Part shown: piece after piece, positions 1 to 64,000 of the stretch | Position numbering within the stretch: the first letter of the stretch is position 1 | Layout: each line of letters starts with the position of its first letter | Assembly (NCBI RefSeq): GCF_020097135.1 | Contig: NZ_CP083608.1 | Span: 1,054,001-1,118,000, forward strand | Direction of reading: 5' to 3' | Source: Macrococcus armenti | GTDB lineage: Bacteria; Bacillota; Bacilli; Staphylococcales; Staphylococcaceae | Length of the DNA stretch: 64,000 nt | Position numbers and translations under genes: made by a program | Notes under the pieces: model-generated | Told to the model about the DNA's origin: nothing | The model's input: the letters and a program-made list of their open reading frames with translations, nothing else | Database searches by the model: none

Positions 1-1
1 A

Positions 2-1090
2 GGAAACCGTAACTTTGAAGGTCGTATTCATCCATTAGTTAAAGCGAACTACTTAGCTTCACCACAACTTGTTGTAGCTTATGCCTTAGCAGGAACTGTT
101 GATATCGATTTACAAAACGACCCTATTGGAAAAGGTCATGATGGTAAAGATGTATTCCTGAAAGATATTTGGCCATCAATTGAAGAAGTTAAAAATGAAG
201 TACATTCTGTAGTAACACCTGAACTATTCCGCAAAGAATATGAGAATGTATTTAATTCAAATGAAATGTGGAATAAAATTGAATCTACTGATCGAGCATT
301 ATATGACTTCGATCCAAGTTCAACATATATTCAGAACCCGACATTCTTTGAAGGTCTTTCAAAAGAGCCTGGTGCTATTGAGCCTTTAAAAGACTTAAGT
401 GTTATGGGGAAATTCGGTGATTCAGTAACGACTGACCATATTTCACCAGCTGGTGCTATCGGTAAAGATACGCCTGCAGGAAAGTATTTAAGAGAAAATG
501 GTGTAGAAATACGTGACTTTAACTCGTATGGTTCACGTCGTGGTAATCACGAAGTAATGATGCGTGGAACATTTGCCAACATTCGTATTAAAAACCAAAT
601 TGCACCTGGAACTGAAGGTGGATTTACGACTTACTGGCCAACAGGTGAAGTAATGCCGATATTTGATGCTTGTATGAAATATCAGGCTGATGGTACTGGA
701 TTAGTTGTTCTTGCTGGTAATGATTACGGTATGGGATCTAGTCGTGACTGGGCTGCTAAAGGTACAAATTTATTAGGTGTTAAAACTGTTATCGCTGAGA
801 GCTATGAACGTATTCACCGCTCTAACCTAGTGATGATGGGTGTATTACCATTACAATTCTTAAAAGGTGATTCAGCAGAAAAACTTGGATTAGATGGAAG
901 TGAAAAGTTCTCTGTTGAAATTCATGAAGGCATTAAACCTCGTGATGAAGTAAAAGTTTCAGCTGTAAAAACTGATGGAACAACAGTTGAATTTAATGCA
1001 TTGGCACGTTTCGATTCAGAAGTGGAAATTGATTACTATCGCCATGGTGGAATTCTTCAAATGGTACTTCGAGGAAAACTTGCTGAATAA
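2..1090 (+). CDS. acnA: Aconitate hydratase, 3' part
   Basis: C-terminal 362 residues of aconitase, the TCA enzyme that isomerises citrate to isocitrate with a 4Fe-4S cluster. The reading frame is open from base 2, so the gene starts outside the window. Visible family signatures are GNRNFEGR at the left edge, [16 protein letters not shown] at the start of the swivel domain, and [16 protein letters not shown], which carries the catalytic serine and substrate-binding arginine. The gene ends in a normal C-terminus (RGKLAE) followed by a hairpin terminator. The cluster-ligand cysteines lie upstream of the window. Identification is certain; only the extent is incomplete. Confidence 0.97.
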
Positions 1091-1103
1091 TATTATTTCT
1101 ATA

Positions 1104-1137
1104 AACAGGGGTGATTTAAATATTCACTCCTGTTTTT
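1104..1137 (+). terminator. Terminator after acnA
   Basis: Hairpin AACAGG-G-GTGA / TCAC-T-CCTGTT followed by a T-run, starting 13 bases after the acnA stop codon. Confidence 0.75.
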
Positions 1138-1188
1138 CTCTGATATTTTTGATATTATTGTTTTGAGCTTACATAAAGGAGAATTAAG

Positions 1189-1608
1189 ATGTATATTACT
1201 GAAAAGAAAATCGATGTTCGATATGCAGAAACTGATAAAATGGGTGTTGTTTACCATGCTAATTATTTAGTATGGTTTGAAGTTGGTCGTACAGACTTCA
1301 TTAAAAAAGCAGGATTTAATTATCAATCTATGGAAGATGAAGGCCTAATTTCACCCGTTCTTGATGTTCAAGTCAAATATAAGCAATCTGTAACGTATCC
1401 TGAGTCAGTGATCGTAAAAACGTGGATTGACCAATATAGTAAGCTTAAAACCATATATGCTTATGAAGTAATTAAAGAAGATGGATCTATTGCTGCAACA
1501 GGTAAGACGACGCATGTGATTATTAAAAAGGGAAGTGAGAAGCCCGTAAGACTGGATAGATATTATCCAGATTGGCATGAAAAGTATTTGGAACTATCGG
1601 AGAAGTAA
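1189..1608 (+). CDS. Acyl-CoA thioesterase, 4HBT hotdog family
   Basis: 139-residue single-domain hotdog thioesterase of the YbgC/4-hydroxybenzoyl-CoA type, expected to hydrolyse acyl-CoA thioesters in the cytoplasm. The N-terminal segment YAETDKMGVVYHANY contains the family active-site pattern, with Asp16 as the likely catalytic residue. Length is typical. A good ribosome-binding site (AAGGAG) precedes the ATG. The gene sits between acnA and the convergent plsY and is closed by a shared terminator. The physiological substrate cannot be read from the sequence. A menaquinone-pathway role (DHNA-CoA thioesterase) is possible because these bacteria use menaquinone, but that is inference. Confidence 0.85.
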   Translation: MYITEKKIDVRYAETDKMGVVYHANYLVWFEVGRTDFIKKAGFNYQSMEDEGLISPVLDVQVKYKQSVTYPESVIVKTWIDQYSKLKTIYAYEVIKEDGSIAATGKTTHVIIKKGSEKPVRLDRYYPDWHEKYLELSEK

Positions 1609-1616
1609 TTTAATAT

Positions 1617-1647
1617 AAAACCCGACTAACTGATATGGCCGGGTTTT
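1617..1647. terminator. Bidirectional terminator, thioesterase/plsY
   Basis: Inverted repeat AAAACCCG / CGGGTTTT between two convergent genes. A and T runs on both sides allow it to work on either strand. Confidence 0.75.
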
Positions 1648-1661
1648 ATATTGCAATTATA

Positions 1662-2246
1662 TTATTTTTTAAATGATATTTTTGGTTCTGTTCCATTTAA
1701 AATTCGTGCAATATTAGATTTATGGCGATAGACGATTAATACCATCAACGCAAATGATATTACTTTTAAGATGATATCATCAAAAAATAAAGTCGTTATA
1801 AAGTTAGCAATACTTGTAAAAATACTCGTTAATGACACCATTCTCGTAGTAAATAATAATGTAAAAAAGATAACTGCAATGATTGTGAATACAATAGGAT
1901 TAACACCTAGAATAACTCCGGCACTTGTTGCTACAGCTTTACCGCCTTTAAATTTTAAATATATAGGGTAAACATGTCCTAATATTGCAGCGAGACCAAA
2001 CCAAATACCGTGTACGTCTAAATTAAATAATAATGGGAATGTTGCTGGAAGTACGCCTTTTGCAACGTCAAATATGGTAACAAAAATACCTGCATTTTTC
2101 CCAAGCACTCTAAATGTATTGGTTGCACCTAAATTTCCACTACCAAATTTTCTAATGTCTTTTTTATACAAAAGCTGGCCAACGATTAAACCAGTAGGAA
2201 TTGCACCAAGTAAGTACGAAAGAGCTAATAGTAAAGCAATCGTCAT
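1662..2246 (-). CDS. plsY: Acyl-phosphate:glycerol-3-phosphate acyltransferase PlsY
   Basis: 194-residue integral membrane enzyme that transfers an acyl group from acyl-phosphate to glycerol-3-phosphate, the first step of phosphatidic acid synthesis in Gram-positive bacteria. The conserved loops are present: GSGNLGATN at residues 35-43 and FKGGKAVATSAG after the third membrane segment. The rest is hydrophobic, with about five to seven membrane spans. The ATG has an AAAGGAG ribosome-binding site. It is divergent from parE, the arrangement also known in staphylococci. Length and motifs match the family, so the call is firm. Confidence 0.95.
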   Translation of the reverse strand: MTIALLLALSYLLGAIPTGLIVGQLLYKKDIRKFGSGNLGATNTFRVLGKNAGIFVTIFDVAKGVLPATFPLLFNLDVHGIWFGLAAILGHVYPIYLKFKGGKAVATSAGVILGVNPIVFTIIAVIFFTLLFTTRMVSLTSIFTSIANFITTLFFDDIILKVISFALMVLIVYRHKSNIARILNGTEPKISFKK

Positions 2247-2353
2247 AATAAGTCTCCTTTGTGAGTAGGTACTAATAGTAATTATTAACTAAACTTATTA
2301 TAACGTATAAAAAAATAGTTGTGTATAAAAATTTTAAAAATCCAATAATCATA

Positions 2354-2364
2354 TTATGTAAACT
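2354..2364 (+). other. Candidate XerD-only binding half-site
   Basis: TTATGTAAACT, identical to the XerD arm of dif, in the plsY-parE intergenic region. The 11 bases where a XerC arm would lie do not match. It shares the preceding ATAATCATA with the copy at 44657. See the separate finding on the four copies. Confidence 0.55.
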
Positions 2365-2372
2365 TAAAATGA

Positions 2373-6891
<4,519 letters not shown>

Positions 6892-6968
6892 ATTTTTATA
6901 GACCCTCACATTTTCTGTGGTAAAATAGTTTTAGTTTTATTTTACTTTGAAAGTGGAGGGTTTATATT

Positions 6969-8441
6969 TTGGATATAACTAAAGTAAATTTTGATGCATT
7001 CATTCCGGAATGGTTCAAAATGATAGTTTCAAACGGAAACGATTTAATTTGGTCACAGTTTTTAATTGGATTATTATTACTTGCTGGTTTTTTCTTCAGT
7101 TTAAGTTCTAAATTTATCCAGTTACGATGGTTACCAGAAATGTTTAGAGTTATTGGTGAAAAGCCAGAAACTTTAGAAGATGGTCAAAAAGGGATTTCAT
7201 CATTCCAGGCGTTTACGATTAGTGCAGCAAGTCGTGTCGGTACAGGTAATATTGCCGGGGTTGCCACTGCAATCGTGTTAGGGGGACCTGGTGCAGTATT
7301 CTGGATGTGGATTATTGCATTCTTCGGTGCCGCAAGTGCATTTTTTGAAGCAACATTAGCGCAAGTTTATAAAGTTAAAGATGAAAATGGAGGATTCCGT
7401 GGGGGTCCTGCTTACTATATGGAACGTGGATTAGGACAAAAGTGGTTAGGTGTTACATTTGCGATCTTAATAACTGTAACTTTTGCATTTGTATTTAATA
7501 CTGTGCAATCAAACACGATTGCTGAAAGCTTTAAAACGCAATATAATACACCAGCATGGATTACTGGTGTTATTTTAGCGATAATTACTGCAATTGTAAT
7601 ATTCGGTGGAGTTCGCTGGATTGCGAATGTATCTTCTACGATTGTACCTGTTATGGCAATATTTTATATTTTAATTGTTTTATTTGTACTCGTAATGCAT
7701 ATCGGTGATGTTATTCCTATGATCATCAGTATTATTAAAAGTGCTTTCGGTATGGAGCAAGCTTTCGGTGGTGCATTAGGATTTACGATTATGCAGGGGA
7801 TTAAACGAGGATTATTCTCGAATGAAGCAGGTATGGGTTCTGCGCCGAACGCTGCTGCAACTGCTGCTGTAAGTCACCCTGTAAAACAAGGGTTAATTCA
7901 GTCGTTAGGTGTATTTTTCGATACGATGATTGTTTGTACTGCAACTGCGATTATGATTTTATTGTATTCTGGATTAGAATTTGGTGAAAAAGCTCCTCAA
8001 GGTGTAGCGGTAACACAGGCAGCATTAAATGCACACGTAGGTAGTTTCGGTGGATTCTTCCTTACAGTAGCTGTATTCTTATTCGCTTATTCATCAGTTA
8101 TTGGGAACTATTATTATGGTCAGTCTAATATCGAATATTTAACAACGAATAAAGTTGTGATGTTTATCTTCAGATTGTTTGTTGTTCTGATGGTGTTCTT
8201 CGGAGCAGTAGTTAAAGTTGAAACAGTTTGGGCAACAGCAGATTTATTTATGGGACTGATGGCAATTTTAAATATAACAGCAATTATTGGGTTAGCACAT
8301 GTTGTATTTGAAGTTGCTAAAGATTATGGGGAACAACGCAAAAAAGGTTTAAATCCCGTGTTTAAAACAGAAAATATTAAAGCAGATTTATCAGAGGTTG
8401 ATACGTGGGGAGATAATCCTTATCATTTGAAAGATAAATAA
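6969..8441 (+). CDS. alsT: Sodium:amino-acid (alanine/glycine) symporter, AGCS family
   Basis: 490-residue membrane transporter of the alanine/glycine:cation symporter family, importing a small amino acid with Na+. The start is a TTG at 6969, preceded by GTGGAGGG. Family features include SRVGTGNIAGVATAI near residue 90 and the GIKRGLFSNEAGMGSAPNAAA signature near residue 275, with about ten to eleven hydrophobic segments. It lies directly after parC, as in S. aureus. The substrate cannot be decided from sequence; S. aureus AlsT is associated with glutamine and B. subtilis AlsT with alanine. The last 51 bases overlap the convergent DUF1002 gene. Confidence 0.9.
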   Translation: MDITKVNFDAFIPEWFKMIVSNGNDLIWSQFLIGLLLLAGFFFSLSSKFIQLRWLPEMFRVIGEKPETLEDGQKGISSFQAFTISAASRVGTGNIAGVATAIVLGGPGAVFWMWIIAFFGAASAFFEATLAQVYKVKDENGGFRGGPAYYMERGLGQKWLGVTFAILITVTFAFVFNTVQSNTIAESFKTQYNTPAWITGVILAIITAIVIFGGVRWIANVSSTIVPVMAIFYILIVLFVLVMHIGDVIPMIISIIKSAFGMEQAFGGALGFTIMQGIKRGLFSNEAGMGSAPNAAATAAVSHPVKQGLIQSLGVFFDTMIVCTATAIMILLYSGLEFGEKAPQGVAVTQAALNAHVGSFGGFFLTVAVFLFAYSSVIGNYYYGQSNIEYLTTNKVVMFIFRLFVVLMVFFGAVVKVETVWATADLFMGLMAILNITAIIGLAHVVFEVAKDYGEQRKKGLNPVFKTENIKADLSEVDTWGDNPYHLKDK

Positions 8442-9401
8442 TCCTACGATCCAATCGATAATTGACTGGAAGAAGTTTAATATTTTATCCCAGAAGCTTT
8501 CGTCTTTTAAAGTATCAGTAATATTGTTACCAAGTTCTTTCGCTTTGTCCGTTGCTTTTTTAAAACCATCTGAGTTTTTAATATCGTCAACATAGTTTTT
8601 TGCGCTATTAATTAATTGATCTTTATTTTCACCATTAAATATTCCATTGTTTTGTGCATTTTCAATAAAATTCACGATAATATTAATTTGATTTTCGTTA
8701 ATAATATTTGTCAGACCATTGTTCTCGATTTTTTGAATGACTATATTTTTAATTTCAGTTGTATTTAAGTTTCCACCTTGTTTAGCAATTTCTGCTTTTG
8801 CTTCAGCAATCGCTTTATTTAGCTGTTCCTGAGAATAACCATTTACGCCTGAATTTTGCTCATTTATATTTGCAATTGAGTTTAATTCTTCCTGAGCAAC
8901 TTGTGTTTTTGCTTGGTCGATAGGTTCACCTTGAGCTTCAAATGCCTTATAAACACCTGCAAGTGCACTTTCACCAGTAACATCTTCTGCCGCGGCAATT
9001 GTAACGTCAGCATCTGTTACACCAGCTGTAAGGAGTGCGTTTTTGTATGTATCTTCAGTGATTTTAGTGATTTTACCAGCAGATTGGTTTATATTTAAAG
9101 TAAGTCCACTACCTGATGACAGTTTTTTAATACGAATGCTTGATTTTAATACATCATTGCTCGATTGTAAATTTAAGTACTTCCCTAAGTCTTCAGCATA
9201 TACAAAAGTTGTCTTATCCTGAGATGAACTACCTAATAGTGTGCTCGTTTTATCCTTTAATGTATTATTCTGTTCTAATGCTGCACCATATACGGTTACT
9301 GCTTCAGACCATGCTTCCTGTGTTACTGCCTGCGCACGATTCGTAATGAGACATGAAGCTAATAATAATGTAGTCAATAAAAATATAGAAATTCTCTTCA
9401 T
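8391..9401 (-). CDS. Secreted DUF1002 protein (YpuA-like)
   Basis: 336-residue exported protein resembling B. subtilis YpuA (DUF1002), whose function is unknown. A signal peptide is visible (MKRISIFLLTTLLLASC..., with cleavage likely after AQA). The N-terminal half, beginning TQEAWSEAVTVYGAAL, is the DUF1002 part. A later Gln/Asn/Lys-rich helical region ends in a hydrophobic amphipathic segment, FFQSIIDWIVGLFIF. The ATG has a perfect AGGAGG site. The C-terminal 17 codons are read from the opposite strand of the alsT 3' end. Family assignment is fairly secure; the role is unknown. Confidence 0.82.
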   Translation of the reverse strand: MKRISIFLLTTLLLASCLITNRAQAVTQEAWSEAVTVYGAALEQNNTLKDKTSTLLGSSSQDKTTFVYAEDLGKYLNLQSSNDVLKSSIRIKKLSSGSGLTLNINQSAGKITKITEDTYKNALLTAGVTDADVTIAAAEDVTGESALAGVYKAFEAQGEPIDQAKTQVAQEELNSIANINEQNSGVNGYSQEQLNKAIAEAKAEIAKQGGNLNTTEIKNIVIQKIENNGLTNIINENQINIIVNFIENAQNNGIFNGENKDQLINSAKNYVDDIKNSDGFKKATDKAKELGNNITDTLKDESFWDKILNFFQSIIDWIVGLFIFQMIRIISPRINL

Positions 9402-9488
9402 ATTGATTCCTCCTGATATTTAACTTACTATCATTATATTATCATGAGTTATTAATATGTACATAGGTCTTTGGAATGAGGTGTTTTG

Positions 9489-10340
9489 ATGAATTATGAA
9501 ATTATAAAAGTATTAAATAATAATGTTGTGATTGCAACTTCAAATGATGAGGAAACAATTTTAATCGGTAAAGGTATTGGGTTCAGTAAGCGCAATGGAG
9601 ATTTAATAAAAGATAAGGATCTAGAGAAAATTGAAAAAGTTTTTGAGCTTAAATCAACGTCAGAACAGGAACGTTATAAAACATTGTTATCAATTACAAA
9701 TGAAGCTGTAATTCAGACAGTAATTGAAGTGATTGAATTTATCAATCTTAAAACTAAAGGAGATATAAACGATAATTTACTTTTATCACTGACAGATCAT
9801 ATTATATTCGCAGTAAAGCGGTTTAAAGATGGTATCATCGTTGCAAATCCATTTTTAAAAGAGACAGAAAGTTTATATAAACAGGAATTTCTTATCGCTG
9901 AACAAGTTGTAGCAATGCTAAATGAAAGATTACAAGTAAACTTTCCTAAATCTGAAGTGGGTTTTATTGCGCTTCATATTCACTCATCGGTCAATAATCA
10001 TTCGTTACGTGATATGCGGTTAATGACAGAAATTGTACAGAACGCGATTCAGATTATCGAACAAGATTTAAAGATACGCGTTGACAGAGATTCAATTAAT
10101 TATTCACGCTTTTTGAGACATATTACATTTGCAGTGCAGCGTGTGATGAGTAATGGGCGAATGCCGCAGCAAAAAAGTTTAGAATCGGTATTGAAAGCGC
10201 AATATCCTTTATGTTACAATACGTCTGTAAAGATCGTGAAGATGATGCAGACGTACTTAAACAAACCGGTTTATGATTCGGAATTAGTATATCTTACGAT
10301 GCATATTCAAGCTTTTAATACTGAAGTCGATAACGTGTAA
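9489..10340 (+). CDS. glcT: PtsG operon transcription antiterminator (BglG family)
   Basis: 283-residue BglG-type antiterminator. Residues 1-60 form the RNA-binding CAT domain (MNYEIIKVLNNNVVIATSN, IGKGIGFSK). Two PTS-regulation domains follow, each with its histidine pair (HIIFAVKRF and HIHSSVNNH; HITFAVQRV and HIQAF). The ATG at 9489 is chosen over a TTG at 9486 because of GAGGTG upstream. The target is visible immediately downstream: a RAT/terminator element in front of ptsG. In related bacteria, glucose-dependent dephosphorylation by the PTS lets GlcT bind the RAT and prevent termination. The length is standard. Confidence 0.94.
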   Translation: MNYEIIKVLNNNVVIATSNDEETILIGKGIGFSKRNGDLIKDKDLEKIEKVFELKSTSEQERYKTLLSITNEAVIQTVIEVIEFINLKTKGDINDNLLLSLTDHIIFAVKRFKDGIIVANPFLKETESLYKQEFLIAEQVVAMLNERLQVNFPKSEVGFIALHIHSSVNNHSLRDMRLMTEIVQNAIQIIEQDLKIRVDRDSINYSRFLRHITFAVQRVMSNGRMPQQKSLESVLKAQYPLCYNTSVKIVKMMQTYLNKPVYDSELVYLTMHIQAFNTEVDNV

Positions 10341-10362
10341 CTGATAATGCAGGCATGAGTTA
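10332..10362 (+). promoter_or_regulatory. RAT antiterminator element of ptsG
   Basis: The segment beginning ACGTGTAACTGATAATGCA, running into GGCATGAGT, has the layout of ptsG RAT sites bound by GlcT. It overlaps both the glcT stop codon and the 5' arm of the terminator, so antiterminator and terminator folding exclude each other. Confidence 0.65.
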
Positions 10363-10404
10363 TGACTGGTACTATGGGACCAGTATATACTCATGCCTTT
10401 TTTG
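10352..10404 (+). terminator. Conditional terminator in the ptsG leader
   Basis: Strong two-tier hairpin: GGCATGAGT / ACTCATGCC outside, ACTGGT / ACCAGT inside, followed by six or more T residues. It separates glcT from ptsG and overlaps the RAT. Confidence 0.85.
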
Positions 10405-10454
10405 TTTGATGCTGTCGTTCATTTTTACGAAAAAATATTTAGGAGGAATATATT

Positions 10455-12491
10455 ATGTGGAAAACGTTTTTTGGTCAATTACAACGTATTGGTAAAGCAT
10501 TAATGTTACCAGTAGCGATTTTACCAGCAGCTGGTTTACTGCTTGGTATAGGCGCTGCATTGCAAACTGATTCACTAGTTGATTTTTTCCCTTTCTTAGC
10601 AAATGATGTAATTGTGAAAGTTGCTTCTATGCTGCAGGCAGCTGGCGGAGTAATTTTTGATAACTTACCATTACTATTTGCTTTAGGGGTAGCAGTAGGT
10701 CTTGCTGGTGGAGATGGTGTTGCGGCAATTGCTGCATTTGTAGGTTATCTAGTGTTAAATGTCACTATGGGGCAAATCGGTGGTATTACAGCTGATAATG
10801 TTGGTAAAAGTCCTGGATTTGCAACTGTTTTAGGAATTCCAACGCTTCAAACTGGAGTTTTTGGTGGTATTATTATTGGTATTTTAGCATCTTGGGCCTA
10901 TAACAAATTTTATAACATCTCTCTTCCACCATTTCTAGGATTTTTTGCTGGTAAGCGCTTTGTACCAATTGTAACGGCATTTAGCTCATTTATTCTTGGT
11001 ATCTTGATGTACTTTATATGGCCAGCAATCCAAAGTGGTATGAATGGTTTATCATTATTTTTAATGGAAGAGAATAAGGCACTTGCTGTGTTTTTCTTTG
11101 GAATGATAAAACGTCTATTAATACCTTTTGGATTACATCACATTTTCCATGCACCGTTTTGGTTTGAATTTGGTAATTATACGAATGCAGCTGGTAAAAT
11201 AGTTCATGGAGATTTAAATATTTTTATGGCACAGATACAAGATAAAGCTACACTAACTGCTGGAGCATTTATGCAAGGAGAGTACCCGGTAATGATGTTT
11301 GGCTTACCGGCAGCAGCATTAGCAATTTATCATACTGCTCGTCCTGAAAAGAAGAAATTTGTTGGCGGTTTAATGGCCTCAGCAGCATTGACTTCATTTT
11401 TAACAGGTATTACTGAGCCATTAGAATTCTCATTCTTATTTGTAGCACCAATTTTATTTTTCGTACATGCAGTTTTAGATGGTCTCTCATTCCTAATCTT
11501 ATATCTTATGGATTTACATCTTGGATATACTTTCTCAGGTGGATTCATTGATTTCTTTACTTTTGGTATATTACAAGGTAGAACGGCTTGGTGGTTAGTT
11601 ATACCAGTAGGATTAGTTTATGCAGCGATTTACTATTTCGTTTTCAGATTCTGTATTACAAAATTTAATTTAAAAACTCCTGGTCGTGAGGAAGAAGAAG
11701 TACAAGTTAAGGTGACATCAACGAATGAACTTCCATTCCATGTTCTAGATGCCATGGGTGGTAAAGAAAACATTAAACATCTAGATGCTTGTATTACACG
11801 TTTACGTGTTGAAGTTAATGATAAATCTAAAGTTGATGTAGCTGAGTTAAAGGCTTTAGGTGCTGCTGGTGTGCTTGAAGTGGGTAATAATATGCAGGCG
11901 ATTTTTGGTCCGAAATCTGATCAGATTAAACACGATATGGCGCGTATTATTTCTGGAGAAATTACACGTCCTGAACAAACGACAGTTACTGACGAAGTTG
12001 AAACTGTCAAACCTGAAACTCAAGTAGAAAATGTGGTTGGCAATGCAAATCAAATTTTCGCACCAATTACTGGTGAGGTTGTAGACTTAGCTTCTGTTCC
12101 AGACCAAGTATTCAGTCAGAAGTTAATGGGTGATGGTGTTGCGATCATCCCTTCAGTTGGTGAAGTTGTTGCACCATTTGATGGCGTTGTAAAGATGGAC
12201 TTCCCAACGAAACATGCAATCGGACTTGAAAATGAAAATGGATTAGAAGTATTAATTCACTTCGGTTTAGAAACGGTTGGTTTAAAAGGTGAAGGATTCG
12301 AAATGCTTGTTAAACCTGGTGATACGATTCATAAAGGTCAGCCTTTATTAAAAGTAGACTTAGATTATATTCGTGCACATGCTGAAAGTGATATTACACC
12401 AATCATTTTCACAAATTTAAACAATCAGATGATTCATGACGTTAAATTTGGTCAAGTGAATGCAGGGGACGCTTTATTAACAGTTAAATAA
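10455..12491 (+). CDS. ptsG: PTS glucose-specific transporter EIICBA
   Basis: 678-residue fused PTS permease that imports and phosphorylates glucose. Domains in order: IIC membrane domain (residues 1 to about 400, starting [19 protein letters not shown]), IIB with phosphorylated Cys446 in HLDACITRL, a charged linker, and IIA with phosphorylated His602 in [13 protein letters not shown]. Length equals staphylococcal PtsG. AGGAGG precedes the ATG. Expression is expected to depend on GlcT antitermination in the leader. A second, free-standing IIA protein (crr) is encoded at the far end of the window. Confidence 0.95.
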
Positions 12492-12499
12492 TAATTATC

Positions 12500-12543
12500 A
12501 TCAAGAGGTTTGAAGTAATGATACTTCAGGCCTCTTGATTTTA
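12500..12543 (+). terminator. Terminator after ptsG
   Basis: Long hairpin ATCAAGAGG / CCTCTTGAT with an inner TGAAGTA / TACTTCA stem, followed by a T-rich stretch. Confidence 0.8.
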
Positions 12544-12597
12544 TATTATATTTATGGTTAAATTTGTTTATTATATTGTATTTATAAAATAATTATA

Positions 12598-12608
12598 TTA
12601 TGTAAACT
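12598..12608 (+). other. Candidate XerD-only binding half-site
   Basis: TTATGTAAACT, the XerD arm of dif, in the intergenic region before the AI-2E permease gene. The upstream XerC arm is not recognisable. It has the same orientation as the copy at 2354. Confidence 0.5.
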
Positions 12609-12651
12609 AAAAGCTTTTAATAAAAATTAACATTACATAAGGAGGAATTGT

Positions 12652-13788
12652 ATGTCTGATCAAAATTTCTTTCAATTTTTTGGAGGAAAAAAATTATTAT
12701 TTACATTAACAACGATTATCTTAATTGGAATTGCACTATTTGTTTTCAGCCTTGTTTCATTTATTTTCGAGCCTTTTTTCGTTATTTTTAATACAGTAAT
12801 AGGTCCAATTATATTGGCATTTGTACTATATTACTTATTAAATCCAATAGTAAATTTAATGGAGCGCTATCGTATTAAACGATTATGGGGGATTATTATT
12901 TTAATCGGGTTAATCATTACAGTTTTCGGCTTATTAATTACGTGGTTAATTCCAATTATCGAATTTCAGATTACGAGTTTAGTTCAAAATGCACCAGGCT
13001 ACTTAAACCATTTGCTAAGAGATTTCAATCAAATTTCAAATGACTCTAAGTTTGCACCTTATTTGCAGCATGTACAGGAATGGGTGAATACGAATTTAAG
13101 CGATTTACCAAAGAAAGTAGGGGAATATTTAGGTAATTTCTCTACGAAATTAAGATCGGTCGTTGATACGATTGCAAGTGTTGCAATTGTTATTATGACT
13201 TTTCCGTTTGTGCTTTTCTTTTTACTTAAAGACGGAAAGCAATTTAAAGATTATGTTTTAAAGTTGACACCACCAAAATTTCGTCATGATTTACATGAAA
13301 TTCTTGATAAGATGAATGTTCAGGTAGGTTCTTATATTCAAGGCCAGATGATTGTTGCTTTTTGTATCGGTGTGCTTTTATTTATCGGTTATAATATTAT
13401 CGGTCTGGAGTACGCACTTATTCTTGCATGTATTGCAGCTGTTACAAGCGTTGTACCATATCTTGGACCAATGATAGCGATTAGTCCGGCAATCATTCTT
13501 GCACTTGTTGATTCTCCGGTAATGTTATTAAAACTTGCAGTCGTCTGGATGGCTGTACAATTTTTAGAAGGTCACTTTATTTCACCGAATATAATGGGTA
13601 AAACAATGCAGATCCATCCGCTTACGATTATATTTGTGCTTCTTTGTGCCGGTAATCTGCTTGGATTAATCGGTGTTATTCTCGGTATTCCTCTCTATGC
13701 TATTTTAAAAGTGCTAACTCAGTACTTATTTAATAAATTAAAACAAAGATATAATTTATATATTGCTAAAGACGGTGAACGATATTAA
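12652..13788 (+). CDS. AI-2E family transporter (PF01594)
   Basis: 378-residue polytopic membrane protein of the AI-2E/PerM permease family. About seven hydrophobic segments are visible, with a long extracytoplasmic region around residues 105-170 between TM3 and TM4. The conserved stretch AAVTSVVPYLGPMIAI near residue 260 is typical. AAGGAGGAATTGT precedes the ATG and a clean terminator follows, so it is monocistronic. Members have been linked to AI-2 export or ion antiport, but the substrate of this copy cannot be read from sequence. Confidence 0.87.
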   Translation: MSDQNFFQFFGGKKLLFTLTTIILIGIALFVFSLVSFIFEPFFVIFNTVIGPIILAFVLYYLLNPIVNLMERYRIKRLWGIIILIGLIITVFGLLITWLIPIIEFQITSLVQNAPGYLNHLLRDFNQISNDSKFAPYLQHVQEWVNTNLSDLPKKVGEYLGNFSTKLRSVVDTIASVAIVIMTFPFVLFFLLKDGKQFKDYVLKLTPPKFRHDLHEILDKMNVQVGSYIQGQMIVAFCIGVLLFIGYNIIGLEYALILACIAAVTSVVPYLGPMIAISPAIILALVDSPVMLLKLAVVWMAVQFLEGHFISPNIMGKTMQIHPLTIIFVLLCAGNLLGLIGVILGIPLYAILKVLTQYLFNKLKQRYNLYIAKDGERY

Positions 13789-13818
13789 ATGATAGTTTTC
13801 TAAAACTATCATTTTTTA
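13789..13818 (+). terminator. Terminator after the AI-2E permease gene
   Basis: Perfect 11-bp stem ATGATAGTTTT / AAAACTATCAT with a 2-base gap at the tip, then TTTTT. Confidence 0.85.
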
Positions 13819-13893
13819 CCAATTATGTTTGGTTTTTATACAATATTTATGTAGAATAGTTTTATATTAAATATTTTTATAAGTAGGGATAAC

Positions 13894-16428
13894 ATGAATA
13901 ACGTATTAAAGAAATATAGTAATCTGCTAAAATTCCTATTCATGGCGATATTATTGAGTTTTGTTATTTATCGGTTAGTAGGGGAGTTAGCTTCAATTGA
14001 TTTTAATGCAACGCTTGCTGCTTTTAAACGATTAGGTACTTTTGAACTTGCGCTCATTATATTATCAGGGTTATTTGCAGTTAGTGTGCTTTCACTATAT
14101 GACTTCGTTCTAGTCAAAAGGCTGAACATGAATATCAGTCGTCTGAAACTCTTCAATATTAGTTTTATTTCTAATGCTTTAAATGCGGTACTTGGCTTCG
14201 GTGGTATGATTGGAGCGGGACTCCGCTTGATTATATATCGCAATCATACAGATGATGAGAAATCATTAATTAAAGTTATTTCTTTAATGCTTTTATCTAT
14301 GATTTCTGGTATGAGTATTTTAAGTTTTGGCATCATATTAAATATTTTTCCGAATACGCACGCTTTCGATCATTTTAAATGGTACAATATCGGGCTCGTT
14401 TTAATTACTTTGTATTTACCTTTATTTATCGCTTATACAGTTATAAAACCTGTAAATCATGATAGATTATTAGGAATTGTTTTTACGCTCGTTTCAAGTG
14501 CAGAGTGGCTAGCAGCGAGTGGCGTATTTTATTTGATCTTTAAGTTTATTCATATTGATGTTCAGTATAGTGTGATCGTCAGTATATTTGTAGTTGCGGC
14601 TTTAGCAGGATTACTTTCACTTGTACCTGGTGGGTTTGGTGCTTTCGATCTGATGATTATACTTGGTTTTAAAAGTATTGGTATTGTTGAAGAGAAAGTA
14701 TTGCTTGCTTTATTAATCTATCGTGTTGCGTATTACTTCGTTCCATTTCTTGTCGCATTAGTGTTATCAACTTTCGAGTTTAAGGGAGTGGCAAGGAAGC
14801 AATTCGAAGAACGTTTTGAAGACAATCGTTACTTTGCTCCAGCAATAGAAACGAGTTCTTTATTTTTAAGTATTTTAAAAGATTCAATTGTATATATTCC
14901 GGCAATTGCTCTAGGTTGCCTGTCCTTTATTACAGGTTTTATATTCCTCATGCTAAATGGCATACTGATTAACGATGCAATTTTTGATGTACAGCATAAT
15001 CTATATACATTTTTAGCAGCTTTATATTCTGCTGCATGTTTGCTGTTAATGATTAATGCAAAAGGTGTAATGCATGATACACGTCGTGCACACATCATAA
15101 GTATTGTATCTTCATCAGTTCTTTTAATCATTCTTGCATTAACATATGGTAACTGGCTTGTGTATATATGGCTTTCTGTATTAATCGCATTATTAATAAT
15201 CGGTAATTTAAACATTAAAATGATTAAACGACCGATTACATTATTACGTGGCGTCATGACATTAATATTTGCTGTTAGTTTGCTAAGTTTAAATAGCTGG
15301 ATTCTTAAAATGCAGCTAAGTGACTTACTAACTCAGGAAAATATAGATTTTGATGGCAATCTCATGCGAAACTTCTTTATATTTTTGATTATTGCAGCGA
15401 TAATTCTTACAGGGGTCATTACTTATTTCTTCAATAAGAAGTATTTAACTTGTCTTGAGATGCATCTTACAGAAGAAGAGAGAACACGTATTATCGAAAC
15501 GTATGGCGGAAATTTTGTAAGTCACCTTAACTATACAGGCGATAAATCATTTTTTACTAATGATGAAAAAGATGCGTTTATTATGTTTAATACGCATTAT
15601 GACACGATATTTGTGCTTGGAGATCCTGTTGGTAATCGAGATGCTTTCAGGGACTTATTGTTTAATTTTTATGAACAGGCGAACTATTTCGGTTATGAAA
15701 TTATTTTCTATCAGGTTAAACCTGACTACTTACCGTTATATCATGATTTTGGAAATATATTTTTCAAGCTTGGTGAGGAAGCAGTTATTCCGCTATCGGA
15801 TTTTTCGATCAGTGGGAAGAAAAAACGCGCATTCAGAGCGACTGTTAACAAATTTGAAACGAATGGATATTATTTTGAAGTTGTTAATCCACCGTTTGAT
15901 GCAGCGTTTATTGACGAATTAAAGATGATTTCTGATGAATGGCTCGGCAGTCGCAATGAAATGCATTTTTCAGTCGGAAACTTTAACACAACATATTTAA
16001 ATAAAGCGCCGATTGGCATTATTAGAAATGAAAATGAAATAATTGGATTCGTATCATTTATGCCTACACACTATAATAATTCTGTATCAGTTGACCTCAT
16101 TCGATGGAAGCACAATGATTTACAGATGATGGATGGATTATATTTGAATACTATGTTATTTGCTAAAGAACAATATGATTATTTTAATATGGGTATGGCA
16201 CCACTTTCAAATGTCGGAAGTCATAAATATGCATTTTACAGAGAGCGTTTTGCTGGAAAGATTTTTGAAACGATATCTCATCTTTATAGTTTTAAAGGGT
16301 TACGTAACTATAAGGAAAAATATAATCCCGAATGGCAGCCGAGATATTTGGTGTATAAGAAAGGGAATAGTTTATTAACTTCGTTGCTCCGTGTTAGCTA
16401 TATCATTAATAAAAAGACAAGAAATTAA
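13894..16428 (+). CDS. mprF: Phosphatidylglycerol lysyltransferase MprF
   Basis: 844-residue bifunctional membrane protein. It transfers lysine from Lys-tRNA to phosphatidylglycerol and flips the product to the outer leaflet, giving resistance to cationic peptides. The N-terminal part (about residues 1-510) is a flippase with many transmembrane segments, including the conserved [14 protein letters not shown] region. The C-terminal part (about 520-840) is the soluble aminoacyl transferase domain with a GNAT-like fold (DRLIRWK-type region, [11 protein letters not shown]). Length equals the S. aureus protein (840). Convergent with msrA; the two stop codons overlap. Confidence 0.95.
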
Positions 16429-16440
16429 TTCTTGTCTTTT
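16412..16440. terminator. Bidirectional terminator containing both the mprF and msrA stop codons
   Basis: Perfect 12-bp stem AAAAGACAAGAA / TTCTTGTCTTTT. The loop ATTAA contains the TTAA that supplies the stop codons of mprF (plus) and msrA (minus). Confidence 0.88.
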
Positions 16441-16925
16441 ATTTTTTGTCTTATTTGCTGTTCTGTTGCGTAACGTTCAGGGTCTTTTTTGTAGAAATCC
16501 TGATGATATTCTTCAGCTTTATAAAATGGTGTTGCATATCTTACTTCTGTTACGATAGGTTTATCAAAGTGACGTTGGATTTTCTCTAAATAATCCATTG
16601 CGAGGCTTTGCTGATCTTCATCTGTATAAAAAATTGCTGTTCTATACTGACTCCCTCTATCCTGATACTGTCCTCCGTTGTCGGTAGGATCTATAATTTT
16701 GAAAAATATTTCTAGTATCTTCTCAGTAGAAAACTGTGTTTCGTTATATGTGATTTCTACGACTTCTAAATGGTCTGTTTCACCAGTTTTTACTTGTTCA
16801 TAAGTTGGGTTTTCCACGATTCCACCCATATACCCACTAATTACTGATTCAACACCCTCATATGTATCGAATGGTTTTACCATGCACCAGAAACAACCAC
16901 CTGCTAAATATATTTTCTTTTTCAT
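16425..16925 (-). CDS. msrA: Peptide methionine sulfoxide reductase A
   Basis: 166-residue enzyme reducing methionine-S-sulfoxide in proteins using thioredoxin. The catalytic motif GGCFWC is at residues 9-14, with Cys11 the nucleophile, followed by the conserved [12 protein letters not shown] and the [17 protein letters not shown] substrate region. A single resolving cysteine (Cys14) is visible and no C-terminal Cys pair. The start has an AGGAGG-like site (AAGGAGGTTTATC). It lies between mprF and the divergent msrR, as in staphylococci. Confidence 0.95.
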
Positions 16926-17047
16926 ATTGATAAACCTCCTTTTAGCTATTTTACATAAATTTCTACAAAAATAAACAGATATCTACTTGCAATTCCGATA
17001 AATTTTTTATAAGTTTATTATATTGTAATATAGAAAGCAGGGTATGT

Positions 17048-17989
17048 ATGAGCGAAAATACGGCGCCAATTCGGAAAAAGAAAAAACTTAAGTTGAAAAA
17101 ATTACCATTCGTTATTTTAGGATTTATATTATTGATTTTTTTAGCAGTCATCTATATTAAATCCAGTTACTCAAGTGGTATTGAACTCGCTAAAAAACAT
17201 GGTCAAAAACATGTTAACTATGAATTTAATGGCGTTTCAAACAAAGATGGTAAATCTAATATATTAATATTAGGTCAGGACCGTATGATAGATGGATCTG
17301 CACGTACTGATTCAATCATGGTAGCACAATATGATTTTCTGAATAAAAAGGTTAAAATCATTTCTGTTATGCGTGACATATATGCTGAAATACCAGGTTA
17401 CAGAAATTATAAAATTAATACAGCATACACGTTAGGCGGACCGGAATTACTGAGAAAAACACTTGAGAAAAATTTAGGCATACCGATTGAACATTATGCT
17501 ATTATTGATTTTAAAGGCTTTGAAGCGATGGTTGATGAAATTGCTCCGTCTGGTGTTCCGATTAATGTTGAAAAGGATATGTCAGAAAGAATTGGCGTGT
17601 CACTCAAAAAAGGTCAGCATAATTTAAACGGTAAAGAGTTACTAGGATATGCGAGATTCAGACATGATGAAGAAGGGGACTTCGGTCGAGTAAGACGTCA
17701 GCAGCAAGTTATTACTGCATTGAAAGAGGAAATGGTGAGCTTACCTGTACTTTTTAAGACACCTAAACTTGCAGGTATTGCAAGGGGTTATGTTAATACT
17801 GATTTAAAAGATAGTGAAATATTCAGAATGGGGACAAGTTTTGTAATTCGTGGTGATAAGAAACAAAACACATTAACGGTACCTATTGAGGGAAGTTATC
17901 AGCAGGCGAGCTATCCAGAAGCTGGTGCAGTATTAGATATCGATAAAGAAAAGAATAAAAAAGCAATACAGAAGTTCTTAAATGAATAA
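17048..17989 (+). CDS. msrR: LytR-CpsA-Psr family protein MsrR
   Basis: 313-residue LCP-family membrane enzyme that attaches wall teichoic acid or similar polymers to peptidoglycan. It has a short basic cytoplasmic tail (KKKKLKLKK), one membrane segment (about residues 23-42) and an extracellular LCP domain. The polyprenyl-phosphate-binding features are visible: [33 protein letters not shown] and [22 protein letters not shown]. The msrA neighbour supports the msrR name. It is slightly shorter than S. aureus MsrR (327). Confidence 0.9.
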
Positions 17990-17990
17990 A

Positions 17991-18018
17991 AAAAGATGGG
18001 GATTAATCCCCATCTTTT
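17991..18018. terminator. Bidirectional terminator, msrR/tautomerase
   Basis: Perfect 28-bp palindrome centred at 18004/18005 (AAAAGATGGGGATT and its complement) between convergent genes. Confidence 0.9.
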
Positions 18019-18203
18019 TATTGTTCTGAAATAAGTTTTCCTGCTACTGCGTATCGATCCTTTTTTAACTCTTCAATAAATACATGTACTTTCTCTTTAG
18101 GCGCACCTGAGTTACGGCTTACAACTTCAGTTACTTCCTCGATAATTTTCTTTAATTGTTCTTCTGAACGTCCTTCAACTAATTTAACTGTTACGAATGG
18201 CAT
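18018..18203 (-). CDS. 4-oxalocrotonate tautomerase family protein
   Basis: 61-residue tautomerase-superfamily protein (DmpI/YwhB-like), which forms oligomers and uses the N-terminal proline as catalytic base. The ATG at 18203 is chosen because it gives MPFVTVKL, so removal of Met exposes Pro1, and because AAGGAG lies 8 bases upstream. An ATG six bases earlier (18209) is too close to that site and would bury the proline. The native substrate is unknown; in staphylococci a similar small gene is annotated near msrR. It lies just downstream of, and may be co-transcribed with, the CDF transporter gene. Confidence 0.88.
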
Positions 18204-18227
18204 TGTCATTCTCCTTTTTATTTAATT

Positions 18228-19232
18228 TTATTCGTATATATTACGGTTAATCGATGATCCGTTACCACTTTTCCAGTCATCTAGACCATCGTCTTCCATA
18301 ATTTCAATATTAACATCAGTCACATGAGGTTGCTGTAATAAATTATTAGTGATTTCCTTTTTGATTTCTGTTAACTGACGTAAATTGAATTCATGGTTTC
18401 GAACTTCAATTAACGCTTCTACGTGCTTATCTTCGCCTTCTTTCATTACGACAAGACGTTTAATGTCTGAAACTTCTGGATGCTCTAAAATGACTTTAGA
18501 AGCATGTACTTCCATTTCTTCATCCGCACGGCCGATTGCACCTGCTGCATTTTCCATAAATACTTTAAATACAACATAGAACATAGCCAAACCGATAATA
18601 ATTGAAACGATACCTTCAATCTGGGTCCAGCCAGTAAAGCGCGCAATTACAATTGCAATCAATGCGATGACGCCACCACCAGTTGCAACTGTATCTTCCA
18701 TAAACACAAGTTTTGTAGCAGGTTTCGCACGACCAATGTTTGCATAACTTGTTGTAAATGGGTGTATACCATTTGTCGGTTTATGAACTTCTTCTAGTAC
18801 TTCCTGTCCTGCTTTATATAAAACAGTCCCTTCAAGTACCACACCTATTAATAATACACCAACTGCAATTAAAAACTGTTGCATCGTTTGTTCCTGATGT
18901 GTCGGATGCATTACGTGATGGAAACCTTCAAGTACTGTTTCGTATGCTAAAATTGCAACAATAATAACGGCAAATAAGCAGACGATATTTACAAGACGGC
19001 CATAACCGAACGGGAATTTCTCATTTGGTGCTTTCTTTGAAACCGCAGATCCAACCCATACAAAAAGCTGGTTTGCAGCATCACCGTAAGAGTGCATCAT
19101 CTCTGCGAACATTGCAACGTTACCCGTAAAAATATAAGCAACGAGCTTTAATGTTCCGAGAACAAAGTTTACGATGGCAGCCATAAGAGAGGATTTGCTT
19201 CCTTTTTTAAGCAATGTAAATAATCCTGTCAT
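18228..19232 (-). CDS. Cation diffusion facilitator transporter
   Basis: 334-residue CDF-family efflux protein for divalent metal ions. Six hydrophobic segments are visible. The metal-site motif is EMMHSYGD in TM2, with a second polar segment (MEDTVATGGGVIAL) in TM5. The cytoplasmic C-terminal domain (residues about 230-320) has a ferredoxin-like pattern. The sequence NEKFPFGYGR after TM2 is typical of CDF proteins. The long TM3-TM4 loop and HSYGD variant resemble the ZNT9-like subgroup. TAGGAG precedes the ATG. Which metal is moved (Zn, Mn, Co or Fe) cannot be decided. Confidence 0.88.
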   Translation of the reverse strand: MTGLFTLLKKGSKSSLMAAIVNFVLGTLKLVAYIFTGNVAMFAEMMHSYGDAANQLFVWVGSAVSKKAPNEKFPFGYGRLVNIVCLFAVIIVAILAYETVLEGFHHVMHPTHQEQTMQQFLIAVGVLLIGVVLEGTVLYKAGQEVLEEVHKPTNGIHPFTTSYANIGRAKPATKLVFMEDTVATGGGVIALIAIVIARFTGWTQIEGIVSIIIGLAMFYVVFKVFMENAAGAIGRADEEMEVHASKVILEHPEVSDIKRLVVMKEGEDKHVEALIEVRNHEFNLRQLTEIKKEITNNLLQQPHVTDVNIEIMEDDGLDDWKSGNGSSINRNIYE

Positions 19233-19367
19233 AGAATTCTCCTAACATATTAAATTTTCTATTTACTTTACCTATTATATGTGAAAATAAACATAATAAA
19301 AAGGAAGATATTTTTTATGTTAAAATTTTATTTAATATTATCCACTAATTAACAATGAGGAGATAAC

Positions 19368-19838
19368 ATGAAAATTAGATTACGTGAAATTGATTTATGT
19401 AATGATTTAGAAAAATGTGCAGAGTGGTATCGTAGTGAACGAGTCCTTTTAGGATCAGAAGGAAAGCATATTACTGTATATGATGAGCAAACGGTTTTCC
19501 GTATGTATTCACATTTAAATCGTATCGGTAATGTTTATATAATAGAATGTTTCTTTGAAAACAAATGGCTTTCAATAGGGGATATTACATTATCACCTGT
19601 TATGATACCGATAGTTATTGGTGACGATAGGTTTATTGGTCAAGGTTTTGGTAAGAGAGCATTAAAATTGTTAATAGAAATCGCTCAATTTTATCAATAT
19701 TCTTGTCTTACAGTTTCAAAAGTATTTTCTTATAACAAGGCTTCTCAAAGATTGTTTGAGTCATTAGGTTTTTTTATAAAAACGGAATATATCGATGAGC
19801 ATGATGAATTATGTTATTCTTATGAATTAATTTTATAA
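19368..19838 (+). CDS. GNAT family N-acetyltransferase
   Basis: 156-residue acetyltransferase of the RimJ/RimL-like GNAT group. The acetyl-CoA binding part is visible as DRFIGQGFGKRALKLLIE, followed by NKASQRLFESLGF, the usual motif B region. AATGAGGAGATAAC precedes the ATG. The substrate is unknown. It begins a run of accessory genes that differ from the staphylococcal core order. Confidence 0.85.
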   Translation: MKIRLREIDLCNDLEKCAEWYRSERVLLGSEGKHITVYDEQTVFRMYSHLNRIGNVYIIECFFENKWLSIGDITLSPVMIPIVIGDDRFIGQGFGKRALKLLIEIAQFYQYSCLTVSKVFSYNKASQRLFESLGFFIKTEYIDEHDELCYSYELIL

Positions 19839-19926
19839 GCACTATGTTCTAATATTAATATTCAATGATTTTTAATTTTATTTGAACTATGCGACAATAG
19901 TACTAACTAATTTCAGGAGGGTCATT

Positions 19927-20313
19927 ATGTTTAAAGAACTATTAACATCTATTGGCATTGGAGATTCTAAAATTGATACGAAGCTGGAGAAAACGTCTTT
20001 TAGATTAGATGAAGATATTAAAGGTGTAGTTGATGTGCATGAACTGGATGGTCTGGAAATCGATCACATTGAATTGTCTTTAATTGAGCGTAAGAAAAAT
20101 AATGATGAAATGAGTCAGTTTGAGTACTTAGACGAGAAGTTAGCAACTTTTACAATCGAAAACAGAGGGTCAGAAACAATTCCATTCACATTTCCTGCAA
20201 TTCATAACGTAGAAGATATGGGTCATACATTCGTGATAATTACACATGTATTTGTCAGCAGCTCTGTTGATTATTATGATGAAGATGAAGTTTATTTTGA
20301 AAGTGTTCGTTAA
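19927..20313 (+). CDS. Spo0M-like protein, short form
   Basis: 128-residue protein resembling the N-terminal half of B. subtilis Spo0M (arrestin-like beta-sandwich): FKELLTSIGIGDSKIDTKLEK, IKGVVDVHELDG and IPFTFPAIHNVEDMG are typical. The start is set at the ATG at 19927 behind TCAGGAGGGTCATT; an earlier ATG-like start at 19882 lacks such a site. Spo0M is about 258 residues, so this version lacks the second half, a shortened form known in non-spore-forming relatives. Function in non-sporulating cocci is unknown. A terminator follows. Confidence 0.8.
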   Translation: MFKELLTSIGIGDSKIDTKLEKTSFRLDEDIKGVVDVHELDGLEIDHIELSLIERKKNNDEMSQFEYLDEKLATFTIENRGSETIPFTFPAIHNVEDMGHTFVIITHVFVSSSVDYYDEDEVYFESVR

Positions 20314-20355
20314 ATTTAGTAAATAAAAATTAATTCATATTATATCAAAAAATGA

Positions 20356-20387
20356 AAAACTTCGGTTAAAGAACCGGAGTTTTATTT
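20356..20387 (+). terminator. Terminator after the Spo0M-like gene
   Basis: Hairpin AAAACTTCGGTT / AACCGGAGTTTT with an AAAG loop and one G-U pair, followed by T-rich sequence. Confidence 0.85.
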
Positions 20388-20513
20388 TATATGATTTCTT
20401 GAATTTTCAATATTTCTTTCATTTATACCTTTGTTGTAAATATATTGAATTAATTATATGATATATTAATCAAAGATTCTTTAAATAAAATTATATTATT
20501 ATAGGAGTAATTT

Positions 20514-20972
20514 ATGGACATCACATTTACACACGATAATATACGTTTCAAATATAGAGCTTCAGCGCTAATTATAGAAAATGATCATATATTATTACAG
20601 AACTTCAATGATTACTGGACACCGCCAGGCGGCAAAGTTCAAATGCTGGAAGACTCTAAAACAGCCTTAAAAAGAGAGGTATTAGAAGAATTATGTACTG
20701 ACATCGATGTAGTACAATGTGCTATTTTCATTGAACAAACATATCATTTACAAGAAACATCATTCCATGAACTTGGTGTTTATTATTTTTGTCATTCTAA
20801 ATCATTATGGGATAGAGGGATGTCTATAGTCGGAAATGAAAATGGAGAGGATCTGGAGTATAGATGGTTCCCAATAAATGAAATCGATAAGATTAATATT
20901 CAACCGGCAATATTAAAAGAAAAACTGTTAGATGAGAATAAAGGTTTTGAACATATTATTAATCATGAATAA
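20514..20972 (+). CDS. NUDIX hydrolase
   Basis: 152-residue NUDIX pyrophosphohydrolase. The Nudix box is complete: it starts at GGKVQMLED (about residue 42) and ends with REVLEEL, which supplies the metal-binding glutamates. The N-terminus FKYRASALIIENDHILLQ and the PPGGK segment are typical of ADP-ribose or nucleotide-derivative hydrolases. TAGGAG precedes the ATG. The substrate is unknown. A second, different NUDIX enzyme lies at 23872. Confidence 0.88.
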   Translation: MDITFTHDNIRFKYRASALIIENDHILLQNFNDYWTPPGGKVQMLEDSKTALKREVLEELCTDIDVVQCAIFIEQTYHLQETSFHELGVYYFCHSKSLWDRGMSIVGNENGEDLEYRWFPINEIDKINIQPAILKEKLLDENKGFEHIINHE

Positions 20973-21000
20973 GAATAAGGAGGAATTTAGATATATTTAT

Positions 21001-21050
21001 TTGGACAATCCCAACTCTAATGTTATAATGTACACGATAATGTACGTTAT
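21001..21050 (+). promoter_or_regulatory. Promoter and operator of the first YefM-YoeB operon
   Basis: Consensus sigma-A promoter: TTGGAC at 21001-21006, 17 bases, TATAAT at 21024-21029. From 21025 to 21050 lies an imperfect palindrome built from two ATAATGTAC units, covering the -10 and start site. This is the expected position for autorepression by the antitoxin. Confidence 0.75.
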
Positions 21051-21063
21051 GGGAGGGTCATTT

Positions 21064-21315
21064 ATGAATACTTATACACCAACAAGTGCTAGAAAAGATT
21101 TTTTCAACATCATCAAATCTGTTAATGAAGATAGTAAAGAAATATATATCGCACCAACTAAAATTGGAGAAAAAGGTGCTGTTTTAGTCGGTGAAGATGA
21201 TTGGAATGCTATTCAGGAAACTTTATTCTTATTAGAAAAAGGTATTGCTTATCAAATTGAACAACGTAAAGACGAAGAAGAAATTGATTTTGACAGTACT
21301 TGGGATAATATATAA
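21064..21315 (+). CDS. Antitoxin, Phd/YefM family
   Basis: 83-residue antitoxin of a type II module. The N-terminal half (TYTPTSARKDFFNIIKSVNEDSKEIYI) is the Phd/YefM DNA-binding fold; the acidic C-terminus (DEEEIDFDSTWDNI) is the flexible toxin-binding tail. The ATG at 21064 follows GGGAGGGTC. A longer in-frame reading from 20932 would run through the promoter and is not used. The stop codon overlaps the toxin start (TAATG). The palindrome over the promoter suggests autorepression. Confidence 0.88.
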   Translation: MNTYTPTSARKDFFNIIKSVNEDSKEIYIAPTKIGEKGAVLVGEDDWNAIQETLFLLEKGIAYQIEQRKDEEEIDFDSTWDNI

Positions 21316-21575
21316 TGTACAAAATTGTAATGAAATCTAGTGTTAAGAAAGATTTAAAGAAGATAAAAAACACGCACTTAGAAACGAATTTTCTAAAAAT
21401 CATTAATCAGCTTAAAGAAAATCCATACAATAATAACCATTCTTTCGAAAAATTAATTCCCCCAATAAAGGGATTTTATTCGAGAAGGATAAATGTACAA
21501 CATCGTGTTGTTTATACAGTAAATGACGAAGATAAAATTGTAACAATCTATTCAGCATATGGACATTATGAGTGA
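21315..21575 (+). CDS. Toxin, YoeB/Txe family mRNA interferase
   Basis: 86-residue RelE-superfamily toxin of the YoeB type, which cleaves mRNA at the ribosome when freed from its antitoxin. The family C-terminal pattern is present: FYSRRINVQHRVVYTV, then YSAYGHYE, with the conserved C-terminal His-Tyr pair. It is coupled to the antitoxin by a 1-base overlap. Its stop codon directly abuts the stop of the convergent GNAT gene with no intervening base. Confidence 0.9.
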   Translation: MYKIVMKSSVKKDLKKIKNTHLETNFLKIINQLKENPYNNNHSFEKLIPPIKGFYSRRINVQHRVVYTVNDEDKIVTIYSAYGHYE

Positions 21576-22025
21576 TTAGCACACCAATTTACTAAGTATT
21601 ATCTTATCCATCGCTCTTATACCATTTTCAATTATGACTTCTTTATATGCATTGATAAAGAAGTCTTTTTCTATTTCATGAAGTCTAAATCCACACTTTT
21701 GATATAATGCGAGTTGGTTTAGACTTGAATTGGCTGTTGCAATGATTAAATTGTTATATCCCGAATACTTCGCTATTTTTTCTGCTTCTTTTAGCATCAA
21801 CTTTCCATAACCTTTTCCTTGATAAGCTTCACTAACTGCAATATTCATTATTTCAATGGTTGATTCACTAACTTCTTTTAATACGACAACACCAATAGGT
21901 TTACTTTGTTCTAATATATAGATTGAACTTTCACTAATATATTGATTAATCATTTCAATCGAAGGGTCTGCTAATAACAATAACGCTAAAATTTCATCGT
22001 TAATTTCATAAACTTGTTTTAACAT
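21576..22025 (-). CDS. GNAT family N-acetyltransferase
   Basis: 149-residue acetyltransferase. The start is set at the ATG at 22025 behind AAGGTGATTCG; the longer frame to 22103 has no ribosome-binding site and overlaps the next gene's promoter. The acetyl-CoA loop is AYQGKGYGKLMLKEAEK, followed by NQLALYQKCGFRLHEIEKDFF, typical of the YvbK/PaiA-like group. The substrate is unknown. It is divergent from the zinc protease gene. Confidence 0.85.
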   Translation of the reverse strand: MLKQVYEINDEILALLLLADPSIEMINQYISESSIYILEQSKPIGVVVLKEVSESTIEIMNIAVSEAYQGKGYGKLMLKEAEKIAKYSGYNNLIIATANSSLNQLALYQKCGFRLHEIEKDFFINAYKEVIIENGIRAMDKIILSKLVC

Positions 22026-22107
22026 CGAATCACCTTTTTGTAAGAATTTTCTGTATAATGACATTATATATTTTTTTCTTATGATAAATACAGAAAGGTG
22101 CATATTA

Positions 22108-22848
22108 ATGAAACCAATCTATACTTTTGAACAAGCAGCTGATCTAAATAAGTATCATGATGATATTACATATTTCCATACGCAAATAAATGATTTCCAA
22201 CAATATCTTGAAGATTATTTTCAGTTAAAGGATATACCACATGGTATATTCTGGACATCACGTTTTGTGATGGAGGAGGTACTTGAAAAACCAGTACCTG
22301 CTTTTACGAGAGATGAAGCGATTTATATGTGTGCTGATCGTGATTATTGGGCACGATATTTAACAGCGTTGCTACCAGAAGCTTTAAAAGATAAATATAT
22401 GTCATTTTATGCCGCACACACTAAAGATGAGATGCTTGCAATATTAGGACATGAACTCGCACATCATATTGATCTATTTCTTGCTGAATTTGATGAAGAG
22501 CATCCAACGTGTGAAGATATGTGGTTTGAAGAAGGAATGGCGACGTATCTTCCAAGAAAGTTCTTTTTTGATGAACAGTTATTCGAAGACATCTATCATC
22601 TTGAAAAGTCACTTTACGAATATTATTTAAATGAATTCGGTGACTTACCTTTAGAACACTTTACATATGATATTTACTCGCACCCAAAGGAATATATTAT
22701 GTTTCATTACAGGATGAGTTTTGTTAAAATCACTCAGTTTGTAAGGCATGTAGATGGAGATGTATCACGTTTATTTAAACTTTATCATGATTGGGATACG
22801 GAAGGAAGAAAGGTATCTTTATCACATTTTTTTGAAACACATATTTAG
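22108..22848 (+). CDS. Orphan zinc metalloprotease-like protein (HExxH)
   Basis: 246-residue soluble protein I cannot place in a named family. It has an HELAHH motif (His115, Glu116, His119), and 25 residues later WFEEGMATYL, in which Glu141 or Glu142 is placed as the third zinc ligand of a gluzincin-type peptidase. No signal peptide or membrane segment is visible, so it should be cytoplasmic. The start is set at the ATG at 22108 behind AGAAAGGTG. The APH-like gene begins 9 bases after its stop, so the two are probably co-transcribed. The substrate is unknown. Confidence 0.75.
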   Translation: MKPIYTFEQAADLNKYHDDITYFHTQINDFQQYLEDYFQLKDIPHGIFWTSRFVMEEVLEKPVPAFTRDEAIYMCADRDYWARYLTALLPEALKDKYMSFYAAHTKDEMLAILGHELAHHIDLFLAEFDEEHPTCEDMWFEEGMATYLPRKFFFDEQLFEDIYHLEKSLYEYYLNEFGDLPLEHFTYDIYSHPKEYIMFHYRMSFVKITQFVRHVDGDVSRLFKLYHDWDTEGRKVSLSHFFETHI

Positions 22849-22857
22849 GAGGGTGCC

Positions 22858-23748
22858 ATGCATATTGATGATTTAAATGATCATTTGCCAGGCTTTCATT
22901 TTGTGAAGTTAGAAAGCTTTAATAAAGGCTGGTCGGATGATCAAAAATATATTGTTACAAGTCAGTATGATAAGTACTTATTACGTCTTTCTTCTATGGA
23001 TAGAATAGAGGATATTAAATTGCAAATTTATTTAGTTGAGCAGTGTATGGACTTAGGACTTCCTGTGCAACAATTAGTATCACACGGCGAGTATCATAAT
23101 CATTATTATTTATTATACCAATGGATTGAAGGTCATGAAGCTAAAGAAATATTGCCGACATTAACTTTAGAAGAACAATATGAACTTGGTCTTGAAGCCG
23201 GGAGAATATTGAAAGCCATTCATGCTATACCTGGAGCAAATCAGTTTGAATGGCGTGACTTTTTCCTAAAGAAAATCGAACGTAAGAAATCGATGTATCT
23301 AAACTGTGAATATAAATACGATAACGATCAGTGTTTATTTAATGTAATAGATAAGTATGAAAATTGTATCATCGATAAACCTGTTGTCTTCCACCACGGC
23401 GATTATCATGTTGGGAATATGGTCATTGACGAAAAAGGTAAATTATGGATTATTGATTTTGATAGATGTAGTATCGGTGAATCATTTGAAGAATTCAATC
23501 GTATCAGCTGGTGTGTAAATACGAGTGAGGCATTTAGTAGAGGGCGCGTCGATGGATATTTTTATGGTAAAGTACCGATTGATTTTTGGGAAGTATTATC
23601 TGTTTATATCGCGACGAATATCTTATCTTCATTACCATGGGCAGTCCCATTTGGTGACAAAGAAATAGAAGTCATGAAACAAGAATTTGAAGTACAACGT
23701 AAGTATTATGAAGATTTTAATATTGTAATTCCTAAATGGTATAAATAA
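22858..23748 (+). CDS. Aminoglycoside phosphotransferase family kinase
   Basis: 296-residue small-molecule kinase with the APH/choline kinase fold. The catalytic loop is HHGDYHVGNMVI (Asp182) and the metal-binding motif is IIDFDRC (Asp200). The N-terminal nucleotide-binding lobe, KYLLRLSSMDRIEDIK, is weaker. GGAGGG precedes the ATG. Family membership is clear, but homologues in Firmicutes are mostly uncharacterised, so aminoglycoside resistance should not be assumed. It follows the metalloprotease gene with a 9-base gap. Confidence 0.85.
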   Translation: MHIDDLNDHLPGFHFVKLESFNKGWSDDQKYIVTSQYDKYLLRLSSMDRIEDIKLQIYLVEQCMDLGLPVQQLVSHGEYHNHYYLLYQWIEGHEAKEILPTLTLEEQYELGLEAGRILKAIHAIPGANQFEWRDFFLKKIERKKSMYLNCEYKYDNDQCLFNVIDKYENCIIDKPVVFHHGDYHVGNMVIDEKGKLWIIDFDRCSIGESFEEFNRISWCVNTSEAFSRGRVDGYFYGKVPIDFWEVLSVYIATNILSSLPWAVPFGDKEIEVMKQEFEVQRKYYEDFNIVIPKWYK

Positions 23749-23777
23749 TCTTTATTATTTCGATTATTATCGTTTTG

Positions 23778-23815
23778 AGTGGGCGAATTGTAGATTATTT
23801 CGACCACTTATTTCT
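23778..23815 (+). terminator. Possible terminator after the APH-like gene
   Basis: Imperfect hairpin AGTGG-G-CGAA / TTCG-A-CCACT followed by TATTTCTC. The T-run is weak. Confidence 0.4.
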
Positions 23816-23871
23816 CAATTTAAAATAATAAATATAATAAAATTGCGAATTAAAATATTGGAGGGATACAC

Positions 23872-24357
23872 TTGGGTGAAATATGGGAACTTCTAGATAT
23901 GAATAGACAAAATACGGGTATCCTCCATGAAAGAGGCGTTACAGTACCTGATGGATTGTACCATTTAGTAGTAGAAATCTGGGTACAAAAACCAAATGGT
24001 GATTTGCTACTTACACAACGTCATCCTGATAAACCACTTGGTTTGAAATGGGAGTGTAGTCGAGGATCTGCTGTTGCAGGAGAAGATGGTGTACTTGCTG
24101 CACATCGTGAGTTACTTGAAGAAGCAGGTATTTATGCATCTTTAGAAGACATTCAATTTAAAGGCTACACGATGCATTCGCATTATATTACTGAAACTTA
24201 TCTTTACGAAGCACCAATGAATAACATCACAGTCACCCTTCAAGATGAAGAAGTCGTTGATGCTAAGTGGGTAGCACCGAATGAAATTGAACAAAATTTA
24301 GATGAATTAATACCAGAATTATGGGATAAATATTGCAAGTTTATTAAAGTGGGGTAG
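23872..24357 (+). CDS. NUDIX hydrolase
   Basis: 161-residue NUDIX enzyme, TTG start behind GGAGGGATACAC. The N-terminus (WELLDMNRQNTGILHERG) and WECSRGSAVAGED resemble the isopentenyl-diphosphate isomerase-like or YfcD-like NUDIX subgroup. The Nudix box runs from GSAVAGEDG to RELLEEAG. No isomerase-specific cysteine motif is evident, so a hydrolase is the safer call. The gap to the next gene is 5 bases, suggesting an operon. Confidence 0.85.
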   Translation: MGEIWELLDMNRQNTGILHERGVTVPDGLYHLVVEIWVQKPNGDLLLTQRHPDKPLGLKWECSRGSAVAGEDGVLAAHRELLEEAGIYASLEDIQFKGYTMHSHYITETYLYEAPMNNITVTLQDEEVVDAKWVAPNEIEQNLDELIPELWDKYCKFIKVG

Positions 24358-24362
24358 TTAAC

Positions 24363-25124
24363 ATGCGGAATTTGAAGTTCGAGTTTGATCTTTTCTTTAT
24401 ATCAGAAGCTTTCTTAAATGAACATCAGCATTATTTATTAAACACTTTAGTTGTTCCGAAAGAAGAGTTTAAGAAAAACAGTAGCTTATCGAATGTTGTT
24501 AATAATTCAACGTATCAAACATGGCATCTGACATATGAATTTGTTATTGTAGCTGAACCAGTGTGGTATGAAAGCATAGAAAATACATTTAAAGATGCAT
24601 TGAAACAAGAAATGATTGATAATGGCATTCAGCTGATCCATGTTGATAGATTAATCACTTCAGCATATTGGGATACGCTTTCTCAAAAAGAACAAATAAG
24701 GTTTATCCAACAGTTCGATGATGAACCTAGCAAAACAGATATTACGCAGTTCAGTTCAATATCTCATCTTACTGCATTGCATAATAAATTCCCGGAAAAC
24801 CATGGCGCAAATTGTTTGTCGGCAACACTGTATGCATTAACTAAAAATCCATTTATATTAGAACAGTGGGTGCATCAGGAAACCTTTATGCTCTTCCTTA
24901 ATCGTCTTGGATACAAAGAAGTGGCATCTTCATTTAATAGTGGAGATGTTATCTGTTTCTATTATAACGATTTACTTACACATGCATGTTATGCGATTGA
25001 TGACAAATATGTCTTTAACAAGCAAGGACAGACATTTTGGGAACCGTGGACGATAGAACGATTTGAGACGATTCAAAGTAAAAGAGATGAAGTTAATTAT
25101 AAAATTTATAAAAAATTAAGGTAG
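24363..25124 (+). CDS. Uncharacterised protein with possible Cys-His active site
   Basis: 253-residue soluble protein I do not recognise. The N-terminal half (residues 1-125) is rich in Phe, Trp and acidic residues. The second half contains NHGANCLSATLYAL and later LTHACYAIDDKYVFNKQGQ. That order, a Cys at the head of a helix followed by a strand with His, is what papain-like NlpC/P60 folds show, but the match is weak and only an inference. It is probably co-transcribed with the preceding NUDIX gene. The ribosome-binding site is poor (GTGGGG). Confidence 0.6.
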   Translation: MRNLKFEFDLFFISEAFLNEHQHYLLNTLVVPKEEFKKNSSLSNVVNNSTYQTWHLTYEFVIVAEPVWYESIENTFKDALKQEMIDNGIQLIHVDRLITSAYWDTLSQKEQIRFIQQFDDEPSKTDITQFSSISHLTALHNKFPENHGANCLSATLYALTKNPFILEQWVHQETFMLFLNRLGYKEVASSFNSGDVICFYYNDLLTHACYAIDDKYVFNKQGQTFWEPWTIERFETIQSKRDEVNYKIYKKLR

Positions 25125-25153
25125 AATAGTCTAATGAATAGCTATTCTACCTT
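25118..25153. terminator. Bidirectional terminator
   Basis: 12-bp stem AAGGTAGAATAG / CTATTCTACCTT between the uncharacterised gene and the convergent toxin gene. The stem includes the stop codon of the former. Confidence 0.85.
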
Positions 25154-25419
25154 TTATAATGAAAACGACATTGTAAAATACAAATTAAATCATCTTCTAT
25201 CTTATATACGAGCCTATGTTCATGAGTGATCCTTCTGCTATAGCAACCTGTATAGTTTCCTAATAATTTTTCTGGCTTACCTATACCTTCATTTGCACCA
25301 TCAATCATAATACTCTTTATTAGTTTATTTATTTTCTTTAATACAGTTTTATCGTTAGTTTGCCAGTACGTATAATCTTCAAAACCACTTGAATAAAATA
25401 GTATCTTTTTCTTAGGCAT
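25147..25419 (-). CDS. Toxin, YoeB/Txe family (second module)
   Basis: 90-residue RelE-superfamily YoeB toxin. The conserved end CYSRRITHEHRLVYKIED and CRFHYKR, with the C-terminal His-Tyr, is present. It is quite different in sequence from the toxin at 21315, so this is a separate module rather than a duplication. It overlaps the antitoxin gene by 8 bases. Confidence 0.9.
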   Translation of the reverse strand: MPKKKILFYSSGFEDYTYWQTNDKTVLKKINKLIKSIMIDGANEGIGKPEKLLGNYTGCYSRRITHEHRLVYKIEDDLICILQCRFHYKR

Positions 25420-25669
25420 CTAAATCAATCTCAACTTGAAGTAAGTTATTTTTATTAATTGATTCATCAATCGCTTTTTGTAATCTTTCGGCATTCGCTG
25501 GTGTACTCTGTAAATAAAGTGTTTCAATCATACTATTATAGTCTTGTTCAGATAATATCACGGCATTATGCGTATTTGTTGTGATTGTGTAAGGTTCACA
25601 GTCTTCATTAACAATATCTATTATTTTTCTAAAATTTGATCTTGCATTAGAATAAGTTGTGACTTTCAT
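25412..25669 (-). CDS. Antitoxin, YefM/Phd family (second module)
   Basis: 85-residue YefM-type antitoxin: MKVTTYSNARSNFRKIID is the DNA-binding half, and NNLLQVEIDLDA the acidic toxin-binding tail. AAGGAGG precedes the ATG. A 17-bp palindrome lies 14 bases upstream of the start codon, consistent with autorepression. Confidence 0.9.
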   Translation of the reverse strand: MKVTTYSNARSNFRKIIDIVNEDCEPYTITTNTHNAVILSEQDYNSMIETLYLQSTPANAERLQKAIDESINKNNLLQVEIDLDA

Positions 25670-25683
25670 TTTATCGCCTCCTT

Positions 25684-25700
25684 GTACAATATTATTGTAC
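25684..25700. promoter_or_regulatory. Operator palindrome of the second YefM-YoeB operon
   Basis: Perfect palindrome GTACAATATTATTGTAC. It shares the GTAC/TGTAC ends with the operator of the first module and with described YefM operators that use a TGTACA core. Confidence 0.65.
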
Positions 25701-25756
25701 CACTTACGAGTTATTATGTATATAATTATTACATTTTACTCCTGGATATACTGATT

Positions 25757-25793
25757 TTAAAAACCCATCACTCAAATATTTGAGCGATGGGTT
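25757..25793. repeat. Orphan hairpin (terminator-like)
   Basis: Long near-perfect inverted repeat: AAACCCATC, A, CTCAAATATTTGAG, C, GATGGGTTT. It lies between the minus-strand antitoxin promoter and the plus-strand GrpB gene, so no annotated gene ends into it. The rest of the interval 25701-25940 shows nothing else I can support. Confidence 0.7.
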
Positions 25794-25940
25794 TGTGCTT
25801 TAAAATATATGTTTTTTATGAGGTTATACAAATATATTTGCAGATTCAAAATCCTTTCCTTTATTCATACGTATTATTATTCTCTATTTTCCGAAAATTC
25901 TATATAATAAATATATTACAATTGATAGGGGTTGGACGCA

Positions 25941-26471
25941 ATGTCATTAGGGGTTAATCGTGGTCAGGTTGTATTAAGTGAATACCAAGAAACTTGGGTA
26001 GATGAATATAATCATGTTAAAAATGAAATTCTTAAAGTTGTGAAGTTAGACAAAAACGCCATTCATCACATTGGAAGTACTTCTATACCTGGTTTATCAG
26101 CTAAGCCTATTATTGATATATTAATAGGCGTTGAAGATTATATGTCACTTCCTGAATCTTTTTTTGAAGCATTAAAGACAATAGGTATTTATAGATTGCG
26201 TATTGAAAAAGATGATGAAATTGTGTTGGCGAAATTTGAGGATGATTCTTTTCAAAAACATACCCATTTTATTCATTTAGTAAATAAAGGACAGCAGAAA
26301 TATATCGAATTATTAAAGTTTCGAGATTATTTACGTTCACATTCAGATGCTAGAATGGAATATCAACGTTTAAAAGAGAAACTATCTACACAATACGCAG
26401 ATGACAGACCTAAATATACACAAGAAAAAGAAGCATTTATTAATTTAATTATTAATAAAGATAATGTATAA
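25941..26471 (+). CDS. GrpB family protein (UPF0157)
   Basis: 176-residue protein of the GrpB/UPF0157 family, a nucleotidyltransferase-like fold whose reaction is not established. Diagnostic segments are IHHIGSTSIPGLSAKPIIDILIGV and FIHLVNKGQQKYIELLKFRDYLR. The ATG at 25941 is placed behind AGGGG; a TTG nine bases earlier would leave no room for the ribosome-binding site. It stands alone in the accessory block. Confidence 0.85.
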   Translation: MSLGVNRGQVVLSEYQETWVDEYNHVKNEILKVVKLDKNAIHHIGSTSIPGLSAKPIIDILIGVEDYMSLPESFFEALKTIGIYRLRIEKDDEIVLAKFEDDSFQKHTHFIHLVNKGQQKYIELLKFRDYLRSHSDARMEYQRLKEKLSTQYADDRPKYTQEKEAFINLIINKDNV

Positions 26472-26505
26472 AGTTATAACTTTGAAATAGAACTAGCATA
26501 TTATC

Positions 26506-26628
26506 GCTGTTTCGCATGATAGATATTTTCTTGATAAGTTTTTTGATGTTACTTATTGGATTGAAGATAAAAATGTAAACATGTATTTAGGAAATTATAG
26601 CTATGCGAAGCAGAAAAAAACTGAATAA
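26506..26628 (+). pseudogene. Remnant of an ABC-F ATPase gene
   Basis: An open stretch of 40 codons encodes VSHDRYFLDKFFDVTYWIED, then NMYLGNYSYAKQKKTE. This is the switch-histidine region and following strand of an ABC-F first ATPase domain, up to the start of the interdomain linker. No start codon or Walker A lies upstream, and the frame stops soon after the linker begins. It is a decayed fragment, unrelated in extent to the two intact ABC-F genes in the window. Confidence 0.75.
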
Positions 26629-26786
26629 ACATAAACCTTTATTATTTTATTCTATGTTTGGCTTTACTTACTTTCATATTAATAGAGATACGTTATGATC
26701 AATATGTAGATTTTAATCAAGAAAGATGGAACAATGTATCAAAGAAAAAAGGAAATGCTTATTCAACTCCGTTAAGTCATGAATAA
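26603..26786 (+). pseudogene. Decayed small membrane-protein ORF
   Basis: An ATG at 26603 opens 31 codons (MRSRKKLNKHKPLLFYSM...). A different frame continues with a hydrophobic segment (LALLTFILIEIRYDQYV) and ends at a stop at 26784-26786 after YSTPLSHE. Joining them needs a frameshift, so this looks like the broken remains of a small protein with one membrane segment. I do not recognise it. It overlaps the end of the ABC-F fragment. Confidence 0.4.
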
Positions 26787-26842
26787 TTTATATATTAAAA
26801 ATAATCCTATCGATGTTAGTTTGACAATTGGTAATTCTGTTC

Positions 26843-26872
26843 AAAGTAGTCTATAAAGGCTACTTTTTTATT
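26843..26872 (+). terminator. Terminator after the decayed ORFs
   Basis: AAAGTAG / CTACTTT stem with a 10-base loop and a following T-run, located in the gene-poor stretch 26472-26967. Confidence 0.65.
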
Positions 26873-26882
26873 ATTTTTAAAC

Positions 26883-26932
26883 AGAACATACGTTCTATTT
26901 TTATTGAAAACGAACGTATGTTCTGTTATGAT
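26883..26932 (+). promoter_or_regulatory. SOS promoter with two LexA boxes
   Basis: LexA-like boxes AGAACATACGTTCT (26883-26896) and CGAACGTATGTTCT (26911-26924) fit the Gram-positive consensus CGAAC-N4-GTTCG. They flank and fill a promoter with -35 TTGAAA (26904-26909), 17-base spacer and -10 TATGAT (26927-26932). The second box lies within the spacer, so LexA binding would block RNA polymerase. The two boxes also form one inverted repeat. Confidence 0.88.
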
Positions 26933-26967
26933 TAATTTAACATAAGATTATAAAGAGGGTGCTTAAT

Positions 26968-28230
26968 ATGTATGATTACAGTTTATGCGAGAGAAGAGAT
27001 GTTCTCTGTATTGACCAGAAGAGTTTCTTTGCCAGTGTTTCCTGCATCATGAAAGGGCTTGATCCTATGACGACAAAGCTCGCTGTTGTAGCAGATACAA
27101 AGCGCCAGGGATCTGTTGTCCTTGCTGCGACGCCACCACTTAAAGACATCGGTATTAAGACCGGATCACGTCTATTCGAAATTCCGCATCATTCGGATAT
27201 TTATATTATCAATCCCTCAATGAAGGAATATTTAAAGGTCGCAAGTCAAATCTCTGAAATCGCTCTGAAATACGTTGCACCAGAAGATTATCATCAATAT
27301 AGCATTGATGAATTTTTTATGGATGTGACAAACAGTTATAAGTTGTTCGCCGATTCAAGCTATGACTTAGCGTTAAAGATAAAGAATGAGATTTATGATA
27401 AAACTCAAGTACGTTGTGCTGTAGGTATCGGTCCAAATGTGTTATTAAGCAAGATTGCACTTGATATGGAAGCTAAAAAGGCGCCTGACGGTGTGGCACA
27501 ATGGCATTATGAAGATGTACCGGAGAAGATGTGGTCGATTGAGCCGTTAAGCAAGTTCTGGGGGATTAATCGTCGCACCGAGAAGAAGCTTAACCAGAAA
27601 GGTATATTCACCATTGGTCAGCTTGCCAATTATCCTCACCATTATTTAAAACGGGATTTCGGTGTCATTGGTGTGGATCTGCATCTACATGCGAATGGTA
27701 TTGATTCCAGTATTATACGTGAGAAACATCGCATTTATAAACCTTCTGTCAATAAGAGTCAGATTTTAATGCGTGATTATCACTTCCATGAACTCCGTGC
27801 AGTTGTAATTGAGCATATAGAGGAGATTACATTTCGACTCCGTGCTGATAATCGTATCGCGAGAACAATTAGTTTTACGGTAGGGTATAGTGACGAGGGG
27901 AGTGTAAGCAAGAGTTATACGTTAGCTGAAGGTACAAATTTAACTTCAGACGTATTTAGAGTCGTCTGGGGATTTATGCAGCAGAAGTGTGATCAGAGAA
28001 GGATGTACCGTACTGTCAACATTGCACTTACAAACCTTATGAAAGAGGAAGATCGCCAGTTGTCATTATTTGTCGATGAGTTTGAACGCGCGAAGGAAGA
28101 GCGTCTAGAAAGAACGATTGATGAACTACGCACTCGCTTCGGGAAAAATAGCGTACTCCGTGCAATCTCCTACACAGAACAAGGAACAGCGCGTAAACGT
28201 AATGGATTGATTGCGGGCCATAAGGCATAA
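26968..28230 (+). CDS. Y-family DNA polymerase, UvrX/UmuC-like
   Basis: 420-residue translesion polymerase. The two catalytic metal sites are visible: IDQKSFFASV (Asp16) and YSIDEFF (Asp114, Glu115). The little-finger region and the C-terminus (GTARKRNGLIAGHKA) resemble UvrX/UmuC proteins often found on phages and plasmids of Firmicutes rather than chromosomal DinB. The ATG at 26968 follows GAGGGT. G+C looks higher than in neighbouring genes, and decayed fragments lie on both sides, so transfer is likely. Two LexA boxes indicate damage-inducible expression. Confidence 0.9.
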   Translation: MYDYSLCERRDVLCIDQKSFFASVSCIMKGLDPMTTKLAVVADTKRQGSVVLAATPPLKDIGIKTGSRLFEIPHHSDIYIINPSMKEYLKVASQISEIALKYVAPEDYHQYSIDEFFMDVTNSYKLFADSSYDLALKIKNEIYDKTQVRCAVGIGPNVLLSKIALDMEAKKAPDGVAQWHYEDVPEKMWSIEPLSKFWGINRRTEKKLNQKGIFTIGQLANYPHHYLKRDFGVIGVDLHLHANGIDSSIIREKHRIYKPSVNKSQILMRDYHFHELRAVVIEHIEEITFRLRADNRIARTISFTVGYSDEGSVSKSYTLAEGTNLTSDVFRVVWGFMQQKCDQRRMYRTVNIALTNLMKEEDRQLSLFVDEFERAKEERLERTIDELRTRFGKNSVLRAISYTEQGTARKRNGLIAGHKA

Positions 28231-28263
28231 TTGTAATTACACCTATCTAAAATAACGAGATAA

Positions 28264-28368
28264 ATGGGTGTATTATCAGAAGACGGCGTATATAACTTGA
28301 TTGCTGAACAGTATGCTTTAAACATTAGAATGTTAGAAGTTGCGACACGGCAGTTGAAACAGCATTAA
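28264..28368 (+). CDS. Possible small protein of 34 residues
   Basis: ATG-initiated ORF of 34 codons (MGVLSEDGVYNLIAEQYALN...) ending in a predicted helix, directly after the polymerase gene. The ribosome-binding site is weak (CGAG). It could be a remnant of a larger mobile-element gene or a real small protein. I do not recognise it. Confidence 0.3.
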   Translation: MGVLSEDGVYNLIAEQYALNIRMLEVATRQLKQH

Positions 28369-28401
28369 GCAATTTATATTGAGCGTGTTAAAATTGAATA
28401 T

Positions 28402-28540
28402 GTGTGGTATAATTACACTAATCTAAAAGGACGAGGTAAAAGGTCATGGTAATTCTATAAATCCAAATGATGATATTGAATACAATATAATAATTTGTGA
28501 TGATAGGATTACTATGTCCTTTTTTATATCATCATTTGGA
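28402..28540 (+). promoter_or_regulatory. Attenuator-like leader of the ABC-F gene
   Basis: An extended -10 promoter (TGGTATAAT, -10 at 28408-28413) precedes a leader with several elements. A 4-codon ORF, Met-Val-Ile-Leu-stop (28446-28460), follows GACGAGG. A 15-bp perfect stem joins TCCAAATGATGATAT (28462-28476) to 28526-28540. Inside its loop is AGGA / TCCT followed by seven T (28505-28525). The segment TAAAAGGAC (28424-28432) can instead pair with GTCCTTTTTTA. This is the layout of ribosome-mediated attenuation known for antibiotic-induced ABC-F and erm genes. Confidence 0.6.
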
Positions 28541-28574
28541 CTTTCATATATTAAAAGATGAAAGGAAGAATGAC

Positions 28575-30095
28575 ATGATGCTACAATTTCATAATATTAA
28601 TAAACAAGTTAAAGATACTACTTTATTCAAAATAGACCAATTAAAGATTAACCAAGGAGATAAGATTGGCTTAATCGGTAAAAATGGTTGTGGAAAATCA
28701 ACTTTACTTAAAATGATTGCCCAAAAAGATACTTCATATTCAGGTGTAATAACTAATCCGTTTCAAACAAAATATGTTCCACAATTGAAAGAAATAACGA
28801 GCCAGTCAGGCGGGGAACAGACGAAAAGTTACTTACTTGATGCTTTTAACAGCAATAATGCTTTATTGTTACTTGATGAGCCATCCACTAATTTAGATAT
28901 GAACAATATCAAGTGGCTCATCAATCAAATCAATCAATTTCAAGGAACAATGATAATCGTGAGTCATGACAGATCATTACTCAATCAAACAGTACAAAAA
29001 ATATTAGAAATAGAAGAGAAAAAACTTAATATATATACCGGTAACTATGATGATTACGATGAACAAAAAAAGAAACAGTATGAGCAACAATTAAAAGAAT
29101 ATGAACAGTATCAAAAGAAAATTAATCAACTCCAGCAAGAATCAATTGAAAGAAATAAACATGCCTCAAACTTTAAAAAAAGAAAGAAGAATATTAGTAT
29201 TTCCGACTATAAAGTCAACTCAAGAATGGGTGCTTATGACAGTCAGGAAAAAGCAATCGCTAAATCAAGTAAAGTTCTGCAAAAACGAATGGAACAAATA
29301 GAAAAAGTAGAAAAGCCTCTGAGTGACAAACAATTTAAGATTAAAGCAATAGGTAAATTAAAACATACAGGTGCTACGTTAATTCATTTAGATAATTTTT
29401 CCGTTAGCATTGAAAATCATCTATTATTTCAATCGGGCATCTTCAAGCTAGTTCAAGGGGATAAAATTGCAATAACAGGACCTAATGGGAGTGGTAAGAC
29501 AACTTTTATTAGACGATTAATTGAAAAGAAAATTAATGGCTACTATAAACCAAATATAAAAATAGGTTATTTTGCACAAAATTTAACGACGTTAGACGAA
29601 CAAAAAAGTATATTTGAGAATGTGCAAAGTACATCGATACAGGACGATATACTTATTAGAAACGTACTTGGTGCATTGGGATTTGATTATTCGAGATTGA
29701 ATCAAACAGTTAAGTTTCTATCCGGTGGAGAACGTGTCAGACTACAAATCATAAAACTACTACTCGGTGATTATGATTTGTTAATCCTAGATGAACCGAC
29801 AAATTTCCTTGATATAGCTACAATGCAGGCATTAGAGCAATTCTTAAAAGATTATCCTGGAAGTTTTCTGATTATATCTCATGATGCGCAATTTATAAAT
29901 AATACGACAAAGTATAAATATGTCATAAAACAACAACAATTATTAGATGACACAAAACAAAAAGAATATCAAACGACTGATAGTAGTCACTTACAGCTAT
30001 TAGAATATAAATTAGAACAAATGATACTTGATCCTGACATAAATATACAGGATGTTATCAAACTTAAAAAGAAAATAGAAAATCTTAAAAAGTAA
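28575..30095 (+). CDS. Antibiotic-resistance type ABC-F ATPase (Vga/Lsa/Msr/VmlR-like)
   Basis: 506-residue ABC-F protein with two ATPase domains. The first has Walker A GLIGKNGCGKST, a short subdomain leading straight to signature SGGEQ, and LLLLDEPSTNLD. The second has TGPNGSGKTTF, signature LSGGERV and LLILDEPTNFLD. A charged linker of about 80 residues (roughly 175-265) joins them. The compact first domain and the second-domain stretch GYFAQNLTTLDEQKSIFENVQ resemble Vga(A). Such proteins displace lincosamides, streptogramins, pleuromutilins or macrolides from the ribosome; the spectrum here is unknown. The ATG at 28575 is preceded by AAAGGAAG. Confidence 0.85.
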   Translation: MMLQFHNINKQVKDTTLFKIDQLKINQGDKIGLIGKNGCGKSTLLKMIAQKDTSYSGVITNPFQTKYVPQLKEITSQSGGEQTKSYLLDAFNSNNALLLLDEPSTNLDMNNIKWLINQINQFQGTMIIVSHDRSLLNQTVQKILEIEEKKLNIYTGNYDDYDEQKKKQYEQQLKEYEQYQKKINQLQQESIERNKHASNFKKRKKNISISDYKVNSRMGAYDSQEKAIAKSSKVLQKRMEQIEKVEKPLSDKQFKIKAIGKLKHTGATLIHLDNFSVSIENHLLFQSGIFKLVQGDKIAITGPNGSGKTTFIRRLIEKKINGYYKPNIKIGYFAQNLTTLDEQKSIFENVQSTSIQDDILIRNVLGALGFDYSRLNQTVKFLSGGERVRLQIIKLLLGDYDLLILDEPTNFLDIATMQALEQFLKDYPGSFLIISHDAQFINNTTKYKYVIKQQQLLDDTKQKEYQTTDSSHLQLLEYKLEQMILDPDINIQDVIKLKKKIENLKK

Positions 30096-30154
30096 TCACA
30101 ATTCATAAAACTAAAAGCTTTCAGTAGACTGATAATTCCTTAGAAAATTTAATT

Positions 30155-30178
30155 AACTTTCAGTTAACTGAAAGTTTT
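30155..30178 (+). terminator. Terminator after the ABC-F gene
   Basis: Perfect 22-base palindrome made of AACTTTCAGTT and its complement, followed by a T-run. Confidence 0.82.
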
Positions 30179-30261
30179 TGTATTTTTCTTATCAACCATT
30201 GTACTCCTCCTCATTATCAGATAATATTAAATTATCAGCAAATTTGAAAAGGAGAATGAAA

Positions 30262-31302
30262 ATGTATCCAGATGTAAATAGCACGATGCAGGAGATTGAG
30301 CGTTTAGTAAGTATTCCAGGTCCGTCCGGGTTTGCTTTTAAGGCAATTGCTTATGTGACTGAAACTTTAGAGAGTGTTGGCTATAATGTAGAGCAGACGA
30401 ATAAAGGCGGGGTATTAGTTACTGTTCCTGGTAAAGATGATACACGTCATAAATATTTAACGGCCCATGTTGATACGTTAGGTGCAATGGTTAAAGAAAT
30501 TCTGCCGAGCGGTCGTCTTCGTCTGTCGATGGTCGGCGGTTTCAGATGGAATGCAGTAGAAGGGGAATATTGCGAGATTCATACTGCTGATAAAGTATAT
30601 ACAGGAACAATCTGTCTTCATGAAACAAGTGTACATGTATATCGTAACGCAGGTGATATTAAGCGTGATGATAATCATATGGAAGTACGTATTGACGAAG
30701 TTGTAAAATCTCAGGAAGACACTGAAAAATTAGGTATTAGCGTCGGTGACTTTATAACATTTAATCCACGTTGCGAAATTACAGCATCAGGCTTTATTAA
30801 ATCGCGCCATCTGGACGATAAAGCAAGTGCGGCAATGTTAATACAGTTATTGCGTTATTTAAAGTCTGAAAACATTCAATTACCACATACGACGCATTTT
30901 TATTTCTCTAATAATGAGGAAATTGGTTACGGTGGCAATTCAAACATTCCGGATCAAGTTGTAGAATACATTGCTGTTGATATGGGTGCTTTAGGTGACG
31001 GTCAGTCATCAGATGAATATACCGTCTCAATTTGTGCTAAAGACAGTTCAGGTCCATACCATTATGAATTGAAGCAACATTTAGTAAAGCTTTGTAAAGA
31101 CAACAACATCGACTACAAAGTGGACATTTATCCATACTACGGCAGTGATGCAAGTGCTGCAATGCATGCGGGTCATGATATTAAACATGGATTGTTCGGT
31201 GCAGGTATCGAATCAAGCCATGCAATGGAACGCACACATAAAGATTCGCTGCTGAATACAGAAAAACTGATTTATCATTATGTGATGAGCGCTGTATTAT
31301 AG
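30262..31302 (+). CDS. M42 family metallopeptidase/aminopeptidase
   Basis: 346-residue dinuclear metal aminopeptidase or deblocking enzyme of the M42 family (glutamyl aminopeptidase/YhfE-like). Metal ligands are in TAHVDTLGAM, SRHLDDKAS, NNEEIGYGG and VDMGALGDG, and the C-terminal ESSHAMERTH carries the last histidine. The start is the ATG at 30262, 8 bases after AAAAGGAG; an ATG six bases earlier is too close. It acts in cytosolic peptide turnover. Family call firm, substrate not known. Confidence 0.9.
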   Translation: MYPDVNSTMQEIERLVSIPGPSGFAFKAIAYVTETLESVGYNVEQTNKGGVLVTVPGKDDTRHKYLTAHVDTLGAMVKEILPSGRLRLSMVGGFRWNAVEGEYCEIHTADKVYTGTICLHETSVHVYRNAGDIKRDDNHMEVRIDEVVKSQEDTEKLGISVGDFITFNPRCEITASGFIKSRHLDDKASAAMLIQLLRYLKSENIQLPHTTHFYFSNNEEIGYGGNSNIPDQVVEYIAVDMGALGDGQSSDEYTVSICAKDSSGPYHYELKQHLVKLCKDNNIDYKVDIYPYYGSDASAAMHAGHDIKHGLFGAGIESSHAMERTHKDSLLNTEKLIYHYVMSAVL

Positions 31303-31318
31303 GTTAAATATTTTTATT

Positions 31319-31365
31319 CACTCCCTTTCTTCGATATAATAAGTGTATATCAAAGAAAGGGAGTG
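31319..31365 (+). promoter_or_regulatory. Inverted repeat covering the ribosome-binding site of the DJ-1 gene
   Basis: A 13-bp perfect stem, CACTCCCTTTCTT (31319-31331) and its complement (31353-31365), encloses a second stem GATATA / TATATC. The right arm includes the AAAGGGAG ribosome-binding site of the next gene. A TATAAT at 31335-31340 lies in the repeat and could instead be a -10 box. Confidence 0.65.
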
Positions 31366-31371
31366 TTTATA

Positions 31372-32028
31372 TTGACGAAAAAAGTATTAATGATTCTAAC
31401 AAATCACGACACTTTAAACGACGGAACACCAACTGGTCTTTGGCTCGGTGAGGCTGCAGAGCCTTACAAAGTATTTGAACGTAACAATATCGAAGTTGAC
31501 TTTGCATCTATTAAAGGTGGTGCAGTGCCGCTCGATCCAAACTCAACTCAAAATGATGAAACGAAGACGTTTCAGGATGTCGTACAGAAGCTGGGTGAGA
31601 CATTGAAACTGAAAGACGTTGTATTCGAGAATTATGATGGTGTATTTATTCCGGGTGGACATGGCACGATGTATGATTTACCTGGAGATGCGGATGTACA
31701 AAATATATTAGCATTCTTTAAAGATGATAATCGCGTAATCGGCGCAGTATGCCATGGTCCAAGTGCCTTTGTAGGTGCGAAACTGAAAAGTGGTAGCTAT
31801 TTAATTGACGGTGTTAAACTTACTGGATTTACGAATGAAGAAGAAACTCAGATGAAGCTTGATCAAAATGTACCCTTTGCGCTTCAAACAGAACTTGAAC
31901 AAAATGGTGCGCGTTTCGTTAAAGGAAAAGCATTCGAATCAAACGTTGTATCAGACGGTAAATTTGTAACAGGACAAAATCCGCAATCAAGTACGGATGT
32001 CGCAGAAGCATTTGTGAAAGTATTATAA
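31372..32028 (+). CDS. DJ-1/PfpI family protein (Hsp31-like)
   Basis: 218-residue class I glutamine-amidotransferase-like protein of the DJ-1/PfpI superfamily. The nucleophile elbow is AVCHGPSA with Cys127, preceded by the conserved GVFIPGGHGTMYDLP. The long N-terminal segment TGLWLGEAAEPYKVFE with its Glu resembles Hsp31/glyoxalase III-type enzymes that remove methylglyoxal or act as stress chaperones. The TTG at 31372 lies 8 bases after AAAGGGAG; a GTG at 31363 overlaps that site. The ribosome-binding site lies in a hairpin arm, so translation may be controlled. Confidence 0.88.
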   Translation: MTKKVLMILTNHDTLNDGTPTGLWLGEAAEPYKVFERNNIEVDFASIKGGAVPLDPNSTQNDETKTFQDVVQKLGETLKLKDVVFENYDGVFIPGGHGTMYDLPGDADVQNILAFFKDDNRVIGAVCHGPSAFVGAKLKSGSYLIDGVKLTGFTNEEETQMKLDQNVPFALQTELEQNGARFVKGKAFESNVVSDGKFVTGQNPQSSTDVAEAFVKVL

Positions 32029-32060
32029 AATAAAGCCGTAGCAAACGCTACGGCTTTATT
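32029..32060. terminator. Bidirectional terminator after the DJ-1 gene
   Basis: 14-bp stem AATAAAGCCGTAGC and its complement with an AAAC loop. Its right arm overlaps the end of the convergent frameshifted gene. Confidence 0.88.
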
Positions 32061-32426
32061 AAATGATGAATATAAGCTTAAATAAAATACCGTTTATCAT
32101 GCCGATAAGTAAGCTCAGCATCGTCCCGAGCAATATATATTCACTCTTTTTATCGATTTTATCAGGATTATGATTGTGCTGATCATCTTTTAAGTCATTG
32201 AATCGTAAAATAGACTTACTCGCAATAACAAGTCCGATAGCAGTATATTCTCCGAGTATAAAAAATAATATAACAGCATTCTTTCAATATATCCGATGAG
32301 TAAACCGATATGATCAGACGTTTTCATAACATTCGTACTCATAATTGCCAGCACATATTTGATGAAAGGCCCTGAGAGGAGATAAAAAAGTATTCCGATA
32401 AGCATGATGATACTTTTTAATACCAT
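32059..32426 (-). pseudogene. Frameshifted small membrane protein, partner of the SatD-like gene
   Basis: Starting at 32426, the frame encodes a membrane protein (MVLKSIIMLIGILFYLLSGP... IGLLIGYIERM). Near 32275 the hydrophobic sequence stops making sense and the natural continuation lies in another frame (VILFFILGEYTAIGLVIASKSILRFNDLK..., ending LFKLIFII at a stop at 32059). A shift of two extra bases or one missing base near GAAAGAATGCTG explains this. As written, the gene gives a 78-residue truncated product with a random tail. It may be a real mutation or a sequencing error. The start overlaps the SatD-like stop by 10 bases. Confidence 0.7.
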
Positions 32427-33088
32427 GGTAGTCCTCCTTTAAGTGAAGCTTTAATATTCTTTTCTATACGAATATCGGTATCGAATGTCAGCAAATGTTT
32501 CTTTATAAGAGATAACTGTTTATACTGCGCTTTATTAAGATGTGATGAGATTGTAGATTCACTTTTATGATTGATTTGAGCTATTTCCTTTTGCGTTTCA
32601 GTATATAGCGATTGAACGAGTATTGACTGCTGCAACTTTGAATGTGCTTTAACAATTGAAGTAAAATAGGGAAATAGTACATCGTTATAAATATCGGTAT
32701 TCATGTCGTAAATCGATAATTGAAAATCTGTTATATCTGAACGTTTAATCTGTTCTAAATTTGTACGTGCAAGTTTTGTTAACTTACTGTTCCAATGCTC
32801 GATATTCATATCAGGTAACGGCTCATCACCTGCTGCAATCCCAAACTTTACAGGCTGTGCTTTAAATGGCCATATTAATTTTATATAATAAGAGATAAGT
32901 AGCGTCGATGCAAGGTTATCACATACAAAGAATAATTCGTCGCCCATCCTGAAGTTCGTATATTTAAATTGTAGTGGCTCAGACCATCTTTCAACTTGTG
33001 CAGTGATATTTTCCATAGCATTTCGAATATTAGACTGATTATTCATTTGCGTACTGCTTGACACATCCATTATAAATAATGATAACAT
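32417..33088 (-). CDS. SatD-like protein with C-terminal helix-turn-helix
   Basis: 223-residue cytoplasmic protein that I tentatively place in the SatD family. The N-terminal part has SLFIMDVSSST and YTNFRMGDELFFVCDN, reminiscent of a cyclase-like or SatD fold. The C-terminal part (about residues 160-210, TETQKEIAQINHKSESTISSHLNKAQY) reads as a helix-turn-helix. GGAGGG precedes the ATG. Two palindromes in its promoter region suggest that it controls its own expression. Its downstream partner is a small membrane protein whose frame is broken here. Function unknown. Confidence 0.65.
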   Translation of the reverse strand: MLSLFIMDVSSSTQMNNQSNIRNAMENITAQVERWSEPLQFKYTNFRMGDELFFVCDNLASTLLISYYIKLIWPFKAQPVKFGIAAGDEPLPDMNIEHWNSKLTKLARTNLEQIKRSDITDFQLSIYDMNTDIYNDVLFPYFTSIVKAHSKLQQSILVQSLYTETQKEIAQINHKSESTISSHLNKAQYKQLSLIKKHLLTFDTDIRIEKNIKASLKGGLPWY

Positions 33089-33100
33089 CTTAACCCTCCA

Positions 33101-33150
33101 ATTCGATTATTTAGACGAATTTACAGAAATTCGATTATATAATCGAATTT
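33101..33150. promoter_or_regulatory. Paired palindromic operators of the SatD-like operon
   Basis: A perfect 24-bp palindrome (33127-33150) has half AAATTCGATTAT. An imperfect copy (ATTCGATTAT / GACGAAT) lies at 33101-33120. Both sit just upstream of the minus-strand start, and the first contains TATAAT. The two centres are about 28 bases apart. Confidence 0.7.
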
Positions 33151-33291
33151 TATCATGTATCATTTAAAAATACAAATCATGATAAGGGATGAAATACATA
33201 TAAATAAGCGAAGAATAATATGTATTATATGATATTTATAGCTTGAATATGTTAATATGATGCATGAGATAATAATTGGAGGCAGTAAATA

Positions 33292-34533
33292 ATGAAATTT
33301 GTAAATTTAACACGAGAAGCATTCGGAACTTTTACCGATAAGCATAAAAGTCATTTCACACAGATGGCTGTTAACTATGATTTAAAAGTATCTGAAGGAG
33401 TAGATACACATATAGTTGGAGTTGTAGATGACAATGATGAAGTAATCGCTGCTGGCTTGTTTACGGCGGTACCTGTGATGAAAGTATTTAAATATTTCTA
33501 TTCGAATCGTGGTCCCGTGATGGACTTTCACAATAAGGAACTTGTAACTTTCTTCTTTAAAGAAATGATGCAGTACATGAAAAAACATAATGCGCTACAT
33601 TTACGAATCGATCCTTATGTTCCGTATCAAAAACGTAATCATGATGGTGAAATACTGGAAACATATAAAACGGATGATATATTCGATACATTACAGGCGT
33701 TAGGATTTGTTCACGAAGGATTCACGACCGGATTTCATCCAATTAACCAGATACGCTGGCATTCAATTTTGGATTTACGTAGTAAAACTGCAGATCAGTT
33801 GATCAAAGATATGGATAGCTTACGTAAAAGAAATACAAAGAAAGTCATTAAAAACGGTATAAAGGTTCGTGACTTAACAGTAGATGAACTCCACATCTTC
33901 CGCTCATTTATGCAGGATACAAGCGATAAAAAAGATTTCGAAGATCGTGGGGATGATTATTATATTTCTCGATTAAATCAATACGGCGACCGTGTTAAAA
34001 TGCCGGTAGCATATATTGACTTTACGACGTATATACCGGAACTAGAAGCTGAAGTTAAAACTTTAGAGCAAGCAATCGAAAAGTCGAAAGCTGAAATAGA
34101 AAAAAAACCGGATAACAAAAAAGCTGCAAATAAAGTCGCAGATAATGAACGACAAAAAGATGCCGCGCTCGAAAAATTAAATGAAGCGCAGTCATTACAA
34201 TCAGAACATGGCGATACACTACCAGTTGCAGCTGCATTTTACTTTATTAATCCACATGAAGTTGTATATTATGCCGGTGGATCTTCTAATGAATTCAGAC
34301 ATTTCTCGGGAAGCTATGCAATACAGTGGCATATGATTAATTATGCCCTTGAACACGGCATTGATTACTATAACTTCTACGGCATTAGTGGCGACTTTAG
34401 TGAAAATGCACCAGATGCCGGCGTTATTAAATTTAAAAAAGGTTATAACGCAGATGTGATTGAATATATCGGCGACTTTACATTACCAGTTAACAAATTA
34501 GCATATAAGGCATACTCAATGCTTAAAGGATAA
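33292..34533 (+). CDS. femA: Aminoacyltransferase FemA
   Basis: 413-residue tRNA-dependent transferase that adds glycines 2 and 3 to the pentaglycine interpeptide bridge of lipid II. Sequence follows S. aureus FemA closely: SHFTQMAVNYDLKV, VPVMKVFKYFYSNRGPV, YVPYQKRNHDGE, SLRKRNTKKV and YYAGGSSNEFRHFSGSYAIQW. Two GNAT-like subdomains are interrupted by a coiled-coil arm (about residues 245-310, Lys/Glu-rich). TTGGAGG precedes the ATG. femB follows after 24 bases. In this genus, serine may be part of the bridge; sequence alone does not decide. Confidence 0.95.
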   Translation: MKFVNLTREAFGTFTDKHKSHFTQMAVNYDLKVSEGVDTHIVGVVDDNDEVIAAGLFTAVPVMKVFKYFYSNRGPVMDFHNKELVTFFFKEMMQYMKKHNALHLRIDPYVPYQKRNHDGEILETYKTDDIFDTLQALGFVHEGFTTGFHPINQIRWHSILDLRSKTADQLIKDMDSLRKRNTKKVIKNGIKVRDLTVDELHIFRSFMQDTSDKKDFEDRGDDYYISRLNQYGDRVKMPVAYIDFTTYIPELEAEVKTLEQAIEKSKAEIEKKPDNKKAANKVADNERQKDAALEKLNEAQSLQSEHGDTLPVAAAFYFINPHEVVYYAGGSSNEFRHFSGSYAIQWHMINYALEHGIDYYNFYGISGDFSENAPDAGVIKFKKGYNADVIEYIGDFTLPVNKLAYKAYSMLKG

Positions 34534-34557
34534 GCGAACGAAGTTGGAGGCAATCAA

Positions 34558-35832
34558 ATGAAGTTTACAGAATTAACGGTTCAGGAATATGATGATTTCG
34601 TATGGCAAACTACACAGATGAGCCATTACTTTCAGATGAAAGAAAATATAAAAAATAGAGAACGTGACGGTTATCATGTCGTATTACTAGGCGTTAAAGA
34701 AGGGGACCGTGTAATCGCAGCAAGTTTGTTCTCAAAAATTCCTATGATTGGAGGATATCAGTACTATTCTAACCGAGGGCCAGTAATGGATTATAAAGAC
34801 TCGAAATTAGTTGACTTCTATTTCAGAGAATTAGATCGTTATTTAAAGCGAAATCAAACTGTATTTGTCAAGGTTGACCCATACTGGATATACAAACTAT
34901 ACGACAAAGATGTGAACCCGAAAGATGGAACACAAAATGATGCAATCATCGACCAGCTTATCTCGCTTGGATACAAACATAAAGGTTTTACGAGAGGTTA
35001 TACAGCAGATCAGCAAGTACGATGGATGAGCGTTATGTATCTAAATGGTGAAACACCACAATCTTTAATGAAACAATTCGATTCACAAAGAAAACGAAAT
35101 GTTAAAAAAGCACAGAAATACGGTGTAAAAATAAGATTGTTACAAAAAGATGAACTGAACATCTTTTTAGATTTATATCGTGAAACTGAAGAACGTGCAG
35201 GTTTTATATCAAGACCTGATGCTTATATGGAAGGTTTTAATGAATGCTATGGAGATAAAGTATTATTACCACTAGCATATATCGATTTAGACGAATATAT
35301 CGATAAATTAACAGAAGATTTAACATCTGCAGAAGCATCAAGAGATAAACTGATGGCAAATGATAATAAATCCGATAAACAATTAAAGAAAATTGAACAG
35401 TTTGATCGTGAAATTGAACACATGCAAAAAGAGTTGCTGGAAATAAGCGAATTGAGACAAACAGATGGAAAAATTCTCAATTTAGCATCAGGAATGTTTT
35501 TTGAAAATCATTTCGAAGTGAATTATTACTCAGGTGGTTCAAGTACGAAATATAATAAGTTTATGGGTCCATATGCAATGCATTGGTATATGATTAATTA
35601 TTGTTTAGAACATGGATATGATCGTTATAATTTCTATGGTGTATCTGGAGATTTCACTGAAGATGGCGAAGATTATGGCGTATATCGTTTTAAACGAGGA
35701 TTTAACGCACAAATTGAAGAACTTGTTGGAGACTTTACGAAACCAATTAATAAACCGAAATATTATATGTTTGAATTATTAACAAATGCACGAATTAAAG
35801 CATCACAAATAAAACATAAGCTTAAAAAATAA
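34558..35832 (+). CDS. femB: Aminoacyltransferase FemB
   Basis: 424-residue FemB, which adds residues 4 and 5 of the interpeptide bridge. Diagnostic FemB segments are [59 protein letters not shown] and [18 protein letters not shown]. The coiled-coil arm lies around residues 245-305. GTTGGAGGCAATCAA precedes the ATG. A terminator follows directly and then the dif-like site, so femAB ends against the chromosome-terminus element. Confidence 0.95.
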
Positions 35833-35858
35833 TCGCTAAATAAAGCGATTATTTTTTA
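35831..35858 (+). terminator. Terminator after femB
   Basis: Stem AATCGCT / AGCGATT with a 6-base loop and a following T-run. It begins in the femB stop codon. Confidence 0.82.
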
Positions 35859-35863
35859 ATAAC

Positions 35864-35894
<31 letters not shown>

Positions 35895-35902
35895 GTATAG
35901 AG

Positions 35903-35942
35903 AACAAGAAGAAGCGTAATATACGCCTCTTCTTGTTTTTTT
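35903..35942 (+). terminator. Strong hairpin terminator right of dif
   Basis: AACAAGAAGA / TCTTCTTGTT outer stem, GCGTA / TACGC inner stem, then seven T on the plus strand. It also lies just after the stop of the minus-strand gene at 35944. Confidence 0.8.
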
Positions 35943-35943
35943 A

Positions 35944-37542
35944 TTACTTTGCTGATAATTCATATACTGCAATTGTCCCAGACATTTCATGACTCGCAAG
36001 CAATAATGGTTTTTGTGTTGGTGACATTTCAGCTGGAATAAAAGTTAACCCTTCAGGAGAAATATCGCCATTATCGATTGAATTGAAATACGTTTCAAAT
36101 ACTGGATGATATGGATCTGTAACGTTGTAAACCATAATACCGCCTGTTCGTTCCAAACCGATAAAAGCATACGTTGATTTACCGATATCTCCAGTTACAA
36201 CTGATTCGGGCTCAGGACCTTTGTCGTCGCTGCGGGAATCAAATTTCACATCTCCCATATTTTCCTGTTCTGAATTAAATGCGTCTTTATTTGCTGCAGC
36301 AGTAATTGTCTCAAAGTCTGCTTTAGAATCATAAATCATTGATAAATCGCTATTTAATATAGAGAATGAACGCCCTCCAAATGTCACTGGAACATCATAT
36401 TTCCCGTTCTTATTAACAAAAGGATTTGAAGTCGAAGTTTTTAAACGACCTAAAGCCTTCTTATCATTAAATAGCGCCTGATCAGTACCATTTAAGTAAG
36501 AGCTATTATAATTAAATTGATCACTAATGTCGGCGATTCGCGCTTCTTCACTATAACCATCATAATCCTGAGTATCACCTTCATTTGCAGTAAGAATATA
36601 AGTTTTGCCCTTAATTTTCATTTGTGCAATACCGTCAGGCTGATACATACCAAATAATGGATAGTTTTTCATATTAACTGTATTATCTTTATCAGATACA
36701 TCAATTGGAACTTTGCGGTAATCCTTAAGCCCCATACTCTGTACTTTAACAAATTTGTTACGTTTTAAGTCGAATTTAGCGATAGCATTACGTTCCTGAA
36801 TGGATACATATGCAAATTTATTCTGATCATCAATCGTAATATATTCAGGTTCGAGATTTAAGAAACTTTCATCTTCATTTCTACCTAAAGATCGGATATC
36901 ATGGCTAATTTGTTCACGATTAAACGGTATTGTTTTAACATTGTGCTGCTTAATAATACCATTACGCGAAACATTAATAGAAGAAACTGAACCTTCTGGA
37001 TTCACAGTTAAATCATCGTTCGGCTCACCTTCATTCGCAACTAACAACTTCTTGCTATCATGTGAAAATGTTAACATATCAGGTAGACTACCGACTTTTA
37101 CATAACTTAGTAATTTTCCTTCATGATTTAAAAACGCAACGGTTCCAGCATCTGTTTTGTCAGATGCTGGAATGCTGACAGCAATATAATGATATTTTTT
37201 ATTTACAGCGACACTAGTAATATCAGAACCTTCAATACCAATATCTTTTAAGAAAATACGTTTCTTTAATGGAAATTCACCACGCGTTACATGCGTCATA
37301 TCTAAAATATCAACGGCATTTAAAGCACCATTAATCGAATATGCCTGGTTATATTTAGAATCAAAACTTACAATTTCTGTTCCGCTTTCACCATATTCTG
37401 TATTAGAATGGTATCTCGCAAGTTGTTCGACTTTAATATTTGATTGATTTCCATAATGATTTACGCTCTGTGCCTGCGCATATGTTGTTGTAATAATCGC
37501 TGAAGCTGCAAATGCTGTAATAACTTTATGTAACTTATTCAT
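35944..37542 (-). CDS. Secreted choice-of-anchor I family protein
   Basis: 532-residue exported protein with a signal peptide (MNKLHKVITAFAASAIITTTYAQA, cleavage likely after AQA). The body is a beta-propeller-like repeat fold of the choice-of-anchor I type, found in proteins related to alkaline phosphatases. Recognisable pieces are FDSKYNQAYSINGALNAVDILD, LLVANEGEPNDD, YQPDGIAQMKIKGKTYILTANEGDTQDYDGY and PEPESVVTGDIG. No LPXTG or other C-terminal anchor is visible, so it is probably released or loosely bound. Enzymatic function unknown. Confidence 0.83.
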   Translation of the reverse strand: MNKLHKVITAFAASAIITTTYAQAQSVNHYGNQSNIKVEQLARYHSNTEYGESGTEIVSFDSKYNQAYSINGALNAVDILDMTHVTRGEFPLKKRIFLKDIGIEGSDITSVAVNKKYHYIAVSIPASDKTDAGTVAFLNHEGKLLSYVKVGSLPDMLTFSHDSKKLLVANEGEPNDDLTVNPEGSVSSINVSRNGIIKQHNVKTIPFNREQISHDIRSLGRNEDESFLNLEPEYITIDDQNKFAYVSIQERNAIAKFDLKRNKFVKVQSMGLKDYRKVPIDVSDKDNTVNMKNYPLFGMYQPDGIAQMKIKGKTYILTANEGDTQDYDGYSEEARIADISDQFNYNSSYLNGTDQALFNDKKALGRLKTSTSNPFVNKNGKYDVPVTFGGRSFSILNSDLSMIYDSKADFETITAAANKDAFNSEQENMGDVKFDSRSDDKGPEPESVVTGDIGKSTYAFIGLERTGGIMVYNVTDPYHPVFETYFNSIDNGDISPEGLTFIPAEMSPTQKPLLLASHEMSGTIAVYELSAK

Positions 37543-37626
37543 AATATCCTCCGTTTAAACAATAGTCTTATATATTTTATCGGAGAAATGTAAAGTGAAT
37601 ATAAAATTTATGTAAAAAATAAAATT

Positions 37627-37651
37627 AAAAAAGCCGGAACACAGTTCCGGC
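37627..37651 (-). terminator. Terminator after the small membrane-protein gene
   Basis: GCCGGAAC / GTTCCGGC stem, with a T-run on the minus strand (37627-37632). Confidence 0.82.
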
Positions 37652-37658
37652 GCCGTTA

Positions 37659-38048
37659 CTATTTTTCATGACGTTTTACAGATTCCATCTCTGATTGATT
37701 CTGCATATTATCATATCGTTTTTGTTCATCTAATGCTTTTTGCTTCATGCGTTTTGCTTTTCTGCGATCACGTGTCATATACCAGAAAATGATACTTAAA
37801 ATTAAAGCAATTACTGACAAAAATCCGGCATATCCTAATAACGGCTGATATTTAATATCATAAAAATTAGGCAGTATAAATGCTGATATTGCTAATAGTA
37901 AAAAGGTTACTACTGGCGCAAAAATAAATCGACCCATTAATAATCCGAATAAAATTGAAATAACAAGCATTCCGACAATCGTAATTAATAAAAAGTTTGG
38001 AATTTCATAAAAACTAATATCTCCTAATGTAAACATCCAATCACTCAC
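37659..38048 (-). CDS. Small membrane protein, possibly DUF2651-like
   Basis: 129-residue membrane protein with three hydrophobic segments (roughly 17-38, 42-60, 70-90) followed by a very basic cytoplasmic tail (RDRRKAKRMKQKALDEQKR). The segment GRFIFAPVVTFLLLAISAF is reminiscent of DUF2651 proteins (B. subtilis YbeF), but the match is loose. No function can be given. It is divergent from pepF. Confidence 0.6.
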   Translation of the reverse strand: MSDWMFTLGDISFYEIPNFLLITIVGMLVISILFGLLMGRFIFAPVVTFLLLAISAFILPNFYDIKYQPLLGYAGFLSVIALILSIIFWYMTRDRRKAKRMKQKALDEQKRYDNMQNQSEMESVKRHEK

Positions 38049-38188
38049 TTATCTTTTATTTAATACTTTTAGTATTATACCCGATTTACTGCTGTATATA
38101 CATAAAAATATTAATTAAACGAACTTTCTAAATTGTTAGAATAGTAGTACAATGAAAGTGTTGATTAAAAATGAAAGGAAGATGAATT

Positions 38189-39991
38189 ATGGGACTACCA
38201 TTAAGAAGTGAAGTTAACGTTTCAGAAACGTGGGATTTATCTCCCCTGTTTAAAGATAATACAGCATTTTATCAAGCGCTGGATAAAGCAGTAGAAGATG
38301 CACGTCAATTCAACAAGAAATTTAAAGGCCATTTAAATGACGTGAATGTGATTCACGAAGCGTTAAATAAATATGCCGATATTAACATCGCTTTAGATAC
38401 TTTAGGAAATTATGCAAACTTACAGTTCAGCACAGATCAGACGAATGCAGATGCAGCAAAATTATACAGCAAGTTTTCATCTAGCTACGGTAAGATTGCA
38501 AGCGAGCTTACATTTTTAAATTCGGAACTTATAGCAAAAGAAGCATCAGAGCTTAAAAACTTGAAAGATATACTTCCATATAAACGATTCTTTGATAAAT
38601 TAATTAAAGCAAAGCCATATGAATTACATCCAGAAGTTGAAAAAGCTTTAGCATCGTTTTCACCGGTGTTTAATGCGCCTTATAATTTATATGATACGAC
38701 GAAAATGCAGGACATTGACTTTGGTACATTTGAGGCACACGGTAAAACAATACCGATGAGTTATGTTTCATTTGAAGGTGAACTAGAAGTTGATGGTGAT
38801 ACTGAAGTAAGACGTAATGCGTTTAAAGCATTCTCGGATACTTTAAGAAAGTATGCGCATACTACAGCTAAAACGTATGACACACAAGTTCAACAGGAAA
38901 AAATCGAATCTGAATTAAGGGGATATGAATCAGTCATTGATTTCTTACTGCATGATCAGGAAGTAACTCGTGAACTTTATAATCGTCAAATCGATTTAAT
39001 TACTAAAGAACTTGCACCACATATGCGACGTTATGCGAAGTTACTACAAAAAACAAATAAATTAGAAAAAATGAAATTTGAAGATCTGAAAATTTCATTG
39101 GATGAATCATATGAGCCGGATATTACAGTTGAAGAATCACGCGATTATATTAACAAAGCGCTATCTGTTATGGGCGAAGAATATATGCAGTTAGTAAATG
39201 ATTCTTATGATAAGCGTTATATTGACTTTGTTCAGAATAAAGGGAAATCAACAGGAGCATTTTGTGCAAGTCCGTATGAGACGAATCCATTTATTCTCAT
39301 TTCCTGGACTTCTAAAATGACAGAAGTATTTGTGTTAGCACATGAATTAGGACATGCCGGTCACTTTAATTATGCGAATAAGCATCAAAATATATTTGAT
39401 GCGAACTGTTCATTATATTTTGTAGAAGCACCAAGTACTATGAACGAAATGTTAATGGCTAACTACTTACTTAAAGTATCAGATGATCCAGAATTTAAAC
39501 GTTGGGTAATTGCGTCAATCATTTCAAGAACTTATTACCATAACTTCGTAACGCATTTACTTGAAGCGGCGTATCAACGTGAAGTATACCTTCTTGTGGA
39601 TAAAGGTGAATCACTAACTGCCCCACTCTTAAATGACATTAAACATAAAGTTATCTCGGATTTCTGGGGAGATGCTGTTGAAATAACAGATGGTGCTGAA
39701 CTAACATGGATGCGTCAGCCACATTATTATATGGGATTATATCCATACACTTATTCAGCTGGATTAACGATTGCGACACTTATGTCTAAACGCATATTAG
39801 AAGAAGGACAACCTGCTGTAGATGCGTGGACTAAAGTATTAAAAGCGGGTGGCTCTAAAACTCCGGTTGAACTTGCACAAATGGTGGATATAGATTTAAC
39901 GACAGATGCCCCACTTAAAGAAACAATCGCTTATATCGGAAGTCTTGTCGATGAACTTGAAAAACTAACAGAAGAAATTGAAAATCAGTAA
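38189..39991 (+). CDS. pepF: Oligoendopeptidase F
   Basis: 600-residue M3-family cytoplasmic zinc endopeptidase that degrades medium-size peptides. The active-site motif HELGH spans residues 385-389 within LAHELGHAGHFNYA, and the third zinc ligand follows in EAPSTMNEML. The N-terminal helical PepF domain begins RSEVNVSETWDLSPLFKD. Length equals staphylococcal PepF. AAAGGAAG precedes the ATG. The SDR gene begins 13 bases after its stop. Confidence 0.95.
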   Translation: MGLPLRSEVNVSETWDLSPLFKDNTAFYQALDKAVEDARQFNKKFKGHLNDVNVIHEALNKYADINIALDTLGNYANLQFSTDQTNADAAKLYSKFSSSYGKIASELTFLNSELIAKEASELKNLKDILPYKRFFDKLIKAKPYELHPEVEKALASFSPVFNAPYNLYDTTKMQDIDFGTFEAHGKTIPMSYVSFEGELEVDGDTEVRRNAFKAFSDTLRKYAHTTAKTYDTQVQQEKIESELRGYESVIDFLLHDQEVTRELYNRQIDLITKELAPHMRRYAKLLQKTNKLEKMKFEDLKISLDESYEPDITVEESRDYINKALSVMGEEYMQLVNDSYDKRYIDFVQNKGKSTGAFCASPYETNPFILISWTSKMTEVFVLAHELGHAGHFNYANKHQNIFDANCSLYFVEAPSTMNEMLMANYLLKVSDDPEFKRWVIASIISRTYYHNFVTHLLEAAYQREVYLLVDKGESLTAPLLNDIKHKVISDFWGDAVEITDGAELTWMRQPHYYMGLYPYTYSAGLTIATLMSKRILEEGQPAVDAWTKVLKAGGSKTPVELAQMVDIDLTTDAPLKETIAYIGSLVDELEKLTEEIENQ

Positions 39992-40004
39992 AGGACCGAC
40001 ATTT

Positions 40005-40706
40005 ATGTTCAATCAAAAAGTAGTTGTCATTACAGGTGATCAAAGCGGCATCGGTAAATGTATTAAAGAAAGTTTTGAAAATGATGGAGCAATTGTATGC
40101 GGCATCGATATACAGGAAGGAAGTTATTATCACGGTGACATCGCTGATGAAAAAGTACTGAAAGCATTTGTGTCTAAAGTCATTACACAATATAAAAAAG
40201 TAGATATTATCGTTAATAATGCATTACCAATTATGAAAGGGATTGATGATTGCACATATGAAGAATTTCAATATGCGCTTTCCGTCGGTATAACTGCACC
40301 ATTCTATCTTGTAAAGTTACTCAAACCGCATTTAAATAAAGATGCGTCAATAGTAAATATTTGTTCGACTCGTGCAGCGATGAGCCAGGCTCAGACCGAA
40401 AGTTATAGTGCTGCTAAAGGAGGCGTTCACGCGCTTACACATGCTATGGCTGTGAGTTTAAGCGGCATAGCTCGTGTTAATGCTATTAGTCCTGGATGGA
40501 TTGACACTACAAATACAAACTTTGAAGGTGCAAATGCATACCAACATCCTGCAGGACGTGTTGGTAAACCTGAAGATATCGCACAAATGGTCAAGTTTTT
40601 ATGTTCAGATGATGCAGCATTTATAACTGGTGAAAACATTACAATTGACGGTGGTATGAGTAAATTAATGATTTATCATAATGACCAGGGATGGTCATTA
40701 CAATAA
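40005..40706 (+). CDS. Short-chain dehydrogenase/reductase
   Basis: 233-residue SDR oxidoreductase. The nucleotide-binding glycine motif is VVITGDQSGIGK, with an aspartate after beta-2 (GIDIQEG) suggesting NAD(H) preference. Catalytic residues are in NICSTRAA (Ser) and YSAAKGG (Tyr, Lys). The start is the ATG at 40005 behind AAAGGA; an in-frame ATG at 39978 overlaps pepF. The substrate is unknown. Probably co-transcribed with pepF. Confidence 0.87.
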   Translation: MFNQKVVVITGDQSGIGKCIKESFENDGAIVCGIDIQEGSYYHGDIADEKVLKAFVSKVITQYKKVDIIVNNALPIMKGIDDCTYEEFQYALSVGITAPFYLVKLLKPHLNKDASIVNICSTRAAMSQAQTESYSAAKGGVHALTHAMAVSLSGIARVNAISPGWIDTTNTNFEGANAYQHPAGRVGKPEDIAQMVKFLCSDDAAFITGENITIDGGMSKLMIYHNDQGWSLQ

Positions 40707-40732
40707 AAAAACGGCTGAATCAGCCGTTTTTT
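40705..40732. terminator. Bidirectional terminator, SDR/cvfB
   Basis: AAAAAACGGCTG / CAGCCGTTTTTT with an AAT loop, between convergent genes. It touches both stop codons. Confidence 0.9.
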
Positions 40733-41598
40733 TATTGGTTTAATTTAATTTTATCAGGTTCAATGATAATACGTTTATTCTTGTATAGTCTTCCAATAGC
40801 ACGTTTAAAACTACCTTTACTCATATTAAACACTTCTTTAATCGCTTCAGGATCTGATTTATCAGAAAATGGAAGTTCTCCGCCATACTCACTCAGCATC
40901 GTTAAAATCATTTCAGAATCATCATCCATTCGTTCATGTGCAAGCGGTAAAAATGAGCCATTTAATGTCCCGTCTTCTTTATGACCGATGATACGAACTT
41001 CTACAGCTTCACCAAGACGTGGTTCACTGCGTCGCTCTGATTCATGAACGAAGATTTTATATCCTTCTTTTGATAATAAAAATGTCCCGACGCGTAAAAG
41101 TCGGTAAGGATGTGCAGTAATTGTTGTGTGAAGGAGTGTTTCAGGCGCTGCCGTATACATCGTATCTACAATCGTTTCACTAGCAAGACGCCCATATAAC
41201 TGATCGTTTCTATCAACTCTAAGACATGCAAAAACTTCATCACCTGTTTCAGGCCAAACTTCTTTAAGTTTAGGTAAATCTTCCCACGGAATAATAATTT
41301 CACGCGGTATGCCGATATCTACAGTTACACCATCACGGTCTTTTTTTATAACTTTTACCCAATCATAACGATCTGTTGAGATATCCGGTATATTTTGAGT
41401 TGCAAATAAATCGCCGGTACGACCTGGATAAACGAAAAAGGAATAATCTTCACCGATTTCCAGTTCATCATCATCTAATACTTCTGATGCATTGAGCTTT
41501 ACTTCTTCACTGTTTGGTCCTAATAAGTAATACGTAGAACCTTCCAGACGGTCTACACGAAGGAAGTCTATACTTCCTGATAATTGTTTTTGTTCCAT
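40732..41598 (-). CDS. cvfB: Conserved virulence factor B (S1 RNA-binding)
   Basis: 288-residue RNA-binding protein orthologous to S. aureus CvfB, which influences RNA stability and agr/exotoxin expression. It consists of several S1-like beta-barrels (VDRLEGSTYYLLGP, VKVIKKDRDGVTVDIG, GYKIFVHESERRSEPRLGEAVEVRI) followed by a winged-helix end (FNMSKGSFKRAIGRLYKNKRI). The length is close to S. aureus CvfB (300). AAAGGAGAG precedes the ATG. Confidence 0.92.
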   Translation of the reverse strand: MEQKQLSGSIDFLRVDRLEGSTYYLLGPNSEEVKLNASEVLDDDELEIGEDYSFFVYPGRTGDLFATQNIPDISTDRYDWVKVIKKDRDGVTVDIGIPREIIIPWEDLPKLKEVWPETGDEVFACLRVDRNDQLYGRLASETIVDTMYTAAPETLLHTTITAHPYRLLRVGTFLLSKEGYKIFVHESERRSEPRLGEAVEVRIIGHKEDGTLNGSFLPLAHERMDDDSEMILTMLSEYGGELPFSDKSDPEAIKEVFNMSKGSFKRAIGRLYKNKRIIIEPDKIKLNQ

Positions 41599-41771
41599 AT
41601 GTCTCTCCTTTAAGGCTTTGCCTTTATCAATTACTTATTATAACATACATTTAAATAATCGTCTGTTATTGTATAAATGAACATGAAAGCATGATATTAT
41701 TGAATATGGACAGTAAAATACTGATTAAATTATGCTATAATTTATGGGAATAACAATAAAGGAGACTATAA

Positions 41772-43373
41772 ATGTTACAAGTATCTAATGTTAGTTTACG
41801 TTTTGGTGATAGAAAATTATTTGAAGATGTAAACATTAAATTTACACCGGGCAACTGTTACGGATTAATCGGTGCTAATGGTGCCGGGAAATCAACGTTC
41901 TTAAAAATATTATCAGGTGAAATCGATTCACAGACAGGACATGTATCACTTGGGAAAGATGAACGTTTATCTGTATTGAAACAAGATCACTTCGCTTACG
42001 AAGATGAACGCGTATTAGACGTCGTATTACGTGGTAACGAAAAGTTATGGAATGTCATGAAAGAAAAAGATGAAATTTATATGAAAGCGGATTTCTCAGA
42101 TGAAGATGGTATGCGTGCTGCCGAACTTGAAGGTGAGTTCGGTGAAATGGGAGGCTGGACAGCTGAAAGTGATGCTCAAGTACTCCTATCAGGTCTCGGA
42201 ATTAAAGATGATCTGCATGAAAAGAAAATGTCTGAGCTTGAGAATAACCAGAAAATTAAAGTGTTACTTGCACAGGCACTATTTGGTGAGCCGGATGTAT
42301 TATTACTGGATGAGCCGACAAACGGACTTGATATTCCAGCGATCAGCTGGCTTGAAGAGTTTTTAATTAACTTTGAAAATACAGTTATCGTAGTATCCCA
42401 TGACCGTCACTTCCTTAATAATGTTTGTACACATATTGCAGATTTAGACTACGGTAAAATCAAAATTTATGTCGGCAACTATGACTTCTGGTATCAATCA
42501 AGCCAGTTAGCACAACAAATGTTACAAGATTCTAATAAGAAAAAAGAAGAGAAAATTAAAGAATTACAGGAGTTCGTTGCGCGTTTCTCTGCGAATGCCT
42601 CGAAATCAAAACAAGCAACAAGCCGTAAAAAAATGCTTGAAAAAATTGAACTTGATGACATTCAGCCGTCAAGCCGTAAATATCCTTTCGTAAACTTTAA
42701 GCCAGAACGTGAAATCGGTAATGAATTATTACAAATTCAAGGTTTATCCAAAACAATAGATGGTATTAAAGTGCTGGATAACATTTCGTTTACGATGAAT
42801 CCAAATGACAAAGCAGTACTTGTAGGAGATTCAGAAATCGCTAAAACTACCCTACTTAAAATTTTAGCAGGCGAGATGGAACCGGATGAAGGAACTTACA
42901 AATGGGGTGTGACGACAAGTCAGACTTATTTACCGAAAGATAACTCAGAGTACTTCGATGGTAAAAATAATGATCTTGTTGAATGGTTACGTCAATATGC
43001 ACCACCTGAAGAGCAAACTGAAACATTTTTACGTGGTTTCCTTGGACGTATGTTATTTTCAGGAGAAGAAGTACGTAAAAAGGCAACAGTATTATCAGGT
43101 GGAGAAAAAGTTCGCTGTATGTTAAGTAAAATGATGTTATCATCAGCAAACGTATTATTGTTAGATGAGCCGACAAACCATTTAGATTTAGAAAGTATTA
43201 CTGCAGTAAACGATGGTTTAAAAGCATTTAAAGGATCTATCATCTTTACATCACATGACTTTGAATTTATTAATACGATTGCAAATCGAGTTATAGATTT
43301 AAACGTTACCGGAAGCCTTTCAAAAGAAATCACATATGAGGAATATTTACAGGAAACAGGCGTCCTGAAGTAA
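41772..43373 (+). CDS. ABC-F family ATPase, YbiT/YkpA type
   Basis: 533-residue housekeeping ABC-F protein. The first ATPase domain has IGANGAGKSTF and LLLDEPTNGLD; the second has signature LSGGEKV and LLLDEPTNHLD. The second Walker A reads GDSEIAKTT, a departure from GxxGxGK[ST], which I recall as a family trait of YkpA-like proteins. The linker (about residues 235-300, Lys/Glu-rich) and arm are of the YbiT type. These proteins act on the ribosome and are not resistance genes. AAAGGAG precedes the ATG and a terminator follows, so it is a single-gene unit. Confidence 0.9.
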   Translation: MLQVSNVSLRFGDRKLFEDVNIKFTPGNCYGLIGANGAGKSTFLKILSGEIDSQTGHVSLGKDERLSVLKQDHFAYEDERVLDVVLRGNEKLWNVMKEKDEIYMKADFSDEDGMRAAELEGEFGEMGGWTAESDAQVLLSGLGIKDDLHEKKMSELENNQKIKVLLAQALFGEPDVLLLDEPTNGLDIPAISWLEEFLINFENTVIVVSHDRHFLNNVCTHIADLDYGKIKIYVGNYDFWYQSSQLAQQMLQDSNKKKEEKIKELQEFVARFSANASKSKQATSRKKMLEKIELDDIQPSSRKYPFVNFKPEREIGNELLQIQGLSKTIDGIKVLDNISFTMNPNDKAVLVGDSEIAKTTLLKILAGEMEPDEGTYKWGVTTSQTYLPKDNSEYFDGKNNDLVEWLRQYAPPEEQTETFLRGFLGRMLFSGEEVRKKATVLSGGEKVRCMLSKMMLSSANVLLLDEPTNHLDLESITAVNDGLKAFKGSIIFTSHDFEFINTIANRVIDLNVTGSLSKEITYEEYLQETGVLK

Positions 43374-43380
43374 TTCCCTA

Positions 43381-43412
43381 CCCTCGCATTTAATGATGCG
43401 AGGGTCATTTTT
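43381..43412 (+). terminator. Terminator after the YkpA-type gene
   Basis: CCCTCGCAT / ATGCGAGGG stem with a 5-base loop, and TTTTTT downstream. Confidence 0.9.
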
Positions 43413-43443
43413 TCTCTAAATTTTTAGATTATTTAAAAAAGAC

Positions 43444-43573
43444 TTTACAATTCAGATTTATTTATATAATATATACTTCATAACTTAATAAGTAACATAT
43501 GCGGCGCATCAATCATCAGTACATCACTTGTATACAAAAATAAGTCCAGAGCATACCCGGACTTGTTTTTTAA
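43444..43573 (+). promoter_or_regulatory. Leader of asd with intrinsic terminator and possible leader peptide
   Basis: Promoter candidates are TTTACA (43444-43449) and TATAAT (43465-43470). A 14-codon ORF, MRRINHQYITCIQK (43499-43543), is followed at once by a terminator hairpin AAGTCC / GGACTT (43542-43564) and seven T. The terminator lies before asd and no other gene, so it must act as an attenuator or be read through. No L-box or T-box core motif is apparent. Confidence 0.6.
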
Positions 43574-43597
43574 TATCATTATTTAGGAGTGTATTTT

Positions 43598-44584
43598 ATG
43601 TATAAAATTGCAGTTGTAGGTGCTACAGGTTTAGTAGGTCAGAAAATGCTGGAAGTATTAGAGCGAAAGGAAATTCCGTTTGATGAACTTGTGCTCTACT
43701 CTTCACCGAGATCGGCGGGTAAAGAAATTTCATACAAAGGTAAAAACTATGTCGTAAAAGCATTAACAGAAGAAGAAGCGAATCAAAAATTCGATTTTGT
43801 ATTAATGAGTGCAGGTGGTAAAACGAGCGAACAATTCTCCCCTATTTTCGAAAATGCTGGAAGTATTGTAATCGATAACTCAAGTGCTTTCAGAATGCAT
43901 CAGGATATCGATTTAGTCGTACCCGAAGTGAATCAACCAAAACTAAAAAGAAAAATCATAGCGAACCCGAATTGTTCGACAATACAATCAGTCGTACCAT
44001 TAAAACCACTTCAGGATAAATACGGTATTAAACGTGTAGCATATACGACATATCAAGCAGTATCAGGTAGTGGCTTCGCTGGTATAAACGATTTAAAAAA
44101 TGGTGAACAAGGCACTGAGCCTGTGAATTACCCGCACCCAATTTATAATAATGCATTACCGCATATTGATGTATTTTTAGAAAATGGCTATACGAAAGAA
44201 GAACAAAAAATGATTGATGAAACAAAAAAGATTTTGGAATTAGAAAATATACGTGTTACTGCAACATGTGTCAGAATACCAGTTCAGGATAGTCATTCAG
44301 TTGCGATTAATGTGACATTGGATAAAACTGCAACGGTTGAAGAAATTAAAGCATTATTTGAAAACAACCCACATGTAAGGCTCGTTGACAACATCGAAAA
44401 GAACGAATATCCAATGGCCATAAAAGCTACTGGTACAGACGATGTATATGTAGGTAGAATCAGACAAGATGATTCTCTTGATAATACATTTCACATTTGG
44501 TGTACGGCAGATAATTTATTAAAAGGGGCAGCGCTAAACGCTGTTCAGATTTTAGAGCAAATTCATCTCAATAAACTAAACTAA
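43598..44584 (+). CDS. asd: Aspartate-semialdehyde dehydrogenase
   Basis: 328-residue NADPH-dependent enzyme making aspartate semialdehyde, the branch point to lysine, meso-DAP, threonine and methionine. The nucleotide loop is VVGATGLVGQKML, the catalytic Cys126 is in NPNCSTIQ, and the acid-base His is in RIPVQDSHSV. The ATG at 43598 follows TAGGAG at 8 bases; the GTG at 43589 overlaps that site. Unlike the S. aureus operon, no lysC or dapA is adjacent. It has its own attenuator-like leader. Confidence 0.94.
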   Translation: MYKIAVVGATGLVGQKMLEVLERKEIPFDELVLYSSPRSAGKEISYKGKNYVVKALTEEEANQKFDFVLMSAGGKTSEQFSPIFENAGSIVIDNSSAFRMHQDIDLVVPEVNQPKLKRKIIANPNCSTIQSVVPLKPLQDKYGIKRVAYTTYQAVSGSGFAGINDLKNGEQGTEPVNYPHPIYNNALPHIDVFLENGYTKEEQKMIDETKKILELENIRVTATCVRIPVQDSHSVAINVTLDKTATVEEIKALFENNPHVRLVDNIEKNEYPMAIKATGTDDVYVGRIRQDDSLDNTFHIWCTADNLLKGAALNAVQILEQIHLNKLN

Positions 44585-44656
44585 TTCAATATCAGGAGTG
44601 ATTATAAGATGTTTTTGAGATCCCCTATTATTATTTGGGATCTTCTATAATTATTA

Positions 44657-44667
44657 AGTTTACATAA
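44657..44667 (-). other. Candidate XerD-only binding half-site
   Basis: Minus-strand TTATGTAAACT, identical to the XerD arm of dif, in the asd-cspA gap. The distal half begins ACT like a XerC arm but otherwise differs. It shares ATAATCATATTATGTAAACT with the copy at 2354. Confidence 0.55.
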
Positions 44668-44700
44668 TATGATTATATATTAGTTTATAAATAAAAATAT

Positions 44701-44726
44701 GAAGCCCCAACTTATGTCGGGGCTTC
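44701..44726 (-). terminator. Terminator after cspA
   Basis: GAAGCCCC / GGGGCTTC stem with a following T-run on the minus strand. It could also end asd transcripts. Confidence 0.82.
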
Positions 44727-44761
44727 ATATTAACGTTCATATATAATTTCTTACATTAAAA

Positions 44762-44962
44762 TTATAATTTAACAACGTTAGCAGCTTGTGGTCCACGGTC
44801 GCCTTCAACAACTTCGAATTCCACTGCTTGTCCTTCTTCTAATGATTTGTATCCTTCTTGATTGATCGCTGAGAAATGTACGAATACGTCGTTTTCTCCT
44901 TCGATTTCGATGAATCCAAATCCTTTTTCTGCGTTAAACCATTTAACTGTACCTTGTTTCAT
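44762..44962 (-). CDS. cspA: Cold shock protein, CspA family
   Basis: 66-residue nucleic-acid chaperone. RNP1 (KGFGFIE) and RNP2 (VFVHFSAI) are intact. The start is the ATG at 44962 behind GTGGAGG; an in-frame ATG six codons upstream lacks a site. A long 5' untranslated region is likely, with a 9-bp hairpin AATATGTGA / TCACATATT (44991-45012), in keeping with cold-regulated leaders. Confidence 0.95.
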
Positions 44963-44990
44963 AATAAGAAACCTCCACACTATTTAATTC

Positions 44991-45012
44991 AATATGTGAT
45001 TATTCACATATT
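44991..45012 (-). promoter_or_regulatory. Hairpin in the cspA 5' leader
   Basis: Perfect inverted repeat AATATGTGA / TCACATATT with a 4-base loop, about 15 bases upstream of the ribosome-binding site. Confidence 0.5.
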
Positions 45013-45175
45013 ACAAAATAAACATGGGCGGTGTATTCAGGTACATCAACTTACATTTACTTTGTAATATGGAATAACCATATTGCTTAATTCATATTAT
45101 AAATTAACAGATTTATATATGCAATACAATATACTGTAAATTTTAACTTTTTACAATTTTAACTCTTTTGTAACA

Positions 45176-45475
45176 TTAGAATGGCATATTGTATGCTTTT
45201 TTATCTTTAAATACTATCAGACTATGAAAAATTTGAACATCTTCGCCACAATCTTCGCAATATTCCAGCTCACAGTTATTATAAAAAGCATGAATATTAT
45301 ATTTGCCGATTTGTTCATTTTTATATCTTTCTCTTAGTTTCTCAAGACGCTTCATATAATATAATTCGGCTGATTGGATTGAGCTGAAACACTGATGATC
45401 CGTTACACTCTCCCACAAATCATCAAACAGCCACCAACCTTCATATTCAGTACGGATTGTTACGACTTCGAACAT
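45176..45475 (-). CDS. DUF1033 family protein
   Basis: 99-residue protein of the DUF1033 family: MFEVVTIRTEYEGWWLFDDLWE and the Cys-containing ELEYCEDCGEDVQIFHSLIVF are typical. The CxxC and other cysteine near residue 72 could bind metal or be redox active. The start is the ATG at 45475 behind AGAGGTGA, three codons inside the longest frame. Function unknown. Confidence 0.8.
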   Translation of the reverse strand: MFEVVTIRTEYEGWWLFDDLWESVTDHQCFSSIQSAELYYMKRLEKLRERYKNEQIGKYNIHAFYNNCELEYCEDCGEDVQIFHSLIVFKDKKAYNMPF

Positions 45476-45586
45476 ACGATTCACCTCTAGTGATTATTAT
45501 GAATGTGAAGGACAAATAATACAAGTAAATACTATTATCAATGCGATTTACTATGTATTTCACTCATTCTTACATATAATAATATT

Positions 45587-45640
45587 AAGGGAGTAAATAA
45601 TGTTATGAACGTTTTTACTTCATAACATTAAGTCTTTTTA
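45587..45640 (+). promoter_or_regulatory. Leader of xpaC-telA with two-codon ORF in a hairpin
   Basis: AAGGGAG (45587-45593) is placed 6 bases before ATG TTA TGA (45600-45608), an ideal translation start for a two-codon ORF. The ORF forms the left arm of a 12-bp perfect stem, TAATGTTATGAA / TTCATAACATTA (45598-45630), followed by a short T-run. A TATAAT lies at 45576-45581. Confidence 0.55.
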
Positions 45641-45665
45641 AATAAAATAACAAGGATTGATCAAT

Positions 45666-46367
45666 ATGAAATATAATACTTCCTATTTTTTAGGAGCAAT
45701 TATTGCAATTCCAATTGCGATTATAACCGGCATTATTTCAATGAATGTGTTCCAGTTTGAAATGTGGATAGATAGCTTAATCATGTTTTTATCATACGTT
45801 GGCGCATATATCCCTATCCAGCATAAATCAGCACAATCATACTTAAAAGAAATCGGTTTAACAAAAAGTGATTATAAATATGTAAGAAAGCAGTTAAAAA
45901 TTGCATCTCCTAAAATTAAGCAACTATTAATCCAGTATAAAAAGGTTCGTTCAATAAATGAATTAAAAAATGTAAATGAAATTAATAAGCTTGCACGTAT
46001 TATTTATAAAACTGTTCAAAAGTCACCAGGAAAATTCTTTGTGGTAGATAGCTTTTTCTTTTCTCATCTTGATAATACTGTTAATTTACTGAATGAATAT
46101 TTATATTTATCACGTATGCCTCATAAGTCAACAGAAGATCAGCAACTTTTAAGTCATGCAAAGCTTACGCTCGATGAATTGAAACGTACATTGCAGGCAG
46201 ACTTACGCGCATTGAATCGTGATAATGTTGAAACGATGAAAGTAGAAATTGATCTTGCAAATAAGTTTACGTTACAGCCACAACAAAATAGAGAACAAAT
46301 TGAGCATATGGAAGAAGTTCCTGTTCAATTTAAACGCTCGTCACAATATGATAAAGAAAGGAATTAA
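45666..46367 (+). CDS. xpaC: XpaC family (5-bromo-4-chloroindolyl phosphate hydrolysis) protein
   Basis: 233-residue protein of the XpaC family, named after a B. subtilis hydrolysis phenotype. Two hydrophobic segments lie at the N-terminus (about 9-28 and 36-54), followed by a cytoplasmic helical domain. It is always found next to telA, and together they are linked to tolerance of tellurite and cell-wall stress. The ATG at 45666 follows AAGGA at 9 bases; a TTG directly on that site is rejected. telA begins 4 bases after its stop. Confidence 0.87.
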   Translation: MKYNTSYFLGAIIAIPIAIITGIISMNVFQFEMWIDSLIMFLSYVGAYIPIQHKSAQSYLKEIGLTKSDYKYVRKQLKIASPKIKQLLIQYKKVRSINELKNVNEINKLARIIYKTVQKSPGKFFVVDSFFFSHLDNTVNLLNEYLYLSRMPHKSTEDQQLLSHAKLTLDELKRTLQADLRALNRDNVETMKVEIDLANKFTLQPQQNREQIEHMEEVPVQFKRSSQYDKERN

Positions 46368-46371
46368 TACA

Positions 46372-47517
46372 ATGTCAGAAAATAATATTACAGACACATT
46401 ACTAAATAATCCATTTGAAGAAATTAAGGATATAGATCAAATCGAAAACAAAGTTCCTACTACATACATGACACAGGAGATTTCTCCACAAAAACGTGAA
46501 CAAATCAACCAGATAAAAAATCAGATTATACCTCTTGATAATGAAAAATTATTACTGTATGGTGCTGGTGCACAACAGAAATTGTCACAGTTTTCTCACC
46601 AAATACTGGATGAAGTTCAGAAAAAAGATATCGGTTCAATTGGAAATAATTTAGATCAGCTCATGAAAAAATTAAAAGAAGTTGATCCTGATGAAATACA
46701 AAATATTGACAAAAGTAAAGTAAAGCGATTATTTAAACGTGTTTCAAAATCTGTAAACGAACTCATTTCACGTTATCAATCTGTAGCAAGTCAAATAGAC
46801 AGAATTTCTGTAGAATTAGATAACTCAAAAAATGTATTAATGAGAGATATTCATATGCTGGATCAGTTATATGATCAGAACAAAGCTTATTTTGAAGCGA
46901 TTGATATGTTTATTATCGCAGCTGAAGAAAAACGTGATGAAATCAATCAAACGCTTCTGCCAGAACTTGAGCAAAAAGCATTACAATCCAATGATCAGAT
47001 GATTGTTCAGGATGTAAATGATATGAAACATTATATAAATCGATTAGATAAACGTATTTATGATTTAAAACTTTCAAGACAAATCACATTACAATCGGCA
47101 CCGCAAATAAGAATGATCCAGGACGTTAACCAGACATTAGCAGAAAAAATTCAAAGTTCAATTCTTACAAGTATTCCCCTATGGAAAAACCAAATGGCAA
47201 TTGCGATGAGTTTATTACATCAGCAAAAAGCGTCTAAAGCACAACAGCAAGTGACAAATACAACAAATGAATTACTGCTTAAAAATTCGGAGATGTTGAA
47301 AATGAATACGATACGTACCGCACAAGAAAACGAACGTGGCATCGTGGAGCTTGAAACTTTAAAAATTACGCAACAGAACATTGTAGATACAATAAAGGAA
47401 ACGATGCAGATTCAGGCAGATGGAAGAGAAAAACGCCGAAATGCCGAAATTGAATTAAGCAGAATGGAACAAGATTTAAAACATCAACTACTTGAATTGC
47501 AAAAAAATAAAAATTAG
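46372..47517 (+). CDS. telA: TelA-like toxic anion resistance protein
   Basis: 381-residue soluble, largely alpha-helical protein of the TelA/KlaA family. Segments such as GSIGNNLDQLMKKLKEVDPDEI, KSVNELISRYQSVASQIDRI and SILTSIPLWKNQMAIAMSL are typical. Homologues affect resistance to tellurite, nisin and wall-active drugs. The ATG at 46372 follows GAAAGGAATTAATACA. A longer in-frame reading from 46249 lies inside xpaC. A strong shared terminator with brnQ follows. Confidence 0.9.
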   Translation: MSENNITDTLLNNPFEEIKDIDQIENKVPTTYMTQEISPQKREQINQIKNQIIPLDNEKLLLYGAGAQQKLSQFSHQILDEVQKKDIGSIGNNLDQLMKKLKEVDPDEIQNIDKSKVKRLFKRVSKSVNELISRYQSVASQIDRISVELDNSKNVLMRDIHMLDQLYDQNKAYFEAIDMFIIAAEEKRDEINQTLLPELEQKALQSNDQMIVQDVNDMKHYINRLDKRIYDLKLSRQITLQSAPQIRMIQDVNQTLAEKIQSSILTSIPLWKNQMAIAMSLLHQQKASKAQQQVTNTTNELLLKNSEMLKMNTIRTAQENERGIVELETLKITQQNIVDTIKETMQIQADGREKRRNAEIELSRMEQDLKHQLLELQKNKN

Positions 47518-47524
47518 AAACATA

Positions 47525-47560
47525 AATAACGCCACCAGGTAATTGCCTGGTGGCGTTATT
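47525..47560. terminator. Bidirectional terminator, telA/brnQ
   Basis: 15-bp stem AATAACGCCACCAGG and its complement with a 6-base loop. It marks the point where gene orientation switches to minus for the rest of the window. Confidence 0.92.
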
Positions 47561-47561
47561 T

Positions 47562-48890
47562 TTATGTGTATTTAATTTTTTCCTGATTTTTTCCGATTAA
47601 CAAGCCTATTACATAACCTATTACAGCAAATAAGAGCCATTCCATTGATTCAGCTTTCAGCGGCAGATGGTCCATAAAAGGAGCAATATTAAACTTCAAT
47701 TGAAGTACAGAAAGTATCGCTACAATTGAGACAACAAATATCGGTATTTGCATCGCAAGCTGTGGTGTTGGGATAAACTTAGCAAGTAACATCGTTAATA
47801 ATAATGTCATTGCAATTGGGTATAAAATTAACAGTACCGGTATACTCATTTCGATAACTGAACTTAATCCTTGATTTGCTAATATAAAACTAAATACTGT
47901 AAAGATGATTACAAATGCTTTATATGAAATTTTAGGTAAAATTTCATGAAAGTATTCAGATACAGCAACGACAAGGCCAGTCGAAGTTGTTAAACATGCA
48001 AGCGATACGATTACACCGATTAAAACTTTACCGAACGTTCCAAAAGTTGCATCTGCAACATGCGTAAGTAAGTATGTACCTAAGTCAAGTTTATGTTCAG
48101 CAATTGAAGTTAATTCACTTTGTGATAAATGATAATGACTTCCAATCCACCCTAACGAAACATAGATAAAACCTAAAGCAACAGCAGCAATCACTCCGGA
48201 TAATACAGTTTGCTTAAATAACCCTGTTTCTTTCGTTATACCTTTACCCTTTATTGCAGAAATTACGATAACACTAAAAGCAATTGCTGCAATTGCATCC
48301 ATCGTATTATAACCGTTCGTAAAACCGTTAAAGAAACTACTTGTATTACTTGTAAATACTTTGCTATCTGCCTGTACAGGAGTTTCACCAGTAAGTAGCA
48401 TAAAACCTTTAAACACTAATGCTACGATAGATACTAATAATAACGGTGTTAATATCGATCCGATTCTATCAACCATTTTTGAAGGATTTAATGATAACCA
48501 TAAAGTGACTGCAAAATATAATATTGTAAAAATTAATAATGACATTGATGAAGGTTGTGCTAAAAATGGAACAATTGCCATTTCATAAGACGTTGCACCT
48601 GTACGCGGTATCGCAAAAAGCGGGCCAATTGTTAAATAAATTGCCACTAAGAAAATGACACCAAATACCGGATTAATTTTTTTTAGTGCACCTTTATATC
48701 CACCTTCATCCAGAGAACCGACGATAATTCCTAGCAAAGGTAATCCTACCCCTGTTAAGACAAATCCAAAAATTGCCGGCCAAAAATACTGTCCGCTGGA
48801 AAAACCTAAATTCGGAGGGAAAATTAAGTTTCCTGCACCAAAGAATATTGCAAATAACATAAAACCGACGATCCAAGTGTTTTTATTCAT
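47562..48890 (-). CDS. brnQ: Branched-chain amino acid transporter BrnQ
   Basis: 442-residue LIVCS-family Na+-coupled carrier for leucine, isoleucine and valine, with about 12 membrane segments. The start MNKNTWIVGFMLFAIFFGAGNLIFPPNLG is diagnostic. Other conserved parts are TIGPLFAIPRTGATSYE and GYNTMDAIAAIAFSVI. GGAGG precedes the ATG. Several BrnQ paralogues exist in staphylococci, so the number is not assigned. Confidence 0.93.
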   Translation of the reverse strand: MNKNTWIVGFMLFAIFFGAGNLIFPPNLGFSSGQYFWPAIFGFVLTGVGLPLLGIIVGSLDEGGYKGALKKINPVFGVIFLVAIYLTIGPLFAIPRTGATSYEMAIVPFLAQPSSMSLLIFTILYFAVTLWLSLNPSKMVDRIGSILTPLLLVSIVALVFKGFMLLTGETPVQADSKVFTSNTSSFFNGFTNGYNTMDAIAAIAFSVIVISAIKGKGITKETGLFKQTVLSGVIAAVALGFIYVSLGWIGSHYHLSQSELTSIAEHKLDLGTYLLTHVADATFGTFGKVLIGVIVSLACLTTSTGLVVAVSEYFHEILPKISYKAFVIIFTVFSFILANQGLSSVIEMSIPVLLILYPIAMTLLLTMLLAKFIPTPQLAMQIPIFVVSIVAILSVLQLKFNIAPFMDHLPLKAESMEWLLFAVIGYVIGLLIGKNQEKIKYT

Positions 48891-48974
48891 AAGAACCTCC
48901 TACTGATTAATGTAAATTATAATAACACTTTAAATCGGTGAAAACAAGTACATTTTGTAATTTTTCTGAATATT

Positions 48975-50816
48975 TTAAAATTGTTTCATGCTTTGCAGTA
49001 ATAACGTTTTTAATAAAGGTTGGATAACGCTCGGAAGTTTTTCTACCCCTTCAACAAATATACAGTAATCGTTATAAATATTTTTTACAGTTGCTTTCGT
49101 ATTCTCATCAATTATGGATTGACTTAAAAATACATTAATAACATATATGTTTTCTTTTCTTAATTCTCCTACCGCATCATGTGTATCAATAATCCCATTG
49201 GATTCATAATCAAATGCAGATGGTTCACCGTCAGAGAAAACGATTAAAAACTTTTGTTTTTCCTTGCGCTGCTTAAGCATATGGCCCGCAATACGAATCG
49301 CCAAACCATCTCTATTATCTTCGCCATTATGATAGCTTACGATATTTGCGGAATATTTGTCGTTTAAAGAATGATCATAAGGTATGATATGTTCAAAGTA
49401 GTTCGGTTGTTTATATTGGTCTGAAGCAAAGCCATCTTCATTAAATGCGATGATTTCATGCTGAATCATAAGTTGCATTAATGTTTCATGGAATAATACA
49501 ATTCCTTTCATCGTCTCTTCCATTTTATCTTCCATACTAAAAGAAGCATCAACGAGTAACATAAATGTTGCATCTAACTTATAAGAAGCCTGGTCTTCTT
49601 TATAAAACACACGTTTTCTATCATCTAAAAACCACTGAGTAAGCTTTCTACTTAATTTTCCTTTACTTAAATTTGTACGTGGCGCTGTCTGTTCGTGCTC
49701 AATACTTTTATTGATTACATTTACTAAAGTTTTAATTTCCTTATTTACTTCGTCTTTATATTGATGGTAAATAGCTTTACTATTTTCTGTCTGCACACTA
49801 TTTTTCCATATAATTTCCGTATAGTAATTTTCTTCTCCGATAATGTCACTAATATCATTACCTTCAGCATCAATTTGTGGTGGTTTAGATTTACCTTTAC
49901 CCATTACCATTTCCGTTACATCATCTGAAGCATCGCCTTGTCGATCATTTTCTTTTATATTGTTACTATTAGAGCCTTCCGTTACTTCTGTTTCAAGATA
50001 TGCACCATTTTCAGTTTTGATATCTTTTTGTTTCGTCTGAACGCGCTCAGACTCACCCATATCATCAACATCCTGTTTTGCTTTATCGAGATTCGCCTTT
50101 TTATATGCTCGTGCATTCATATAAGCGTTTTTCGGAATATGATAATATTCATTAAGCATATCTTGTTTTATTACAGGTAATATTTGATAGTAGAGTTTAA
50201 GTGCCAGATTCATACTATCTTCAGAATCATCTAATGAAAATGCATCCTGCAAAGCGAGTTGAATTGTAAATGATAATTCAGGATTAAAATACGAATGAAA
50301 TGATAATGAATTCTCAAGCAATAACGCATGTTCTATTTGTAAGAATAATTCATCCGTTGGCATAGCTTTTGTTCTATAAAATTCAATCTGTCCTTCATTA
50401 TCTTTAATTTTTTCTTTTACGCGTAAATTAAAGAATTTCTTCGTGAATGGACGATTCACACGAATGAGATGCATCAACCTGAATTCTTCAATCAGCATAA
50501 ATAATTGCTGCAATAATGACTTAAATTGAACATCTTCTTCAATAATTTCTTTAACTATATCAAGATTGATATAATGAAATCCGTAAGCATGTAATACACA
50601 ATCACTTTTTAATAATTTTATGACATCTTCATCATTTCTGTGTTTCCACTTAAATGACACATTTATCGTATTTTCTACAAGGTCATAATATGCAAATTTC
50701 TGAAATCCAACTTTAACTTCATTATCTTCTAATAGAAGTTGTGCAAGGTCAGTTAATGTCATGATTAACGATGGATCAACAACTTCATCATTAAATAATA
50801 TAAATTTTTCACTCAT
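48975..50816 (-). CDS. VWA-domain protein, CobT/YojO-like
   Basis: 613-residue protein ending in a von Willebrand A domain. The metal-dependent adhesion motif DASFSMED begins near residue 428, followed by FSDGEPSAFD. The middle section is acidic and low complexity. It is paired with the AAA ATPase gene just upstream by a 1-base overlap (TGATG). MoxR-type ATPase plus VWA pairs act as chaperone or chelatase-like assemblies; B. subtilis YojN-YojO is the counterpart. No cobalamin genes are nearby, so the cobalt-chelatase label of some databases is misleading. Confidence 0.85.
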   Translation of the reverse strand: MSEKFILFNDEVVDPSLIMTLTDLAQLLLEDNEVKVGFQKFAYYDLVENTINVSFKWKHRNDEDVIKLLKSDCVLHAYGFHYINLDIVKEIIEEDVQFKSLLQQLFMLIEEFRLMHLIRVNRPFTKKFFNLRVKEKIKDNEGQIEFYRTKAMPTDELFLQIEHALLLENSLSFHSYFNPELSFTIQLALQDAFSLDDSEDSMNLALKLYYQILPVIKQDMLNEYYHIPKNAYMNARAYKKANLDKAKQDVDDMGESERVQTKQKDIKTENGAYLETEVTEGSNSNNIKENDRQGDASDDVTEMVMGKGKSKPPQIDAEGNDISDIIGEENYYTEIIWKNSVQTENSKAIYHQYKDEVNKEIKTLVNVINKSIEHEQTAPRTNLSKGKLSRKLTQWFLDDRKRVFYKEDQASYKLDATFMLLVDASFSMEDKMEETMKGIVLFHETLMQLMIQHEIIAFNEDGFASDQYKQPNYFEHIIPYDHSLNDKYSANIVSYHNGEDNRDGLAIRIAGHMLKQRKEKQKFLIVFSDGEPSAFDYESNGIIDTHDAVGELRKENIYVINVFLSQSIIDENTKATVKNIYNDYCIFVEGVEKLPSVIQPLLKTLLLQSMKQF

Positions 50817-51598
50817 CAGAAATTCAATTCCATAGCATTAATGATTGCATTTTGTTCACGCTCGTCATCAAGCTTATCGATAATAGCACGTTTTGCAGCA
50901 CGCTCAACAGGCATAATCGTTGTTAAATCACAAAAATCTAGTAAAGCACGTATAGAACTTGCTTCCTCACTAATTTGACCTTGACTTGCCATCGTAATTA
51001 AGTCGCGATTAAATTTAATAATTTGATTGATGAGCTGCTCATCTGAAATTAACGTTTGTTCTTTTATAACAGTTTTTAATATTTCACCTGAAATATATTC
51101 CATATCAATTACAACAAATCGATTTTTTAATGCTTCATTCATCGGCAATGTACCAACATACCCAACATTAATCGCCGCGATAACTTTAAAGTTATCGTGT
51201 GCTTTAATCACTTCACCAGTGAATGGGTTCGTCACTGTTCTTCTGTAATCCAGCACACCATTTAATATCGGCAATGTTTCTGGTTTAGCCATATTAATTT
51301 CATCAATATATAATATATTTCCTTCACGCATCGCTTCAATAACTGGGCCATCAACAAAAATAATCTGACTTTCACCATTAATATTTTCTATAGTTTTATA
51401 TCCTAGTAAACTTTCAGCATCTAAATCAACAGAACAGTTAATACTGTTCATTTTTAAGTTTAATTCGTGACTTAAAGTTTCAGCTAATTTTGTTTTTCCT
51501 GATCCAGTTGGGCCCTTTAGTAACACGTTTTTCTTTAGATTAAGCATTCCAAGCGCATCATTCAATACACTTTTATCATTATTTTGATATTTTATCAT
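50816..51598 (-). CDS. MoxR-type AAA+ ATPase, YojN-like
   Basis: 260-residue AAA+ ATPase. Walker A is [15 protein letters not shown], Walker [11 protein letters not shown], and sensor and arginine-finger regions follow ([19 protein letters not shown]). The ATG at 51598 follows AAAGGA at 8 bases; the frame can be read from 51619 but that start precedes the site. It is coupled to the VWA gene. The target of the pair is unknown. Confidence 0.87.
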
Positions 51599-51625
51599 TC
51601 CTGACATCCTTTCAATCATCTCATA

Positions 51626-51653
51626 AAAAATAGAGGATTTAGCATCCTCTATT
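51626..51653 (-). terminator. Terminator after the DUF6501 gene
   Basis: ATAGAGGAT / ATCCTCTAT with a 5-base loop, and TTTTT on the minus strand. It separates the small gene from the ATPase-VWA pair. Confidence 0.8.
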
Positions 51654-51753
51654 ATACTATATTGTATTATTAAGATAAACGAACCTGTTTAATTTATTAA
51701 ACCTATAAGTCTTTAGTAATTACAATCTGTATTAAAAAAATATTAAAACTGTA

Positions 51754-51957
51754 TTATAGTTCCTTAAAATATGATTTATAATATCCACCGATTTTACCAC
51801 TATTGTCTTTTATTTGATAATATTCTTCGGTTTCATTTACAACATCATATACTTTGCCAATCGTAAGCATGCTATCAACTTTATATTTTTTTGCATCAAC
51901 ATTTATAACTTCTACTTGTTTAATTGCATTTTTGTTTAGCCATTCTTCATGTAACAT
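51754..51957 (-). CDS. Small DUF6501-like protein
   Basis: 67-residue protein MLHEEWLNKNAIKQVEV... with the pattern VGKVYDV-type strand followed by DNSGKIGGYYKSYF, matching small conserved staphylococcal proteins annotated DUF6501. It looks like an SH3-type barrel. The ATG at 51957 follows AAGGAG; the longer frame to 52017 overlaps the VOC gene. The start lies 16 bases after the VOC stop, so the two may be an operon. Confidence 0.75.
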   Translation of the reverse strand: MLHEEWLNKNAIKQVEVINVDAKKYKVDSMLTIGKVYDVVNETEEYYQIKDNSGKIGGYYKSYFKEL

Positions 51958-51973
51958 ATAAAAAAACTCCTTT

Positions 51974-52822
51974 TTATTTGAAATGCGTTTCTGTACTGAT
52001 TTCAAAGATGATGCCACTTAAATCCTTGATAAAAATCGTTTCATAATATTTACGATCACTAATTTTTGAATGTGGAATATTCACTTCTTCTAACTTCTGC
52101 TTAAACGATGCTAACGCTTCACGAGACACCGTGAATGCTACTTGTTCAATATTTAATGCTTTACTTTTTTCTGTTCTCTCATATGGTATCATATGAATTT
52201 CTCCACCGTTCCCTCCAAGTCCCGATTGAAGAACTTGCACTTCCTTATTAAAGGACGGTAACATATATCGCGTAGCTGGAGATAAATTTAACACTTGCGT
52301 TAATAAACTTGCAGTCAACATTACATTGCTTAATTTAAGAAATACGGGGCCGAGACCAAGTATTTGATGTAGCGCATCTACAGCGCTATCGGGTGTTGGC
52401 TCACCTAACGGAATACCATTGTTTAATTCATCAGAAATTAAATATACTTTACGACCATCACAATCATAAAACGGCAATGCATGCTTTCCATTTATTTTGA
52501 TGACAGTTTCGTACTTGACATTTGCAGCATCAAATCTCTGTTTAAATACATATAAACTGTAATCGGTTGGAACTCTGAATGAGTATGCATATATTTCGTC
52601 ACTACAATCTTCAATTGTAAATGGATTTGCCACCTCGAGTACTGATAAAAGTGTGCCCGCATTCCCATTATTATCTCCGAAATATAAATGCTTCATTGCA
52701 TCATTTTCAATATTCATACTTTCCTTAATAAGTTTAAGACCTAGCAATTTATTATAGAAATTATAAAACCTTTGTATATCATGTGTTGCTACTGTTACAT
52801 GATGTAAACCAATCGTCTCCAT
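51974..52822 (-). CDS. VOC superfamily ring-cleaving dioxygenase-like protein
   Basis: 282-residue protein with two vicinal-oxygen-chelate modules, resembling MhqO/MhqA-type putative ring-cleaving dioxygenases that respond to quinone and electrophile stress. Metal-ligand positions are HHVTVATHD at the N-terminus and GEIHMIPYE and FEIST in the second half. The start is the ATG at 52822 behind GGAGG; a TTG at 52834 overlaps that site. The substrate is not determined. Confidence 0.82.
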   Translation of the reverse strand: METIGLHHVTVATHDIQRFYNFYNKLLGLKLIKESMNIENDAMKHLYFGDNNGNAGTLLSVLEVANPFTIEDCSDEIYAYSFRVPTDYSLYVFKQRFDAANVKYETVIKINGKHALPFYDCDGRKVYLISDELNNGIPLGEPTPDSAVDALHQILGLGPVFLKLSNVMLTASLLTQVLNLSPATRYMLPSFNKEVQVLQSGLGGNGGEIHMIPYERTEKSKALNIEQVAFTVSREALASFKQKLEEVNIPHSKISDRKYYETIFIKDLSGIIFEISTETHFK

Positions 52823-52840
52823 ATATGCCTCCAAAAAATA

Positions 52841-52876
52841 AGTCCACTATACATATTATACAATGTATAGTGGACT
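52841..52876 (-). terminator. Terminator after odhB
   Basis: 14-bp perfect stem AGTCCACTATACAT and its complement, with an 8-base loop and TTATTTTTT on the minus strand. Confidence 0.9.
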
Positions 52877-52890
52877 GTCGTAAATCAATA

Positions 52891-54123
52891 TTAGCTTTCA
52901 AGCAATAAATCTTCAGGGCTTTCAATTAATTCTTTAACTGTTTTTAAGAATCCAACTGCTTCTTTACCATCAATGATTCTATGGTCATAACTTAATGCAA
53001 TATACATCATTGGACGATTTTCCATTCTTTCTTTATCAATTGCTACAGGTCGTGTAACGATTGAATGCATACCTAAAATTGCAGCTTGAGTTCCATTGAT
53101 AATTGGCGTTGACATTAATGATCCGAATACACCACCATTTGTGATTGTAAATGAACCACCCATCATGTCATCTAATGCTAATTTCTTATCTCTTGCTTTA
53201 ACAGCAAGCTCATAAATACTTCCTTCAATTTCAGCGAAGTTTTTCTTATCGCAGTCACGAACAACAGGAACAACTAGACCTTCTTCAGTAGAAACAGCTA
53301 CACCAATATCATAAAATTGTTTTAAAATTAAGTCGTCTCCATCAATTTCAGCGTTAACAGCTGGGTATTTTTTAAGTGCTGCAACTACTGCTTTCGTAAA
53401 GAAAGACATAAATCCAAGACGTGTACCGTTATGATCTTCCTGGAACTTATCCTTTTTGCGTTTACGTAATTCCATAACATTTGTCATATCAACTTCATTA
53501 AATGTAGTTAACATTGCTGTATTATTAGAAACTTCTATTAATTTTTTTGCAATTGTCTGACGACGACGTGACATTTTTTCACGAACGACTGGTTTTGCCG
53601 GATTTGATTCTGCTTGTTTTTTTGTTTCTGTTTTTTGTGCTGGAGCAGGTGCCGGTTGAGATTGTGCATTTTTAACGTCATGTGAACGAATAAGTCCTCT
53701 AGGATCTTTACTGTTTACCTCACTTAAATCAATACCGTTTTCACGTGCATAACGTCTTGCAGATGGTGTAGCAACAATACGTTCAGATTTAATTTCAGCA
53801 GTTTCCTGAACTTGTACTTCTTTTTTCTCTTCAGTTTGTACAGGTGCTGCTGTATCTTTTTCAGCTGGTTTGCTTGATGGTGCTGCACCACCTGCCTCAA
53901 CGATCGCAATAACTGAACCAACTTCAACAGTGTCTCCTTCAGCAGCTTTTAATTCCGTAACAACACCTGCTTCTTCTGAAATTACTTCAACGTTTACTTT
54001 ATCTGTTTCAAGTTCAACGATGTTCTCGCCCTTTTCAACGCTATCTCCTACTTGTTTAAACCATGTTGAGATCGTACCTTCTGTTATTGATTCTGCTAAT
54101 TCTGGAACTCTGATTTCAGCCAA
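52891..54123 (-). CDS. odhB: Dihydrolipoyl succinyltransferase, E2 of 2-oxoglutarate dehydrogenase
   Basis: 410-residue E2 component. The lipoyl domain (1-76) carries Lys42 in [10 protein letters not shown] Pro/Ala/Gln-rich linker is followed by a peripheral-subunit-binding domain ([17 protein letters not shown], about residue 122) and the catalytic core with active-site His381 in SYDHRIIDG. It transfers the succinyl group to CoA. It follows odhA after 13 bases, in the same order as staphylococci, and ends at a strong terminator. Confidence 0.95.
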
Positions 54124-54136
54124 TTTAATTTCCCCC

Positions 54137-56914
54137 TTAAATGTTTAACGCTTCGCTAATAAGCTTTGATTGTACAATTTTATGGATTTCGTTATCGCCT
54201 TCTGCCGGAGCTGCACGATGTGGACGTCCATAGTAAGCTAATTTTACTTTTTCAGGCTTAATTTCATTTAATAACGGATAAATATAATGCCATGACCCTT
54301 GATTTTGTGGTTCTTCCTGAACAAAACCGATTTCAGATAAACCTTTAATATCATCAATAATTGCCTTAATGTCTTCTTTCGGGAATGGATATATTTGTTC
54401 CAATCTGATGACATGAATTTCATCATTTGGATTTTTCGATAATTCTGTCATGAGATCAACTGCAACTTTACCACTTGCAATTAATAACTTTTTAACTTTT
54501 GTTTTCTTATACTGATTTGAAATAATTGCTTTAAATCCACCTTCAGTGAATTTATCAATTGTATCTGATACGAAATTGTTACGTAATAAGCTCTTTGGAC
54601 TCATTACGATTAAAGGACGCATCTTATCAGTACCTAAATAATGTGCTTGTCGTCTTAATAAATGGAAGTAGTTTGCTGAGCTAGTTAAGTTTGCGACAGT
54701 CCAATTGTTTTCAGCTGCAAGTTGTAGAAAACGCTCTAACCTTGCCGAAGAGTGCTCAGGACCCTGACCTTCAAATGCATGCGGTAATAATACCGTTAAA
54801 CCACTCTTTTCTCCCCATTTCGCTTCAGCACTACTAATGAAGTTATCAAAAATCATTTGTGCCATATTCGCAAAGTCACCATATTGTGCTTCCCAAACTG
54901 CTAAAGCTTGATGATTCTGTAAGTTATAACCATATTCAAAGCCAACTACAGCTGCTTCTGATAATGGTGAGTTATGAATATCAAATGAACTTTTCGCACC
55001 TTCAATATTTTGAAGTGGGACATATTGTACACCATTTTCAACATCGTGTAATAATGCATGGCGATGTGCGAATGTTCCACGTTCTGCATCCTGTCCAGTA
55101 TGACGTACTGGATTACCATCCTGAATGATTGTTCCATATGCTAATAACTCTGCATGTCCCCAGTCGACTAATCCATCTTTTGTAAATGGGTCGTTACGTC
55201 TTTCAAGAATCTTCTGAAGCTTGTTAAACACAGTAAATCCTTCTGGTGTCGTCAGCATATTGTCATTAAGCGTTTTTAATCTTTCAAGTGAAACACCCGT
55301 ATCGATTTTGTCATATCCCGTTTCTACTGTTTGTGGCATTTTCATGTCACTATCAGTATTAACTGTAGATTTATCAATTCTATCATGTGCCTGGCTTAGT
55401 TTTTCATTCACTTCTTCAAATATTGCATTCATTTCTTGTTCTGTAATTACAGATGCTTCAACGAGTGATTTACCGTAAAGTAGTTCAATACTCGGATGAC
55501 CTTTAACTTCTTTATATAACATTGGATTTGTTACAGTCGGCTCATCCATTTCATTATGTCCATAACGACGGTATCCAACGAGATCGATAACAAAATCCTT
55601 ATTGAATTTCTGACGATACTGCATCGCTAATTCTACTGCTTCAATACAAGCCTCAAGATCATCTGCATTTACATGAATGATTGGCAAATCATAACCTTTG
55701 GCAACGTCTGTAGCATAAGTCGTTGAACGTGAATCATAAGGCTCTGTAGTAAATCCTACTCGGTTATTCGTAATGATGTGGATAGAACCACCAACCGAAT
55801 ATCCATCTAAGTTACTCAAGTTCATACTTTCAAAGTTAATCCCTTGTCCAGGAAAGGCTGCATCACCATGAATTAAAATTGCTAATGCTTTATTAAAGTC
55901 CTGAACTGGTTTGTTAACGCCTTCAGTCACTTCTTGAACTGCTCTCGTTTTACCTAAAACGACAGGTGCAACGATTTCAAGATGTGAAGGGTTATTTGCT
56001 AACGAAATCATCTGTTTGTTACCAAAACGTTCAGTGATTTTAGTACCACCTAAATGATACTTAACATCTCCAGTCCAGCCTTTTGTTACTACGAGAGAAC
56101 CATCTTCTGGTAAAAACTTCATAGGATCTGTATGCATGAATTCTGAAAGCATCATTTCATATGGTTTTTCAAGAATATGTGTTAATACGTTCAGGCGGCC
56201 ACGGTGCGCCATTCCAATTTCAATATCAGAAATGTTATTTTCATTAGAAATTTTAATAATTTGTTCAAGCATTGGTACTAATGCATCAACGCCCTCAATA
56301 GAAAAACGTTTTGCGCCAACAAAATTTTTATGAATGTACTTTTCAAATCCTTCAACACGCGCAACACTTTTTAAAAGTTCAATTCGCTCTTCAGTTGAAA
56401 AGTCACGTTTAACATTACTTTCTATTGTAGTTTTTAACCATTCACGCTCTTCAGTATTATTAATGTGAGAAACTTCATAAGCGATAGGTCCTTGATATGT
56501 CTGCTGCATTTCAGTAATTGCTTCAAATGCGTTTGACAATCTTTCACCGTAATGGTCAGAAACTAGAGATGCCGGTAACTGTTTCAAAACTTCTTCAGTT
56601 AAGTTGAAATCTTCAAGTGTTAATTTAATTTGCTGATCACGCTTAGGTTTATATAAAGGATATATATCTGCCTTTAAATGCCCATATTGCCTGATATTAT
56701 CAACTAGCCTCATTAAGTTTTTAACGACTGTTGCATCAGCATTACTTACCCCTTTTAAGTTGCTGTTCCCACTTTGAATGTTTGAAAACAGTACTTGTAG
56801 TTCATCAGAGACTGATGATGGATCATTTTGATATTCATCAAACATTTCAAGAAGAATTCCTAAATTTGTACCAAATCTAGGAGGTGCTTCCTCTAGGTTT
56901 TTACCTTTTGTCAT
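54137..56914 (-). CDS. odhA: 2-oxoglutarate dehydrogenase E1
   Basis: 925-residue thiamine-diphosphate-dependent E1 that decarboxylates 2-oxoglutarate in the TCA cycle. Visible motifs are [42 protein letters not shown] and [11 protein letters not shown], which contribute to cofactor binding, and [16 protein letters not shown] in the transketolase-like second domain. The ATG at 56914 is preceded by GGAGGGTGG; an ATG 15 bases earlier overlaps that site. A candidate CcpA site lies upstream. Confidence 0.95.
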
Positions 56915-56936
56915 GGTTCCACCCTCCATTTTTTAT

Positions 56937-56950
56937 AAAACGTTTACATT
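56937..56950 (-). promoter_or_regulatory. Candidate CcpA (cre) site upstream of odhA
   Basis: Minus-strand TGTAAACGTTTTAT resembles the cre consensus TGWAANCGNTNWCA with mismatches only at the last positions. It lies 23 bases upstream of the odhA start codon, where binding would block expression. Fits carbon repression of the TCA cycle, but short sites are easily found by chance. Confidence 0.4.
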
Positions 56951-57008
56951 TTTATTTTAACAAAGCAAAGTATGAAATTAAAGAGGTAAAACATAACTTT
57001 GTGAAATA

Positions 57009-58379
57009 TTATGGCCTAGATGGAAATTGAATAATCACTTTAGTAAAAACATCTACTTCACTCTCTATTCTTACATTCCCAGAATAAGATTCTATAAGTT
57101 TCTTTGCAATGGATAAACCGAGCCCATTACCGCCTTTCGTTCGTGCTCTAGATTTATCAACGCGGTAAAACCGATCAAATATATTATTAAGGTCATGTTT
57201 TGGAATGCCTTCTCCATTATCAATGATTTCAATTTGAATCATCTTGCTTTTTTTACTAGTCCTGATTGTAATATGTTTATTCGTTTGATCATACTTAATT
57301 GCATTATCCAGGAAAATCGTTAATATTTGTTCAAAATGATATCTGTTTATAATTAATTCTATTTTGTCCAGCGCACTATGAAATTCAAAATTATAATCCG
57401 GCTTTAATTGAGAAAAAGCATTCATTCTGGATTTTATTTCCCCATTTATATCAATCGCTTCTATATTTGATTGGTCAACATATGAAAGGTCTTTCGACAA
57501 TATTAACAACTCTTCAACGAGTTTATTAATACGATTCATCTCCTCTATAGAAATCGAGAGTGATTCTTCTAATATATCTGGATTATGCTTACCCCATCGT
57601 TTAATTAAATTAAGGTGCCCATTAATAATTTGTAACGGAGTTCTTAATTCATGTGATGCATCTTCAACAAACTGTTTTTGCTGATCAAAAGATTGTTCAA
57701 GTTGGGACATCATACTATTAAACGTATGAATTAAATCATTCGTTTCATTGTATTGTGTTTCAAGTTGCAACTTTTTCTGAAAGCCGTCACGTTTAATTTG
57801 CTGCATTTTTAAAGCAATCATTCTGATTGGTTTAGTAATCTGTCCAGAAAAAATATAACTTAATAAAGCAGTTAAAAGTAATCCCATCAAGCTTGAAAAA
57901 GTACTGATTATAATTAAAAATTCGATTATATTATTATAATTGGATAGTGAGTGCACTAATACTAAGTAACCATTAAAGTTGGCATTTCTAAATGGTGTGT
58001 AAATGGTAACATATGATTTATCATGATACCTTTCATCCCGTATAACACTTTTAGTTGTTGGATTAAATTTTACATCCACAGGATTAAGTGCATCTCCACT
58101 TATTTTAAATATTTCATCACCTTTTCTATTGAAATAAATTAAAGTATCTTCTTTCGGAAGTGCTTTAACAATATCCTCTACTTTTAATTCTGCAATGTTG
58201 CGCGACTCTAATATAACTGATATATCAGATAAATTTTTGTAAGCACTCTTTTCTTCATGTTCTTTCTGATAAACACTAATGAGGAAGATAATTAAGCAGC
58301 TAAACAACATAAAAACTACAAACGATATTGTTGTAGTCAGTAACATCCATTTAATTCGAAGAGATTGAGGTTTAATCAT
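57009..58379 (-). CDS. arlS: Sensor histidine kinase ArlS
   Basis: 456-residue membrane histidine kinase: TM1 (about 13-34), extracytoplasmic sensor (35-155), TM2 (156-178), HAMP, dimerisation domain with phosphorylated His243 in [11 protein letters not shown], and ATPase domain with DNAIKYD, DNGEGIP and GGNGLGLSI. Together with ArlR it controls adhesion, autolysis and virulence genes in S. aureus. The ATG overlaps the arlR stop (ATGA). Synteny with odhA supports the ArlS name. Confidence 0.93.
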
Positions 58380-59041
58380 CGTATTACATACCCTACGCCT
58401 CTCACAGTTTCAATACGTTTATGATAACCGACTGGCTTTAACTTATTTCTTAAATAGCGAATATATACATCTACAACATTTGTTTCCACTTCGCTATCAA
58501 AGCCCCATATTGTAGTTAATATCATTTCTCGTGTCATGACGTGATTTTTATTTGCTGCAAGTAATCTCAGTAACTCAAATTCTGTCTTCGTAAGCTCAAG
58601 TGGTTGACCTTCAAAAGATACAGTAAATGCCTCCTGGTTAATTTCAAGTTCACCAATGTACAATATATTATCTTGTTCCTGATGATTTCGACGCAATAAT
58701 GCACGTAACCTTGCAAGTAATTCTTCTATATCAAATGGCTTTACAATGTAATCATCAGCACCATAATCCAGTCCTTTAACTTTATCAACCGTATCTCCTT
58801 TTGCAGTTATCATGATGATTGGGGTGTTCTTCTCATTGCGAATTTTTTTACACACTTCTAATCCACTTAACTTCGGTAGCATTAGATCTAGTAATATACA
58901 GGAATATGAGCCATTAAGCGCTTCATTTAATCCACTTTCACCGTCATATACTACCGTGACATCATACTGCTCATAAACAAGTTCTAATTCTATAAATCGA
59001 GCGAGATTCACTTCATCCTCTACAACTAGAATTCGTTTCAT
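58376..59041 (-). CDS. arlR: Response regulator ArlR
   Basis: 221-residue OmpR/PhoB-type regulator. Receiver domain 1-120 with acidic pocket VVEDE and phospho-acceptor Asp52 in LLDLMLP, and Lys in VKPF. Winged-helix DNA-binding domain 125-221 ([38 protein letters not shown]). The length agrees with S. aureus ArlR (219). It begins 11 bases after the GNAT gene, so arlRS is probably also transcribed from upstream. Confidence 0.94.
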
Positions 59042-59052
59042 ATAGACACTTC

Positions 59053-59649
59053 CTATTTATTATATTTCTGTTGAATCTCAAGAATTTTTTTCTTCACATC
59101 CGGCCATTCATCATCAATTACAGAATATATAATTAAATTACGGCGCACGCCATGTAAATTACGTTCCTTTCGTATTACGCCTTCTTTCTGAAAACCCAGA
59201 CGTTCTATTGCACGGTTTGAGCGCTCATTTCTTTCATCAGCCTTTATTTGAACTCTAACCATATTTAAAGTTTCAAAACAGAATTCAAGAAGTAAATATT
59301 TACTATCTGTGTTTACAAATGTTTTCTGTGCTTTAACACCAAACCATGTCGTACCTATTTCACATGCATTATTATCATAATCAATATCTTTTATTCTTGT
59401 TGAACCTACGACTTCATTTGTCTCTTTTAAGACTACGATAAAAGGTATGGTTTTTAAGGTTTCTCGTAAATGAATCGCATCAATGACCCACTGCTCCATC
59501 AGATCCATATTTGTCGCTTGAAATAGCATATAACTCCATATTGATTCATGGTTAATCTCGTGCAAATCTTTCGCATGTTCAATTTGCATTGGAATGAGTT
59601 TAATTCTGTCGTTTTCAAGTACAAGTGATTCAAAAGTATGTAAGCTCAA
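59053..59649 (-). CDS. GNAT family acetyltransferase (RimJ/RimL-like)
   Basis: 198-residue acetyltransferase of the RimL-like group that modifies protein N-termini or small amines. Typical segments are [45 protein letters not shown] and [22 protein letters not shown]. It sits between the sRNA locus and arlR, 11 bases from arlR, so it may be the first gene of an arl operon. Substrate unknown. Confidence 0.85.
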
Positions 59650-59732
59650 TTCTATTATCTCTTATCATTTATTTATAAAAAAATCATACCACAATTCCTT
59701 AATTTTTATCTATATTTAAGAATTGTTCATAC

Positions 59733-59832
59733 AAAAAAGCACCTGACCGGGCAAGTCAGATGCTAATGGGCATAAAAGGGGGGTGAAAATGCTCATCAGA
59801 GGGGGAACTCTTGTAAATGAGAATCATTTTCA
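59733..59832 (-). ncRNA. isrR: Fur-regulated sRNA, IsrR homologue
   Basis: Predicted transcript of about 100 bases on the minus strand in the pgpB-arlR interval, the location of IsrR in S. aureus. It has two single-stranded C-tracts (CCCCC at 59801-59805, CCCCCC at 59778-59783) and a third CCCG in the terminator loop. The 3' hairpin is GCATCTGAC / GTCAGGTGC (59739-59763) followed by six T. No ORF with a ribosome-binding site is evident. C-tracts like these pair with Shine-Dalgarno sequences of iron-using enzymes in S. aureus. It is shorter than the S. aureus RNA (about 174 bases). Confidence 0.82.
59739..59763 (-). terminator. Terminator of the sRNA
   Basis: Stem GCACCTGAC / GTCAGATGC on the plus strand (one G-U in the RNA) with a C-rich loop. 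The T-run is at 59733-59738 on the minus strand. Confidence 0.85.
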
Positions 59833-59866
59833 TTTATTATTATACCTTATTGAGAACGATTGTCAA
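59818..59866 (-). promoter_or_regulatory. Promoter of the sRNA with two Fur boxes
   Basis: Minus-strand TTGACA (59861-59866), 16 bases, TATAAT (59839-59844). Fur box 1 (59818-59832) reads TGAGAATCATTTTCA, two mismatches from TGATAATNATTATCA. Fur box 2 (59851-59865) reads TGAGAACGATTGTCA, three mismatches, and overlaps the -35. The promoter lies partly inside the pgpB 3' end. Confidence 0.85.
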
Positions 59867-60470
59867 TTACTTTATTTAAAATTAATTGAGATAATAAAAC
59901 ACAGACGATGCCGCCAATTATACCTGCAATAATATCAGTAGGATAATGTACACCTAAATACACTCTGCTTATTGATATCATTAATATTGTAAACACACAT
60001 AATCCTATAAAATAAGGTTTAAAACTACTTGAAGTGTTTTTACTTATTAATATTGCCAGACTTCCAAAAAATGCACACGATCCCATCGCATGACCGCTCG
60101 GAAAACTAAAACCTGTAATATCTATTAAGCGTAGTAATGTAGGACGCTCTCTATCAAAAATATTTTTAAGTAACGGGTTAAGAATACCAGATAATATCAT
60201 AGATAATGCAAAGAAAAGTGCTTCAATTTTCATGCGTTTTAACATTAAATAACAAACGATTAATAAAGATAATAGTATCATTGACCACACTTCACCAATC
60301 TTTGTATACCCAAGCATTATTGATGTTGTAATAAAACTTTCTGACGAGTATATAAACTCATATACTTCGTTATCAATCCACTTTCCTAGTCTTGATTCAT
60401 GAAAAAATGCAATAAGCCCGAATATAAAGCTGAATATTAATATAAGTGAAATTCGCTTCGCTTGTGACAT
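59847..60470 (-). CDS. pgpB: PAP2 family lipid phosphatase
   Basis: 207-residue membrane phosphatase of the type 2 phosphatidic acid phosphatase superfamily, probably acting on undecaprenyl pyrophosphate or phosphatidylglycerophosphate. All three catalytic motifs are present: KNIFDRERP, PSGHAMGS and SRVYLGVHYPTD. About six membrane segments. It follows murG after 10 bases. Its last codons overlap the promoter and one Fur box of the sRNA. The pgpB symbol follows staphylococcal usage; the in vivo substrate is not proven. Confidence 0.88.
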   Translation of the reverse strand: MSQAKRISLILIFSFIFGLIAFFHESRLGKWIDNEVYEFIYSSESFITTSIMLGYTKIGEVWSMILLSLLIVCYLMLKRMKIEALFFALSMILSGILNPLLKNIFDRERPTLLRLIDITGFSFPSGHAMGSCAFFGSLAILISKNTSSSFKPYFIGLCVFTILMISISRVYLGVHYPTDIIAGIIGGIVCVLLSQLILNKVIDNRSQ

Positions 60471-60480
60471 AAACTACTCC

Positions 60481-61542
60481 TTATTTAGCATCTTGTATAA
60501 TTTTATTTAATAACTCATGTGCTGTATACCTAGTTGTCATACTATTCATTGCCTGTAGAATTTCATGCTGATGATTTTTAATATAATCCAGTTGTTTAGT
60601 AAGCGTTGCATAACTAAATAATGGCTCATCAATTACTGATGCATAACCTTGTGATTTAAATTGTGCTGCATTATCAATTTGATCTCCTCGGCTCTGATCT
60701 TTACCAAGTGGCACTAGAATCATCGGCTTTTTCAAAGCTAGAAATTCGAAAATCGCATTAGATCCAGCTCTTGAAATAACGTAATCCGTTATTTTAAATA
60801 AATGCATCAGTTCTTCACCTGCATATTCAAGCTGGTAATATCCTTCTTTTTTTATTTGGTTACGATTACCTTTACCAACTAAATGTATTATTTGATATGA
60901 ATGGAGCAGTTCATCAATATGGTTGAATATTATATCATTAATTACTTTAGAACCTAATGAACCACCCATAATTAATAAAATAGGTTTATTGGAATTAAAT
61001 TGCGTTAATGCATAACCTTGTTGTTTGTTTCCTGCAAATAATTCATTTCTTATAATACTACCGACATAATCTCCCGAACCGTCAGGAATGTAATCCAGAG
61101 TTTTTTCAAATGTAGTATACATTTTATGTGCAAATTTAAGGGCAATCCTATTAGCAAGACCTGGCGTTACGTCTGATTCATGAATGATCGTTTTTATATT
61201 AAGTATTTTTGCAGCAATCGTTACAGGAACAGCGACAAATCCCCCTTTAGAAAAAACGAGATCAGGCTTTTCTTTTTTTAATATTTTAAGTGCATCTAAT
61301 ACACCTTTTTGTACTTTAAAGACGTCTTTTACGTTCTCAACAGAAATGTACCTTCGTAATTTTCCGCTCGAGATACTATAATATTTCACGTCAGGAAATT
61401 GTTTTGTAATAACTTCCTGTTCAATTCCATTTTTTGAACCTATATAAATACAAGTAATATTTTCGCGCTGTGCTTCAGGTATGATCGCCATATTTACAGC
61501 AACATGTCCGATAGTACCTCCACCGGTAAATGCTATTTTCAC
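60481..61542 (-). CDS. murG: UDP-GlcNAc:lipid I GlcNAc transferase MurG
   Basis: 353-residue glycosyltransferase that converts lipid I to lipid II at the inner membrane face. N-terminal loop FTGGGTIGHVAVN, second-domain nucleotide motif LLIMGGSLGSKVIN, and SRAGSNAIFEFLALKKPMILVPLG are characteristic. It begins 11 bases after the ctpA stop and runs into pgpB, forming a probable ctpA-murG-pgpB unit. Confidence 0.95.
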   Translation of the reverse strand: MKIAFTGGGTIGHVAVNMAIIPEAQRENITCIYIGSKNGIEQEVITKQFPDVKYYSISSGKLRRYISVENVKDVFKVQKGVLDALKILKKEKPDLVFSKGGFVAVPVTIAAKILNIKTIIHESDVTPGLANRIALKFAHKMYTTFEKTLDYIPDGSGDYVGSIIRNELFAGNKQQGYALTQFNSNKPILLIMGGSLGSKVINDIIFNHIDELLHSYQIIHLVGKGNRNQIKKEGYYQLEYAGEELMHLFKITDYVISRAGSNAIFEFLALKKPMILVPLGKDQSRGDQIDNAAQFKSQGYASVIDEPLFSYATLTKQLDYIKNHQHEILQAMNSMTTRYTAHELLNKIIQDAK

Positions 61543-61553
61543 TATAATACCTC

Positions 61554-63029
61554 CTATTTTTTCTTAGCTTGTACAATTGCTTTTTTCAACTGTGTATCGT
61601 CATTTTTTATTTTATCTCGAAGTTTCGTCATAAATGTATCTGTTGTTTTCCCTGTCATTACGCCATCTACATATAATGCATTATCATTCTGAAAAGCCTG
61701 AACTGCAATTAATGTTTGTTCATCAAATGTTTCGTCTACTTTTCCTGGCTCATATCCTAACGCTTTTAATCCTTGTTCCATAGATTTAACTTTTGCACTC
61801 TTTTCATGAATTGAAATTGCATCATCAGGATCAAGAATTTGCCCTTTCGTATACGCAGGTAATTCAACAGTTACATCCGGCATGATGCCTTTTTTATGAA
61901 TCCAGTCACCAGATGGTGTTAACCACTTTTGTTCCGTAAACTTTAACATTGATTTATCTTTAAATGTTGATGCTGTTTGTACGATTCCTTTTCCGAACGA
62001 CTTTGTACCTACAATCTCAGTTTTATCATTATCTTTTAAAGATGCAGCAAAAACCTCTGATGCACTTGCAGACCCTTCATTCAGAATGATAACTATATGA
62101 AGCTCGCTTGTCGCACTGTCAGAATCATTTTTAGCTTTAATTGCTTCTTTATTACCCTCTTTATCCTCAGTTTGAACAATGATTTCACCTTTTTCTAAAA
62201 AAAGTTCAGCCATTTTTCTTGCCTCTTCTAAGTAACCACCAGGATTATCACGTAAATCTATGACAAGTCGCTTCATCCCTTCGTCATGCATCTTATGTAA
62301 CGCTGTTTTAAATTCATCCGCCGTACCTTCCTGGAACTTTGTAACTGTTAATATTGCAGTCCCATCTTTATTTAACTTACTTTCTACACTATTCATATGT
62401 ATTTTGTCGCGAATAATTTTTACATCAAATGGCTCTGCATCTCCACGTTTTAACGTTAATGTTACAGCAGTCCCTTTTTTACCTCTTACAAGCTTTACAA
62501 CTTCCTGAGTTGATTTGCCTTCTACAGATTTATTATCAACAGCCTGAATAATATCACCAGACTTTACACCAGCTTTTTGAGCAGGTGCCCCTTTAATCGG
62601 ACTACTTATCATAATCTTTTTATCTTTTTCTACTATTTCAGTACCAATACCTTGAAAATCTCCTTGCATTGATTCAGTAAAATCAGATTGTTCATCTTTA
62701 GTCATATACTCACTATATGGATCGTCTAAACCATTCACCATCCCTTTGATTGCACCATCGATTAACTTTTCTTTATCTACTTTCGTATAGTATTTATCAT
62801 TCAAAGTATCATACACGGCGTAAAGCTTTACAAAATCCGAACGCTTCTGAGCATTATCACTAATGATCTTATTATTGCCGCTCAATATCGCAAATGCTGT
62901 CACAGCTGCAGTTATGATAATAGTTGATATTATCATCATAATAAATTTAAATGGTGATATTACGTAATTTCTCTTATCATTTTTCTTTTCGTATTTATAT
63001 TGTTCGTATTCCTTATGTTCAGTCATCAT
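61554..63029 (-). CDS. ctpA: C-terminal processing peptidase CtpA
   Basis: 491-residue S41-family serine protease. Membrane anchor at residues 27-48 (FKFIMMIISTIIITAAVTAFAI), PDZ domain about 115-195 (GIGTEIVEKD, KSGDIIQAVDN), protease core with nucleophile in NEGSASASEVFA and Lys in GTKSFGKGIV, and a peptidoglycan-binding type 1 domain at the C-terminus (EQGLKALGYEPGKVDE). S. aureus CtpA is linked to stress tolerance and virulence. The start could also be the next codon, also ATG. Confidence 0.93.
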   Translation of the reverse strand: MMTEHKEYEQYKYEKKNDKRNYVISPFKFIMMIISTIIITAAVTAFAILSGNNKIISDNAQKRSDFVKLYAVYDTLNDKYYTKVDKEKLIDGAIKGMVNGLDDPYSEYMTKDEQSDFTESMQGDFQGIGTEIVEKDKKIMISSPIKGAPAQKAGVKSGDIIQAVDNKSVEGKSTQEVVKLVRGKKGTAVTLTLKRGDAEPFDVKIIRDKIHMNSVESKLNKDGTAILTVTKFQEGTADEFKTALHKMHDEGMKRLVIDLRDNPGGYLEEARKMAELFLEKGEIIVQTEDKEGNKEAIKAKNDSDSATSELHIVIILNEGSASASEVFAASLKDNDKTEIVGTKSFGKGIVQTASTFKDKSMLKFTEQKWLTPSGDWIHKKGIMPDVTVELPAYTKGQILDPDDAISIHEKSAKVKSMEQGLKALGYEPGKVDETFDEQTLIAVQAFQNDNALYVDGVMTGKTTDTFMTKLRDKIKNDDTQLKKAIVQAKKK

Positions 63030-63083
63030 TTCACATCCAAATCATCGTTATATTATTTTAGTATATAAAAAATAATATAATAA

Positions 63084-63109
63084 AGCACGTATCATATATG
63101 ATACGTGCT
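63084..63109 (-). terminator. Palindromic terminator after yozE
   Basis: Perfect 26-bp palindrome, half AGCACGTATCATA, overlapping the yozE stop codon and followed by an imperfect T-rich tract. Confidence 0.7.
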
Positions 63110-63329
63110 AAAATTTTTGCCATTCAGTATACTTTTCATATAATTGATCAAATATTGAAAGTGACATATCTCCACTCCCATATTCTTCGATATATGTTGA
63201 AATCACATGAAAATCACTCGTATCTTTTGGGAACATTAAATCATTGAATACAGCTTCAGCAAATGTGCCGTATTCATTTTTAGCGCCTCTTTCATTTAAT
63301 ACGAAGTGATAAAATGATGCTTTGTTCAT
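63108..63329 (-). CDS. yozE: YozE family protein (UPF0346)
   Basis: 73-residue SAM-like helical protein of the YozE family. ASFYHFVLNERG, AEAVFNDLMFPKDTSDFHVISTYIE and FDQLYEKYTEW match the family closely. The ATG overlaps the crr stop (TAATG), so it is translationally coupled to crr. Function unknown. Confidence 0.9.
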   Translation of the reverse strand: MNKASFYHFVLNERGAKNEYGTFAEAVFNDLMFPKDTSDFHVISTYIEEYGSGDMSLSIFDQLYEKYTEWQKF

Positions 63330-63829
63330 TACTTCATCTCAACTGTCATAACAGGTGTCTCACCTTTTGTTAATAAAGTTTGATTTTCAAATTTAATTTC
63401 AGATAATACATCTGAGTTTGTAATGATAACAGGAGAAATAATTGAAGATGCTTCTTTTTCAATCAATGCGATATCAAACTCTAATAAAGTATCTCCTTTT
63501 TGAACAATATCTCCCTGGCTTATGTGCGTTTTGAAACCTGCCCCTTTCATCGCAACCGTTTCAAGTCCAACATGGATTAATAGTTCAACACCATTTTCTG
63601 CCTTAATACCAATCGCATGCTTTGTAGGGAATACATTTACAACTTCTCCTGAAATCGGTGCAGCTACAATACCCTCAGTAGGCTTAATTCCAAAACCTTC
63701 ACCCATCATTTTTTGTGCAAAAACTGGATCGGGAATATCTTCAATTGCTACATATTCACCAGTAATAGGTGAAACGATTTCTATTTTTTTACTTTGCGGC
63801 TCACTTTTACCAAACATTTTTTTAAACAT
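63329..63829 (-). CDS. crr: PTS glucose-type IIA protein
   Basis: 166-residue EIIA-Glc-type phosphocarrier. It has the two active-site histidines, His71 in PTKHAIGI and phosphorylated His86 in LLIHVGLETVAMKG, with the family SPITGEYVAIEDIPDPVFAQKMMG. It lacks membrane parts and so serves IIBC permeases in trans. Co-transcribed with msrB upstream and yozE downstream, as in staphylococci. GGAGAG precedes the ATG. Confidence 0.94.
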   Translation of the reverse strand: MFKKMFGKSEPQSKKIEIVSPITGEYVAIEDIPDPVFAQKMMGEGFGIKPTEGIVAAPISGEVVNVFPTKHAIGIKAENGVELLIHVGLETVAMKGAGFKTHISQGDIVQKGDTLLEFDIALIEKEASSIISPVIITNSDVLSEIKFENQTLLTKGETPVMTVEMK

Positions 63830-63841
63830 AGTCTCTCTCCT

Positions 63842-64000
63842 TTATTTTTCGTTAAACAATTTCGTGTATTGATCATAACCGAGCTCAGTTAATTTATTAT
63901 ACGGTATAAACTGAATGCTCGCAGAATTTATACAATATCTTAGGCCGCCCTTATCGATTGGACCATCATTAAACACATGACCTAAATGGCTGTCGCTTAT
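63842..64000 (-). CDS. msrB: Peptide methionine sulfoxide reductase B, 3' part
   Basis: Last 52 residues of MsrB, which reduces methionine-R-sulfoxide. The terminal section carries [11 protein letters not shown] and [17 protein letters not shown], in which the Cys is the catalytic nucleophile. The gene continues past the right edge. Gap to crr is 12 bases. Identification is certain. Confidence 0.95.

Follow-up and report, generated by a model that had tools for sequence, protein, structure and literature searches.

Comparative sequence analysis, RNA folding and parallels with characterized regulatory leaders suggest that the 150-base region directly upstream of an ABC-F gene in Macrococcus armenti, itself likely to confer antibiotic resistance, is probably a ribosome-mediated transcription attenuator of this ribosome-protection gene, in which a stalled ribosome would block the terminator directly. 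Sequence and predicted structure show the constituent elements to be present and conserved, the alternative folds to be mutually exclusive, and leader and gene to be inherited together. The first-pass annotation of the window (the analyzed stretch of 64,000 nucleotides, located on a Macrococcus (Macrococcoides) chromosome of 2.2 Mb) had proposed that an attenuator leader containing a mini-ORF precedes a resistance-type ABC-F gene. This proposal is well supported by the conservation of the leader, by the fusion of ORF and terminator in one hairpin in each of the five species compared, and by the published precedents.

Organization of the leader

The elements discussed below, all in window coordinates, are the following.

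28234-28267, + strand: decayed duplicate of the 5' part of the leader, an 82% direct repeat directly 3' of dinB
28405-28413, + strand: likely extended -10 promoter element TGGTATAAT, recognized from sequence, with TATAATTACA kept in all five species
about 28408-28574, + strand: leader, directly 5' of the ABC-F gene
28424-28432, + strand: TAAAAGGAC, 5' side of a previously noted alternative pairing (partner 28516-28524); present, not conserved
28433-28436, + strand: Shine-Dalgarno sequence GAGG of the mini-ORF, 9 nt 5' of the ATG, invariant in the five species
28438-28523, + strand: terminator hairpin with the mini-ORF as its 5' arm, 20 outer pairs, U6 at its foot
28446-28460, + strand: mini-ORF MVIL (ATG GTA ATT CTA TAA), four codons
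28462-28476, + strand: 5' arm of the 15-bp stem, 14 of whose 15 pairs are invariant
28520-28525, + strand: U-tract (U6)
28526-28540, + strand: 3' arm of the 15-bp stem, following the U-tract
28527-28580, + strand: structure predicted by folding to mask the Shine-Dalgarno sequence and start codon of the gene when the 15-bp stem is unformed
28562-28566, + strand: Shine-Dalgarno sequence AAGGA of the gene, within the masking structure
28575-30095, + strand: chromosomal ABC-F ribosomal-protection-type gene, 506 aa

Transcription is predicted from the sequence to start near 28420. No good -35 accompanies the promoter element, and a consensus scan for promoters and terminators flagged neither the promoter nor the terminator of the leader as it requires a -35 and a loop of 3-8. 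The four-codon ORF of the first-pass annotation is present together with its GAGG, and it encodes MVIL in four species and MIIL in M. goetzii. An in-frame extension from a GTG at 28497 in the window was rejected, being absent in the relatives, whose frame ends within TTTTTTAA. By eye, no TTNTTT pause motif is seen between the mini-ORF and the terminator. The leader has no Rfam match above the gathering score; the sole Rfam match in the window is S414 (Staphylococcus sRNA 414), which lies elsewhere, at 60846-61017 (59.3 bits).

A predicted terminator hairpin that includes the mini-ORF

In silico folding, advocated in the first-pass annotation, shows that the RNA from 28380 to 28620 is far more stable than its shuffles (-58.6 versus -38.4 kcal/mol, z -5.85). 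When the RNA is folded as transcribed to the end of the U-tract, a single long hairpin spanning 28438-28523 is obtained, with an energy of -33.3 kcal/mol in the window and of -32.2, -34.4, -24.0 and -27.5 kcal/mol in the four relatives. The first-pass annotation had correctly noticed a hairpin with a U-tract but overlooked how long this hairpin is and that the mini-ORF itself is its 5' arm. With a modelled ribosome footprint (-15 to +16 around the codon) on the AUG, the folding of the leader weakens to between -9.0 and -12.7 kcal/mol in the five species, and placing the footprint on any of the four mini-ORF codons of the window gives -11.1 to -14.4 kcal/mol. Across the five leader sequences, which are the entire basis of the comparative fold evidence, the terminator pairs are kept in 94.9% of cells, versus 41-57% for slid helices. 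The helix contains one compensatory (double-sided) change and its covariation is no better than that of shuffles (195/500), so that the signal is one of conservation rather than covariation. The models predict, in five of five species, an intrinsic terminator upstream of the gene whose formation could be prevented by a stalled ribosome. When no ribosome is included, the minimum-energy fold at full length prefers the stem of 15-18 bp in L015 and L016; hence the attenuator model needs co-transcriptional order of folding.

The 15-bp stem and the start of the gene

The perfect 15-bp stem reported by the first-pass annotation (28462-28476/28526-28540) is real: none of 150 dinucleotide shuffles of a 200-nt region produced an inverted repeat as long (longest 13, mean 7.8). 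Because the stem hardly varies among the five species, covariation is unable to test it. The U-tract is transcribed before the 3' arm of this stem, and the stem therefore cannot decide termination; the order of transcription rules it out as a classical antiterminator. A role as a second terminator is unlikely as well, given that no U-tract follows the stem.

A further structure, overlooked in the first-pass annotation, covers the start region of the gene. In this structure (28527-28580; about -13.5 kcal/mol in each of the five species), the start codon of the gene pairs with an ATCA lying 5' of it, and a 7-bp hairpin takes in part of the AAGGA. Occupation of the mini-ORF by a modelled ribosome allows the 15-18-bp stem to form in the folds and leaves only the 7-bp hairpin of the masking structure. 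The mean predicted accessibility of the start region rises from 0.32 to 0.45-0.56 in this induced fold, with the Shine-Dalgarno core mostly paired even then; as the gain is modest, we hold the translational step less firmly. From these folds, the more likely role of the 15-bp stem is one after read-through, when it would free the start codon of the gene from the masking helix.

Inheritance of the leader with the gene

The leaders of the different species are 88-99% identical and the upstream sequence is divergent: 5' of the TATAAT, the species are largely unrelated or carry different genes, the upstream neighbour being dinB alone, an ATPase gene, or a small gene ending in ...LIAEQYALNIRMLEIATQQLKTH. 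Between the window and L016, the most distant ortholog, identity is 94.4% in the leader, 79.5% in the coding sequence and 46.8% at four-fold sites. M. goetzii reverses this order, with 87.9% identity in the leader and 91.8% in the coding sequence; many of the changes in its leader fall in the apical loop of the terminator. Sequence comparison thus shows the leader and the ABC-F gene to be co-inherited. In DNA and covariance-model searches of 108 genomes of the family, 300 genomes of the class, plasmids and viral contigs, the full leader was found only in Macrococcus; the reverse-strand matches of the covariance model reflect the symmetry of the hairpin.

The ABC-F protein

The protein passes the NCBIfam model for ribosomal-protection ABC-F proteins (NF000355; 455.3 bits, cut-off 380) and reaches none of the NCBIfam Vga, Msr, Sal and Lsa exception models, scoring 460.5 of 725 for Vga_all, 470.8 of 975 for VgaF and 280.8 of 725 for Sal. 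The best matches among solved structures are 7nhl (a lincosamide-streptogramin A resistance protein) and Listeria Lmo0919; the linker region aligns with 7nhl without gaps, and MsrE has short insertions there. In a search of plasmids, all matches were at most 60% identical, the closest named one being Vga(C) at about 40%, and the next relative among 157 genomes of the order is 40% identical. Orthologs (78-93% identity) were found in just four further Macrococcus genomes; the remaining four Macrococcus genomes that were searched lack them. Matches obtained with PADLOC were dismissed as generic ATPase matches only. The gene had rightly been called unfamiliar, yet an 'abc-f' gene already figures in a survey of the genus, in 74 of 110 Macrococcus genomes (PMC10400458), and we infer that it is the same gene. 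The protein looks like a Macrococcus-specific branch of the ABC-F family that is apparently undescribed.

History and neighbourhood of the locus

The locus seems to have been lost and regained. The duplicate at 28234-28267 has an equivalent in G002, a genome without the ABC-F gene, and is, judging from the sequence, the trace of an older loss. Another genome without the gene, G008, retains a 53-bp remnant of the 3' end of the ABC-F gene and the sequence just beyond; it is found at L066:2229-2281, beside an MFS-type gene. Identity to M. epidermidis is 93.4% over the block 28267-30129, whose segment 28267-28368 is the 3' fragment of an upstream gene, whereas the adjacent dinB is 78% identical to that of M. 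epidermidis and 84-86% identical to those of G002 and G008. The block is likely a lateral import, and the simplest reading of the sequences is that an old loss was later made good by lateral transfer, which brought back switch and gene together.

Some further observations concern the surroundings. The gene content following dinB in Macrococcus genomes (L064-L072) varies from species to species, comprising an ATPase gene, an integrase-like fragment and others, and resembles an insertion hotspot. In the related genome G004 (C64:18949-20224), dinB is split into two overlapping frames, reflecting either a frameshift or an assembly error. On the minus strand of the window, at 25147-25669, two adjacent ORFs of 90 and 85 aa resemble, by eye, a toxin-antitoxin pair of the YoeB/YefM type.

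Comparison with known attenuators

Attenuation of vga(A) is reportedly a published precedent. The vga leaders are compared here as read from sequence. Like the Macrococcus leader, those of vga(A), vga(C) and staphylococcal vga-like genes have a tiny ORF that is equipped with a good Shine-Dalgarno sequence and sits in one arm of a hairpin. A terminator also precedes the related ABC-F gene, and a pairing core, TAATyCTAT/ATAGGATTA, is possibly common to both kinds. The vga-type ORFs have three codons (MIN, MKY, MIY, MSY, MIK, MIL, MRN) rather than the four of Macrococcus; they were seen in vga(A), vga(C), Jeotgalibaca vga, a Staphylococcus saprophyticus plasmid vga, the staphylococcal vga-like loci L049-L054, L056 and L058, and the order-level relative L075, with no vga-type leader seen in L055 and L057. 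Nearly all of these leaders continue into TAATCCTATT and a distal CCTCCTATTCTGAAT-type terminator. Thus, most vga-type leaders possess a separate distal terminator (CCTCCTATTCTGAAT...AGGAGG), whereas in Macrococcus the ORF is the 5' arm of the terminator; the vga-type combination of a three-codon uORF and such a terminator is not found in the Macrococcus leader, whose covariance model matched no vga-type leader at E<=1.

In Bacillus subtilis vmlR, ribosome-mediated attenuation has been demonstrated experimentally, and this leader offers counterparts to the proposed stalling on a uORF, to the terminator and to the hairpin over the Shine-Dalgarno sequence of the gene, which in vmlR is predicted to be relieved on induction (PMC9226507). 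However, the anti-antiterminator, antiterminator, pause and terminator elements of vmlR are hairpins of their own, where Macrococcus has one ORF/terminator hairpin and an antiterminator would be unneeded. In msrD, the stalled ribosome has been shown experimentally to obstruct the terminator directly (PMC10314930), so that direct occlusion, as proposed here, has a precedent; in Macrococcus, the stem is built from the codons of the ORF and stalling would be expected at the start codon, whereas the msrD terminator stem begins 3' of the stop codon of the leader peptide (MsrDL, MYLIFM) and stalling occurs at that stop codon with macrolides. The principle of attenuation has also been shown experimentally for cplR of Clostridioides difficile (PMC10201436) and for are5sc (PMC12421871). 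The cplR leader (MRI) likewise has a short uORF within a hairpin and a premature terminator, but it forms two separate hairpins, and the Shine-Dalgarno sequence of the gene lies within the terminator. Every single element of the Macrococcus leader therefore has a precedent; what differs is the fusion of ORF and terminator together with a relay stem beyond the terminator. The principle is known, and the compact layout and the branch of the gene look undescribed.

Alternative interpretations

The first-pass annotation had placed the switch in an alternative pairing of TAAAAGGAC (28424-28432) with GTCCTTTTTTA (from 28516), which would act as an antiterminator when a ribosome stalls on the mini-ORF, as in classical attenuation. 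The pairing exists, with eight contiguous pairs plus a T-T mismatch in the window, and part of it is included in the window fold with a ribosome on the AUG. The pairing is not conserved, however, and its role as a switch is unsupported: it is kept in 66.7% of cells, no better than helices displaced by 2-3 columns (65.9-70.5%). L014, L015 and L016 lack its two G-C pairs at 28429-28430, and a ribosome placed on the AUG would occupy 28431-28462 and thus part of the TAAAAGGAC segment itself. We accordingly regard such an antiterminator as very unlikely. An even smaller probability attaches to the possibility that the hairpin is a mere terminator of the upstream gene, the mini-ORF a product of chance and the ABC-F gene constitutive. 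A gene fragment does lie immediately upstream, but the upstream genes vary by species while the leader stays with the ABC-F gene, a promoter-like TATAAT intervenes, and both the mini-ORF and its Shine-Dalgarno sequence are conserved.

The near-invariance of the 15-bp stem and the presence of the structure masking the start codon and Shine-Dalgarno sequence in all five species could also point to mainly translational attenuation, with little termination at the U6 hairpin and stalling that frees the start region through the stem. Given the strong hairpin with U6 conserved in the same five species and the modest predicted gain in accessibility, this interpretation is improbable, if less so than the other two.

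Proposed mechanism and implications

For the attenuator with direct occlusion of the terminator, we infer the following sequence of events, from transcription start through termination and stalling to translation and drug induction. When the drug is absent, ribosomes would clear the four MVIL codons at once, the cleared mini-ORF would pair as the 5' arm of the long hairpin with U6, and RNA polymerase would halt near 28525. A drug arresting ribosomes at the start codon or immediately beyond it would leave a ribosome occupying the 5' arm, so that the terminator could not form and the polymerase would enter the gene. After read-through, the free 28462-28476 segment would pair with 28526-28540, withdrawing sequence otherwise paired across the start codon of the gene and thus easing its translation. 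By analogy with Vga, the inducers would be pleuromutilins, lincosamides and streptogramin A.

More tentatively, the leader may be an attenuator reduced to a minimum: a single hairpin would serve as both sensing ORF and terminator, an initiation-arrested ribosome would be the antiterminator and a 15-18-bp helix would relay the signal to the start codon after read-through, all attached to an uncharacterised Macrococcus-specific ABC-F branch. Such a compact leader offers a clean system for defining the minimum RNA needed for ribosome-controlled termination, and it raises the question of whether a drug that stalls initiation is sufficient whatever the peptide. Furthermore, the locus seems to display a switch and its gene lost and laterally regained as one unit. 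If our interpretation is correct, the Macrococcus 'abc-f', whose link to macrolide resistance is at present only a database prediction, may encode ribosome protection that is inducible by drugs, and routine resistance tests performed without an inducer could miss it.
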